47,810 bases of DNA, from contig JADQBM010000094.1 of assembly GCA_016278615.1 (NCBI GenBank), positions 1 to 47,810 on the forward strand. Reading direction: 5' to 3'. Made by a program: the position numbers and the translations under genes. Below are positions 1-47,810 of this stretch, piece by piece. The notes below the pieces were generated by a model. That model was not told the DNA's origin. It saw nothing but the letters and a program-made list of their open reading frames with translations, and did no database searches. This DNA comes from Clostridia bacterium. GTDB lineage: Bacteria > Bacillota > Clostridia > Peptostreptococcales > JAAYPU01. Positions within the stretch are counted from its first letter, which is position 1. Every line of letters starts with the position of its first letter.

Positions 1-24
1 ACCTTAGCCAGACTTGGCTTAGGT
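1..24. repeat. Short inverted repeat at the window edge
   Basis: Positions 1-10 and 15-24 are inverted repeats with one mismatch around a 4-nt loop. No T-run follows on the plus strand, so it does not look like a normal terminator. It lies just outside the left repeat of the VOC gene and may belong to a neighbouring cassette or repeat that is cut off here. Confidence 0.4.
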
Positions 25-53
25 TAATAGATTTGGGTGAAGCGTAGCGGAAC

Positions 54-84
54 CGTAAACTTTTTGTTATACGATGGACCATGC
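54..84 (+). repeat. Left copy of imperfect inverted repeat flanking the VOC gene
   Basis: This stretch matches the reverse complement of 611-642 at roughly three quarters of positions by eye. The shared blocks are CGTAAA, GTTATACGA and CCATGC. The pair brackets a single gene. That is the arrangement of a mobile cassette or a small transposable unit, but neither copy fits the canonical integron attC core well. Confidence 0.5.
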
Positions 85-116
85 ACCCCTACCTCTTCTC
101 TGGAATTATAGATTCA

Positions 117-575
117 TTAATCCTGTTTACTCCAGTTTTGTATTTCTATAAAATTTCCTTCTGGATCTTGTGCGTATACAGCTGTTAATATTCCAAGCTC
201 GCCATAATCCTTTTTTATTATCTCTCCTAATTTTTTTCCATCATTCAGTATTACTTTTTTTAACATATCCTCTACATCATCAACATGAAAAGCTATATGC
301 CCAAGACCTTGTTTATTTATCTTAGACTTACTATTGTCTATAATTTTCGGTTCATATTCAAAAATTTCCAAAGTTGGACCATTATCGAAACCAGGCAAAC
401 TCAAATGGATACCTTTTATCTTAACATCATTAATATCTGTCATCTTATCTATCCACTTACCTGAAAGATTCCTTTCTGGATATTGTGGTTTACAATTAAA
501 CACATCTATATAAAACTGAGATAACTTTTTCCAATCCTGTGCAATAATATTTGTATGAACATATTTAATACCCAC
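117..575 (-). CDS. VOC-family (glyoxalase/dioxygenase-fold) protein
   Basis: This 152-residue protein has the length and layout of a single-chain vicinal-oxygen-chelate protein with two beta-alpha-beta-beta-beta modules. The usual metal-ligand positions are visible: a His in KYVHTNI near residue 7, a His in GLGHIAFHVDD near residue 95 and a Glu in GNFIEIQNW near residue 145. The substrate cannot be read from sequence; glyoxalase I, dioxygenase and antibiotic-resistance functions all use this fold. The start is GTG at 573-575, seven bases after AAGGAGG. The gene stands alone between imperfect inverted repeats (54-84 and 611-642), with a tyrosine-recombinase remnant upstream, so it may be a transferred cassette. 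Confidence 0.85.
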   Translation of the reverse strand: MGIKYVHTNIIAQDWKKLSQFYIDVFNCKPQYPERNLSGKWIDKMTDINDVKIKGIHLSLPGFDNGPTLEIFEYEPKIIDNSKSKINKQGLGHIAFHVDDVEDMLKKVILNDGKKLGEIIKKDYGELGILTAVYAQDPEGNFIEIQNWSKQD

Positions 576-597
576 TTTACTTCCTCCTTCTTATTTA

Positions 598-891
598 TCA
601 ATCCCACTTTGCATGGCCTTTCGTATAACTTATATATTTACGAAGTATGTCGGCAACACTTCCTTTATAAGAGGTGTTTGCAACGTATGTCGGCAATATC
701 TCTATCATGAGTCTACAGGATTTTCTATACCCTGCTAGTAGAAACATTGTATATATTTCAGTAGTTTTACTACTGCTATGTCCTAATAACTCTTGAATAA
801 AAAAAGAACAGCCCAACAATATCTCTATCATCAAACTGCTTCTATCACTCTTTCCATATCCATTCCTCCCAGAATAAATCTTAGAATCCAA
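598..891 (-). pseudogene. Remnant of a tyrosine recombinase C-terminus
   Basis: The reading frame holds IQELLGHSSSKTTEIYT, the C-terminal box of XerC/D-like phage integrases: LGH with the catalytic His, then the Tyr nucleophile in EIYT. The R-K-HxR parts of the catalytic domain are missing, and after EIYT the frame runs into unrelated sequence rather than the usual HVS tail. The fragment lies between two copies of a 15-bp direct repeat (694-708 and 817-831), and a 12-bp repeat occurs at 645-656 and 685-696. I read it as a decayed integrase patch made by rearrangement, not a working protein. Confidence 0.7.
611..642 (-). repeat. Right copy of inverted repeat flanking the VOC gene
   Basis: This is the partner of 54-84 in opposite orientation. 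It starts about 35 bp upstream of the VOC start codon and overlaps the end of the recombinase remnant. Confidence 0.5.
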
Positions 892-982
892 ACCCCAAGA
901 TAATTATAAGGTAATTTATGTAATTAAGCAATATTTTGTAAGTTTATCTCTTGTTTTGTATTTTGGTTCAGGGTATAGGTTC

Positions 983-1040
983 GGTCGGGCACGGGGACCC
1001 GACCCTACAGTCTTTTTAAGGACAGGGGCAAGCCCTGTCC
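983..1040. repeat. Two adjacent palindromic repeats of a dispersed family
   Basis: The first palindrome pairs GGTCGGG (983-989) with CCCGACC (998-1004). The second pairs GGACAGGG (1020-1027) with CCCTGTCC (1033-1040). Both are followed by CTACAG. The second shares the frame GGACA-N3-GCAAG-N5-TCCCTACA with the repeats at 18353 and 23643. They are intergenic and REP-like. Confidence 0.7.
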
Positions 1041-1073
1041 CTACAGATTTAACATTTTGTGTAAAAAGTCACC

Positions 1074-1104
1074 GTCCCCATTTGTTTTTGTCCCCATTTG
1101 TTTT
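1074..1104. repeat. Tandem 16-bp intergenic repeat
   Basis: GTCCCCATTTGTTTT occurs twice, at 1074-1088 and 1090-1104, and runs into the stop codon of the DUF3160 gene. A related ACCGTCCC stretch lies at 37504-37512. Sequences of this type are scattered between genes in many clostridia, sometimes beside REP-associated transposases; none is seen here. Confidence 0.5.
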
Positions 1105-3331
1105 ATTGCGGTACATATTCTACGGAATCAATCTGAACTTGATTTTCTTCATGAGATTTAAAGGAGTAAACCCATTCCGGTTGCTTGGGTGCCTCTTTCA
1201 TGAATTTTTCCAGGTTAATCTGCTCATATTCCCAGTCATCATGCTTTATCTTTTCAATACCTAACATTTCATGCCACTTGGCATCCGTTAAAGGCTCATC
1301 GCTTAAGAATTCATGATATCCAAACACAGCCCCCCTTGCAAGATAGATTTTCCCTTGATCATAGATGGCAACATAGATTTCATTAGGGAATTCTGTACCA
1401 ATTTCTAAAAATGCACCAACATCTGCTATACCTGCGATATCTGATACCAAAGCTGGCGCCAATGGAATATCATAATCTGAAGAGAAACTGGCTTCAATTA
1501 ATTCCATGGCACCACCGATATATTTAAGCCTACTGTTCTCTTCTTCTGTTAAAGGTTCATTGTTCATTTCTTTAAGAGAGCAGTCTCTTAGCAATTTATA
1601 AAGATTTAAAAGGTGCTCAGCACCATTGGCCTTTTGTTCATCTAATAACCCTCTTTTTTTAAGATTTTGACTGGAATAGTCTACGAGCCATACAAGCTTT
1701 TCATAGACTTCTACATTGGGCTCTACATATTGTGGCAGATATGGAATTTCTGCGGGTCCGCCCATTTCCGCAACGGGCTGCTTGGCATACAACACGGTAT
1801 CATGCTTTAATTCCGCGTAACTTCCCAAGGCTGTATTGATGTTTTTATCTCGCCATGCCATATTCTTCATGAAAAAGGGTAAGCCATCATGATTCTCATA
1901 GTCTTTTAAAACAGCTTTTATATTCCAAAGCCATCCATTATATAAGTTAGACATCCATTCATTTTCTTTTATCTCACTTACTTTACTTTTCATCTTAGGC
2001 AAGTTCTCTTTATGTTTTTCCAAACCTAAACCTGTTTTGGGAACATAGTATTGATAATCCAATTCTTCTGCATGTTGGTTTCCAAATGCTGCTGCCACAT
2101 CCAGTCCTGATGGTACTGGGCGGATAATAGGAAACATCAATTCCTGAAGAATATTGGCATCCAAAGTATATCTTTGTCCCATGAATCTAAATTGTTTTTG
2201 AGTTGGAGTGTCTACCACGCCTAAAACCAATTTATTTTGAATACGAGGTTCAGGCAGTTTGTTCACTTCTTCTAAAAGCTTTTCATAATAGCTTTCGTCT
2301 CTGAAATCATTTATATCGGGTTCGTCGCCAAATACATTTATAATAACATCCTTCATGTTAAAAATGGTAATATCATCCGACTGCCCTACAAAAAAATCTG
2401 TTGGTGCATAAATTTTATCCCATGCTTCTATATCGTTTTTCCCTTGATCCTCTAAAAATGTAATGGTAGATATGAGCATTGCCTTAACTGTACCGGGAAC
2501 ATTTAGTTCTTTCTCCTCTTTAAGGGGAAATCCCAAAAGACCATACCACATCATTCCTTTAAAATATTTTTCAAGCACTTCATCTCCTGCATAGTGCCCT
2601 CTTACAACAAATTGCTCATAATTAATATCAAATCCCATGAGTGGTGATGCAGAATAGCCTTCAGATTTTTTTATCAGGTCTATTTCTTCTTCTGCAACTT
2701 TCTTCACTTCATCAGACACAGAGCCATATGAATCATTTAATATTTTATTGCTCACAGAAAAAAATATCAATATTTCCTTTAAATCTTCTTTTACCTCATC
2801 ATAGCCTTCAGCTTCATAAAGATTTAGAGTTTTTCCCAACATTCGTGCCGTTAAGATTTGTAACTCTTCAAGGAAGTATTCCTTTTCGATGCTCTTTAGA
2901 GTTTCACTGTAAAACTTATGATATAAATGCAGCGCCATATCCGTGGTAACAAAATTGGGTGTTTGATTATATTCGTTGGATTCATAAATGCTATACATTT
3001 TCATGAGATTGGATTTTTTCGGATTTGGTGGTAATACAATAAATCCATTTTGTGCCAACATCTCTTTTTGATTTTCTGTAAATCCATGAATTCTGTTTAT
3101 ATTTTCAAGATTACTTAAATCGTTATTCACATGATATTCGGGTATTTCCCATGTTTGTTTTGTGGTTTCGTATTCAACCTCTGTGTTTTTATATGTACTA
3201 AGTTCTGTCCAAACCGGTTGTAAAGATGATTCATTTGCATGACTCTCAACAGGGTCATTTTGTCCTGAACTGCATGCAGCAGTTAATATCATACTGATAC
3301 ATAAGAAAATAATAAATAATCTTTTAATCAT
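1103..3331 (-). CDS. DUF3160-family lipoprotein
   Basis: This 742-residue protein starts with a lipoprotein signal: a basic MIKR, a hydrophobic run and LTAAC with the lipidated Cys at residue 20. The mature part is a long soluble domain that I recognise as DUF3160 from FVTTDMALHLYHKFYSETL (about residues 127-145) and the large all-helical body. The function is unknown; it should sit on the outer face of the membrane. It is the last gene of a tight leftward run: the upstream gene ends one base before it (stop 3333-3335, start 3331), which suggests translational coupling. Membership of the operon with an FG-GAP-like protein hints at a cell-surface complex, but this is inference. Confidence 0.85.
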   Translation of the reverse strand: MIKRLFIIFLCISMILTAACSSGQNDPVESHANESSLQPVWTELSTYKNTEVEYETTKQTWEIPEYHVNNDLSNLENINRIHGFTENQKEMLAQNGFIVLPPNPKKSNLMKMYSIYESNEYNQTPNFVTTDMALHLYHKFYSETLKSIEKEYFLEELQILTARMLGKTLNLYEAEGYDEVKEDLKEILIFFSVSNKILNDSYGSVSDEVKKVAEEEIDLIKKSEGYSASPLMGFDINYEQFVVRGHYAGDEVLEKYFKGMMWYGLLGFPLKEEKELNVPGTVKAMLISTITFLEDQGKNDIEAWDKIYAPTDFFVGQSDDITIFNMKDVIINVFGDEPDINDFRDESYYEKLLEEVNKLPEPRIQNKLVLGVVDTPTQKQFRFMGQRYTLDANILQELMFPIIRPVPSGLDVAAAFGNQHAEELDYQYYVPKTGLGLEKHKENLPKMKSKVSEIKENEWMSNLYNGWLWNIKAVLKDYENHDGLPFFMKNMAWRDKNINTALGSYAELKHDTVLYAKQPVAEMGGPAEIPYLPQYVEPNVEVYEKLVWLVDYSSQNLKKRGLLDEQKANGAEHLLNLYKLLRDCSLKEMNNEPLTEEENSRLKYIGGAMELIEASFSSDYDIPLAPALVSDIAGIADVGAFLEIGTEFPNEIYVAIYDQGKIYLARGAVFGYHEFLSDEPLTDAKWHEMLGIEKIKHDDWEYEQINLEKFMKEAPKQPEWVYSFKSHEENQVQIDSVEYVPQ

Positions 3332-3332
3332 C

Positions 3333-4175
3333 TTATGGTTTTCTCCTCTCTATTAAAGCATTATCTGTCAGTTGCAGAATGATTTTTTTGGAATTCTGTT
3401 TTTCTATGACTGCACGGATATATTCTTTTTCTTCTATTGTTGTAACCATAATACTCTCGATTTTTTCATAAGTTTTGCTTTCACCAATCATAATAAAACC
3501 AAATCCAAACCAATAATAGGCCGTTATGACCTTCTCACCATTGTCCTTTTCCTCAAGCACAACAAATTCATCAATGCCATCTCCATTGAAATCCACAAAA
3601 CAAGCATCCGTAAATGCTTGCCTAACTTTAGATCCTGTCCACTTTTTTACCAACTTTCCATCTTGAAAATTAAAGAAAAAAGGTCTGTTTTCCATCCCAG
3701 GATAATAGAGGGTTGACTTATAAACACCTATAAAAATATCCTTATCTCCGTCTCCATCAACCTCGCACACCTCTATTTTCCAAGGTTTTATTTCGCTCAA
3801 GTCATTGGTATACATTATATCCAAAGATATTTTTTCATCAATAAATATGGGTTTGAAGATTATTAACGCCTTCCCATACTTAGAGCCTACCTCTTTTGAC
3901 AAAACCAATATTTCATCCACTTGATCATCATCAATATCCCCAATATCAAAATCCAATATATGAATCTCTTCTGGAAAGTTAACACGATTTATTATTCCGT
4001 CTCTATTTATTAAAATATCAGACCCATCATATGTAAACAAATAATCCTTCCCTGAAATATGAATTCTTTGAGATTCAGAAATCGTCGAAACATCTTCTGG
4101 TGACATTAAAAAAGCAAGCATAAAGAAAACAATCAGAAAAAATAGCCCTACCCAAATGACCTTCATTTTTTTCAT
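3333..4175 (-). CDS. Membrane-anchored FG-GAP/VCBS-repeat-like protein
   Basis: This 280-residue protein has one N-terminal transmembrane segment (about residues 6-24) and an extracellular part with Asp-rich calcium-loop repeats of the FG-GAP type: DIDDDQVDEILVL, EVDGDGDKDIFIG and DFNGDGIDEFVVL. These give a partial beta-propeller look. No enzyme motif is visible. It starts four bases after the stop of the nitroreductase gene with only a distant ribosome site, and it ends one base before the DUF3160 gene, so the three genes are probably co-translated. The likely role is calcium-dependent binding or scaffolding on the cell surface with the DUF3160 lipoprotein. Confidence 0.75.
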   Translation of the reverse strand: MKKMKVIWVGLFFLIVFFMLAFLMSPEDVSTISESQRIHISGKDYLFTYDGSDILINRDGIINRVNFPEEIHILDFDIGDIDDDQVDEILVLSKEVGSKYGKALIIFKPIFIDEKISLDIMYTNDLSEIKPWKIEVCEVDGDGDKDIFIGVYKSTLYYPGMENRPFFFNFQDGKLVKKWTGSKVRQAFTDACFVDFNGDGIDEFVVLEEKDNGEKVITAYYWFGFGFIMIGESKTYEKIESIMVTTIEEKEYIRAVIEKQNSKKIILQLTDNALIERRKP

Positions 4176-4179
4176 TTAT

Positions 4180-4710
4180 TTATTCATATAGGTCCTTCCA
4201 TTTATTATAGAAAACCCGATCTTCGAGATATCGATCCGTAGGTTCCTTCACTTTCCCTTTGTATCCCAAAGAAATAATAGCGAAAGGCACCACTTGCTCT
4301 GGCAAATCCAAAAGATGTTTGATTCCATCCACAAACTCTTTATCAGGGTGAACCCCTATCCAGACGCCCCCTAAGCCCTGATGCTCTATTTCCAAAAGCA
4401 TGTTTTGAGTCGCAGCTGCACAATCTTGAACCCACCAAAAATCCTCAGGGTCCTTGGCATAAGTTTTGTCGGCACACACCAAAATAGCACATGGGCTTTT
4501 TTTCAACACAGGGGCACACCAAATCACTTCAGGTATCTCATTCAGTATTTTTTTATCATCAATAACCATAAATACCCATGGCTGTTCGTTCTCTGAAGAA
4601 GGTGCAGCCATTCCGGCTCTAATGATTTCTTTAATTTTTTCTTTTTCAACTCCTTGATCGCTATATTTTCTAATGCTTCTTCTTTGATATATAATGTCCA
4701 TATTTTTCAT
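4180..4710 (-). CDS. Nitroreductase-family FMN oxidoreductase
   Basis: This 176-residue protein is the usual length for a small nitroreductase-fold, FMN-dependent NAD(P)H oxidoreductase. The N-terminal RRSIRKYSD (residues 10-18) is the phosphate-binding FMN motif. AAPSSENEQPW (35-45) and GGVWIGVHP (about 114-122) are further conserved family stretches. The natural substrate (nitro compounds, quinones, flavin or enones) cannot be told. Two close ATG codons (residues 1 and 4) fit the AAAGGAAG site; I kept the first. It follows the amidohydrolase gene by 29 bases and is part of the same run. Confidence 0.88.
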   Translation of the reverse strand: MKNMDIIYQRRSIRKYSDQGVEKEKIKEIIRAGMAAPSSENEQPWVFMVIDDKKILNEIPEVIWCAPVLKKSPCAILVCADKTYAKDPEDFWWVQDCAAATQNMLLEIEHQGLGGVWIGVHPDKEFVDGIKHLLDLPEQVVPFAIISLGYKGKVKEPTDRYLEDRVFYNKWKDLYE

Positions 4711-4739
4711 TCTTCCTTTCCCATGTTTTATCTAATCTG

Positions 4740-6401
4740 TTAAGCAAAATCTTCCGCCGTTCTAAGTGAATCTTTCTTTGTAAACAAATTGCCTCCGACA
4801 ATTGTTTTTTCAACTATGACATCCTTAATCTGTTCCTCATTGATTTCGAACAAATCATCAGACAATACCACAAAATCAGCATATTTACCAATTTCAAAAT
4901 TGCCTTTTAGGTCTTCCTCATGGGATAAAAAGGCGGCTCCAGTGGTAAAAATATAAATGGCCTCTTTTAGACTTAATTTTTCTTCTGGTATCCAACCGTC
5001 TTTAGGCATCCCTGCTAAATCTTGGCGATTAACAGCGGCATGAATGCCATAAATTGGGTTAAAGCTTTCAACAGGTGCATCTGAGCTTCCTGCACACTTT
5101 ATTCCCTTTTCAAAATATTTTTTCCAACTGTAACAGTATTTCAGTCTTTTAGCGCCTACCCTGCTTTCTATAATTCTCCAATCTGAAGAAACAAATACCG
5201 GTTGAATGTTTGCAATAATATCTAGAGTTTTAAATTTCTCTAAAATCTCTTCTGATGCAATTTGACAGTGAATAATCGAGGGTCTGAACCCCTTTTTTTT
5301 GTACAATTTCTTATATTTTTGATAGTTGTTTAGAATTATTTTCATAGCTCTGTCGCCTATTGCGTGAACGCACATGTCAAAATTATTTTTGAAGCTTTCT
5401 GAAATCATTTCATCATATTCTTTTTCTGAATTCAACAGAATCCCCCTGTTGTTGAGATCATCAGAATAAGCTTCTTCTAAAGCAGCCGTCCGCGAACCCA
5501 ATGAACCATCTGCGATAATCTTAACTGGGCCTATTCTCAAGCGATTTATATCCATCCATGATTTCATTCCCATGTCTTTATATTCAACAATATCCTCTAA
5601 AGATGCTACTCGAAGCTGAAGAATGACTCTTAGGGGAAGTGCGTTCTCTTGAGCAAGTTCCTCATAAGCTTGCCATAACATTTTCTTGTCTTCTATAAAT
5701 GAAAAATCATCTGCGTGAACTGTGGTAATCCCCAAGGAAGCTAAATCTTGGCACCCTTCTAAAATCAGTGCTTTTAGCTTATCTTTTGAATGAATACTGG
5801 GTATTTGATTCGTAACCAAGCTCATTGCATTTTCTCTTAGCACCCCTGTTGGTTCACCTTGCTGATCTTTATCTATTTTCCCGCCATCTTGAAACGATGT
5901 ATTCGCATCTATACCGCATTCTTTTAATGCAACACTATTAACCACACAAATATGATAACAAGTACGTATTAAAAAAACAGGAGATTCTACGGTAACATCA
6001 TCCAACAAATGACGATCCGGATAACTTTTATCCTGAAACAATTCTTGATTCCATCCTGCTCCGATGACCCATTCACCAGGTTGAATATCATTTTTAACAA
6101 TATGGACTTTAATTCTTTTTACCATATCTTCTTTTGAAGTGCAATCGCTTAAAGAAACCTCGTGACATTTTTTCTGCGCATAAGCAATTAAATGTAGATG
6201 CGCATCTGTAAATCCAGGATATACGCTCTTTCCCTCAAGATCTATTACTTCACGGGCGCATTCATGAATACAATCCAAATCATTCAAAGATCCCATGGCT
6301 TCGATCTTCCCTTGGGATACGCCAAGGTATTCGATTTTCTTTTCATTAAATGAATAGAAATTACCATTAACATAAAGTTTTTCGAATTTTTTCTTTCCCA
6401 T
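4740..6401 (-). CDS. YtcJ-like amidohydrolase (Amidohydro_3)
   Basis: This 553-residue protein is a typical long metal-dependent hydrolase of the YtcJ type. The first metal-binding motif is HLHL at about residues 68-71, after YPGFTDA. Then come IIADGSLGSRTA, VHAIGDRAM and HCQIASE in the middle of the barrel, and SSDAPVESFNPIYGI near the end, which carries the last metal-ligand Asp. N- and C-terminal parts form the small beta-sandwich that flanks the barrel. Family members cleave amide or imine bonds of unknown metabolites, and no signal peptide is present. The start ATG follows AAGGGGGAAGTT. It is the first gene of the run reading down to 1103. Confidence 0.88.
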   Translation of the reverse strand: MGKKKFEKLYVNGNFYSFNEKKIEYLGVSQGKIEAMGSLNDLDCIHECAREVIDLEGKSVYPGFTDAHLHLIAYAQKKCHEVSLSDCTSKEDMVKRIKVHIVKNDIQPGEWVIGAGWNQELFQDKSYPDRHLLDDVTVESPVFLIRTCYHICVVNSVALKECGIDANTSFQDGGKIDKDQQGEPTGVLRENAMSLVTNQIPSIHSKDKLKALILEGCQDLASLGITTVHADDFSFIEDKKMLWQAYEELAQENALPLRVILQLRVASLEDIVEYKDMGMKSWMDINRLRIGPVKIIADGSLGSRTAALEEAYSDDLNNRGILLNSEKEYDEMISESFKNNFDMCVHAIGDRAMKIILNNYQKYKKLYKKKGFRPSIIHCQIASEEILEKFKTLDIIANIQPVFVSSDWRIIESRVGAKRLKYCYSWKKYFEKGIKCAGSSDAPVESFNPIYGIHAAVNRQDLAGMPKDGWIPEEKLSLKEAIYIFTTGAAFLSHEEDLKGNFEIGKYADFVVLSDDLFEINEEQIKDVIVEKTIVGGNLFTKKDSLRTAEDFA

Positions 6402-6471
6402 AACTTCCCCCTTGAAATATTCTTTTACTAACTATAATTTATCAGATATAAATTCCATTTGCTACAAAAAA

Positions 6472-6502
6472 TAGAGAAAGAATAGATCAACACCTATTCT
6501 TT
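6472..6502 (-). terminator. Rho-independent terminator of the LiaF-like gene
   Basis: A 9-bp perfect stem (6477-6485 with 6494-6502) is followed on the minus strand by CTCTATTTTTTG. It ends the transcript of the gene at 6542-7027. Confidence 0.7.
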
Positions 6503-6541
6503 ATTTATTCTACATTCATATTTTATTTGTTGCTTCAATAT

Positions 6542-7027
6542 TCACTCCTTTTTCGTTGGTACAAACATCAGAAATACACCAATGACAATGAGAATAATAG
6601 GAAAGGTTAAGTTGAATAAAAATAAATGGCCCAAATTCATAAACAGAAAAATTCCACTCATTGTACCCAAAATGCCAACAGGGATTAGCAATGCCTTATT
6701 TTTATCACCAAATAAATATAATTGAAAAATGCCTACTCCCGGTGCTAAAATAAACAAAGGCCAAAGGATCTCCATCCAGTCGTATCCAAATATAGAACAG
6801 AAACTAAAAATAAATCCTAAGGTCAAAAACAACCCTCCAGGCACTAATAAACCAATACTTTTTGTGCTGGGGTCTTTAAAATACCCTACTTCAAAGGCAA
6901 ATCCCAGTATCCAAAATATCAAAACCCAAGCGTTCTGAAAAATCCTTTCAGGAAAACCAAAATAATTAAAAATCAGTCCACCTATTCCTACTAAAATAAA
7001 TAGGATAGCAATACTTCTATTTTTCAT
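6542..7027 (-). CDS. LiaF/LiaI-like polytopic membrane protein
   Basis: This 161-residue protein is almost wholly hydrophobic, with about five membrane segments. The pattern of paired short helices separated by Gly-Pro turns matches the LiaF N-terminal transmembrane region found in cell-envelope stress proteins. The soluble C-terminal domain of true LiaF is absent, and the chain ends PTKKE after the last helix. It is a single-gene unit with its own terminator. Its promoter carries two CGTTAGAA boxes exactly 11 bp apart just upstream of -35, as expected for control by an OmpR-type response regulator. A role in envelope stress is inferred from that and the family. Confidence 0.65.
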   Translation of the reverse strand: MKNRSIAILFILVGIGGLIFNYFGFPERIFQNAWVLIFWILGFAFEVGYFKDPSTKSIGLLVPGGLFLTLGFIFSFCSIFGYDWMEILWPLFILAPGVGIFQLYLFGDKNKALLIPVGILGTMSGIFLFMNLGHLFLFNLTFPIILIVIGVFLMFVPTKKE

Positions 7028-7070
7028 TTTACACCTCTATACATTTTATTCATTAATAGCTCTAATGAAT

Positions 7071-7126
7071 AGTATACAGAATATGTATTAATTTAAAATA
7101 TGAAAAACGTTAGAATTGCGTTAGAA
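7071..7126 (-). promoter_or_regulatory. Response-regulator-type promoter of the LiaF-like gene
   Basis: Read on the minus strand, two TTCTAACG boxes (7119-7126 and 7108-7115) lie 11 bp apart. A -10 box TATACT (7071-7076) follows, and the -35 position is poor. Tandem boxes one helical turn apart beside a weak -35 are the hallmark of an OmpR/PhoB-family activator site. Confidence 0.6.
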
Positions 7127-7159
7127 AGAAAAAACGATTCAGATTTATTGTTAAAACCT

Positions 7160-8164
7160 TTAAGCTCGAATCGATATGTCTGCATGCTTCCTTGGCATTA
7201 TATTTATTTTGACTTCTTCTGTATTCCATCTTCCACATTTGTCTCCGAAACAACCTATCACTTTTTCTTCATCATATAGAGTCGCTACCTCACATTTATT
7301 TGAACACATATCACACTCAAAGCTCTTTGTTTTAATGAACCCATCTGCCAATACAAAACCTTTAAACTTTGTTCTTATATTCTCTTTGCTGACTGCTTTT
7401 TTTGCCAGTATTGCTGCCCCTACCGCTCCCATTACATCATAATATTTTGGAACCATTACTTCATATCCTAATTCCTTTTCAAAGGCTTTTTTTATGCCTA
7501 CATTCGCTGCTACACCACCTTGGAAAAAAATATTAGGAAGTATTTCCTTTCCTTTTGCAACATTATTCAAATAATTTCTTACCATGGCATGACATAATCC
7601 ACATATGATATCTGATGGGTCATAGCCTAATTGCTGCTTATGGATCATATCTGATTCAGCAAACACCGCACATCTGCCTGCAATTCTTACAGGTGCACTT
7701 GACTTCAATGCATAATTTCCAAACTCTTCGATGGGTATCTCCAATCTTTCTGCCTGTCGGTCTAAAAAAGAACCTGTGCCCGCTGCACAAACTGTATTCA
7801 TAGCAAAATCTGTTGCAATACCATTTTTTATTATAATAATTTTTGAATCTTGTCCTCCGATTTCTATCACCGTACGTACTTGTTTATTCATGGATACTGC
7901 GGCCATAGCATGTGCCGTTATCTCATTTTTTACAACATCAGCTCCAACAAGGAATGATGCCAGCACCCTTCCACTTCCTGTCGTTCCCACTCCTCGTATT
8001 ATGCTATTGCTATATTTTTCATTTAATATCTTAAAACCTTCTTGAATAACCTTTATTGGTCTACCCTTCGTCCTAAGATATAACTTGTCTATTAGATTTA
8101 AATCATCATCTATAACCACTATATTGGTGCTTACGGAACCTACATCAACTCCGAGATAATGCAT
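7160..8164 (-). CDS. BadF/HgdC-type ATPase activase (acyl-CoA dehydratase activator)
   Basis: This is an ASKHA-fold ATPase that drives one electron from ferredoxin into 2-hydroxyacyl-CoA dehydratases or benzoyl-CoA reductases. Visible motifs are GVDVGSVSTNIVV (N-terminal phosphate loop), EIGGQDSK and a C-terminal FFQGGVAAN. The two Cys residues that hold the bridging [4Fe-4S] cluster in HgdC are present (VCAAGTG and AGRCAVFAE, residues 126 and 165 from the chosen start). A C-terminal extension has five more Cys (CDMCSNKC and CFGDKC), suggesting an added metal site. I chose the ATG at 8164 because GGAAAGGAG lies eight bases before it; a longer frame to 8191 lacks a site. It overlaps the upstream gene by 20 bases. 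No dehydratase subunit genes are in the window. Confidence 0.88.
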   Translation of the reverse strand: MHYLGVDVGSVSTNIVVIDDDLNLIDKLYLRTKGRPIKVIQEGFKILNEKYSNSIIRGVGTTGSGRVLASFLVGADVVKNEITAHAMAAVSMNKQVRTVIEIGGQDSKIIIIKNGIATDFAMNTVCAAGTGSFLDRQAERLEIPIEEFGNYALKSSAPVRIAGRCAVFAESDMIHKQQLGYDPSDIICGLCHAMVRNYLNNVAKGKEILPNIFFQGGVAANVGIKKAFEKELGYEVMVPKYYDVMGAVGAAILAKKAVSKENIRTKFKGFVLADGFIKTKSFECDMCSNKCEVATLYDEEKVIGCFGDKCGRWNTEEVKINIMPRKHADISIRA

Positions 8165-9242
8165 ATTCGCGTCTCCTTTCCAGCAAATCAAAGAATGCCT
8201 CTACTCTTGTTATAAACCCTGCTTCACCTGTCATTTCATCTATAATTAGAGTCATTATAGGAAAATCTTTATCCTTGGATATGGATTGTAATATTACTTT
8301 TGAAACGATTTCTGGCATACATCCCATAGGAAATAATTGTATTGCACCATCTGACTTTTCTTTACTGGCTAAAAGCGCTTCCCCTACGCACTCTCTTCCA
8401 TGCCCACCGATATAATAGGGCAAATACTCGCGAGATGCTCTTCTAATTCTTATTGAATTTAATTTTATGGGTCTAAGTACTGCATCCATCAGCCACCAGT
8501 CTATGGATAAACTTTTTTTGATGCTTATCCCATAATCCATCAACTTGTTTTGAATATACAGATTTGAAAAAGGTTCAATAACAGTGTAAATTTCTCCTAT
8601 AATTGTTATGGTAATTGGGTTTTTTGTCTTATCAATTGGTATTTTATTGATTTTCTGATTATAAAACTTCAAAATATTTAAAGCCCTATCCGGGTTATTT
8701 GTTTGAATCACTTCATTTTTACACGCATTTAAAATTTCTTTATGTTCTCCTTTATTAATTTCATATCCACATCTAAAAAGAGCTTTTTTTTCTATGTTTT
8801 CTATTAGTCTAATGGCTATTAGGGTTTTACCTAAGGCTTTCCACTTTTCCATCTTACTTTTTGGGCTTTGTCGGGATATTTTATTAACCCTATTTTTAAA
8901 CGCCTCTTTCCCAATTTCTTTTGGTTTCTCAAGAACGATAAAATCCAAATCATATCCCAAGTTGCTTAATATATCTTTTTGCAATTCACAATATTCTCCA
9001 AACCTACACGGGCCGTTGCTCCCAATTAAAGCGATTGTATCTGCACCGTTTTTTATGCTTTGTATATAGTTACCCATCATTATTTTGAAGGGAAGGCATA
9101 TTTCTTCAGGAGAATATAAGGTTCCAATTTCAAGTGCCTCATTGCTATTGATGGGTGGTATTACATAATCTATTCCCAATCCATCAAACAGAATCTTAAT
9201 GGGTATATAAGTGTTTCCGAAATGAGGAAATGTTATCTTCAG
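8145..9242 (-). CDS. Acyl-CoA dehydratase activase-related protein (COG3581 type), CTG start likely
   Basis: This is the second piece of a split activase system; in other bacteria these parts are fused with the ATPase into one very long protein. Conserved stretches are YSPEEICLPFKI, GSNGPCRFGEYCELQ, YIGGHGRECVGEA and FPMGCMPEI, whose Cys residues could hold Fe-S clusters. The first ATG (9179) removes about 21 residues. Upstream codons still read KITFPHFGNTYIPIK, which is the family N-terminus. In that frame the only option is CTG at 9242, directly after an in-frame TAA and nine bases after AAAGGA. I therefore place the start there (365 residues). The gene overlaps its upstream neighbour by 47 bases. 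Confidence 0.8.
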   Translation of the reverse strand: MKITFPHFGNTYIPIKILFDGLGIDYVIPPINSNEALEIGTLYSPEEICLPFKIMMGNYIQSIKNGADTIALIGSNGPCRFGEYCELQKDILSNLGYDLDFIVLEKPKEIGKEAFKNRVNKISRQSPKSKMEKWKALGKTLIAIRLIENIEKKALFRCGYEINKGEHKEILNACKNEVIQTNNPDRALNILKFYNQKINKIPIDKTKNPITITIIGEIYTVIEPFSNLYIQNKLMDYGISIKKSLSIDWWLMDAVLRPIKLNSIRIRRASREYLPYYIGGHGRECVGEALLASKEKSDGAIQLFPMGCMPEIVSKVILQSISKDKDFPIMTLIIDEMTGEAGFITRVEAFFDLLERRREYALSRS

Positions 9243-10137
9243 TTAAATCATTCCTTTCTATCAGCATGCTAATAAAAGCTTCAATTCTTGTATCCATCCC
9301 TGCTTCTCCAGTATGTTCATCGATTTTCAGTACTAAAAAGGGGAAATCTTTTACCCTGTTTTTAATGAGTTCAATGGATACAGAATCAATTCCACACCCA
9401 AATGAGGAAACATATATGATGCCATTGGCATTGTAGTTTTTGTAAATATTCATGCAAAAACCATAGGAATTTTTTGTAAAATCCCAAAAAGGCTTTTTAA
9501 ATAAGGGCTCCCATTGATCCTTAAAAGGCTCTTTTGAAAGTACTTCTTCAGTTATAACCCCTACACCCATATTGTTTAGTTTTTTAATGATATTCATGTT
9601 AAAAAAAGAATCATGTATGCAGTAGGGATGCCCCACTAAAGCTATTTTATTATCATACTGTTCATCTTCTATTCCAAGAGAATAGGCTTCTTGAGCTCGT
9701 ACTGCTTTTTTATAGGCTTGACGAATTTTATTATTACTATTGGTTATATTTTTTCCAAGTCCAAGAACCCATTTTTCAAGTTTCTTTTTCGAATCCATAT
9801 AGATGGGATTATATGTTATAACAGGTATATTTGAAATGCTATTAGCAATCATTTCTGGAAGACCGCAAAATTTAGGGCAGATAAATTCCCCTCCCTTTTC
9901 TTTTATTATTCTGGGAATGATCATTAAATCGCATTTATCTGCTATAGATGCCACATGGCCATGATATATTTTAATGGGTAAACAAGCTTCATCAATACAA
10001 CATTTAACCCCTAAATTAAGAATTTCTTTGTTGGTTTTTTCAGAAAGTACTATTTCAGCATCCAATTCATCTAAAAATGTCAATATAAAAGGGTGATATC
10101 TAAAATACAATAGCCCTCTTGGCACACCGACTTTTAT
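9196..10137 (-). CDS. DUF2229-type activase-related protein (COG3580 type), ATA start likely
   Basis: This is the first gene of the three-part split activase. It has the DUF2229 signature: PRGLLYFRYHP at the N-terminus, DEACLPIKIYHGH, then CPKFCGLPEM. Later come GHPYCIHD, SSFGCGIDSV and DEHTGEAGMDTRIEAF. These Cys-rich boxes resemble those of dehydratase-type Fe-S proteins. The first conventional codon is GTG at 10125, but AGGAGG lies 19 bases away from it. The codon seven bases after AGGAGG is ATA at 10137, giving (M)KVGVPRGLLYF, which fits the family start exactly. I give the ATA start as the likely one. The role, in support of a radical dehydratase activator, is inferred from the family. 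Confidence 0.8.
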   Translation of the reverse strand: MKVGVPRGLLYFRYHPFILTFLDELDAEIVLSEKTNKEILNLGVKCCIDEACLPIKIYHGHVASIADKCDLMIIPRIIKEKGGEFICPKFCGLPEMIANSISNIPVITYNPIYMDSKKKLEKWVLGLGKNITNSNNKIRQAYKKAVRAQEAYSLGIEDEQYDNKIALVGHPYCIHDSFFNMNIIKKLNNMGVGVITEEVLSKEPFKDQWEPLFKKPFWDFTKNSYGFCMNIYKNYNANGIIYVSSFGCGIDSVSIELIKNRVKDFPFLVLKIDEHTGEAGMDTRIEAFISMLIERNDLTEDNISSFRKHLYTH

Positions 10138-10227
10138 ACAACCACCTCCTAAAATACTTGAACTTCAATTATTATTACCTTTTGCCAAAAAAAATATCCC
10201 GTAACTAAGATTCTTGTAGTTGTACTC

Positions 10228-11124
10228 TTACTCTGAATCTACTACAATAGATTCCCCATAAACCTTTTGACTAAAGAGATTCTCTGCTTCTTGAATACTC
10301 AATCCCATAATATTAAGCTTATTGATATCGCTTTCACCAATTTTCTTTTGAGAAAGAAGATATAAATAATGAATTGCTTGGGGCTTATAACCCAATAGCC
10401 TGGCACAAACTGAGTCGGTTCCTACGGGATTATTTCCGCATATAACAATGCCTGTATGCTTCGGAATTCCTTTTGTAGGCCCTGTGCCGACCATGGCAGG
10501 ATTTGCACTTACTACAGATAAATGAATAGGCACTTTTTCTGCCATGGCACAGATGAAACCATGTAAATCCTCATGAATCCCTAAATTTTTCTTTGGTGTC
10601 CCCTGCTCTTCTGCGGAGGGCCAGGTTAAAGCCATATTTTTTATTGCCCCAGACATAGTGGCTTCTTCATGAAATTTTAATTGGGTGAAGGAAATATAAA
10701 TTGTCATTTCTTTCATGATCTGATTTACTTTTATTTTATTAGGTCTAGAATGATTTAACTCCATATCTATATAGGGACCCGTATTAAAATCTACGAATTC
10801 AAATCCTTCTTCCTTAATAATTCGATCATAACCTAATGCCTTCATAACGCCAGGAGTATCTCCATTTCCAGATCCAGAGGCTACAATCATTCTCTTAGGT
10901 TTTTTCTTTTTTATCCATTGCAACATAAAGCTAAAAGTATCCGTTCCCACTGTGACTCCTGAAGACGAACTGGGCTTTTTAGAATTTACCCAGTTTGGAG
11001 ATATAACAACTGTGGATGAATTTTGAATTAGCTCATCTGCCTTTATTAATTCCAATCCTTGTGATACGGCTATTCTTTCATTTTCATTGGCCATAATGGC
11101 AATGTCTTTATTTTTATATTCCAT
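10228..11124 (-). CDS. DUF362-domain protein
   Basis: This 298-residue cytoplasmic protein matches the DUF362 family. There is an N-terminal Rossmann-like part, then IVASGSGNGDTPGVMKALGYD (about residues 80-100), KFHEEATMSGAIKNM (about 149-163), and an aspartate-bearing NNPVGTDSVCARLLGY near the end. DUF362 is often joined to ferredoxin domains; this copy has none. The biochemical role is unknown. It lies 90 bases upstream of the split activase genes and reads in the same direction, so it is probably co-transcribed. Some DUF362 proteins take part in Fe-S or iron-dependent redox modules, which would fit the setting. Confidence 0.8.
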   Translation of the reverse strand: MEYKNKDIAIMANENERIAVSQGLELIKADELIQNSSTVVISPNWVNSKKPSSSSGVTVGTDTFSFMLQWIKKKKPKRMIVASGSGNGDTPGVMKALGYDRIIKEEGFEFVDFNTGPYIDMELNHSRPNKIKVNQIMKEMTIYISFTQLKFHEEATMSGAIKNMALTWPSAEEQGTPKKNLGIHEDLHGFICAMAEKVPIHLSVVSANPAMVGTGPTKGIPKHTGIVICGNNPVGTDSVCARLLGYKPQAIHYLYLLSQKKIGESDINKLNIMGLSIQEAENLFSQKVYGESIVVDSE

Positions 11125-11338
11125 AAATTAAAAACACCTCATTTATATTTCTCTTATGATATAAGTGTATCCACAATCCTTTATGTTATTTATTTCCCTT
11201 GATTATTTAGAGCACTTTTTATTTGACTAAATTTTTACCAAATTTATACTTATCTTTGATATTTTTTTAGTATAATGGCAGAATTACGTATTAGATTGGC
11301 TAATAGATTAATAAATAGAATGGCAAGGATGGTGAAAA

Positions 11339-12391
11339 ATGCTTAGTAATGAATTAACCACAACACCTGACATTAATGACTTATTGGACAAAGTTCAACT
11401 ACTTCTTAACAACATTTCCGAAGTAGAAAATCAAAACACAGAAACCATTAACATTTTTAAGGAACATTTCACAAATATCAACGTATCATTCAGTGATATT
11501 TCATCTAGCATTGAAGCATTAAATAAAAAATCAGGAATCATAGATGATATCGTTGATGTCATTAGTTCTGTTGCACGCCAAACCAATCTCTTGGCAATCA
11601 ATGCTGCAATTGAAGCTGCACGAGCTGGACAACATGGGCGCACCTTTGCAGTAGTAGCTGAAGAAGTAAAAAAATTATCTGTTCAAACTTCAAATTCAGC
11701 AGTTAATATTAAAAAAATCGTGGATGAGATTCAATCCGAAATTTCTGTAGCAAAAAATAATATGGATTCAATTGAAAGCTCCTTCGGTCAGATAAACTTC
11801 AAAAATAGAGACTTGAAAAAGGATTTGGGAATTGATACAAAGAGTATAGAAAAATCTGTAGAACAATTGAATCTGCAAGTTAAAAAAAGCTTTAATTTTC
11901 AAAATTCACGTTCAAATCCAAAAAAGTATTATAATGAAATTCAAAATGTTATTGAAAGAATCTCTGAAAACACATTAAAAACAAACACAAATCTATTTGG
12001 GGTGTATTTTCAAATAAACCCTGAATTGTTAACACATTTACAGTCAGATGATCTTGGAGTAGGCATTTATTCTTTCTGGGAAAATGAAAAAGTATCCAAC
12101 CAAAAATCTCTCTATCTTAAAGATTTTACACCTTCTAACTCTTATATGTTCTGGTATTATAACCCCATTAATGCCCGCAAAGGCGTTTGGAGTAATATCT
12201 ATTTTGATCCTTATTCCAACAAAGAACTAATTTCATTTTCTTTGCCTTTATATATAGAAAACCAATTTATTGGTGTAAGTGGTGCAGACATCGATTATGA
12301 ATATTTCCGTAAAATGTCACAATCTGCATCCATGAACGATCTTAAAGAAAGCATAAACTTGCTTTCAAAATACGCATTAATAGAGGACTAA
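11339..12391 (+). CDS. Soluble chemoreceptor-like protein with C-terminal PDC/Cache-like sensor (copy 1)
   Basis: This 350-residue protein has no membrane segment. Residues about 15-180 form a short methyl-accepting-chemotaxis coiled-coil hairpin. Its tip carries [19 protein letters not shown] (79-97) and [14 protein letters not shown] (100-113), the CheA/CheW contact region. Residues about 205-322 read like the ligand-binding core of a PDC/Cache sensor: [26 protein letters not shown], the [15 protein letters not shown] strand pair and [14 protein letters not shown]. The order is the reverse of a normal chemoreceptor, and the sensor would be in the cytoplasm. A close paralogue follows at 12605. 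The start ATG follows AAGGATGGTG. Confidence 0.85.
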
Positions 12392-12415
12392 ATACAAAGA
12401 ATCAATTTTACAAAG

Positions 12416-12446
12416 AAAAAATCCTTTAAATAAAAAGGATTTTTTT
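12416..12446 (+). terminator. Rho-independent terminator after chemoreceptor copy 1
   Basis: AAAAAATCCTTT pairs with AAAGGATTTTTT around a short A-rich loop and ends in a T-run. The two paralogues are therefore separate transcripts or only partly read through. Confidence 0.8.
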
Positions 12447-12604
12447 GTATGGGATCTTTCGAAAAAGAATAACAAAGGGCATTGTAGCAAATAAATTTTC
12501 TAAATATTTCGACATAATAAATCATTTTTCAAACATCCTTTAAAACATCTGTCCTCTAAAATGAGAACAAAGTTGTTAAATATAAAAAAAGGGGTGAATC
12601 GAAA

Positions 12605-13645
12605 TTGACTAATGATGTTAAAGTAGAAGAAATTAATGAATTATTGAAAAAAATAAAAGTACTCATTGATAGTTTAGGTGATATGGGGGACCAAAATATA
12701 GATATGATCAATGTTTTTAAGCAACATTTTTCTGAAATTGATACAGTTTTCTCTGAAATATCCTCCAGTATTCAGTCGTTACACAATAAGTCAGGCATCG
12801 TTGATAATATCACGGATGTTATCAGCTCAGTCGCCAGACAAACCAATTTACTCGCAATCAACGCCTCTATTGAAGCTGCACGTGCTGGCGAGCATGGCCG
12901 TACTTTTGCAGTAGTAGCAGATGAAGTAAAGAAATTATCTGTACAAACATCTAATTCCGCAATTGATATTAAAAAAACTGTTGACGAAATACAATTAGAA
13001 ATCAGTTCTGCTAAAAATAATATAGAAATAATTGGCAGTTCCTTTGGACAACTAAGCTTTCAAAGCAAAGATCTTCAGAAAGATTTGGGGTTATATGGCA
13101 AAGAAATGGAACGTTCGGTTTCAGACATGCTTAATAAAATAGAAAAAGTTTATTCTTCACATCACTTTTCTTCAGATGTAAATACATCCTTCAATCAGTT
13201 TCAAAATTCAATCGATCAAGTTTCTGAAACCATAATAAAATCCAACACAAACCTCCTTGGGGTCTATTTTCAAACCAACCCACAGCTTCTTAACCATTTA
13301 AAGCCCCATGATCTTGGAATAGGTGTTTATTCTTTTTGGGAGAACGGTAGAATAGAAAAAATGAAGGCTTTGCGCATCAAGGATTTCACCCCTTCCAACT
13401 CTTATATGGCTTGGTACTATAATCCGGCCAATGCACGCAAAGGTCTCTGGAGCAGCATCCATTATGATTCCTACTCCAAAAAAGAACTCATATCTTATGG
13501 CTGTCCTTTATATAAAAACTCCCAATTAATCGGTGTCGGCGGAGCAGATATTGATTATGAATATTTTAGAAAAATGTCACAAAAGGAACTTATGAATGAT
13601 ATTACTGAAAATATAAATCTACTTTCTAAATATGGAATGGATTAA
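12605..13645 (+). CDS. Soluble chemoreceptor-like protein with C-terminal PDC/Cache-like sensor (copy 2)
   Basis: This 346-residue paralogue of the preceding gene has the same build: no membrane segment, an MCP hairpin with tip [20 protein letters not shown], then a C-terminal PDC-like sensor with [19 protein letters not shown] and [14 protein letters not shown]. The tip and sensor are very alike in the two copies. The linker (about residues 140-200) and part of the ligand face (the GCPLYKNSQ region against SLPLYIENQ) differ, which suggests different ligands. The start is TTG, seven bases after GGGGTGA. A clear terminator follows at 13688. It may feed a cytosolic CheA/CheW array, but no che genes are in the window. 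Confidence 0.85.
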
Positions 13646-13687
13646 AAAATACCTTTAGTTATATTATAAGCTTTTCAAAATAATCTC

Positions 13688-13720
13688 GAACCACCGCATT
13701 AAACACGGTGGTTCTTTATT
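13688..13720 (+). terminator. Terminator after chemoreceptor copy 2
   Basis: GAACCACCG (13688-13696) pairs perfectly with CGGTGGTTC (13706-13714), followed by TTTATTTTA. Confidence 0.85.
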
Positions 13721-13730
13721 TTACCTTTTT

Positions 13731-13763
13731 CTTAAGAAAACTTTAAGATTTCTTAACTATAAT
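13731..13763 (+). promoter_or_regulatory. Response-regulator-type promoter of the efflux adaptor gene
   Basis: TTAAG/TTAAC boxes start at 13732, 13743 and 13753, one helical turn apart. They are followed at once by a consensus -10 TATAAT (13758-13763). There is no good -35, so an OmpR-type activator is likely. No response regulator gene is nearby. Confidence 0.55.
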
Positions 13764-13817
13764 AGACACTGAATACAAACAAAGATTTTGAATCAATCTA
13801 AAAAGGAGTTGAATCTT

Positions 13818-15380
13818 GTGAAAACAGGTTTTCAGAATATCACTAAAAGGATCAAAAAATTAGGAAAGAAAAAAATAATTATTGCGTTATTTGTATGTGC
13901 TTTAATAATTATGACAAGTGTGGGAGTAAAAATTACCAAAAGTAATGCCAACGCAGAATCTCTTACATATCTGGCAACCGAAGTAACTAAGGGAAATATT
14001 AGTGTCAGTATAAACAGCAGTGGCACCTTAGAAGCCAGCAAACGCGCTGAAATCAAAACTATCAATGATTCTACAGTAGATACCATAGCTGTCTCAGAAG
14101 GCGATATAGTTGAAAAGGGCGATGTTCTGATGACACTCTCTAATGACACTCAAAATACTGACTTAGAAATCCAAAAACTAAATTACCAGTCTGCTCTCAA
14201 TGATTTGCAAAATCTAAAAGAGACCTTATCCAGTTTAAAGGTATATGCACCTATTTCTGGTAACGCCCATCTTTCATTTAGCTCAATTGGTGGCACACTC
14301 GGCAATGGGTCAACATTTGCGGAAATTACCAATGGAAATAAAATGGAAATGAGTGCCCCCTTTAACCCTGCAGTCATAAAAAGTATTTCAGTTGGTGACC
14401 CTGCACAGGTGCTTTTAACCGGATATTATCAGAATATTTCAGGGATTGTAACAGAAGTTGGAACAACTGCAAAACCTTACGCTGAGGGTGCCTTATACTA
14501 CGAAGTCACCATTGAAATAGAAAATCCTGGTGCACTCACTGAATCGGATACAGGTACCGCAACGGTCAAAAATAACAGTGGTAGTTTTGTGGCCATAGAT
14601 ACAGCATCACTATCGTCTAAAGCAGGCAGTACCATTCGTTTCGATACATCCGCACAATTAGATAAGCTTCATATTTCTCATGGCGACTACGTCAATAAAG
14701 GAGATTTAATAGCTGAGTTTTCCAGCGATTCATTGGAAAGCCAAATATTAAATCAAGAGATAGCAGTAACTCAAAAAGAGCTTCAATATAACCAAGAATT
14801 AGAAAATTCAATACTTCAATCTCCTATTTCTGGAACAGTATTAAGCGTTAACTTTCAGGAAGGTGACAGTGTGGAAAATAATGAAACTGCTTTTGTCATT
14901 TCTGACATTGATGTGCTACAAGTCATCGTACCTATTGATGAATATGACATACAAAATGTATTTGAAGGTCAAACAGCTGTGGTAACAACACAGGCTTATC
15001 CTGACAAAAAGTATACAGCAGAAGTCATTAAAGTTGGCTTAGAAGGTGTTGCCAGCAGTGGCGTCAGCACATTTGATGTCACCTTATCTCTTAAAACAAA
15101 TGACGGCTTAAGACCTGGAATGAATGTCAATGCCGAAATTATTCTAGATTCTAAAGAAAATGTTTTACTTCTTCCCATAGAAGCAGTCAGTAAAAGAGGC
15201 CCTCAATATGTCGCTCTTAAAAAAGAGAATAGTGAGTATGTTGAACTAAGCGTTGGTTTGATATCAGATAGTTTTGTAGAAATAATTGAAGGGCTGCAAG
15301 AAGGAGATATTGTTCAATATGCTGCTGACTTAGGATCCGGCACAACTGATCAGCTATCAAACTCACAGCCTTTAATTTAA
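13818..15380 (+). CDS. Membrane fusion (HlyD/YknX-type) efflux adaptor
   Basis: This 520-residue protein has one N-terminal membrane helix (about residues 20-38) and an extracellular adaptor body. Two lipoyl-like halves are visible: the first around VSEGDIVEKGDVLMTLSND, the second around ISHGDYVNKGDLIAEFSSD and SPISGTVLSVNFQEGDSVEN. After these come the beta-barrel and membrane-proximal parts (TAEVIKVG, GLRPGMNVNAEIIL). It is longer than the usual adaptor of about 400 residues because the first half seems partly duplicated. Such proteins link an ABC exporter to the envelope, yet no ATPase or permease gene follows. The start is GTG, nine bases after AAAAGGAG. The last few residues are encoded by DNA that, in another frame, reads as histidine-kinase sequence, suggesting a deletion junction. 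Confidence 0.82.
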   Translation: MKTGFQNITKRIKKLGKKKIIIALFVCALIIMTSVGVKITKSNANAESLTYLATEVTKGNISVSINSSGTLEASKRAEIKTINDSTVDTIAVSEGDIVEKGDVLMTLSNDTQNTDLEIQKLNYQSALNDLQNLKETLSSLKVYAPISGNAHLSFSSIGGTLGNGSTFAEITNGNKMEMSAPFNPAVIKSISVGDPAQVLLTGYYQNISGIVTEVGTTAKPYAEGALYYEVTIEIENPGALTESDTGTATVKNNSGSFVAIDTASLSSKAGSTIRFDTSAQLDKLHISHGDYVNKGDLIAEFSSDSLESQILNQEIAVTQKELQYNQELENSILQSPISGTVLSVNFQEGDSVENNETAFVISDIDVLQVIVPIDEYDIQNVFEGQTAVVTTQAYPDKKYTAEVIKVGLEGVASSGVSTFDVTLSLKTNDGLRPGMNVNAEIILDSKENVLLLPIEAVSKRGPQYVALKKENSEYVELSVGLISDSFVEIIEGLQEGDIVQYAADLGSGTTDQLSNSQPLI

Positions 15381-15385
15381 TTATC

Positions 15386-16615
15386 TTGACCCTATTTTTC
15401 ATGGTCTTTTCAAGCTTCGTTTATTTTCAAATAGATCGTATTATGAGAACATCATCCGAAATGGCTATAATAGGCTTATCAAAGCAGGTCAAAACGCTGT
15501 ATGGACTTCCTCAACTCCGAGAATTTCATATGCTCAGGGATACTGATTCGTTAAAAGCAGGCCCTCGAATAAAACCAGAAAATCTATTGATTATTCTTCG
15601 TGATACTTCTTTGAATATAACGACTTCCAATACAAATGACCCTGAACTGATAGAGCATTCTTCCAAAGAAATTGACAGATTGTTTGAAAGTGAAAAAGAT
15701 GATATTTTTTCTCAAGTCTCCATTGACGGTGAACCCTACAGAATCTATACAGCATACTTTTTTTCCAGAAATGGAGAGTGGGGCATCCTACAAATATGTC
15801 AAAGTATTGAAATAGAAAAAATAGTATTAAGCAAATTATTAGGGATATTATTATTACTTGGCTTCACCAGCATTGCTATTTTAGCTTTAATTAGCTGGAT
15901 GCTTGCAAAGAAATCATTAGAACCTATTAAGGAATCATGGGAACAGCAAAAAAGGTTTATTGCCGACGCATCTCATGAGCTTCGAACGCCCTTAACAGTT
16001 ATGAAAGCTAACTTAGAAATTCCTTTGCAGGAGAAAAATGGGACCATATCCGATAATTATGTTTGGATAAAGAATGCCTATGATGAAACGGATAATATGA
16101 GCAGAATTGTAAATACATTATTGGAATTAACTCAGATTGACTCAGGACAAAAAATAATAGAGAAAAGAAGAATTAATATCAGCGAATTAGCAGAAAAATC
16201 TACATCTAGCATCATACCTTTATCTAATGAAAAGAAAATAAAAATTGTACAGGATTTTGAAGAAGAATTATTTATTATGGGAGATGCGCAAAAGCTAAAA
16301 CAGCTCATGATTATCCTCTTAGATAATGCCCTCAAATATACTAAAGAAGGATATATTGACATATCTTTAAAGAAGAATAACTCAAGCATTCTATTACAGG
16401 TATCTGATACAGGGATAGGAATTTCCCAAGAAGATAAAAAACATATATTTGAGAGATTTTACCGCGCGGATAAAACACGTTCTAGGGTGCAAGGAAGCCT
16501 TGGGTTGGGATTAAGCATAGCAAAATGGATCGTAGATGAGCATAACGGTAAATTAGAAGTTGAAAGTGAAGTCAATAAAGGAAGTGTTTTTAGGGTTATT
16601 TTCCCTATTAATTAA
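15386..16615 (+). CDS. Orphan sensor histidine kinase, probably lacking its original 5' end
   Basis: This 409-residue frame has two membrane helices (about 3-17 and 150-172) around an extracellular sensor of about 130 residues. HisKA follows (DASHELRTPLTVM, phospho-His in SHELR), then HATPase_c (DNALKYT, SDTGIGI, GLGLSIAKWI). There is no HAMP domain. The first usable start is TTG at 15386 with no ribosome site. The frame stays open upstream to 15350 and reads AIKLTAFNLIIL, typical of a kinase N-terminus leading into the first helix, but it meets a TGA at 15347. The gene probably lost its start in a deletion and may be translated by coupling to the adaptor gene, if at all. The C-terminus overlaps the convergent UbiA gene by 8 bases. 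Confidence 0.75.
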   Translation: MTLFFMVFSSFVYFQIDRIMRTSSEMAIIGLSKQVKTLYGLPQLREFHMLRDTDSLKAGPRIKPENLLIILRDTSLNITTSNTNDPELIEHSSKEIDRLFESEKDDIFSQVSIDGEPYRIYTAYFFSRNGEWGILQICQSIEIEKIVLSKLLGILLLLGFTSIAILALISWMLAKKSLEPIKESWEQQKRFIADASHELRTPLTVMKANLEIPLQEKNGTISDNYVWIKNAYDETDNMSRIVNTLLELTQIDSGQKIIEKRRINISELAEKSTSSIIPLSNEKKIKIVQDFEEELFIMGDAQKLKQLMIILLDNALKYTKEGYIDISLKKNNSSILLQVSDTGIGISQEDKKHIFERFYRADKTRSRVQGSLGLGLSIAKWIVDEHNGKLEVESEVNKGSVFRVIFPIN

Positions 16616-17555
16616 ACAACACAGACATACCTATGGTGCATATATAGACAACATTTATCCATAAAAAATTTTTTACGGATAAAATAAAGGTTTCCTCCTT
16701 CGTTTGCTTTTTTTCAAACAAGTTAATATTTTTCTGTATAATAATAATGGTCATAATTACGAAACCAGAAATCAATGGCAATATTCTTAATATTAATAAA
16801 ATAAATAAAATTAAATAAATAAAATAGTATAAAATCTTAAATAACTTCAATGATTTTTCTTTGCCAATAAAGACAGGCAATGTATATCGTTTGTTAGAAA
16901 TATCATCCTCTATATCACAAATGTTATTAGCAAGCATAATATTTGCAATGCCATGACTTACAGGTACAGCAATTAAAAACATATAAACAATTTCATCAAA
17001 TATAAAATGGATATTAATGACACCCTCATAGAAATAAAACCCTATTATGTCTAGATCATATATATGAATATAGCTTGATAATAAAACGATTACAAACCCC
17101 ATAAAAAAACCCGAGACGATCTCACCCAATGGCATTCTAGAGATGGGAACAGGCCCAAAAGAATAGAGAATCCCAACTGCAAAGGATATGCCTCCCAAAA
17201 GAAGAACGGCGATAGAGGTGTTTTTATATAATAAAAATCCAAATAAGATTGCAAAAAACAATAGAAAACCTATAAGAAGTACTATGGTCTTTTCACTTAT
17301 ATTATATTTTACAATAGCATTGTGGGTTTCGTAATTATAGCCATATTTTTTATATGCTTTTTTATAATCCAAATAATTATTTATGGCTGTTGCTGCCATA
17401 TCAAAAGAAAGGGTAGCAATAAACATCCAAATAAAGTTTCTAAGGTTAAAAGCATCAAATCTATATACAGCATACATTGTGCCGAGGATAAATGGAACAA
17501 CACTGGCTACCTTTGTTTGAATCTCAACAAATTGTAAAAATATTTTAAGTGACAT
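16608..17555 (-). CDS. UbiA-family prenyltransferase (MenA-like)
   Basis: This 315-residue protein has eight or nine membrane helices and belongs to the UbiA superfamily, nearest to 1,4-dihydroxy-2-naphthoate prenyltransferase (MenA). The first prenyl-diphosphate motif reads AINNYLDYKKAYKK, where the usual NDxxD is NNYLD, so one Asp is replaced. The second reads NNICDIEDDISNKRYTLPV and looks intact. The substrate is therefore uncertain, and no other menaquinone genes are near. The start ATG follows GGAG by seven bases. The gene stands alone and converges on the kinase gene. Confidence 0.8.
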   Translation of the reverse strand: MSLKIFLQFVEIQTKVASVVPFILGTMYAVYRFDAFNLRNFIWMFIATLSFDMAATAINNYLDYKKAYKKYGYNYETHNAIVKYNISEKTIVLLIGFLLFFAILFGFLLYKNTSIAVLLLGGISFAVGILYSFGPVPISRMPLGEIVSGFFMGFVIVLLSSYIHIYDLDIIGFYFYEGVINIHFIFDEIVYMFLIAVPVSHGIANIMLANNICDIEDDISNKRYTLPVFIGKEKSLKLFKILYYFIYLILFILLILRILPLISGFVIMTIIIIQKNINLFEKKQTKEETFILSVKNFLWINVVYICTIGMSVLFN

Positions 17556-17663
17556 TTTATTACTCCAAAAAAATATTATTTATTTTTATCGTTTATCTTA
17601 TAAAGATCATTGTTTTCTTGGCTCTATCCTACATATGATAAAAAATCAAAATCCAACGAATGG

Positions 17664-17689
17664 AAAAAAAATCCCCTTAACAAAGGGGG
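17664..17689 (-). terminator. Terminator of the UPF0145 unit
   Basis: On the minus strand CCCCTT pairs with AAGGGG, followed by ATTTTTTTT. It lies about 25 bases downstream of the UPF0145 stop codon. Confidence 0.8.
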
Positions 17690-17713
17690 CATTGTATTCT
17701 CTATATTTTGAAA

Positions 17714-18031
17714 TTATTCTACAAACTTTACAGCAGTTCCGTAGACCATTATTTCTGCCGCTCCTTGCATCAAAGAACTCGTCGTATACCTTACGTTAAT
17801 AACCGCATCTGCTCCAAGGGCTTCTGCGTCTTCAACCATTCTTTTGGTAGAAATCGCTCTTGCTTCGCTTAGCATTTCCATATATCCCGTGATTTCTCCA
17901 CCAACAAGATTTTTCAATCCCCCCATGATATCTGTTCCTAAATGCCTTGCTCTCACCGTAGCACCTTTTGCAATACCTATCATTTCAAACTTCTTTCCTT
18001 CAATATAGTCAGTATTTACTAAGATCATCAT
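17714..18031 (-). CDS. UPF0145 (YbjQ-type) protein
   Basis: This 105-residue protein matches the small YbjQ/UPF0145 family, a pentamer-forming fold once called a putative heavy-metal-binding domain. Conserved features are the N-terminal ILVNTDYIEGKKFEMIG, the central GGEITGYMEMLSEAR and the C-terminal LGADAVINVRY. The function is unknown. I chose the ATG at 18031, six bases after AAGGAGG; an upstream frame to 18064 has no site and lies inside the preceding gene. The start overlaps the end of the small membrane-protein gene by 23 bases, so the two are probably made together. Confidence 0.85.
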   Translation of the reverse strand: MMILVNTDYIEGKKFEMIGIAKGATVRARHLGTDIMGGLKNLVGGEITGYMEMLSEARAISTKRMVEDAEALGADAVINVRYTTSSLMQGAAEIMVYGTAVKFVE

Positions 18032-18245
18032 TCTTTTCCTCCTTGATTTCTCTAAATCTTTCATTCATATTGTGGAAGATGGCATAAATGATACCTGCCA
18101 TTGCCGCGATGACCATCAGCACAAAAATAAATCCCATAGTACTGCTGAAAGCCGACACAGCCATTAGCAAAGATAACCCATAGAGCATACATACAATACC
18201 AATCATTATAGTGATTATAATAGTAATAATCATATGTTTATTCAT
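18009..18245 (-). CDS. Small two-helix membrane protein
   Basis: This 78-residue protein has two hydrophobic segments (about residues 5-25 and 35-57) and a charged C-terminal tail (NERFREIKEEKNDD). I do not recognise a family. The ATG at 18245 is preferred because the GTG three codons earlier lies inside the ribosome site AAGAAGGTG. It is the first gene of a two-gene unit with the UPF0145 protein, whose start it overlaps. The product may anchor or partner that protein. Confidence 0.65.
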   Translation of the reverse strand: MNKHMIITIIITIMIGIVCMLYGLSLLMAVSAFSSTMGFIFVLMVIAAMAGIIYAIFHNMNERFREIKEEKNDDLSKY

Positions 18246-18307
18246 AAATTTCACCTTCTTAATATTTTATTATATCATATAATAATTATTCCTGTAATCT
18301 TTTATAC

Positions 18308-18385
18308 GGACAACCGCAAGGATTATCCCAACACATCTCTAATCCCTAACAAGGACAACCGCAAGGGTCGTCCCTACACATCTCT
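18308..18385. repeat. Two tandem copies of a dispersed palindromic repeat
   Basis: GGACAACCGCAAGG begins at 18308 and again at 18353. The second copy (18353-18381) is identical over 29 bases to the reverse complement of 23643-23671. The core can fold (GGAC...GTCC), and the 3' side ends CCCTACACATCTC. The repeats are followed by a run of short TTATCT units that reaches the end of the phosphoesterase gene. Confidence 0.8.
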
Positions 18386-18398
18386 TATCTGTTATCTC

Positions 18399-19280
18399 TT
18401 ATCTTTTATCTGCCTCTCTATCCCCTGTCCTAACCGTGATGATTGTGATTTCAGGGCGATTAAATACTCTTATACGCTCAACGGAAGTTCCAACGCCTCT
18501 ACTCACGTGCATAACAGTCTTATCTTTCTCAAACAACCCTGCATCATACTTAGGGAAAAGTTCTCGGTTTGGAGAAAAGACCCCTCCAATAAAAGGTAGT
18601 CTTATGGCACCGCCATGCATGTGTCCAGAAAGAACAATGTCTGCCCCCCACTGGGCATATAAGTCAAACCATGTGGGATCATGGGCAATAAGAATATTAA
18701 CATGTGCCCCATTAGGTTTCCCAATCTTTTGATTGATATAATACACATTAAAACTACTTTTATCTAAAGAAATTTCATGAACACCCTTACCATAGGGTAT
18801 GGAGCTTAATCCATAAATTTCAATATCCTCATCCTTTTTAGTATAGACTGACATTTGGTCATCTAACAGGATACATCCTGCATTTTCCACCTTTTCCTTA
18901 TATCTATAAAAAACTTCCGGCGTATTGAGTCGGCAATATAAGTCATGGTTTCCATATGAATAATAAACGGGGTACCGATTTTCAAGAGCCTCTAATATAG
19001 CTACAACCACATCTCCCTCATCATTATGGGAATCAATCATATCTCCACTAAAGACAACCATATCTGGATTTGCATTCTTAATGACTTTAACAAGTCTATT
19101 CTTGAAATCCTTTCCATGCAAATCACTGATATGGACAATTTTCAATGGTGAAACTGAATCCGGAAGGGTATCCATAATTATTTCTTTCTCTGTAACTTCT
19201 AAGCGATTGCTTTCAATAATAATCCCTGTTATCATCAATACAATAAATACGACCATATATATTATTTTTTTAAAGCTCAT
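18399..19280 (-). CDS. Membrane-anchored metallophosphoesterase (YkuE/YaeI-like)
   Basis: This 293-residue protein has an N-terminal membrane anchor (about residues 5-22) and a calcineurin-type metallophosphatase domain. All metal-binding boxes are present: ISDLHG (51-56), FSGDMID, YGNHD, IAHDP and SGHMHGG. Relatives act at the outer membrane face on lipid or teichoic-acid-type phosphates, but the substrate here is unknown. The final residues, RTGDREADKR, are encoded where the gene runs into the intergenic repeat zone, so the tail may have been altered by repeat insertion. Confidence 0.87.
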   Translation of the reverse strand: MSFKKIIYMVVFIVLMITGIIIESNRLEVTEKEIIMDTLPDSVSPLKIVHISDLHGKDFKNRLVKVIKNANPDMVVFSGDMIDSHNDEGDVVVAILEALENRYPVYYSYGNHDLYCRLNTPEVFYRYKEKVENAGCILLDDQMSVYTKKDEDIEIYGLSSIPYGKGVHEISLDKSSFNVYYINQKIGKPNGAHVNILIAHDPTWFDLYAQWGADIVLSGHMHGGAIRLPFIGGVFSPNRELFPKYDAGLFEKDKTVMHVSRGVGTSVERIRVFNRPEITIITVRTGDREADKR

Positions 19281-19350
19281 CTATTTTTTATTTCCTTTTC
19301 TTTTTGTTGTTTTTATTATACGCATAAAGGACTTAAACTTCCACTTAAAC

Positions 19351-19980
19351 TTATACTTTTACTTCCAATCCTAAAAGCCTCAATCCCCGAGCATACTTAC
19401 TGACAGGTTCTGGCTTCAAGTTAAATCTTTGAGCCAAAGCACTTCCAAATGCTTCAAGACAAGCTTGACTACCATGTAATAGCTCTAATTCCAGTTCACA
19501 TAGATTTTCTTTTCCATTAACTGTAATAATTTCTCCTTTATCAATGGCTAATTCTATCAAAGAATCGGAAAGTGCTATTTTTGTTTTTCTTCTTGTAAAG
19601 TCACTGGTCATTCTTGATATCAGACATTTATCTTTTATGATATCTTTTAGATTCTCTCCACATTCCATATTCAATAATACATCTTTGATTTCGAAATTCT
19701 TCTGATGAGAGATGTTCTGGTTCCATTCCTGTCTTGAAAATGTGCCTTTATCATAGGTTCCCTTTGATTTAATCGTTGCATAGGTTTCTTGACCTTCTTT
19801 TCGAATCCTGAATGCAATGTGGTTTTTAAGAAGATCGTTTTCCAAGGTATCGTAATAAATTGCTTTCATCTTTTTCTCTGTCAGACTGGGTAAACTGAGG
19901 AAATCCATAATTTCAACTGATAATCCATCTGCTTTTTCATAATCTATTTTATATTTTAACTCAATTTCTTTATTTTCCAC
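19351..19980 (-). CDS. CYTH-domain protein (putative triphosphatase)
   Basis: This 209-residue protein is one CYTH domain, the tunnel fold of adenylate cyclase CyaB, thiamine triphosphatase and inorganic triphosphatases. The N-terminal signature EIELKYKI holds the metal-binding ExExK motif. FRIRKEG and YATIKSKG supply the basic phosphate-binding residues, and the C-terminal ELELELL supplies further acidic ligands. No CHAD domain is attached. The most likely activity is hydrolysis of tripolyphosphate or thiamine triphosphate. The start is GTG, five bases after GAGGAG. Confidence 0.85.
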   Translation of the reverse strand: MENKEIELKYKIDYEKADGLSVEIMDFLSLPSLTEKKMKAIYYDTLENDLLKNHIAFRIRKEGQETYATIKSKGTYDKGTFSRQEWNQNISHQKNFEIKDVLLNMECGENLKDIIKDKCLISRMTSDFTRRKTKIALSDSLIELAIDKGEIITVNGKENLCELELELLHGSQACLEAFGSALAQRFNLKPEPVSKYARGLRLLGLEVKV

Positions 19981-20193
19981 AAACGCTCCTCTTTTCTTGA
20001 GTATTTTACTTCTATTCTAACATAATTGATCTCTGTTTTCTCTAAGGAGTGAAGCAGAAGTAAAGACACATCAAGATGCATTGCATATGACCCATTTAAA
20101 CAGTATATCAAAGGATTATTATGGAAAAGTCCTTTTTTCAAGCGCTAAGAGATATATCTCTCCCTTAAAGGATGACAATCCACCTGACTCCGT

Positions 20194-20223
20194 TTGTTTT
20201 TTTTTCTACTCCAAGGATATAAT
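20194..20223 (+). promoter_or_regulatory. Candidate glnA promoter
   Basis: TTGTTT (20194-20199) and TATAAT (20218-20223) are spaced by 18 bases, about 35 bases before the glnA ribosome site. Further upstream, a perfect 14-base palindrome lies at 20148-20161, and a weak stem pairs AAAGGA (about 20110-20115) with TCCTTT (about 20130). I could not match either to a known riboswitch. Confidence 0.5.
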
Positions 20224-20266
20224 AGATAAGTTAGTTATTATGTGGTTTTACGAAAGGATGTTATTT

Positions 20267-21619
20267 ATGTTATTCGATGATTCAGAGAGTCATAAGAAAA
20301 AAGCCATCAAAGAGAAAATTGAGAAAAAAGGTTATGAATTCATTAGGCTTCAGTTTACAGACATTTTTGGCATGTCAAAAAATGTTGCCATTACTACTGA
20401 TGAGTTAGACAAAGCCCTTGATGGCAAGCTTATGTTTGACGGTTCCTCTATTGATGGCTTCGGCAGAATAGAAGAATCTGATATGTACCTTGTTCCAGAT
20501 TTAGATACTTTCGAAACAGTTCCTTGGCGACCCGGGAATGGGAATGAAGAAATTGCTAATATTTTTTGTAATGTGTATGGTCGTGATAAAAAGCCTTTTC
20601 GAGGATGTCCACGATATATTCTAAAATTAGCAATATCCGAAGCTAAAGAAATGGGATATGATCTCAGCGTTGGCCCAGAAGGTGAATTCTTTCTCTTTCA
20701 TTTGGATGAAAATGGTGACCCAACCTTTGACATTCATGATGAAGCAGGATATTTTGATTTGTCTCCAGTAGATAAAGGTGAATTTGCCCGCAGAGATATT
20801 ATACTAACTATGAAAAAATATGGTTTTTCCATTGAAGCTTCTCATCACGAAGTTGCTCCGGGACAACATGAAATAGATTTTAAATATGAAGAAGCACTTT
20901 TAGCAGCGGATAAATGGATGTCTTTTAAGCAAATTGTAAAAAACATTGCCCACCAGCATGGGCTTTATGCTTCTTTTATTCCTAAACCTTTTACTGGTGA
21001 AAATGCAAATGCTATGCACTGCAATCAATCTCTCTCTATGGATGGAGAGAATATATTTTATGATTCAGAAGACCCAATTGGTTTAAGTCAAACAGCAAGA
21101 TACTATATAGGTGGATTAATAAAGCATTCTAAGGGAATTGCTGCTATATGTAACCCAACGATTAATTCTTATAAACGACTTGTACCAGGATATGAAGCCC
21201 CAACAAATATTACTTGGTCCAGATCCAACAGATCCGCTTTTATTCGGATTCCAGATAGTCGAGAAGAAGGGACAAGAGTTGAATTAAGGACACCGGACCC
21301 CACAGCAAATCCTTATCTTGTTTTTGCAGTTATGTTGAGAGCGGGCCTTGATGGCATAAAAAATAAGATCGAACCTCCTGAAGAATGCGGAGAAAATTTA
21401 TTTAATATGACTGAGAAAGAAAAAAGCAACTCTAATATTGAAAAATATCCCCGCGATCTATTTGATGCTTTACAATACATGAAAGAAGATCCTCTAATAA
21501 AGGATACTCTTGGTGATCATGCTTTCAAAGTATTCTACAATACTAAGCTTAAAGAGTGGCAGGAATATGAAAAAGAAGTTCATAAATGGGAAATTAAAAA
21601 ATATTTGAAACAATATTGA
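20267..21619 (+). CDS. glnA: Glutamine synthetase, type I
   Basis: This 450-residue enzyme makes glutamine from glutamate, ammonia and ATP. Its length fits the GSI-alpha form of Gram-positive bacteria. Visible signatures are MFDGSSIDGFGRIEESDMYL near the N-terminus, GPEGEFFLF, ASHHEVAPGQHEIDFKYEE, AMHCNQSLS and RSNRSAFIRIP. The Arg before IEES, which mediates glutamine feedback in the Bacillus enzyme, is kept. The adenylylation site typical of enteric GSI-beta is not apparent. I place the start at the second ATG (20267), about nine bases after GAAAGGA; the frame continues upstream without a better start. A terminator follows. Confidence 0.95.
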   Translation: MLFDDSESHKKKAIKEKIEKKGYEFIRLQFTDIFGMSKNVAITTDELDKALDGKLMFDGSSIDGFGRIEESDMYLVPDLDTFETVPWRPGNGNEEIANIFCNVYGRDKKPFRGCPRYILKLAISEAKEMGYDLSVGPEGEFFLFHLDENGDPTFDIHDEAGYFDLSPVDKGEFARRDIILTMKKYGFSIEASHHEVAPGQHEIDFKYEEALLAADKWMSFKQIVKNIAHQHGLYASFIPKPFTGENANAMHCNQSLSMDGENIFYDSEDPIGLSQTARYYIGGLIKHSKGIAAICNPTINSYKRLVPGYEAPTNITWSRSNRSAFIRIPDSREEGTRVELRTPDPTANPYLVFAVMLRAGLDGIKNKIEPPEECGENLFNMTEKEKSNSNIEKYPRDLFDALQYMKEDPLIKDTLGDHAFKVFYNTKLKEWQEYEKEVHKWEIKKYLKQY

Positions 21620-21640
21620 GATCTTAATAAGGGTAAATTT

Positions 21641-21670
21641 GAGAGCGTGTGTCCACACGTTCTCTCTTAT
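21641..21670 (+). terminator. glnA terminator
   Basis: GAGAG and CGTGT pair with ACACG and CTCTC with a small bulge, followed by TTATTTAATA. Confidence 0.65.
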
Positions 21671-21749
21671 TTAATACATATTCATACATTTGGATACAAA
21701 TCCATAATATGTTACAATGAAAGTATTAATTCCAGGGAGATTACAAATA

Positions 21750-22103
21750 ATGTTTAAAACAAAAACAAAGCCAAAGCTTTTGTTGATTCCAAAAATCATT
21801 TCTATTATATATATTTTGGTTCTCATCTTTTTGTCTTTAGATTCTTTTAAAACAGATATTCCATTATTGCATCAAATGATTCGTTTTCTCATTTATATGG
21901 TGCCCGTTTTTTTACTTTTATTATTTCTTTATATATCTTATAAACATCCCAGTTTTGGAGGTGCACTGTATATTATCTCTAGCCTTCTCATGATATTGTT
22001 TTGGGATTCTTTTAGAGAAATCAGTGGCTTCTTAGCCGCTCCTCTACCTTTAATGATAATCGGATTACAGTTTATTATATTTGGAATTATAGAAAAAAAA
22101 TAA
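21750..22103 (+). CDS. Small four-helix membrane protein (DUF7670-like)
   Basis: This 117-residue protein has four hydrophobic helices and a short basic N-terminus (KTKTKPK). The pattern of IIYILVLIFLSLDSF, a central polytopic part and a final IIGLQFIIFGI resembles small uncharacterised Firmicute membrane proteins of the DUF7670 type. I recognise no catalytic motif. The start is the ATG at 21750 after AGGGAG; an in-frame ATG at 21717 has no ribosome site. It ends four bases from the convergent Crp/Fnr gene. Confidence 0.6.
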   Translation: MFKTKTKPKLLLIPKIISIIYILVLIFLSLDSFKTDIPLLHQMIRFLIYMVPVFLLLLFLYISYKHPSFGGALYIISSLLMILFWDSFREISGFLAAPLPLMIIGLQFIIFGIIEKK

Positions 22104-22107
22104 CCAT

Positions 22108-22800
22108 CTACTCAACCATTCTTTTTAGCGCACCCATATCCTTTATTTGAATAGAAGATAAATAATAATCAATAACACCATCCTCTTTCATGTGACTCAT
22201 TTCCCTAGACATGGAGGGTCTTGAAACATTTAAATAATCCGCCAGTTCGTTTCGGTTCATAGGCAACATAAAAGTTGTATTTCCGTGTTTCTTGTATTGC
22301 TCTAAAAGAAAAGCACTGATTTTTCCGCGCATACTTTTTATGGTTAAATATTCGACTTTTTTATTTAGATTTAAAGCTTTCTCAGTAACAATTCCTAACA
22401 TGTTTATAATAAGCCTTTTATGACCGATACACGCATTTTCACAATTTCCAATAATCTTGTCTCCCGATAAAAATAAGACCAAGCAATCTTCTTGAGCTTG
22501 TACGGTTGCAGGCCAAGTGTTTAAGCTTGAAAAAGCAGCCATCTCTCCGAATATATCCCCTGGAGCCAACATAGACATAATAACCCGTTCACCAAGCACA
22601 TTTTCTTTTAGAACAGTAGCAGCTCCAGAAAGAAGTATTCCCACCCCTTCAAATTTTGCACCAGTTATTACAATATACTCATTCTTTTTAAAATGACCCT
22701 TGACAGGTCTTAAACATTCCATCATAGGTTTTAAATCTTGTCCCTGTATCCCACTGAATAATACAGAGCCTGAAAGTGTTTCTATCCATTTTTCATACAT
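22108..22800 (-). CDS. Crp/Fnr-family transcription regulator
   Basis: This 230-residue regulator has an N-terminal cyclic-nucleotide-type beta barrel (about residues 15-125; GDIFGEMAAFSS is the phosphate-loop-like segment) and a C-terminal winged helix with recognition helix RNELADYLNVSRPSMSREM (about 180-198). No N-terminal Cys cluster like that of Fnr is present, though a few scattered Cys occur. It reads away from the ferredoxin gene at 22910, an arrangement typical of redox- or nitric-oxide-responsive control of the neighbour. The ATG at 22800 fits the GGGGTGAT site better than the GTG or ATG just upstream. Confidence 0.9.
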   Translation of the reverse strand: MYEKWIETLSGSVLFSGIQGQDLKPMMECLRPVKGHFKKNEYIVITGAKFEGVGILLSGAATVLKENVLGERVIMSMLAPGDIFGEMAAFSSLNTWPATVQAQEDCLVLFLSGDKIIGNCENACIGHKRLIINMLGIVTEKALNLNKKVEYLTIKSMRGKISAFLLEQYKKHGNTTFMLPMNRNELADYLNVSRPSMSREMSHMKEDGVIDYYLSSIQIKDMGALKRMVE

Positions 22801-22909
22801 TCCCATCACCCCATCTATATAATTGTTGCTTGAGCTACTGATTAACTCTTTATTATTATATTATACTGAGTTTACACAAACAATTAAAAGATTGAAAGGA
22901 GTGTAACAA
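22801..22909. promoter_or_regulatory. Divergent regulatory region, Crp/Fnr regulator and ferredoxin
   Basis: These 109 bases hold both promoters. A plus-strand -10 TATACT lies at 22862-22867. An imperfect inverted repeat GAGCTA-N5-TAACTC (about 22832-22848) lies near its -35 and could bind the regulator. The match is short, so this is tentative. Confidence 0.4.
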
Positions 22910-23617
22910 ATGAAAAGAAATATAATCAAAATAGATGAAAACAAATGTAACGGTTGCGGGCTATGTATCAATGCCTGTCACGAAGGTGCTCTACAGTTGA
23001 TAGCTGGAAAAGCCAAATTGATTTCTGAAAGTTATTGTGATGGATTAGGAGATTGTCTTCCTGAATGCCCTACAGATGCCATTACCATTGAAGAACGTGA
23101 AGCTGATGCTTTTGATGAAGAAGCGGTTAAAGAGCGTATGGAAAATAAATCCACTGACATTCCAGATCTTGCGTGTGGATGTCCCGGAACCCATGCAAAA
23201 ACCATCGAGAAAAAAGAATCCATAAGAAAAGAAGAGTCTGTTTCTGTTGAATCACACTTGCAACAATGGCCATGCCAAATAAAATTGGTTCCGCCTAATG
23301 CACCTTATTTTAAAAATGCACATTTATTAATTGCAGCGGATTGCACCGCATTTGCATACGGAAATATTCACAATGACTTTATGAGAAATAAGATCACATT
23401 GATTGGCTGTCCAAAACTTGATAGTGGTGATTATTCTGAAAAAATCACTGACATTTTGAGTCATAACACCATCAAGAGCGTAACGGTTCTCCGAATGGAA
23501 GTTCCCTGTTGTGGTGGAATCGTCAGCGCCGTGACTACAGCACTTAAGAATAGTGAAAAAATGATTCCGTGGAATGTTGTCACAATAGGCACCGATGGTT
23601 CTATAGTTGAAGATTAA
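22910..23617 (+). CDS. 4Fe-4S ferredoxin-domain protein with Cys-rich C-terminal domain
   Basis: This 235-residue iron-sulphur protein has an N-terminal ferredoxin domain with Cys at 13, 16, 19 and 23 (CNGCGLCINAC) and at 43, 49 and 53 before Pro. The first cluster is standard; the second has unusual spacing (C-x5-C-x3-CP). The rest holds ACGCPG, WPCQIKL, AADCTAFAY, IGCPKLD and VPCCGGI, conserved in a family of clostridial iron-sulphur proteins that travel with Crp/Fnr regulators and hybrid-cluster proteins. The likely job is electron transfer in a redox or nitrosative-stress response under the divergent regulator. The start ATG follows GAAAGGAG. Confidence 0.88.
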   Translation: MKRNIIKIDENKCNGCGLCINACHEGALQLIAGKAKLISESYCDGLGDCLPECPTDAITIEEREADAFDEEAVKERMENKSTDIPDLACGCPGTHAKTIEKKESIRKEESVSVESHLQQWPCQIKLVPPNAPYFKNAHLLIAADCTAFAYGNIHNDFMRNKITLIGCPKLDSGDYSEKITDILSHNTIKSVTVLRMEVPCCGGIVSAVTTALKNSEKMIPWNVVTIGTDGSIVED

Positions 23618-23642
23618 AGTTTAGAAAGATAGAAGATAAGGG

Positions 23643-23671
23643 ATGTGTAGGGACGACCCTTGCGGTTGTCC
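23643..23671. repeat. Dispersed palindromic repeat, inverted copy
   Basis: This is identical over 29 bases to the reverse complement of 18353-18381, 5.3 kb away. It lies between the ferredoxin stop and its terminator. Confidence 0.85.
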
Positions 23672-23694
23672 TATAAAAGATAATAGTTAAGGTT

Positions 23695-23730
23695 GATTTT
23701 GCAGTATTTGTGGCAAAATCTTCTTTTTTT
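23695..23730 (+). terminator. Terminator of the ferredoxin gene
   Basis: GATTTTGC (23695-23702) pairs with GCAAAATC (23713-23720), followed by TTCTTTTTTT. Confidence 0.85.
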
Positions 23731-23780
23731 ATAGAAAAGAAATGATAAAAATTAATTTTTGATTGTTATCAATAAATAAT

Positions 23781-23814
23781 GAAAAACCACCAGAAATATA
23801 GCTGGTGGTTTTTC
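23781..23814 (-). terminator. Terminator of the DUF2680 gene
   Basis: A perfect 13-bp stem, GAAAAACCACCAG with CTGGTGGTTTTTC, has T-runs on both strands, so it may work in both directions. It is placed just after the DUF2680 stop codon. Confidence 0.85.
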
Positions 23815-23828
23815 TGTTTATTTTTGTC

Positions 23829-24284
23829 TTATCTGAATCCACATCCGAAGCCTTGGCCGCCGCCATTTCTCATGCCAAATCCTTGGCCTAATCCTAAGCC
23901 ATTACCATTTCCAAATCCAGCACCAGCTTGTCTTCCTATACCCTCTCCTGAACCATTACAAAAAGCCTGACGATCTTGGATTGATTCATAGATCTCATCT
24001 GCTTGTTCCTGAGAAAGTCTACCCTCTTTTACACGTTGATCAAGAATCAATTTTTTCTGTTCCAATATTTGACCTTGAAATTCCTCTAATCGCCCTGCTT
24101 CATCTGCTATGGTCCCATAAGTTTTCCCTTCAGCACGTATTTCAATAAGATCCTCAACTGTTTGCCCCGTTAACCCGCTTATGATTTCAACCGGTGTCTG
24201 AGCGGTGGCTGCATAAACGATTCCTACAGAACCCAGTATACTCATGGCTGTAATAGTAATAACCCATCTCTTCAAATTTCTCAT
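23829..24284 (-). CDS. Secreted DUF2680-type protein with Gly-rich tail
   Basis: This 151-residue protein has a signal peptide (MRNLKRW, hydrophobic core, VYAATAQ with cleavage likely near residue 26). Then comes a helical part with LILDQRVKEGRLSQEQADEIYESI (about 79-102), the recognisable DUF2680 repeat. The last 40 residues are mostly Gly, Asn and Phe, with two Cys in the whole mature chain. The function is unknown; it is likely exported or surface-held. Its promoter shares an operator-like 16-mer with the promoter of the adjacent two-component system, so it is a strong candidate target of that system. Confidence 0.75.
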   Translation of the reverse strand: MRNLKRWVITITAMSILGSVGIVYAATAQTPVEIISGLTGQTVEDLIEIRAEGKTYGTIADEAGRLEEFQGQILEQKKLILDQRVKEGRLSQEQADEIYESIQDRQAFCNGSGEGIGRQAGAGFGNGNGLGLGQGFGMRNGGGQGFGCGFR

Positions 24285-24313
24285 TCTAAGTCACTCCTTA
24301 AGTAATTTTTTTT

Positions 24314-24354
24314 AGTATACTTAGATTATAATGAACGTTTGTGATAGAAGTATG
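24314..24354 (-). promoter_or_regulatory. DUF2680 promoter with putative response-regulator operator
   Basis: TTGTGAT-AG-AAGTATG (plus-strand 24339-24354) lies exactly eight bases from TATAAT (24325-24330 on the minus strand). The same 16-mer with two changes, at the same spacing, precedes the two-component genes (26515-26544). A second -10-like TATACT is at 24314-24319. On the minus strand the region holds two TTYYATCA half-sites 11 bp apart. Confidence 0.65.
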
Positions 24355-24387
24355 ATGAAAGAATAAAAGATCCATGAATTGTTACAA

Positions 24388-25779
24388 TTAACATTTCTTC
24401 AGTTCAAACCAAAAAGTCGTTCCAACGCCAACTTGACTCTTAACACCATAATTACACTGGTGAGATATCAAAATATTTTTAACAATAGTAAGTCCAAGCC
24501 CGGTTCCAGATTTTCTTTCTCCTGATTGATCTAATTTATAAAATCTATCCCATATATAATCAATATCCTCTTTAGGAATGCCTTCCCCAGTATCAGCTAC
24601 CTCTATAACAACTATCTCAGTGCCCTCGCGAGCATCAATAGAAATGGTTTCTCCTTTAACCGTATGATTAAACGCATTTTGTATCAGATTATAGAAAACT
24701 TGCTCTATTCTATTCTCATCCGCAAAGACGGCTATCTTGGAGAAATTTTCTTTTTTAAGAACCACTCCTGTTTCTTTACTTAAGATTTCAAATCGATTTA
24801 CAACCTTGTCAATAAGTTCATTCAAATTGAATTGAACACTATTTAAAGAAACATATCCTGCCTGCATTTGGGATAGATTTAATATATCTTCAACAATTTT
24901 ACTAAGACGATTAGATTCTTCAATAATAATATCTAATTGTTTTTCTCTTTTTTCGAGATCATCCCCTGTAACATCGCGAATGGTCTCCGAGTAACCCTGA
25001 ATAAGACTCAATGGCGTTCTAAGCTCATGGGATACATTGGCAATAAAGTCCTTTCTAAGCTGATCCACTTTTGAAAGTTCTTGCCCCATATGATTAATTG
25101 TTCTGGCAAGCTCTCCAATTTCATCTTTTCGCGCAATTTCAGACCTTGCGGACAAATTACCTGAGGCCATTTCTAAGGAAACCTTTGTAATATCTCGAAT
25201 GGGTTTTGTGAAAGTCCTGGACATTAAGTAAGATATGATGACTGCAGTTATTAGTAGGATGATAGAAATGTATAGAAGCTGTTTTTTCAAAATATCTACC
25301 GTATCTTGAACAGGTGCCAGAGGAAAAGTAAGTAATAATATGCCTTCTTTCCTTTCCCCGTTGCCTATAGGCAACCCCATTAAAACATACTTGCTCTTAA
25401 AGCGAGGATGCATCATTTCAACTAATGCTGACTCCCCTATCATAGCTTTTTGAAGGGTTTCCATCTTTATACTGTTCATCATCATCATCATCATTTGACC
25501 ACTTTCTCCTGAAGAAAAAATCATCCGTCCATTGGAATCATATAATTCAGCAGTTAGATTGTTATTGTATGCAAGAGCATCCAGTTGATTTTGGAATTCA
25601 GACACGTTTTCTTTTTCAAGCATCTCAATGATTTCAAATCCTGACTTTTCAATCTCAGAAATTCGAAGGCTTACGTAAAAACGATTCAAAAATACGATTT
25701 GGAAAAGCCATAGTAGAATAAGCACAACCAAAACAAGTGCCATCATGCCAAGCCAGAGTTTTAATGCAATGCTTTTCAT
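24388..25779 (-). CDS. Sensor histidine kinase with HAMP domain
   Basis: This 463-residue membrane kinase has helices at about 8-30 and 165-188 around an extracellular sensor. HAMP follows (about 190-240), then HisKA (ANVSHELRTPLSLIQGY) and HATPase_c (IQNAFNHT, VADTGEGIP, GTGLGLTIVKNI). The sensor contains six Met in a row (SGQMMMMMMNS, around residue 95) encoded by an ATG trinucleotide repeat, and further on EMMHPRF. Met/His clusters of this kind could bind copper or silver, but that is only a guess. Its start overlaps the regulator stop by four bases (ATGA), so the pair is co-translated. Confidence 0.92.
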   Translation of the reverse strand: MKSIALKLWLGMMALVLVVLILLWLFQIVFLNRFYVSLRISEIEKSGFEIIEMLEKENVSEFQNQLDALAYNNNLTAELYDSNGRMIFSSGESGQMMMMMMNSIKMETLQKAMIGESALVEMMHPRFKSKYVLMGLPIGNGERKEGILLLTFPLAPVQDTVDILKKQLLYISIILLITAVIISYLMSRTFTKPIRDITKVSLEMASGNLSARSEIARKDEIGELARTINHMGQELSKVDQLRKDFIANVSHELRTPLSLIQGYSETIRDVTGDDLEKREKQLDIIIEESNRLSKIVEDILNLSQMQAGYVSLNSVQFNLNELIDKVVNRFEILSKETGVVLKKENFSKIAVFADENRIEQVFYNLIQNAFNHTVKGETISIDAREGTEIVVIEVADTGEGIPKEDIDYIWDRFYKLDQSGERKSGTGLGLTIVKNILISHQCNYGVKSQVGVGTTFWFELKKC

Positions 25780-26468
25780 TTCTTCCCTCCTGTTTCAAAC
25801 TTATAGCCTGTACCCCATACCGTTACAATAAATCTTCTATACTCTTCTACGCTCTCCCGTAGCATTTTAACATGTGTATCTACTGTTCTATCGTCCCCGA
25901 TAAAATCGTACCCCCAGACGGAATTAAGAAGTTGCTCTCTGGAAAAGACATGATTCTGATTTTGAACAAAGAAACTTAATAATTCATATTCTTTTGGAGT
26001 AAGATTTTTAACTTTGCTATTTACGTAAACATTTCGGGAATTATAATCAATCTCCAATCCTTCTATTTTAACGTAGTGATTCCTATCTTTATTCTCTTCT
26101 CCTAGACTTCTACGGATAATTGCCTTCATCCTCGCAAGCAACTCTTTGGGACTGAAAGGCTTGATTATATAATCATCCACACCTAACTCAAACCCAAAAA
26201 GCTTATCATATTCTTCTCCTCTTGCAGTAAGCATAATGATGGGTACAGCAGAGCTTTTTCTAATTTCTTTGCATACACCCCAACCATCCATCATTGGCAT
26301 CATCACATCTAAGATAATGAGCGCATATTCATTTTGTTTGAAGGAGTTTAATGCTTCTACACCATTAGCCGCTTCATCTACCTCATATCCTTCTAATCTG
26401 ATATATTCTTTTATCATCTCTCTAATGCGTTTTTCATCATCTGCAATTAAAATTTTAAGTAAAGCCAT
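25776..26468 (-). CDS. OmpR-family response regulator
   Basis: This 230-residue regulator has a receiver domain with the acidic pocket at IADDEKR (residues 8-14), phospho-Asp 54 in LDVMMP and Lys in IIKPFSPKE. A C-terminal winged helix of the OmpR/PhoB type follows (LTPKEYELLSFF, SREQLLNSVWGY, DRTVDTHVKMLR, VWGTGYKFE). The start is the ATG at 26468, six bases after AAAGGAGGG; the open frame upstream lacks a site. It partners the kinase that overlaps its end. Its own promoter bears the same operator as the DUF2680 gene, which suggests autoregulation. Confidence 0.94.
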   Translation of the reverse strand: MALLKILIADDEKRIREMIKEYIRLEGYEVDEAANGVEALNSFKQNEYALIILDVMMPMMDGWGVCKEIRKSSAVPIIMLTARGEEYDKLFGFELGVDDYIIKPFSPKELLARMKAIIRRSLGEENKDRNHYVKIEGLEIDYNSRNVYVNSKVKNLTPKEYELLSFFVQNQNHVFSREQLLNSVWGYDFIGDDRTVDTHVKMLRESVEEYRRFIVTVWGTGYKFETGGKK

Positions 26469-26514
26469 CCTCAGCCCTCCTTTGCTTCTACGAGACTTTG
26501 TCCCTCTTACAATT

Positions 26515-26544
26515 ATTATACCTATTAATTGTGATGAAAGTATG
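26515..26544 (-). promoter_or_regulatory. Two-component operon promoter with putative own operator
   Basis: The -10 TATAAT lies at 26515-26520 (minus strand). Eight bases upstream lies TTGTGAT-GA-AAGTATG (26529-26544, plus-strand reading), matching the DUF2680 promoter in 14 of 16 positions and in spacing. The operator covers the -35 region. Confidence 0.65.
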
Positions 26545-26673
26545 TTTTTATCCATGGAATTAATGAATTGTCTAATTTCATAAAAATATGTTAAAATATA
26601 GTGAATAATGAAACAATGACTGAAAATTTCTGCCTAAAGTTTTAATCGTGATCGTAAAAAAGGAGACTGAGTC

Positions 26674-27621
26674 ATGTACCATATAGTATATTCCATAGTG
26701 ATACCAGTTTTTAATGAAGAAGCCGTCATTTTAGAAAGCCATAAACGCCTCAAGACTATCATGGATACCTGTAATGAAAGCTATGAAATGATATTTGTTG
26801 ATGATGGAAGTAGCGACAATACCTTGGAGCTTATAAAAGAAATCTGCAAACAGGACAGTTGTAGTCGGATGGTCAGTTTTTCCCGAAACTTTGGACATCA
26901 GACTGCTATTACAGCAGGTATGGAATTTGCGACGGGAGATGTAGTTATTATAATCGATGCGGATTTACAAGATCCACCTGAAGTCATATTAGATATGATT
27001 GCAAAGTGGAAAGAAGGCTATCAAGTGGTATATGGCAAGAGACTTCAAAGAAAAGGCGAAACCTTTTTTAAGAAAATGACCGCCAAAATATTTTACCGAA
27101 TCCTCAACCTCCTTACTGATGTTGAAATTCCTGTTGATGTGGGAGATTTTAGACTTATTGATCAGAAAGTCTGCGAAGCCCTCAAGAGCTTGCCAGAAAG
27201 AAACCGCTATGTGAGAGGATTGGTCAGTTGGGTGGGATTCCGCCAGACATCGGTGACATACAATCGTGAAGAACGTTTTGCAGGAGAGACCAAATACCCA
27301 CTTAGACAAATGTTCCGTTTCGCAACTGATGGTATCACCTCATTTTCTCATAAGCCTCTTAAAATATCCATATTTTTTGGCAGTATTTTGTCAATGTTCA
27401 GCTTTATATATATGATTGTAGTCATTTACCAAAAACTTTTCACCAATGCAGTCATTTCAGGTTGGGCCTCTACCATGGCCGTGATCCTGTTTTTTAATGG
27501 CGTCACTCTGATTATGTTGGGCATTATCGGTGTATACATTGGCCGAATTTATGATGAAGCCAAGGCTAGACCCTTATATATTGTTGGCGAAACGGTGGGT
27601 TTTGACAATGACAAAAGCTAA
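26674..27621 (+). CDS. GT2 glycosyltransferase (GtrB/dolichyl-phosphate-mannose-synthase-like)
   Basis: This 315-residue enzyme has an N-terminal GT-A domain with SIVIPVFNEE (7-16), FVDDGSSDNT, the metal-binding DADLQDPP, and FSRNFGHQTAI. Two C-terminal membrane helices (about 230-255 and 265-290) complete the undecaprenyl-phosphate sugar transferase layout. It should load a sugar onto the lipid carrier at the inner face. The next gene (GtrA) overlaps its end and would flip the product, a classic pair for glycosylating cell-surface polymers. The start ATG follows AAAAAAGGAG. Confidence 0.9.
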   Translation: MYHIVYSIVIPVFNEEAVILESHKRLKTIMDTCNESYEMIFVDDGSSDNTLELIKEICKQDSCSRMVSFSRNFGHQTAITAGMEFATGDVVIIIDADLQDPPEVILDMIAKWKEGYQVVYGKRLQRKGETFFKKMTAKIFYRILNLLTDVEIPVDVGDFRLIDQKVCEALKSLPERNRYVRGLVSWVGFRQTSVTYNREERFAGETKYPLRQMFRFATDGITSFSHKPLKISIFFGSILSMFSFIYMIVVIYQKLFTNAVISGWASTMAVILFFNGVTLIMLGIIGVYIGRIYDEAKARPLYIVGETVGFDNDKS

Positions 27622-28030
27622 GGATTTCCTTAAAAATAAGCAACGCGTAATTACTTTCGGAATAATTGGCTGTATGAATACCCTAGTGGATTATGCCATG
27701 TATAGCATTTTTTTAACATTCACAGCTATGGGTCTAGGAACTTGTCAAACAATAGGCTATCTGGCGGGTCTGGTTAACAGCTTTATTATGAACCGGTGGT
27801 TTACCTTTAAAGATGGTACAAACACCCCAATCGAAGCACAAGTGCCACGATTTGTTCTGGTTAATATGATGACTCTCATCATTAGCATCTTGTGTTTAAA
27901 ATGGTTTGTAAATGGTCTGGGCATTGGCCCCTATATCGCAAAGATTCCTGTGACCATTGCTGTGATGATTGCAAATTATTTTGGGTATAAGAATTTTGTG
28001 TTTCGAGTAAAATCAAACACGAAAGATTAG
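27608..28030 (+). CDS. GtrA-family membrane protein (putative lipid-linked sugar flippase)
   Basis: This 140-residue protein has four membrane helices, with FGIIGCMNTLVDYAMYS (about 17-33), GYLAGLVNSFIMNRWFTF (about 56-73) and YFGYKNFVF near the C-terminus, the usual GtrA marks. I place the start at the ATG at 27608, 14 bases inside the glycosyltransferase gene, with GGTGGG upstream; a frame reaching back to 27530 would be far too deep in that gene. The product is expected to move the undecaprenyl-phosphate sugar made by the preceding enzyme across the membrane. Confidence 0.88.
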   Translation: MTKAKDFLKNKQRVITFGIIGCMNTLVDYAMYSIFLTFTAMGLGTCQTIGYLAGLVNSFIMNRWFTFKDGTNTPIEAQVPRFVLVNMMTLIISILCLKWFVNGLGIGPYIAKIPVTIAVMIANYFGYKNFVFRVKSNTKD

Positions 28031-28034
28031 TATT

Positions 28035-29570
28035 CTATTTTGAAAAACTAAGGGTATTTTTGATTTGTTTCCATGTGAAAACCCCGCTGATTAAAAGGGA
28101 TATGCAAAAGGCAATGATCCCCATAACACCTGAAAAAATCATGTTGTAAGTAAACCCAATGTTGATAAGCCCTGCATTAATGAGTCTTACAACCACAAGC
28201 ATGCATATAAAAGGAATCAGTGGCTTTAAAAGCACCTGATAATAATGAATCTTAATATATTTTTGCTTTTTCAAAATTTTGATATTTCGAATGGATATGA
28301 AAACACCACTTAGAAAAAAGCCAATAACATATCCATATATGCCAATCCATGGAACAGGAATAAGCAGATAAATGCAACCTACATTAATCAATATGTCCAG
28401 CAGTACATTAGCAAGTACTTTTCGCTGAAGACCTAAACCATTGAGAATAGCAAATTGTGTTACATGTAAATAATGAAAGGAACATCCTAATCCTGTCCAA
28501 AACAACAAATTGCCTGCTTGTGGGCATTTGAAAATAATGCTGCACAACTCTCTTGGAAAAGAAATGCAAAGGACCGTTGCGAACAGTCCAACAGCCCATG
28601 CTATGGTTAATGAATCATGGCATTTTTTATTTAAGGCAGAAGTGTTTCCACTTACGTGAGAACGGGTTATTGCCGGCACAAGAGTTATGGTAAGAGAAAA
28701 AATAATAATCCCAGGATAGATAATTAGGGGCATGACCATTCCAGTAATTTCTCCATATAATGATAACGCTGTGGTGGCATCATATCCGGCCATTCGTAGT
28801 TGAGCAGGCACCAGCACCGCACTAATCATATCCATTATGGTAGATAAGGCGCCACCTAAGGACAAAGGAATCGCGAGGCCAATAATCCTATGAATAATGC
28901 TCCTGCCACTCTCTGAAGATTCCTTCATAAATGTATTTGGTTTTTTTAGATGATATACAAGACTTAATAACAAAGTGCTCATTAATTCCCCTACGGTTAT
29001 GGCAAATATGGCACCTGCACAAGTAGCCGCTATACCATAAGGCAGCATAACGCGTGTTATTAAAATTAGTCCCCCCAATCGCACCATCTTTTCTACCACA
29101 TCAATTGCTGCAGGATACTTAATTTGTTGTATCCCAAAAAAATAGCCCCGAAGAATGGCAGACATAGAAATAAAAAATACGGATGGCGTTAATAAAACAA
29201 TGGATAAGGTGGTACGAGAATCCTTGAGTATTACAGAGGCAATAAACTCCACATTAAAAAGAATAATAATACAAAGAGATAGGCTCCACAAACCAATCAT
29301 GACAAAACTTGTTCGGATGGCTTTTCCAACTGCCGGCAAATTATTTTTAACTTTAAATTCAGCAATTATTTTCGATAAAGCCGTTGTAATCCCACCTGAA
29401 ACTAAAGTAATCAAAAGCATATAAAGTGGCAATACCAACTGAAAAACGCCCATGCCTTCTGGCCCGATATGCCTGGAAAAGTAAATTCGGAAACCAAAGG
29501 CAAGTGTGCCTGTAATAAAGTTAGTAACGGCAAGTATAAGAGATCCCTGTATGTAAGTGAGGTTTTTCAA
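28035..29570 (-). CDS. SpoVB-like oligosaccharide flippase (MOP superfamily)
   Basis: This 511-residue protein has about 14 membrane helices and the signature of the stage V sporulation protein B branch: ILAVTNFITGTLAFGFRIYFSR near the N-terminus, IGPEGMGVFQLVLPLYML and SAILRGYFFGIQQI. Such proteins flip lipid-linked muropeptide precursors during spore cortex synthesis. The start is TTG after AGGAGGGA. It converges on gtrA with four bases between the stops. A neighbouring paralogue cannot be excluded, so I leave out the symbol. Confidence 0.87.
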   Translation of the reverse strand: MKNLTYIQGSLILAVTNFITGTLAFGFRIYFSRHIGPEGMGVFQLVLPLYMLLITLVSGGITTALSKIIAEFKVKNNLPAVGKAIRTSFVMIGLWSLSLCIIILFNVEFIASVILKDSRTTLSIVLLTPSVFFISMSAILRGYFFGIQQIKYPAAIDVVEKMVRLGGLILITRVMLPYGIAATCAGAIFAITVGELMSTLLLSLVYHLKKPNTFMKESSESGRSIIHRIIGLAIPLSLGGALSTIMDMISAVLVPAQLRMAGYDATTALSLYGEITGMVMPLIIYPGIIIFSLTITLVPAITRSHVSGNTSALNKKCHDSLTIAWAVGLFATVLCISFPRELCSIIFKCPQAGNLLFWTGLGCSFHYLHVTQFAILNGLGLQRKVLANVLLDILINVGCIYLLIPVPWIGIYGYVIGFFLSGVFISIRNIKILKKQKYIKIHYYQVLLKPLIPFICMLVVVRLINAGLINIGFTYNMIFSGVMGIIAFCISLLISGVFTWKQIKNTLSFSK

Positions 29571-29672
29571 CCTTGTCCCTCCTATTGCTCTAGTTTGCTT
29601 CGTTAAAAACTATTCTAAAATAAGAACTTTATGTGTATTTTTTTATTTTAGTAATTTATTATTTCTATTAAG

Positions 29673-29981
29673 CTAATTTCCATTCCAAAGATATTTAGAC
29701 AGGTCGATACATCCATCCTCTATGAATATTCCTTCACTCTCCAGCAATGCCTGCTGAACTTCAGCACCTCCGAAAACATTCTTTGGTGACATTTCTCCTC
29801 TAATATTAACGACTCGATGACATGGCAGATTTCTATTCTCTGGAGCGGCCCTCATTGCCCAACCAACCACTCTTGCATTTCGAGGCTGCCCCAAAATGGT
29901 AGCGATCTGTCCATAAGTCATTACTCTGCCTGTAGGTATTTTTTCTACAATCTCATATACATTCTTGAAAAAGTCTTTCAA
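29673..29981 (-). CDS. MGMT-family DNA-alkyltransferase-like protein
   Basis: This 102-residue protein is only the DNA-binding catalytic domain of O6-alkylguanine-DNA alkyltransferase. IPTGRVMTYGQIA (15-27) and NARVVGWAMRAAP (35-47) form the helix-turn-helix with its arginine finger. PCHRVV (53-58) keeps the reactive Cys, unlike alkyltransferase-like proteins where it is Trp. The N-terminal domain of full-length Ogt is absent. It may repair or flag alkylated bases. The start is TTG, seven bases after AAGGAGG. It is divergent from the EamA exporter gene. Confidence 0.88.
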   Translation of the reverse strand: MKDFFKNVYEIVEKIPTGRVMTYGQIATILGQPRNARVVGWAMRAAPENRNLPCHRVVNIRGEMSPKNVFGGAEVQQALLESEGIFIEDGCIDLSKYLWNGN

Positions 29982-30130
29982 TTCTCTTCCTCCTTCATAC
30001 TTGTTAAGCTTAATGATTTATGTACATCCTATGTTATTATAAAACTTAACTATATCCTATTACAATTATTGAAGCTTTCAACCTCTGATATGATAGAATA
30101 TAAGAAAAAGATAAGTAAGGAATGATCATT

Positions 30131-30973
30131 ATGTTGGACAACAAAAAAAAGGCTGTCATATTTATGCTAATATCTGCCTTTTCTTTTACACTCATGCAGC
30201 TTTTTGTAAAGCTTACTACAGAAATACCCCTATATGAAAAGGTAGCTTTCAGAAATTCTATCAGCCTATTCATTGCTTTATGTATCTTAATCTATTATAA
30301 AAAACCATTACTTCCAGAAAAGAAAAATAGAAAAGCCTTATTCTTGCGATCTATTTTTGGATTGCTTGGTGTGGTTTTTTTCTTTTATGCCATAGATAAA
30401 TTAATCATGTCCGATGCCTCAATGTTAAATAAATTGTCTCCCTTCTTTACCACTATTTTTGCAGCCATCTTTCTAAAGGAAAAATTGAATAAATATCATT
30501 TCTTCATACTCATTGCAGTATTTGCAGGTGTACTCATGATTGTAAAACCTAAATTTGATTTAAGTATAGTCCCTGCGGTCATATGCGTTTTTTCAGCCGC
30601 ATTTGCCGGTGCTGCTTATACTTTGCTCCGGTTCTTAAAAGGAGAAGATACGTATACAATTATTTTTGCTTTTTCTTTTATCTCTGTATTAGGACTTCTT
30701 CCTTTTGTTGCATTTAACTTTATTGTGCCCAATATAACTCAGCTCTTTCAGCTGCTTATGATTGGACTATTTGCCTCATTTGGCCAAATTTCTATTACTT
30801 TGAGTTATAAGTATGCTCCTGCTTCACAAGTATCCATCTATAATTACTTAAGTGTTATTTTTGCTTTAATAGTAGGGTATCTCGCATTTAATGAAATTCC
30901 AGATTTCCTGAGCTTATTAGGTAGCGCCCTTGTGTTGTCTATGGCCTATCTCAATTACCGATTGATGAATTGA
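30131..30973 (+). CDS. EamA-family (drug/metabolite) transporter
   Basis: This 280-residue protein has ten membrane helices in two EamA halves. The first half shows AFRNSISLFIALCI and MSDASMLNKLSPFFTTIFA, and the second ends in QVSIYNYLSVIFALIVGYLAFNE, the repeated PPxxxxxxxxxxLxxE-like stretch. The substrate is unknown; amino acids, nucleosides and metabolites are typical. I prefer the ATG at 30131 because AAGGA is almost against the earlier ATG (30122). It ends nine bases from the convergent phosphatase gene. Confidence 0.88.
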   Translation: MLDNKKKAVIFMLISAFSFTLMQLFVKLTTEIPLYEKVAFRNSISLFIALCILIYYKKPLLPEKKNRKALFLRSIFGLLGVVFFFYAIDKLIMSDASMLNKLSPFFTTIFAAIFLKEKLNKYHFFILIAVFAGVLMIVKPKFDLSIVPAVICVFSAAFAGAAYTLLRFLKGEDTYTIIFAFSFISVLGLLPFVAFNFIVPNITQLFQLLMIGLFASFGQISITLSYKYAPASQVSIYNYLSVIFALIVGYLAFNEIPDFLSLLGSALVLSMAYLNYRLMN

Positions 30974-30982
30974 TTACTCTGC

Positions 30983-32662
30983 TCAATGAACTTCCATTAC
31001 TAAAAACGTCACATCGTCCTTTAGCTCATGGCTATCACTCATATGCCGAAATAATTCTTTTAGTAGCGCATCACCAAGTTCCTTTTTATTCAGGAAGTAA
31101 TTGCTTTCTATAAAATCAATCAAGTGCTTCTCAGTGTATTTGTCTCCTCTTTCGTTTTCTGCTTCAACCAACCCATCTGTATAGAACAATATTTTGTCTC
31201 CATGCTCTAATTTAATCTCTCGCTCTTCAAAAAAAGGCTTATAAAAGTTACCCATCATACAAATGGCAAAGCCTCTCACATCCATTGCAATGACCTTTCC
31301 AGTATTTTTAATAATGAGAGGTGCTACGTTAATACCCCCTGAAGCATATTTAAAAACATCATCACGCTTATTGTATATGCCATAGAGCATTACCAAATAG
31401 GTCTCTTCATTAAAATTTGTTTGATTAAAAGACTTGTATATATTGTTTAAAACAGAGCTGGGCTGATAAATTTCAGATGATTTCTCAGTTTCTCTTAAAG
31501 CTTTAATGTTTTGATTTGCAAATACAGTAAGCATGGCGGCAGGAACGCCATGTCCTGCAACATCTCCAATATAAATTGCAAAATTGTTCTCATCAAGCTT
31601 TATTACATTATAAAAATCTCCACTTAAGCGTTCTGCCGGCAAATAGGCTGCCTCAAAGGAAACTGAGTTGTCTTCAGGCATTTCAGTTGGTAACAGAGCA
31701 CTTTGTATTTCCTTGGCATATTCTAAATCCATCAATAACTTTCCATTCTTATCTTCTAATTCTTTTGTTCTTTGTTTTACAAGAGAACTAAGGTTCTCAG
31801 AATAATCTTTTAGTTCATTTCTCGCCTTTTGCATCTCACGATAGGGCATTTGTACATTTTCAGTATAAATGCCTCGAAACATTATAAAGTGAGCAAGAAG
31901 TTTATAAATATGCCCCAAATAATTATAGGCGTCATAGACACTTCCATAGCTCGCAAATGCAATTTCGCTAAATATAGACATTAAAAATCCAGCCATAAAA
32001 AGGTAATCTTGTATGGATTTCGTTTCTCTATATTCCTTATAAACTTTGCCAAGCGTAAGAACCATTACAACAATAATAAAATATTCCAAGATAATTTTAG
32101 TATTCGTAAGACCGTAACCATCTATAAACATGGTTGGAAAAGATTTAGGGAAATATGTAACCAAAATAAGCAATACAAAAATAATGCCAAGTGATGGAAC
32201 CACAAACATCCACTTCTTCCTTTTACTCTTTATATTAAAAGGAAGAGAAACCGCAGCTAAAACACCTATACTTCCAATCATTCTTGACAAAACCCAAAAA
32301 GTTGTTGCTCTGTTTGCACTGATATTTGGAATTAGAAAATATTCCATACCCTTATAACTTAATGTATGGAATATATCAAGGGTCCCCATAATAAGAAATG
32401 CACAGCCAAGAATAATCATCCTTAAACTTCGGGTTTCCTCATAGGTGTAATAAGTTACAATGAAAATAGAAATGGCTGCCAAAATACTTGCAAATTCAAA
32501 TATGTTATGCCATGCAAGAAAAGTTGCAACTGACATAAAATTATTAAATGCAGTTTTAAAAATCCAGATATAAATAAAGAGAAGCATAGAAAATACAAGT
32601 ACAATCGAAACTCCTCTGTTTCCTTTAAAATCTACTAAAACGTCCTTCATTTTATACTTCAA
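30983..32662 (-). CDS. MASE3-SpoIIE membrane PP2C phosphatase
   Basis: This 559-residue protein has an N-terminal membrane sensor of about eight helices, recognisable as MASE3 from FLAWHNIFEFASILAA and LIMGTLDIFHTLSYKGM. A coiled coil follows (about 290-330), then a SpoIIE-type PP2C Ser phosphatase domain. Metal-binding motifs are visible: SGDFYNV, GDVAGHGVPAAM, YTDGLVEA and LKDDVTFLV. It should dephosphorylate an anti-sigma-factor antagonist or similar switch protein in response to a membrane signal. I place the start at TTG 32662, seven bases after AAGGAG; the longer frame to 32734 begins with TTG and lacks a good site. Confidence 0.88.
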   Translation of the reverse strand: MKYKMKDVLVDFKGNRGVSIVLVFSMLLFIYIWIFKTAFNNFMSVATFLAWHNIFEFASILAAISIFIVTYYTYEETRSLRMIILGCAFLIMGTLDIFHTLSYKGMEYFLIPNISANRATTFWVLSRMIGSIGVLAAVSLPFNIKSKRKKWMFVVPSLGIIFVLLILVTYFPKSFPTMFIDGYGLTNTKIILEYFIIVVMVLTLGKVYKEYRETKSIQDYLFMAGFLMSIFSEIAFASYGSVYDAYNYLGHIYKLLAHFIMFRGIYTENVQMPYREMQKARNELKDYSENLSSLVKQRTKELEDKNGKLLMDLEYAKEIQSALLPTEMPEDNSVSFEAAYLPAERLSGDFYNVIKLDENNFAIYIGDVAGHGVPAAMLTVFANQNIKALRETEKSSEIYQPSSVLNNIYKSFNQTNFNEETYLVMLYGIYNKRDDVFKYASGGINVAPLIIKNTGKVIAMDVRGFAICMMGNFYKPFFEEREIKLEHGDKILFYTDGLVEAENERGDKYTEKHLIDFIESNYFLNKKELGDALLKELFRHMSDSHELKDDVTFLVMEVH

Positions 32663-32744
32663 ATGCATTCTCCTTAATGATCCAATTAGTTCTCCAAAAC
32701 TAAAGCCTTTTTGCTCTTTTATGACATTATACAACGTTTTTCCA

Positions 32745-32779
32745 TAAAAAAAAAGCGGTTATCCATTAAGATAACCACT
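32745..32779 (-). terminator. Leftward terminator upstream of the phosphatase gene
   Basis: AGTGGTTATC and GATAACCGCT pair (one mismatch) around six bases, with nine U following on the minus strand. It lies between the phosphatase start and the terminator of the next gene, so it must end a short transcript made in 32780-32911. Confidence 0.75.
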
Positions 32780-32799
32780 ATCAATGTCCTATTGCTATT

Positions 32800-32871
32800 T
32801 TAAGAGACCCTCTCAATATTTTTCAGCTCTTCGTTGATTCTCTTCCACAACCTCTCAATCTCCCTCTGCAC
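32800..32871 (-). other. Possible 23-codon open frame (MQREIERLWKRINEELKNIE)
   Basis: A short minus-strand frame from GTG 32871 to TAA 32800 encodes a highly charged amphipathic helix. It has its own terminator at 32745-32779 but no well-spaced ribosome site (AAGGGGA touches the GTG). It may be a small protein, an sRNA or the tail of a lost gene; I cannot tell which. Confidence 0.3.
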
Positions 32872-32911
32872 TCCCCTTTTTTATATAATAAAAAATCGAT
32901 ATTTCCTATTA

Positions 32912-32948
32912 TATAAAAGAGAATCCGTTACTATTAGCAACGGATTCT
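32912..32948 (-). terminator. Terminator of the C_GCAxxG_C_C gene
   Basis: AGAATCCGTT pairs with AACGGATTCT around a nine-base loop, followed by CTTTTATATAAT on the minus strand. The upstream arm overlaps the stop codon of the gene. Confidence 0.8.
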
Positions 32949-33310
32949 TAATACTCTACATGATCGGTATTGGCTAAAAATTCAGAACATTTTTCTACAC
33001 ATCCCAAACAAGATAGCTTTTTTGCATCCTTAATATCACGGCATTTTAATGCGCTGGCGTGTTCTAAAAAAACCTTTTCCAAATCTTTAACTTTTCCATC
33101 CATATTTCCTTTTTTGAGAATATAATTGGTAGCATAAACAGCACCACATAATCCCTCTGGGGCCCTACCCCCTCCATATTGTTTAAATAAATTTATATCA
33201 GCATCTACATGAAATTTTTCTTTAAAGGCATATACCAGTGATTGGGCACAGTTTAAACGTTCAAAACCCTCCTTCCCAAGAAAATGATTTTTTGCAAGAT
33301 TAATAGGCAT
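32948..33310 (-). CDS. C_GCAxxG_C_C-family redox protein
   Basis: This 120-residue protein belongs to the small Cys-rich family named for its C-GCAxxG-C-C pattern. Visible are FERLNCAQSLVYAF (about 16-29), GGGRAPEGLCGAVYA (about 46-60) and a C-terminal Cys cluster ALKCRDIK, LSCLGCVEKC. The Cys residues suggest a metal centre; some members sit with Fe-S or redox enzymes, but the function is unknown. The ATG at 33310, five bases after GGAG, gives a chain of family length; the frame upstream to 33418 encodes an unrelated hydrophobic stretch. Confidence 0.8.
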   Translation of the reverse strand: MPINLAKNHFLGKEGFERLNCAQSLVYAFKEKFHVDADINLFKQYGGGRAPEGLCGAVYATNYILKKGNMDGKVKDLEKVFLEHASALKCRDIKDAKKLSCLGCVEKCSEFLANTDHVEY

Positions 33311-33416
33311 AATAACTCCATTCCCCCAACTAAGGGCATCGCAAAGGATAGCCCCACTTAATAAGGTGATTATAGCATAAAAAACAAGTGTGAAAAAGCT
33401 AGGAAAAAGCCATAAC

Positions 33417-33457
33417 AAAAAAAGTAGATATTATTTTAACAAAATCTACTTTTTTTT
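33417..33457 (-). terminator. Terminator of the M14 peptidase gene
   Basis: AAAAAAGTAGAT pairs with ATCTACTTTTTT; T-runs are present on both strands. Confidence 0.8.
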
Positions 33458-33473
33458 ATGAACCTATAATTTG

Positions 33474-34745
33474 CTATACCAATGCAGCTAACAATAATAG
33501 TTCTTCATTATTTTCATAAATCATTGGTATTTGAGAAATAGGTAATGGATTTACACCTATTCCTGTTTCTATGGTGTATCCCGGTTTTCTGTATTCTTGT
33601 ATAAACCAATCCTTCATACCTGAATAAGATGCGGTTCCCGTTGTCTCTGCCAGTTCATAGCCACTCACTTGGGAAAACATTTCTCCAATTCGCCTTGCCA
33701 CAGGTGGGGCTAAATCTTCAAAGTCCCAGTAAATGACTTGACCTTGACTATGATAAGTTAATATTAATGTAAAATTGTGATTCTTAATGAACTCTACCAC
33801 TGTTTTTGTCTCTGGCTCCGATTCCGGGGATGGGCCAGGATATCTTGTGGGCCCTGGAGTGCCATATCCCAATTCTTCAGCTAATTCTTGATATTCATAC
33901 CACAAAGCATCATAATTATGATTTAAATCTACGCCTCTAACATTTGCATTCCAAACTTGAGAAAAAGGTCTTCCCGTATCATTCCATTCCAATAGTTCAT
34001 TATAGTAGGGGTTATCTGGCTGAAGACCATTCAGAACTAAATCTATGCCATCAGGATTAACCATAGGCATAATATAAATGGTGCTTTGATTCCAAATATC
34101 TCTAATATCATATCCTCTGATGGATCTCCCTTCTGCATAGGCGGATGCAAAGTTTTCAATCCATTTCATTAGTACTGGAACAGGCAGCCATTCCAATGCA
34201 TGTATTCCCCCATTATAAAAAACTTCATTTGGTCCGTTCCCCAGTTTCAGATAATAAAGATTTCTACCTAACACACTCTCACCTGCGACCCCCACCTCAA
34301 TAAAGGGGTATCTTGCGGTTAGCCCTGTTATATCTCTTTGCATAATCTCATAGGTATAGTCTATATTGGTGTCCACAACATCTATCCCGTATGGTATCGT
34401 TAGTCTTTGCCCTATTCTTAGTTGAAATGGGTTAACCCCAGGATTTGCAGTCAATATCCTTCCTACCGTTGTGTAATAGTTTTGTGCTATTCTCCATAGT
34501 GTATCTCCAGGCTGAACAAAATAGGTGTCATAGCCAAGTAATAATGGATCTAATACCGTATAAGTATTAGGGCCTATTATCCCATCTGGCACTAGATTAT
34601 TATTTCTTTGAAAGCTTATAACTGCTTGCCTTGTTTGCTCCCCAAAAATACCATCTATGGGTCCTGGATTATAACCTATTTTCTTTAATAGCGCCTGTAT
34701 CTCCATTACGTCAGTTCCCCTAGAACCGAGTCTTAAGGTTCTCAT
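33474..34745 (-). CDS. M14 gamma-D-glutamyl-DAP peptidase with PG-binding and LysM domains
   Basis: This 423-residue cell-wall enzyme has a peptidoglycan-binding_1 domain (about 6-62; IQALLKKIGYNPGPIDGIFG, IGPNTYTVL), a LysM domain (about 74-118; YFVQPGDTLWRIAQNYYTT, IGQRLTIPY) and a zinc carboxypeptidase M14 domain (about 128-420). Zinc ligands are HALEW (HxxE) and the His in LTYHSQGQ; the catalytic Glu is in YTIETGIG. This is the build of endopeptidase I, which cuts gamma-D-Glu-meso-DAP links in spore-forming Firmicutes. No classical signal peptide is present, as in the Bacillus sphaericus enzyme. The ATG at 34745 follows AAGGAGGG. Confidence 0.92.
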   Translation of the reverse strand: MRTLRLGSRGTDVMEIQALLKKIGYNPGPIDGIFGEQTRQAVISFQRNNNLVPDGIIGPNTYTVLDPLLLGYDTYFVQPGDTLWRIAQNYYTTVGRILTANPGVNPFQLRIGQRLTIPYGIDVVDTNIDYTYEIMQRDITGLTARYPFIEVGVAGESVLGRNLYYLKLGNGPNEVFYNGGIHALEWLPVPVLMKWIENFASAYAEGRSIRGYDIRDIWNQSTIYIMPMVNPDGIDLVLNGLQPDNPYYNELLEWNDTGRPFSQVWNANVRGVDLNHNYDALWYEYQELAEELGYGTPGPTRYPGPSPESEPETKTVVEFIKNHNFTLILTYHSQGQVIYWDFEDLAPPVARRIGEMFSQVSGYELAETTGTASYSGMKDWFIQEYRKPGYTIETGIGVNPLPISQIPMIYENNEELLLLAALV

Positions 34746-35038
34746 AATTTCCCTCCTTAAAAAACATTTACTATATTGTATTTTAAGAGGAAATATAATG
34801 TTAATCCGTGGCATTGGGTGGCATTGAGAAAGATTCTTTTTGGCATGCAGGTTTTTTATTCTAAGCCCTCCAATTTAAGATCCAAAAATTTACTTAAGCT
34901 ATTCTATGCAATGCTGGCCTTCTTTTTCATGGGTCGTGTCTTTTTTTGATACATATAGGATGCCTGATGTATTAAGCCCTGCATATAATACTTCCTTAGT
35001 GAATAATGTACTTATTATGTTTTATCTTCTAATAAGAA
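34746..35038. other. Gene-poor stretch with a possible gene remnant
   Basis: About 290 bases hold no gene I trust. On the minus strand, 34899 to about 35020 has a 40-codon frame without a good start, reading STLFTKEVLYAGLNTSGILY and ending HCIE before TAG. It could be the C-terminus of a lost gene. The promoter of the M14 peptidase should lie at the low-coordinate end. Confidence 0.35.
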
Positions 35039-35238
35039 AAACCCCTTAATTTTAAGGGGTTTCAGGCTGTTGAAAAACGGTTAATTTCGTTGTTGCTGCA
35101 AAAATCTCCGGTGCTCACTTACCTCTAAGTAAGCTCTGCTCCTCAATTTCTGCGCACCTAGAACTTGCCTCGTTTTTCAAAGCCTACAGATTGTTGACTT
35201 TTTCAACAATCTCAAACCCCTTAATTTCAAGGGGTTTG
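35039..35238. mobile_element. MITE-like inverted-repeat element flanked by duplicated terminator stem
   Basis: A core of about 150 bases lies between two 24-base copies of AAACCCCTTAATTTYAAGGGG-type hairpin sequence (35039-35062 and 35214-35237, 23 of 24 alike). Inside, TTGAAAAACG (35070-35079) is the perfect reverse complement of CGTTTTTCAA (35171-35180), extended by AGGCT and AGCCT. The interior holds a long imperfect hairpin (about 35094-35156), and GATTGTTGA/TCAACAATC (35189-35211) forms a further stem. It has no coding capacity. Only the left terminator copy is followed by a T-run on the minus strand, so the element seems to have inserted into the terminator of the gene at 35261. Confidence 0.65.
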
Positions 35239-35260
35239 AAATACTATGAAATACTCGGAA

Positions 35261-36079
35261 TTAAACCCAGCTATGTAGAACTTCAGCTCCATCAAAAGTG
35301 TACCCATTTTTAAAATGATACGCTCCTATGACTTTTCTTGGAGCGAGGGGCATATGCTCTTCTAATTCAGATTGTAGAAACTTCAAATCCCCTTTACCAG
35401 TCCATATATCTTCTCCATAATTCCAATCAGTAGTACCAAGTTTTACCAATTCTAATACAGATGGTTTGGCTCCTTTGACCAAGCTTGGAAAATGACGAAT
35501 ATGGAACAGCGGTAAACCCATAGGCTTTGGTAGCTCGCTTCTTTCAATCTTATTTTCAATCTGCAGCGATCCTTCCATAAGCCGCTCACCATGGGCACTA
35601 ACAATCCCTTTCAACTTTGAACCAACACCCAATGGATTCATTTTAGGGTTAAGCGCATTATAGTCCGTCATATATATTTGCCCCAACTTTTTGGAGAAGC
35701 CCATGAACCAACCACGCGCCATACTGAAATCATTGTCCACCCATATGTGAATACATATTTGTCCAGGAGTTCCTTTATAAGAACACCCCACCCAAATCGC
35801 TGCTTCTTTATACTGAGTCCGCTCAGGATTGATAAATGGCATATCCACAGCATCATCCCAAACCGACCACCATTTGCTGAAAGCGACATAAGCCATATCT
35901 GGCTCTGGTCCTGGCTCAAGCGGTTCTGGGAGATAGGCTGCAATAGCATTTGGGTCTGTTCGGTATGCGATGTTAATGTATTCAGTCCCATAATGCCAAG
36001 GGAAATCTCCAACTAATGATGATTGCCCTTTTGGTGTTAGTGGATAGCAGAATCCTTTTAAATCATTGATTTTAGTCAT
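35261..36079 (-). CDS. Acetoacetate decarboxylase-superfamily protein
   Basis: This 272-residue protein has the ADC fold signature. Conserved parts are AYLPEPLEP (about 48-56), EAAIWVGCSYKGTPG and GWFMGFSKKLGQIYM (about 123-137), where a Lys of the KK pair aligns with the Schiff-base Lys of acetoacetate decarboxylase. C-terminal strands with APRKVIGAYHF follow. True decarboxylases and several ADC-like aldolases or dehydratases share this frame, so the reaction is open. It follows a HisC-like aminotransferase gene by 48 bases in a two-gene unit; PLP aminotransferases beside ADC-like proteins occur in non-protein amino acid pathways. The start ATG follows GGAGGG by seven bases. Confidence 0.85.
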   Translation of the reverse strand: MTKINDLKGFCYPLTPKGQSSLVGDFPWHYGTEYINIAYRTDPNAIAAYLPEPLEPGPEPDMAYVAFSKWWSVWDDAVDMPFINPERTQYKEAAIWVGCSYKGTPGQICIHIWVDNDFSMARGWFMGFSKKLGQIYMTDYNALNPKMNPLGVGSKLKGIVSAHGERLMEGSLQIENKIERSELPKPMGLPLFHIRHFPSLVKGAKPSVLELVKLGTTDWNYGEDIWTGKGDLKFLQSELEEHMPLAPRKVIGAYHFKNGYTFDGAEVLHSWV

Positions 36080-36127
36080 AATAAAACCCTCCGTTTTGTT
36101 TGTAATTATTTGCTATATAAACGTTCA

Positions 36128-37228
36128 TTACTTACACATAGCCTTTTTTAAAACGGCAATGGTACGTTCATTTTGTTCAGGAGTTCCAATTGAAATACGC
36201 AATGCAAATGGTCTTCCTTGAGCTGTTAGGGGACGTACAATGACGCCATCTCGCAGCATTTCCTGAAACACATCATCCGCAGACTTTCCCAGTTCCACAT
36301 AGACAAAATTTGTTTGACTTTCATAATAACGCAAACCCATTTCATTAAAAGCTTTATAATATTGTTTACGTCCAGCCCAGTTAAGAGTTACCGTTTTGGT
36401 GACAAACTCTTTATCCTGAAGAGAGGCCAGTGCTCCAGCTTGTGCGATGCGATTAACAGGAAAAGGCTCTCTCGCTTTAAGCATCACTTTTATAATTTCA
36501 GAACTGGCAATTGCATACCCAATGCGAAGTCCTGCAAGACCCATAACTTTAGAAAAAGTTCTTAGAATCATTAGATTCGGATAATCCTTCATATAGCTTA
36601 TTGATTGTGGAAAATCTAATTGATCAACAAAATTATAATAAGCTTCATCCAAAATAACCAAAACGTTAGGAGGCACTGATGCCAATAACCGCTCCACTTC
36701 TTCACGTGTATTTATGGTGCCAGATGGATTATTGGGATTGCAAACAAACATCATTTTTGTACGTGGTGTAATGGCCTGGACGAACCCATCCAAATCCAAA
36801 CAATTATCCTCTGTCATGGGAACGGTTATGCAGACCCCGTCCATCTTGCTTGTAATATTCTCATAAGCTGGGAATGTCAATTCTCCAAATATCACTTCAT
36901 CTTGGGGATTGATAAAAGTGAGTCCAATCATAGTAATAACGCCATCTAAACCGTTGTCTATGAATATTTGCCCTGGATTAATGCCGTGATTGCTGGCCAA
37001 TTTTTCTACCAATTCCGTACAAAGGCTTTCCGGATAAAGATTTGAATTATTTTGCAGCTCTAAAATCATAGCCTCCAAAGCCAGAGGGGATACCCCAAGT
37101 GGATTCTCATTAGACGCCATTTTCAAAACATCTGTAAGCCCAAGTTCACGCTTAACCTCTTCAACAGGCTTTCCTGGTATATAATCTTTTCGATTTAAAA
37201 TGCATTTTCTCGTAAGGTCATTTATCAT
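36128..37228 (-). CDS. HisC-like PLP aminotransferase
   Basis: This 366-residue class I/II aminotransferase is close to histidinol-phosphate aminotransferase. It has SNENPLGVSPLA (39-50), FVCNPNNPSGTI, VILDEAYYNF with the PLP-ring Asp/Tyr, RTFSKVMGLAGLRIGY with the Schiff-base Lys, and a C-terminal FALRISIGT with the substrate-carboxylate Arg. No other histidine genes lie nearby, and the only partner is the ADC-superfamily gene just downstream. A specialised role on another 2-oxo acid or aromatic amino acid is therefore as likely as histidine synthesis. The start ATG is five bases after GGAGGG. Confidence 0.88.
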   Translation of the reverse strand: MINDLTRKCILNRKDYIPGKPVEEVKRELGLTDVLKMASNENPLGVSPLALEAMILELQNNSNLYPESLCTELVEKLASNHGINPGQIFIDNGLDGVITMIGLTFINPQDEVIFGELTFPAYENITSKMDGVCITVPMTEDNCLDLDGFVQAITPRTKMMFVCNPNNPSGTINTREEVERLLASVPPNVLVILDEAYYNFVDQLDFPQSISYMKDYPNLMILRTFSKVMGLAGLRIGYAIASSEIIKVMLKAREPFPVNRIAQAGALASLQDKEFVTKTVTLNWAGRKQYYKAFNEMGLRYYESQTNFVYVELGKSADDVFQEMLRDGVIVRPLTAQGRPFALRISIGTPEQNERTIAVLKKAMCK

Positions 37229-37381
37229 TTCATCCCTCCATTTGGGCTGTTCATCACAACAGTCCTGTATTACTAATGTTTTGCGATTTTCTTTACACTT
37301 ACTATATCATAAAATGAATTTATTTCCAGTAATGAGCTTCTTAAATAACACCCTTTGACCCCATTTTAATTCCAAAAATTA

Positions 37382-37409
37382 CAAAGCCCCTTGATTACAA
37401 GGGACTTTG
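37382..37409 (-). terminator. Terminator of the amino-sugar operon
   Basis: CAAAG with CTTTG and CCCTTG with CAAGGG form a stem with one mismatch, followed on the minus strand by TAATTTTTGG. It lies about 120 bases downstream of the GntR gene, the last gene of the operon. The rest of the 300-base gap up to 37528 holds the aminotransferase promoter region and a short ACCGTCCC repeat remnant. Confidence 0.7.
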
Positions 37410-37528
37410 ATTGTATCAGTTTTTTAAGTTTATATTTATCATAAAGTTTACGGTTGATAGTATTGTTTTACCAATGCAGTTCCAGTTCAATTGTAAACAA
37501 AAAGAACCGTCCCTTTTATTTCTTAAAA

Positions 37529-38242
37529 CTAAATTTTAATATTTACAGTCACAGAATACCAATCTTTATTGAAATAGGTTTCGGCATACTCAATGACTTT
37601 ATCCCGCTCATCGAAGGCAATTCTTTTCACAAAAAATGTATCGGCGTTCTTTTTTATATTCATCAACTTCGCAACCCTTTTATCATTCACTTGTTTAACG
37701 GAATAATTCTCATTCACCCAGACAGGAAAAATTTTAAATTCCTTCAAGGTTTTGTAAAAAGATGCATTCTCATGAATTCGATTCGCTTGTTCAAGATTGA
37801 GGGTTCGGCTGTCCACAAAGGAACTTTGATAGGCAATGGGCTCATTATTTGCCAACCTTACTCTCCTCACACATACAATAGGCTGATCATGCGATATTTC
37901 TAATATATCCGAAATGCTCGGATTAAAAACTTCTTCAATTTTGTCTACAAGCATATCAATCTGATACCCTTGCTGCAATAATTCATCACTAAAACTAATG
38001 GATGTCAAGCCTCGGATCATTTGCTTTTTTGTAACGTAAGTGCCTACACCCTGTACGCCAATCAAGTAACCTTCACTAATCAAATCATTGAAAGCTTTTC
38101 TAACCGTAATGGCAGATACATTGTATTTTTTCTTCAGAGCAGATTCACTATCCACCTTATCACCCGGCTGTAAAACACCTGATTTAATATCATTTATGAT
38201 ATCCTCTTTAATTTGAATATACTTTGCAACTTTATATTCCAT
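37529..38242 (-). CDS. GntR/UTRA-family regulator (NagR/YvoA-like)
   Basis: This 237-residue regulator has an N-terminal GntR winged helix (about 6-70; LKKKYNVSAITVRKAFNDL is the recognition region) and a C-terminal UTRA effector domain. The latter shows IVCVRRVRLANNEPIAYQ and a terminal DKVIEYAETYFNKDWYSV, which close around a sugar phosphate in NagR/YvoA. It is the last gene of the amino-sugar operon, and the likely effector is GlcN-6-P or GlcNAc-6-P. A palindrome just downstream of the operon promoter (47680-47691) is a candidate operator. The gene has an 80-base gap from nagB and may also have its own promoter. Confidence 0.9.
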   Translation of the reverse strand: MEYKVAKYIQIKEDIINDIKSGVLQPGDKVDSESALKKKYNVSAITVRKAFNDLISEGYLIGVQGVGTYVTKKQMIRGLTSISFSDELLQQGYQIDMLVDKIEEVFNPSISDILEISHDQPIVCVRRVRLANNEPIAYQSSFVDSRTLNLEQANRIHENASFYKTLKEFKIFPVWVNENYSVKQVNDKRVAKLMNIKKNADTFFVKRIAFDERDKVIEYAETYFNKDWYSVTVNIKI

Positions 38243-38322
38243 AATTATTACCTACTCCTAACATATTGACATACCTGCCTATATGCATTTTATCATATTC
38301 TTTAAAAATTGTTTATATCCTT

Positions 38323-39078
38323 TCATGTGCACAAGGTTATAGACTCTTTTTTCTCTATACAGCAGGCTGCTTCTTTATCAAGGATAAAGGTTACATCCGG
38401 ATGTAATTGAAGAATGGATGCAGGTAAAGCAGGATCTATTTTCCCATTGATAGCCTTATAAATTGTTTCTGCTTTTTCCGGACCATTTGCTAGGAGTATT
38501 ATTTTCCTTGCGTTCATGATTGTTTTCACCCCCATAGTGATAGCCCTTTTAGGAACTTCGTCGTCTTTTTGAAAAAATCTTGAATTTGCTTTTATGGTTT
38601 CTTCATCCAAATCGATACAATGGGTAACCCCTTCAAACTTTAAATCCGGTTCATTAAATCCGATATGACCATTATTGCCGATTCCCAACACCTGCAGATC
38701 AATGCCGTCATTTTGTCGAATCAAATTTTCATATTCCTGACATTCTCTTTCAAGATCCACCGCCATACCATCCGGTATATATATGTTTTCAGGCTTAACA
38801 TCAACATGGTTAAAGAAAATATCGTTCATAAAATATCGGTAACTATTGGGGTTTTCCTTGCTTAGTCCGATATACTCATCAAGATTTACAGCTACAACAT
38901 CCTTAAAGCTTATGGTTTCATCGTTAAACAGCTTAATCAAATAGTTGTAGGTCATTACAGGAGTGCTTCCCGTTGCAAGCCCAAGAACACTGTTAGGCTT
39001 CAAAAGAATTTGTGCTGCCACCATGTTTGCTGCCTTTTTGCTCATATCATTATAATCCTTCCCAATGATAACCCTCAT
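38323..39078 (-). CDS. nagB: Glucosamine-6-phosphate deaminase
   Basis: This 251-residue enzyme turns glucosamine-6-phosphate into fructose-6-phosphate and ammonia. Signatures are LGLATGSTPVMTY (phosphate loop), NLDEYIGL with the catalytic Asp, GIGNNGHIGFNEP with the ring-opening His, and TMGVKTIM. The start is the ATG at 39078; the GTG three codons earlier is part of the ribosome site AGGTGG. It follows nagA by 30 bases and completes the route from N-acetylglucosamine-6-phosphate to glycolysis. Confidence 0.95.
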   Translation of the reverse strand: MRVIIGKDYNDMSKKAANMVAAQILLKPNSVLGLATGSTPVMTYNYLIKLFNDETISFKDVVAVNLDEYIGLSKENPNSYRYFMNDIFFNHVDVKPENIYIPDGMAVDLERECQEYENLIRQNDGIDLQVLGIGNNGHIGFNEPDLKFEGVTHCIDLDEETIKANSRFFQKDDEVPKRAITMGVKTIMNARKIILLANGPEKAETIYKAINGKIDPALPASILQLHPDVTFILDKEAACCIEKKESITLCT

Positions 39079-39108
39079 CAAATCCACCTAACTCTCTTTT
39101 TTCAAGCT

Positions 39109-40263
39109 TTATACTTTCATATTCTCTGCTATGTATTGCAAATTGCCGTTCACAAATGTATTCAGTATGGAAAACGCATCGTCAAAGATCACGATGTCAG
39201 AACATTTACCTATTGTGATACTTCCTATGGAATCCTCCATTTTTAAAAGCTTTGCGGGATTTTGAGTCACGGTCTTTACAGCTTCTATTACCGATATTCC
39301 TGTATTCCTTGTAAAATTTCTTAAAGCACTGTCCATTGTCAAAATACTGCCGGCCAGTGTGCCGTTATTCAATCTGGCACTATTCTTTTCAACAACGATG
39401 GTTTGGCCTCCAAGGTCATAAACGCCGTTGCCCATACCGCAAGCCCTTATGGAATCTGTTACCAGAATCACCTTGTCAATTCCTTTTGTTTTCAGTATTA
39501 TTCTCTGAACAACAGGATGTACGTGAATATTGTCTGCAATCAATTCGCAATACACTTCATCGCAGTCCATGCCAGCACCAACGATACCTGGTTCCCTATG
39601 GTTCAGAGCTGTCATGGCATTAAAGGTATGAGTGATGCCTCGTGCCCCACTCCGAATTGCATTGATTGCATCCTCATAGGTTCCACAGCTGTGTCCTATG
39701 GATATTACAATGTTGTTATCAACGCATTTCTTTATGAAATATTCCGCACCTGTTAGCTCCGGAGCCATCGTGACCACCTTAATAAGCTCCTTATAATTGT
39801 CCAAGAGTCCAAAATCAGGCTCCAGTATAAAGTTAGGGTTTTGAGCTCCGAAATTTTGAGGACTTATAAACGGGCCTTCCAGATGACATCCTAATATCTT
39901 TGAACCTGTAGTTTCAACCTTTGATTTTTCAATGGTCCCAAGAACTCTTTGGATTCTATCTTGATTCATTGTCATAGTAGTTGCGAGAAATCCAGTAACC
40001 CCATACGAAGTATAGCTTTCGCAAATTGCTTTCATCCCTTCCCCTTCACCATCCATAATATCGTGTCCCATTGCTCCATGGGTATGAATATCAATAAAAC
40101 CGGGAGAAACGCAGTTCCCTTTTGCGTCATACAAATGATTTACCAAGTACTTGCAAATTTTACTCTTGGGTATGATATCAATAATTTTGTCCTCAAATAT
40201 TAACACCTTATCAGTCACCCATGTATTTTCAATTATAATTTTCCCATTAATAATGGCATCCAA
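39109..40263 (-). CDS. nagA: N-acetylglucosamine-6-phosphate deacetylase
   Basis: This 384-residue metal-dependent amidohydrolase removes acetate from GlcNAc-6-P. Motifs in order are PGFIDIHTHGAMGHD (about 54-68; the metal-binding His pair), GCHLEGPFISPQNFGAQNP with the metal-ligand Glu, ISIGHSCGTYEDA, THTFNAMTALNHREPG and LVTDSIRACG with the catalytic Asp. The length is normal for NagA. The start is TTG, nine bases after AGGAG. It stands between ptsH and nagB in the operon. Confidence 0.95.
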   Translation of the reverse strand: MDAIINGKIIIENTWVTDKVLIFEDKIIDIIPKSKICKYLVNHLYDAKGNCVSPGFIDIHTHGAMGHDIMDGEGEGMKAICESYTSYGVTGFLATTMTMNQDRIQRVLGTIEKSKVETTGSKILGCHLEGPFISPQNFGAQNPNFILEPDFGLLDNYKELIKVVTMAPELTGAEYFIKKCVDNNIVISIGHSCGTYEDAINAIRSGARGITHTFNAMTALNHREPGIVGAGMDCDEVYCELIADNIHVHPVVQRIILKTKGIDKVILVTDSIRACGMGNGVYDLGGQTIVVEKNSARLNNGTLAGSILTMDSALRNFTRNTGISVIEAVKTVTQNPAKLLKMEDSIGSITIGKCSDIVIFDDAFSILNTFVNGNLQYIAENMKV

Positions 40264-40280
40264 TGCTTTACTCTCCTAAT

Positions 40281-40547
40281 TCATTCTTCTTTAAATTTTG
40301 ATTGAATCAATTCTATCAACGTTGCAACTGCTTGGTTTTCATCCTCTCCCACTGCTGTTATCTTGACGGTATTTCCCATTGATACTCCCATGGAAAGAAG
40401 AGATAAGATCGATTTTGCATTAGCTTGTTTTGAATCTTTCTCAATTGTAATATCAGATTTAAACTTTGTGGCAGTCTGAACAAATATAGCTGCAGGTCTT
40501 GAATGTAGACCCGTTTTATTTTGAATTTCTATACTTTCCGAATACAT
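40281..40547 (-). CDS. ptsH: PTS phosphocarrier protein HPr
   Basis: This 88-residue HPr carries phosphate from EI to EIIA. The active His is residue 15 in NKTGLHSRPAA, and the regulatory Ser 46 in KSILSLLSMGV is kept, so HPr kinase/CcpA control is possible. It begins one base after the stop of ptsI. A copy inside a substrate operon suggests a phosphorelay dedicated to this PTS or, if it is the only copy, the general one; the window cannot decide. Confidence 0.95.
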   Translation of the reverse strand: MYSESIEIQNKTGLHSRPAAIFVQTATKFKSDITIEKDSKQANAKSILSLLSMGVSMGNTVKITAVGEDENQAVATLIELIQSKFKEE

Positions 40548-40548
40548 T

Positions 40549-42291
40549 TTATTCCTCCTGATTCATTAGGTTTAGTTCTTTTAAAGCCTTCTCACAATAC
40601 GCCTGAATTTGAGCTGAAGTGCTAAGTGTCAATGCATGCTCAGCTATCTTTTTTGCTTCTGGCAAAGTAACATTTCTAATTATCTTTCTTATCATAAGTA
40701 AGGATGAAGCACTCATGCTGAACTCATCCAGACCTAAACCGAGAAGCAAAAGTGTAGCAACAGGATCTCCTGCCATTTCTCCACACATTCCTGTAAATTT
40801 TCCAACTTTATGAGATTCATCTATAACATTCTTTATCAATCTTAGCACACCAGGGTGAAATGGCTGATAAAGATTACTGATTTTCTCATTCATCCTATCA
40901 ACAGCCAATGTATATTGACAAAGATCATTGGTGCCAATACTGAAAAAATCTACTTCTTTTATGATTAAATCTGCCGTCATTGCAGCTGATGGAATTTCAA
41001 TCATAACACCACATTTTATTTTCTCATCGAAAGCAATATCCTTTGCTCTCAATTCGGATTTTACTTCTTCCAGTACTTTATTAGCCTGAATGACTTCATC
41101 CACACTGGAAATCATCGGATACATAATAAGAATATTATTATATATACTGGCTCTCAGAATTGCTTTCAGTTGAGTTTTAAACATATCCCTCATCTCAAAA
41201 CACAATCTAATCGCCCTGAATCCAAGAAATGGGTTTAGCTCTTCAGGTAAAGGAAGATATGTCAATTTTTTATCACCGCCAATATCAAGTGTTCTAACAA
41301 TGACCGGCTTTCCTTCCATTTTCTCAGCAACAACCTTATATGCTTCAAATTGTTCCTCTTCGCTTGGAAAGTGATCTCTATCCATGTACAAGAATTCTGT
41401 TCTATATAAACCAACTCCATCTCCTCCATATTTAAGAGCGGAATCAACCTCTGATGGCCCCCCGATATTTGCAGCAATTTCTATATGCCTTCCATCAAGA
41501 GTAACTGAAGGGAGTTTCACAATATCTTTCAATTTATTTTTAAAATTATTATATCTTACTATTTTATCTTGATATTCCAGTAGCGTTCTCTCGTTGGGAT
41601 TAACACTCAAGCTGCCAGTATTCCCATCAAGAACCAACACGTCGCCATTTTGAACCTTTTTCGTAATATTACAAAGTCCTAAAATTGCAGGAATCTCAAG
41701 ACTTCTTGCCATGATTGCAGTATGTGACGTCCTTCCACCTATATTAGTTACAAAACCTTTCACATGTTTCTTGTCCATAAGGGCAGTATCAGAAGGTGTA
41801 AGATCATGAGCTACTATGATAACATCTGAATCAAGTTTTCCGATATCTTGGTCTGTAATACCTAATAGATTTCTTATAAGCCGATTTCCAACGTCTCTGA
41901 TATCAGCCGTACGTTCCTTTAAATATTCATCTTCAATATTTGAAAACATTCCAATATAGTTTTCTATGATTTTGTTAGCCGCATTTGAAGAATGGATTTT
42001 TTCTTTTATAATCATCTCTTTTATTCTGGTAATCAGTTCAGGATCCTCTAGCATCATCATATGCGCATCGAATATGGAAGCCTCTTCTTGACCAAACTCC
42101 TTGGTAGCCTGCTTTATTATTTCATTTATTTGGCTCTTTGATAATAATAAGGCTGTCTCTACTTTATTTAGTTCTTCATTTAAATCACTCTCATCTATGG
42201 TATTATGATTAATTATCATCATTTCTTTTTTATAGATATATGCTTTTCCAATTACAATCCCATCTGAACCAATAATTCCATTGTATTCCAT
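40549..42291 (-). CDS. ptsI: PTS enzyme I
   Basis: This 580-residue phosphoenolpyruvate-protein phosphotransferase starts the phosphorelay. The N-terminal HPr-binding domain and the swivelling domain with phospho-His 190 in GGRTSHTAIMAR are present. The C-terminal PEP-binding barrel shows GVGLYRTEFLYM, FRAIRLCFE, MIEIPSAAM, SIGTNDLCQY and the late GMCGEMAGD with the catalytic Cys. It lies between the mannose-type EIIA gene and ptsH. The start ATG follows GGGAGGAAGAC. Confidence 0.96.
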   Translation of the reverse strand: MEYNGIIGSDGIVIGKAYIYKKEMMIINHNTIDESDLNEELNKVETALLLSKSQINEIIKQATKEFGQEEASIFDAHMMMLEDPELITRIKEMIIKEKIHSSNAANKIIENYIGMFSNIEDEYLKERTADIRDVGNRLIRNLLGITDQDIGKLDSDVIIVAHDLTPSDTALMDKKHVKGFVTNIGGRTSHTAIMARSLEIPAILGLCNITKKVQNGDVLVLDGNTGSLSVNPNERTLLEYQDKIVRYNNFKNKLKDIVKLPSVTLDGRHIEIAANIGGPSEVDSALKYGGDGVGLYRTEFLYMDRDHFPSEEEQFEAYKVVAEKMEGKPVIVRTLDIGGDKKLTYLPLPEELNPFLGFRAIRLCFEMRDMFKTQLKAILRASIYNNILIMYPMISSVDEVIQANKVLEEVKSELRAKDIAFDEKIKCGVMIEIPSAAMTADLIIKEVDFFSIGTNDLCQYTLAVDRMNEKISNLYQPFHPGVLRLIKNVIDESHKVGKFTGMCGEMAGDPVATLLLLGLGLDEFSMSASSLLMIRKIIRNVTLPEAKKIAEHALTLSTSAQIQAYCEKALKELNLMNQEE

Positions 42292-42315
42292 GTCTTCCTC
42301 CCACCCTTTTTGTGC

Positions 42316-42708
42316 TTATTCCGGAAATCTTGCGACAGCTGCCTTAGTGGTATCAATGGCAAGATTTGCTAACGCTTCAATAGACAAATCATTCTCCCCA
42401 TTCATACTTAGCTCTAAAAATGCCATTGTATTCAATCCTGCAACGGCATAATACTTTCCCGGATTATTGGCACATAGCATTGCAGCTACTCGAAATGGTG
42501 ATGCCCCTAATAAATCACAAGCAAACAAAACTTCAGTATCATGAAAGTCTTCCATTACATGATTAACCTTGGTTTCAAAGGTAGCCAAGTCATCTTCTTT
42601 CGTTAAATCTACAAAATGCATATGCTCTGATTTTCCAACAATCATCTCTAAATTTTGTCTTACCCCTTCTGCATATCCACCATGTCCCATCACAATAACT
42701 CTTTTCAT
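42316..42708 (-). CDS. PTS EIIA, mannose/fructose/sorbose family
   Basis: This 130-residue cytoplasmic EIIA-Man domain is a separate protein. The phosphoryl His is residue 9 in VIVMGHGGYAEG. FACDLLGASPFR and NTMAFLEL mark the domain. It passes phosphate from HPr to the IIB at 44545. It is parted from the IID gene by a 153-base spacer that carries a strong hairpin. The start ATG follows GGAGG. Confidence 0.92.
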   Translation of the reverse strand: MKRVIVMGHGGYAEGVRQNLEMIVGKSEHMHFVDLTKEDDLATFETKVNHVMEDFHDTEVLFACDLLGASPFRVAAMLCANNPGKYYAVAGLNTMAFLELSMNGENDLSIEALANLAIDTTKAAVARFPE

Positions 42709-42752
42709 TCTAAACCTCCATTTACTGTTATCTCTTCATATAAAGTCCCTTT

Positions 42753-42795
42753 CAATAGAGGCCTTAGCGCTATCGATGTACTAAGGTCTCTATTG
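42753..42795 (-). other. Strong intercistronic hairpin within the PTS operon
   Basis: CAATAGAGGCCTTAG (42753-42767) pairs with CTAAGGTCTCTATTG (42781-42795) with one non-Watson-Crick pair. No U-run follows on the minus strand, so it is more likely an RNA processing or stability element than a full terminator. It lies between the IID and IIA genes. Confidence 0.6.
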
Positions 42796-42861
42796 TAATC
42801 TTATGTTTTTGAAGATCACTAAAAATTCTAAGATGCCATCCTCTATTAAGCTGTCAATTCA

Positions 42862-43728
42862 TCATGCATAAAATCCTGTTGCATAGCCAACGAATGTAAA
42901 GATACATGCGATCATCAAAATCAACCCCATTAATTTAAGGGGAGACCATTTTTTCTTTGAATACAAATAGTAAACACCCAATGTTAAAAGTAAAGGCAAA
43001 ACATGAGGAAAGATCGAATTAAGCATTTTATCAGCATCAAAAATAACTTGATTTTCTAATACGATACCCTGTGTAGCATCGTATACATCTTTAACAATTC
43101 TAAAAGGTACCGTGGCAGTAACAAATGATGCCGTTAATGCACCAACAACGATTAAACCCAACGCTGTCATGGTGTCCGTTAATGTATCCAGTCTACCTGT
43201 TGCCATAAATCCCTGCATACCTTCAATGCCGGACTTGTAACCTAATTTAAACAAATTCCAACTTAAAATGCATGTTCCTACGGGATAAACAATCATATAA
43301 AGAACAGGGCCTAGCCATGAAGCTGACGGTGATGCCTGTGAAATAGACAAGCAAATTGTTAACAAGATGGGAATAAACGTTGCAACCCATAGTGAATCAC
43401 CTATTGCAGATGTAGGCCCGATTAATGCAACCTTAACACTGCTTATTAGCTCAGGCGTACATTCTTCATTTGCATTGGCTTCTTCCAGTCCACAGACAAC
43501 GCCATTGCAGATAATTCCTACTTGTTGCTCTGTATTAAAAAGAGTAGTATGTCTCTTTAAAGCGGATGCTTTTTCTTCTTTTTTGTCATATAATTCATCA
43601 ATAACCGGTGCCATGGATTGAGCAAAAGCCATTCCCAACATACTTTCCGCTTGTTGTGAACAACCATGCCAGAAGAACCAATTCCAGAATGATTTCTTAA
43701 GAGTTTTTTCACTGATTTTCTTATTCAT
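42862..43728 (-). CDS. PTS EIID, mannose family
   Basis: This 288-residue membrane subunit has the IID hallmarks: KSFWNWFFWHGCSQQAESML near the N-terminus, FNTEQQVGIICNGVVCGLEEA and VKVALIGPTSAIGDSLWVA. Several membrane helices follow, with a final helix at the C-terminus. With IIC it forms the sugar channel. The start follows the IIC stop by two bases. Confidence 0.93.
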   Translation of the reverse strand: MNKKISEKTLKKSFWNWFFWHGCSQQAESMLGMAFAQSMAPVIDELYDKKEEKASALKRHTTLFNTEQQVGIICNGVVCGLEEANANEECTPELISSVKVALIGPTSAIGDSLWVATFIPILLTICLSISQASPSASWLGPVLYMIVYPVGTCILSWNLFKLGYKSGIEGMQGFMATGRLDTLTDTMTALGLIVVGALTASFVTATVPFRIVKDVYDATQGIVLENQVIFDADKMLNSIFPHVLPLLLTLGVYYLYSKKKWSPLKLMGLILMIACIFTFVGYATGFYA

Positions 43729-43730
43729 GA

Positions 43731-44522
43731 CTATGCAACCCCTTTCTTAGTTTCTAAGCTTGAAACAGCTACATAATACAAAATAGATGTAATAATTGCA
43801 ACAACAGCTACTGCCATTGTACTTAGACTAAAATATGTTACAAGTATGAATCCGGCTAAAAAAATTGCCAAGTGATACTTTTTCTTTAGTAAGAACGAAA
43901 GAATAATCCCCATTCCCAAGGAAGCCATCATCCCTCCAAAGATACCCAATGCAATTGTAACCCAACCTGGAATAATCGTAGCAAAATCAGCTTGAGCAGA
44001 AGCCGCGGTCATAGAAGTCAAAACGATAATAGCAGGAATAAAACGACATACAAACCCAATTGATTGCCCCATGACAACATTTGGAATAAACATTTTCTTA
44101 GTCTCACCTGCTTCAGCATACTTATTAGCCACACGGTTTAATGGAAGATTTAATGCATAAGATATATTCCACATGATTTGTCCTACCAACCCGCCAATAC
44201 CAGCAAATACAACAGCTAAACCAATGACTTGTGCCGTATCTAATCCGTTACCAAATACAATTGCACCTGTCACACCAATATAAGTGGCATAAGACAAATC
44301 CCAAGCAACAGCACCACCTGGTGTAACGTTACCCATATACATAATTTGGAGTGGAATACCTACTATCATAGCAGTTTGCACATCTCCTAGAATTACGCCA
44401 ACAACAAGTGCAGCAACCAATGGTCTACCCAAAGTGTACCAGCCAATCGTGTTGCCGACGATGGAACCAATTGAGCCCAAATATACAAATAAAGCAATTA
44501 GAATAATTTGATAAATTTCCAT
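43731..44522 (-). CDS. PTS EIIC, mannose family
   Basis: This 263-residue integral membrane subunit recognises the sugar. Typical segments are IGSIVGNTIGWYTLGRPLVA (about 15-34), VGIPLQIMYMGNVTPGGAVAW and VGQIMWNISYALN. I use the ATG at 44522, directly behind AAAGGAGGAAAACAA; the frame open to 44654 overlaps the IIB gene and has no site. The substrate class (MurNAc, GlcNAc, GlcN or another amino sugar) cannot be told from sequence, but all neighbours act on amino sugars. Confidence 0.93.
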   Translation of the reverse strand: MEIYQIILIALFVYLGSIGSIVGNTIGWYTLGRPLVAALVVGVILGDVQTAMIVGIPLQIMYMGNVTPGGAVAWDLSYATYIGVTGAIVFGNGLDTAQVIGLAVVFAGIGGLVGQIMWNISYALNLPLNRVANKYAEAGETKKMFIPNVVMGQSIGFVCRFIPAIIVLTSMTAASAQADFATIIPGWVTIALGIFGGMMASLGMGIILSFLLKKKYHLAIFLAGFILVTYFSLSTMAVAVVAIITSILYYVAVSSLETKKGVA

Positions 44523-44544
44523 TTGTTTTCCTCCTTTAATTTCC

Positions 44545-45033
44545 CTATATCGATTTTTTAAATACTTCCCAGCTTGTTTTTGCAGTATTCGGTAATTGTT
44601 GGAAATGTATGTCGATCCCTTTTGAAACGAAACTATTAATAATAGTGACATCACTATCGCTTAAGTAGAAAATCCCTGTTGCGCCGCTTACTTTGTGATT
44701 TGTATCATCACGTTTTGCTATGTTGCCAAGAATAATCGATTCAGCATTCGCAATTCCTGCTTCAATGTCCGATAATTTATCGGGATATTTCACGATAACT
44801 AAGCGGTTACCACTGCTCTCTTGTGCCAGCAGTTTCTGTGCTTCTTCCGTTGTTACAATATGCGTATTGTAAGCGGATGGAACGCCCATTTTCATTATTG
44901 ATTTCAGTGTTGAATTCTTTGCACTTTCATCGTCAATTGCAATAATTTCCTTAATTGAAAGTGTCGGGCACCACGCAATAATTGTTTGGCCATGAATCAA
45001 TCTGTCATCAACCCTTACATATGTTTTTGTCAT
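44545..45033 (-). CDS. PTS EIIB, mannose/fructose/sorbose family
   Basis: This 162-residue IIB phosphorylates the incoming sugar. The phospho-His is residue 14 in RVDDRLIHGQTI, and IIAIDDESAKN is also conserved. It is separate from IIA, as in sorbose- and fructose-type (levanase-type) systems. The start ATG is at the end of AAGGAGGGGAAA. It follows murQ by about 60 bases. Confidence 0.93.
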   Translation of the reverse strand: MTKTYVRVDDRLIHGQTIIAWCPTLSIKEIIAIDDESAKNSTLKSIMKMGVPSAYNTHIVTTEEAQKLLAQESSGNRLVIVKYPDKLSDIEAGIANAESIILGNIAKRDDTNHKVSGATGIFYLSDSDVTIINSFVSKGIDIHFQQLPNTAKTSWEVFKKSI

Positions 45034-45094
45034 TTTCCCCTCCTTCCCCTCCTTTCCCTCTTTATGAAGTATCTAGATTTTATAATTCTAATGC

Positions 45095-45991
45095 TTATTC
45101 CATGCATTTTCGTATGAAGCCATGGTTTTCTGCGATTTGCCTCGAAGCTTCCTCTTTGGTAATATCAGTCAAAATCATTACAATGGCTACTTTACTGTTA
45201 TAATCGGCTAATTCTAATGTTTTAGCAGCCGTGTCAATATCGCATCCTGTACTTTCCATTACTATTCGTTTTGCCCGTTGGACCAGCTTTAGATTTGTCG
45301 CTTTCATATCAACCATTAAATTGCCATAGACTTTGCCGATTCCCACCATAGAAGCAGTTGAAATCATATTCAATATTATTTTTTGACAGGTCCCGGCCTT
45401 CAAGCGGGTCGATCCGGTTAAAATCTCTGGTCCTGCATCCACTTCAATGGCTACATCGGCATATTTTGATAACAGAGAATCCTTGTTGCAGGTGATACTG
45501 ATACATTTGGCATTCATTTTTTTAGCATGTTCTAATGCACTGATTGCATACGGGGTCCTCCCTGATGCAGCAATTGCAACTACAACATCATTTTCACTAA
45601 TACGAGCATTCTCCAAATCCTTGACAGCCAATTCCTCAGAATCTTCTGCCCCTTCTACCGCCTTTACAAAAGCTTTGTCTCCCCCTGCAATAATACCAAT
45701 TACTTCGTCTGTAGTAGAAAATGTCGGCGCACATTCCACTGCATCTAAGATTCCCAGCCGACCGCTGGTGCCAGCACCCATATATATTAGCCTGCCCTTC
45801 TGATTCAGGGCACGAATAACCAGTTGAATCCCTTTTTCAATTTGAGGCAAAGCGTCTTTAATTGTATCAATGATTTTTTGGTCTTCTTCGTTCATAATAC
45901 GAAGTAATTCTACGGTGGACATCGTATCCAAATTCAAGGTTTTTGGATTACGGCTTTCCGTTTTCAAATTATCAATTTTTATTTTATCCAT
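45095..45991 (-). CDS. murQ: N-acetylmuramic acid 6-phosphate etherase
   Basis: This 298-residue SIS-domain lyase removes D-lactate from MurNAc-6-P, giving GlcNAc-6-P. Key parts are MGAGTSGRLGILDAVECAPT (about 60-79), with the catalytic Glu in VECAPTF; EGAEDSEELA with the second Glu; AIAASGRTPYA; and TGSTRLKAGTCQKI. The C-terminal helical part is complete. I place the start at ATG 45991, five bases past the stop of the PIG-L gene, behind GGTGATTGTA. Its presence between the PTS genes and the deacetylase indicates that MurNAc or a MurNAc-containing fragment is a substrate. Confidence 0.95.
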   Translation of the reverse strand: MDKIKIDNLKTESRNPKTLNLDTMSTVELLRIMNEEDQKIIDTIKDALPQIEKGIQLVIRALNQKGRLIYMGAGTSGRLGILDAVECAPTFSTTDEVIGIIAGGDKAFVKAVEGAEDSEELAVKDLENARISENDVVVAIAASGRTPYAISALEHAKKMNAKCISITCNKDSLLSKYADVAIEVDAGPEILTGSTRLKAGTCQKIILNMISTASMVGIGKVYGNLMVDMKATNLKLVQRAKRIVMESTGCDIDTAAKTLELADYNSKVAIVMILTDITKEEASRQIAENHGFIRKCME

Positions 45992-45996
45992 TACAA

Positions 45997-46674
45997 TCAC
46001 CACAATTTATTTTCTATCAAGCTTGCATACATATAGGCAACGGTATAACCGTCATTATCGGATTCTATTTGGCGTACCTTTCCCATGTTTGAGTAGTACG
46101 AACAATATGGGAAATCATTAATCTCTCCCTGAAAAACTGAATATTCCCGCAAACTTGAGTACCATTGGTCAATTTCATTCTTTTCAAGCTTAAAATACGC
46201 TTGAGGAATGAAACCCACAAGATCTTCAAAATTTTCACCGTAAACCAGCCGAATGACATTTCCTTTTTGACGTAACCGCTTTACTGCCGCAGTCACTGCA
46301 TCGTGGGTATTGATATGGCGGGGATGCATAGAACCACGCCAATGAGTAACGACTAAATCTACTTTTTCATCGGTGAAATATTGTTCCAACCTATCAGAAA
46401 ATTTATCCAGCGACGGCATATTATTAGAAATATACCCAAGCCAGATCGTATCTCCATTCAACTTTTCAGCGGCACGTTTGTTTTGACTTAACAACTCTTC
46501 CAGATAGACTTCCTTTGCTTCCTGACTCGCATCTGGATCTTCCAAACGGCCTTGTGTAACATGTATATAAGTGCAATGAGCACCTTGCTTTGCATACTTA
46601 AGCATAATAGGGCCACCTAAAATTTCAGCATCTAAAGAATGTGCACCAATACTTACAATTCGTTTTATCATCAC
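45997..46674 (-). CDS. Variant PIG-L/LmbE-family deacetylase
   Basis: This 225-residue protein has the PIG-L fold of zinc amino-sugar deacetylases. The usual AHPDDE box reads AHSLDAE (residues 11-17). The His (12) and the Asp three residues on (15) that bind zinc are kept, but the catalytic Asp position is Leu 14. The second half has THWRGSMHPRHINTHDAV, with the later zinc His. The change suggests an altered mechanism, another catalytic residue or a non-catalytic role. It lies between a tandem GNAT gene and murQ with almost no gaps. The start is GTG or the next ATG. Confidence 0.82.
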   Translation of the reverse strand: MMIKRIVSIGAHSLDAEILGGPIMLKYAKQGAHCTYIHVTQGRLEDPDASQEAKEVYLEELLSQNKRAAEKLNGDTIWLGYISNNMPSLDKFSDRLEQYFTDEKVDLVVTHWRGSMHPRHINTHDAVTAAVKRLRQKGNVIRLVYGENFEDLVGFIPQAYFKLEKNEIDQWYSSLREYSVFQGEINDFPYCSYYSNMGKVRQIESDNDGYTVAYMYASLIENKLW

Positions 46675-46687
46675 TCAGATTTTCTCC

Positions 46688-47626
46688 CTAAATTATTTTT
46701 TGATAATCTACAAATGTTCTAAAAACCTTAAGTCCATGTCTTTCATAAAATCTTTTGCCTGGTTCATCAGTAGAAACAAAATACAAATGATAGATTCCTC
46801 GTTTTTCCATTTCCAATTGCATGATATCAAATAAAATACCACCTATTCCATAATTTCTTACTTCTTTTTTAATTCCAAAGGGACCGAATCGCATGGGATT
46901 ACCATCAATCATCCTCATACAAAATCCGACTATTTTTTTATCACGATCAAGAACCAATAGGATGCAATCTCCTGCTGAATTATTCTGCATAGAGATCAAT
47001 GCATTTCGTTTCCACCCACCGCCAAATTCATCTTTTAAGAATTCGAGCAGTTCCAAAGCATAATTGTATTCAAAGTTGATAAAGGAGAATCCGGCGCCCT
47101 GTGCCTTAGACAATTTATCCAAGGTCTCTTCACTAATCTTATAGCTATGCAAATCCTTGCACATTGAATAGCTTTCTTCTCCTGCTTGACAACCCATTTT
47201 TTCAAAAAATATTACTGCTTCTCCATAATTGTCTTTGTCTACCCCCGGAAAGAAATAATTCGGACTATATGCTCCAAGGGTTATGGTCTCCACACCCATT
47301 GATTTTAATTTCGACTCTGCATGCTTGACTAAAGCCTTTCCTACGCCTTTCCGCCGATGCTCTTGATCAACAAACATTACATTAATCCATCCTCGTGTTG
47401 GTTCCAGACCTCTTTCAAGGTATGGAAACTTTCTTTTAGTTGCCAGTAAAAATCCGACTATGCCATCATTCTCTACCCCTAAAAAACAAAGGTCCTTATC
47501 AAAATTATCGTCAAACAATACCTGCTTGCGAAACTTGAATACAGTAATCGGATCTACCGTCAAGGTTTTATTCCACATATCAACTACTTCTTTTTCATAT
47601 CTCTGACTATAGTTTAGTATCTCCAA
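46688..47626 (-). CDS. Tandem GNAT N-acetyltransferase
   Basis: This 312-residue protein is two GNAT domains in line. The first (about 1-155) carries the acetyl-CoA loop in DQEHRRKGVGKAL (about 92-104). The second (about 175-312) carries KEVRNYGIGGILF (about 254-266) and a C-terminal FYERHGLKVF. The acceptor is unknown, but in an operon with an amino-sugar deacetylase-like protein an amino sugar or its derivative is the natural guess. It is the first gene of the operon. The start is TTG, five bases after GAGGGGGTG. Confidence 0.88.
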   Translation of the reverse strand: MEILNYSQRYEKEVVDMWNKTLTVDPITVFKFRKQVLFDDNFDKDLCFLGVENDGIVGFLLATKRKFPYLERGLEPTRGWINVMFVDQEHRRKGVGKALVKHAESKLKSMGVETITLGAYSPNYFFPGVDKDNYGEAVIFFEKMGCQAGEESYSMCKDLHSYKISEETLDKLSKAQGAGFSFINFEYNYALELLEFLKDEFGGGWKRNALISMQNNSAGDCILLVLDRDKKIVGFCMRMIDGNPMRFGPFGIKKEVRNYGIGGILFDIMQLEMEKRGIYHLYFVSTDEPGKRFYERHGLKVFRTFVDYQKII

Positions 47627-47679
47627 TTCTTCACCCCCTCTGCTTTATTGCTAAGCTATACACTCTAATTTACGGTTAG

Positions 47680-47738
47680 TTAACATGTTAATATGTTAAG
47701 TTATTTTTTATTATAGCGCACTATTAAAATTTATGCAA
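47680..47738 (-). promoter_or_regulatory. Promoter and candidate operator of the amino-sugar operon
   Basis: On the minus strand TTGCAT (47733-47738) and TATAAT (47710-47715) are spaced by 17 bases. Just downstream lies the perfect palindrome TTAACATGTTAA (47680-47691). ATGTTAA occurs again at 47693-47699. The position would let a bound repressor, such as the GntR protein of the operon, block elongation. Confidence 0.7.
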
Positions 47739-47767
47739 GCCTCTTATTTTTTTGATGTTGTTATCTT

Positions 47768-47810
47768 GCGATAATGTCAGTATGTAAACTATCGAGCGAA
47801 AATGTCACCC
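47768..47810. mobile_element. Possible end of an IS21-like element at the window edge
   Basis: GCGATAATGTCA (47768-47779) and GCGAAAATGTCA (47796-47807) are direct repeats with one mismatch, 28 bases apart. Multiple TGACATTTTCGC-type repeats are typical of the ends of IS21-family elements. The element itself would lie outside the window. Confidence 0.4.

Follow-up and report, generated by a model that had tools for sequence, protein, structure and literature searches.

Two tandem genes in the window (the whole analysed stretch of 47,810 nucleotides, contig JADQBM010000094.1 of a Clostridia bacterium) encode soluble proteins in which an MCP signalling hairpin comes first and a single PDC module follows. 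We consider it likely that both are cytosolic chemoreceptors that feed CheA, with a captured PDC placed after the C-terminal arm and sensing a small intracellular metabolite.

Domain order and solubility of the pair

Both ORFs are complete and lie in tandem on the plus strand, and their products are 60% identical (Table 1). Pfam placed MCPsignal (PF00015) at residues 51-206 and MCP-like_PDC_1 (PF22673) at residues 206-321 in gene 1, and at 44-207 and 208-319, respectively, in gene 2, which confirms for both copies the reversed domain order (MCP hairpin, then PDC) that was described in the original prediction. All four domain matches far exceed the curated cut-offs, the PF22673 scores being 51.7 bits in gene 1 and 45.4 bits in gene 2 against a cut-off of 27. 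A 3.5-residue hydrophobic periodicity was strong in both hairpin arms (p <= 0.0005), and the PDC part was without any. The sensor is attached after the C-terminal arm, i.e. at the base of the hairpin, as had also been proposed.

With 19-residue windows, the top hydropathy in either protein was 0.96 and a value of 1.0 was never reached; genuine TM helices of related receptors gave 2.0-3.5. Since the stop-to-stop frames contain 351 codons (gene 1) and 361 codons (gene 2), there is no upstream room and a hidden N-terminal TM segment is impossible in both genes; the earlier claim that neither paralogue has a membrane helix therefore stands. AlphaFold models from two-sequence alignments had a mean pLDDT of 43.5 and 39.7 (helices at 8-95, 97-150 and 320-346 in the low-confidence model of gene 1), and as these models are too poor, it is the sequence profiles that support the PDC assignment.

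Table 1. Features of the two receptor genes, in window coordinates
Feature	Residues	Position	Strand	Evidence or remark
Gene 1, soluble MCP-PDC receptor (P0001), 350 aa		11339..12391	+	ATG start
Gene 1 MCP signalling hairpin	8-187	11360..11899	+	PF00015 E 1.5e-28; heptad periodicity
Gene 1 hairpin arms	N arm about 8-95, C arm about 97-187			
Gene 1 hairpin tip (kinase/coupling-protein contact)	76-116	11564..11686	+	
Gene 1 linker	188-202	11900..11944	+	segment comparison of copies
Gene 1 single PDC (dCache_1 membrane-distal type)	203-327	11945..12319	+	PF22673 E 1.4e-13; 9HVJ
Gene 1 C-terminal tail, predicted helical	328-350	12320..12388	+	sequence inference
Gene 2, paralogue (P0002), 346 aa		12605..13645	+	TTG start
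Gene 2 MCP signalling hairpin	6-185	12620..13159	+	PF00015 E 1.4e-28; heptad periodicity
Gene 2 hairpin tip	74-114	12824..12946	+	
Gene 2 linker	186-200	13160..13204	+	
Gene 2 single PDC module	201-325	13205..13579	+	PF22673 E 1.2e-11
Gene 2 C-terminal tail	326-346	13580..13642	+	

The PDC module, its pocket and the divergence of the copies

Among solved structures, a direct sequence comparison placed 9HVJ nearest to the PDC (E 8e-7), a dCache from a Roseburia receptor that binds uracil and acetate, and the membrane-distal module of 9HVJ matched profile A3 of eight PDCs with an E of 2e-29. This match, together with PF22673 scores above the cut-off, supports the predicted PDC/Cache nature of the C-terminal domain. 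The second, membrane-proximal PDC is absent: only 23 (gene 1) and 21 (gene 2) residues remain after the PDC, and Pfam gave no second Cache match in either protein. Judged from these comparisons, the PDC represents the membrane-distal half of dCache_1, present here with no partner module. The dCache_1 TM chemoreceptors (dCache_1UR as in 9HVJ, and the dCache_1AM amine receptors) have a membrane-distal PDC homologous to that of the pair, but differ from the pair in possessing TM helices, two PDC modules and a sensor that precedes the MCP part.

In the PDC tree, the two copies pair on a long private stem within the membrane-distal PDCs from TM receptors, and their nearest neighbor, with weak support (91/66), is an output-less TM receptor of the same genome on contig C104; derivation of the window PDCs from this dCache receptor was not established. 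The C104 gene (locus L141, 8739-10184, minus strand) encodes a 482-aa TM dCache protein with two TM helices and no detected MCP, kinase or GGDEF output domain, and it adjoins genes resembling dihydropyrimidinase, a carbon-nitrogen hydrolase and a transporter.

The dCache_1UR residues of 9HVJ comprise the specific R116, T145, N178 and N180, plus F129, W160, Y176 and D205 (PMC12415202). We found counterparts of W160 and D205 in both copies (W272 and D317 in copy 1), whereas at the Y176 position copy 1 keeps Tyr (Y288) and copy 2 has His (H286), and the counterpart of F129 differs by alignment (W247 or G242). The uracil-specific residues are replaced (R116 by Q225, T145 by L258, N178 by D290 and N180 by Y292). 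In dCache_1AA amino-acid sensors an Arg is located two residues before WY, as in PctA R126/W128 (role of R126: PMC10104139), and this position is M270 in copy 1 and M268 in copy 2. Lacking the uracil-specific residues as well as the amino-acid-type Arg, the PDC is by motif neither a uracil nor an amino-acid sensor. In a partial motif mapping, the Trp and Asp shared with dCache_1AM were present in both copies and the Tyr in copy 1; these retained residues appear to be part of a framework that the amine/uracil clade shares, and the candidate ligand may be an amine or another small metabolite.

Between the copies, the hairpin core (residues 65-135) is 86% identical and the linker (188-202), the most divergent segment, 20% identical, in agreement with the original description of a conserved tip and a divergent linker, while the PDC reaches 66% and the outer arms 41-44%. 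Whole-gene dN was 0.28 versus a near-saturated dS of about 2.1, with a dN of 0.10 in the core and 0.23 in the PDC, and both copies are under purifying selection. The differences near the pocket are Y288H, F271A, F300Y, S301G, L302C and S314G, most pocket positions being identical, and a different specificity of the two copies is plausible at most.

The large loss of ligand-class motif residues (Q225, L258, D290 and Y292 in their place, and Arg missing two residues ahead of W272) also suits a reading in which the PDC is a dimerisation, anchoring or localisation module and the proteins are structural hairpins that tune array size or activity, for which the C-terminal end of Helicobacter pylori TlpD, which matters for polar localisation (PMC13001251), is a further argument. 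We regard this as unlikely, because the PDC is better kept between the copies than the outer arms and the linker, and because the pocket residues W272, Y273 and D317 are retained.

Signalling hairpin, chemotaxis partners and genomic context

The tip of gene 1 matched the PDB MCPs 2ch7 and 1qu7. Compared with AFQTNILALN in the TM receptors of the genome, the ten-residue tip motif of the pair has R80 where those have Phe (AFQTN), and Ile-Asn instead of Leu-Asn, so mixed trimers with the TM receptors are not assured; moreover, the arms of the pair appear short, about 90 residues each, and may fit badly with the longer TM receptors. A consensus scan found no CheR/CheB methylation sites, strict or loose, in either copy (unusual sites are possible), and consensus sites in the eight TM receptors of the genome. 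The receptors are probably non-methylated and, given that no methylation-site consensus is present, would be without methyl adaptation of their own.

Six CheW-domain ORFs were found in the genome, one of which is a 719-aa CheA-sized frame on contig C23 with a CheR gene beside it, and flagellin genes are also present. Four CheW genes (C6:54872, C6:58536, C38:49770 and C52:13849) each lie downstream of a TM receptor gene of their own, at most about 400 bases away, and one further CheW gene adjoins the CheA-sized frame. No che gene was found near the pair, whose closest neighbors are an acyl-CoA dehydratase activase-like cluster, DUF362, an HlyD-type fusion protein and a histidine kinase. Upstream of the pair (window 7160-11124, minus strand), a BadF-type activase, two split HGD-D/DUF2229-like proteins and a DUF362 protein stand in a row. 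SigD-type flagellar sigma promoter sites showed no excess above chance, and sigma-70-like promoter sites were at chance level.

A function outside chemotaxis, with the hairpin sequestering CheW/CheA or controlling some other output, is favored by the missing methylation consensus, the short arms, the substituted tip positions and the absence of a che gene nearby; we give it rather little probability, since the tip shows strong conservation and a single CheA-sized frame, CheR and flagellins are encoded in the genome.

Distribution, known systems and proposed mechanism

Among 98 genomes, mostly of the same order, full-length matches were confined to the window's own genome, and no match was present elsewhere in 391 genomes of the class and 398 of the phylum, and across these sampled Bacillota genomes, about 890 in all, no second MCP-then-PDC protein came up; some of these genome searches score no more than a few top candidates in each genome and could let divergent examples escape. 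Seed-peptide scans of 84,980 GTDB species genomes, which need conserved short peptides and could likewise pass over divergent examples, gave no relative with the same architecture, and neither did searches of viral contigs, plasmids (tblastn with the full protein and the PDC) and phages (tblastn). The genus of the window's genome is represented by one genome. In the nearest PDC relatives, a TM helix directly precedes the PDC in 28/28 and an MCP tip precedes it in 0/28. The short PDC ORFs L050/L147 (304 aa) and L112 (327 aa), considered as similar proteins, are actually interrupted TM receptors. The layout is apparently rare for a PDC-type sensor. The lack of an ortholog in the sampled relatives and genome scans might point to a functionless product, either a chance fusion between an MCP gene and a dCache gene or a relic of them in decay; this is highly improbable given two intact copies with near-saturated synonymous sites and low dN in both core and PDC, and gene decay was rejected on this selection signal.

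Two other soluble receptors were observed on contig C38. The first (C38:9141-10673, minus strand, locus L139, 511 aa) has the MCP hairpin first and another sensor-like domain at the C-terminus, a tip of AR[QH]TN and no strict methylation consensus; its last 190 residues are weakly like a type-3 substrate-binding protein (4zv1 E 0.002, 5bwj E 6e-4), and no relative was found at E 1e-30 in 291 genomes of the class. It resembles the pair in its soluble N-terminal MCP hairpin, but its C-terminal part is weakly SBP-like and not a PDC. The second (C38:46429, a 336-codon frame, locus L012) is a soluble MCP in the ordinary order, with the MCP domain last and an N-terminal sensor-like region that gave no confident Pfam match.

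In bacteria, extracellular sensing relies mainly on Cache domains, which are considered to signal across the membrane via a C-terminal helix. In Bacillus subtilis YkuI, the EAL output comes first and the Cache-like YkuI_C after; this protein is like the pair in being cytoplasmic and in having its Cache-family domain behind the output domain, but its output is EAL instead of MCP and its Cache-like domain is of another family. While 78% of Cache domains are confidently extracellular, the two small families YkuI_C and Diacid_rec are mainly intracellular (PMC4822843). Chemoreceptors that carry their ligand-binding domain at the C-terminus form a little-studied subfamily with at least 17 domain types, of which CZB is by far the most populated (PMC7390727), and by Pfam the pair shows the defining trait of this subfamily, a sensor after the MCP domain. 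In H. pylori TlpD (433 aa) and Salmonella McpA (352 aa) an MCP domain is followed by a C-terminal CZB (PMC13001251); both are soluble, as is the pair, with the MCP signalling domain, then a C-terminal sensor and a helical tail, and McpA is close to the pair in size, but their sensor is a zinc-binding CZB and not a PDC/Cache. The novelty of a C-terminal sensor on a chemoreceptor was thus overstated in the original prediction: since C-terminal-sensor chemoreceptors and intracellular Cache families are both known, the reversed order has precedents, and so has an intracellular Cache. What our searches suggest to be particular to the pair is the combination of an MCP hairpin with a C-terminal PDC of the PF22673 type, which was not found elsewhere in the searched genomes.

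As working precedents, TlpD and McpA support the reading of the pair as soluble receptors with N-terminal signalling and a C-terminal sensor, whereas the mismatch to known ligand motifs, the tip substitutions, the short arms and the lack of an ortholog count against cytosolic receptors. For such receptors we infer dimerisation, ligand binding, array entry, the direction of coupling and cytosolic sensing. The PDC would have been captured from a TM dCache receptor and fused to a soluble hairpin, with duplication afterwards. Each receptor would dimerise, and its hairpin tip would join CheW and the single CheA of the genome, while the PDC after the C-terminal arm would bind a small intracellular metabolite. 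The ligand may shift the long N-terminal helix of the PDC, which would be continuous with the base of the C arm via the short variable linker, and this shift would alter the packing of the hairpin and hence CheA activity. The receptors may lean on their neighbors in a mixed array, or may report a slow metabolic state.

A broader proposal, which we find conceivable but doubtful, is that the pair represents an undescribed architecture, a lone membrane-distal dCache module serving as cytoplasmic sensor at the C-terminal base of an MCP hairpin that lacks adaptation, that the C38 MCP independently gained a PBP-like domain, and that extracellular-type sensors were recruited repeatedly for internal metabolites. 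If, in the pair, the N-terminal helix of the PDC transmits the signal to the base of the soluble hairpin, the polarity of Cache coupling would be reversible, and a small soluble protein (350 aa) would be at hand in which ligand-to-hairpin signalling could be studied without a membrane.
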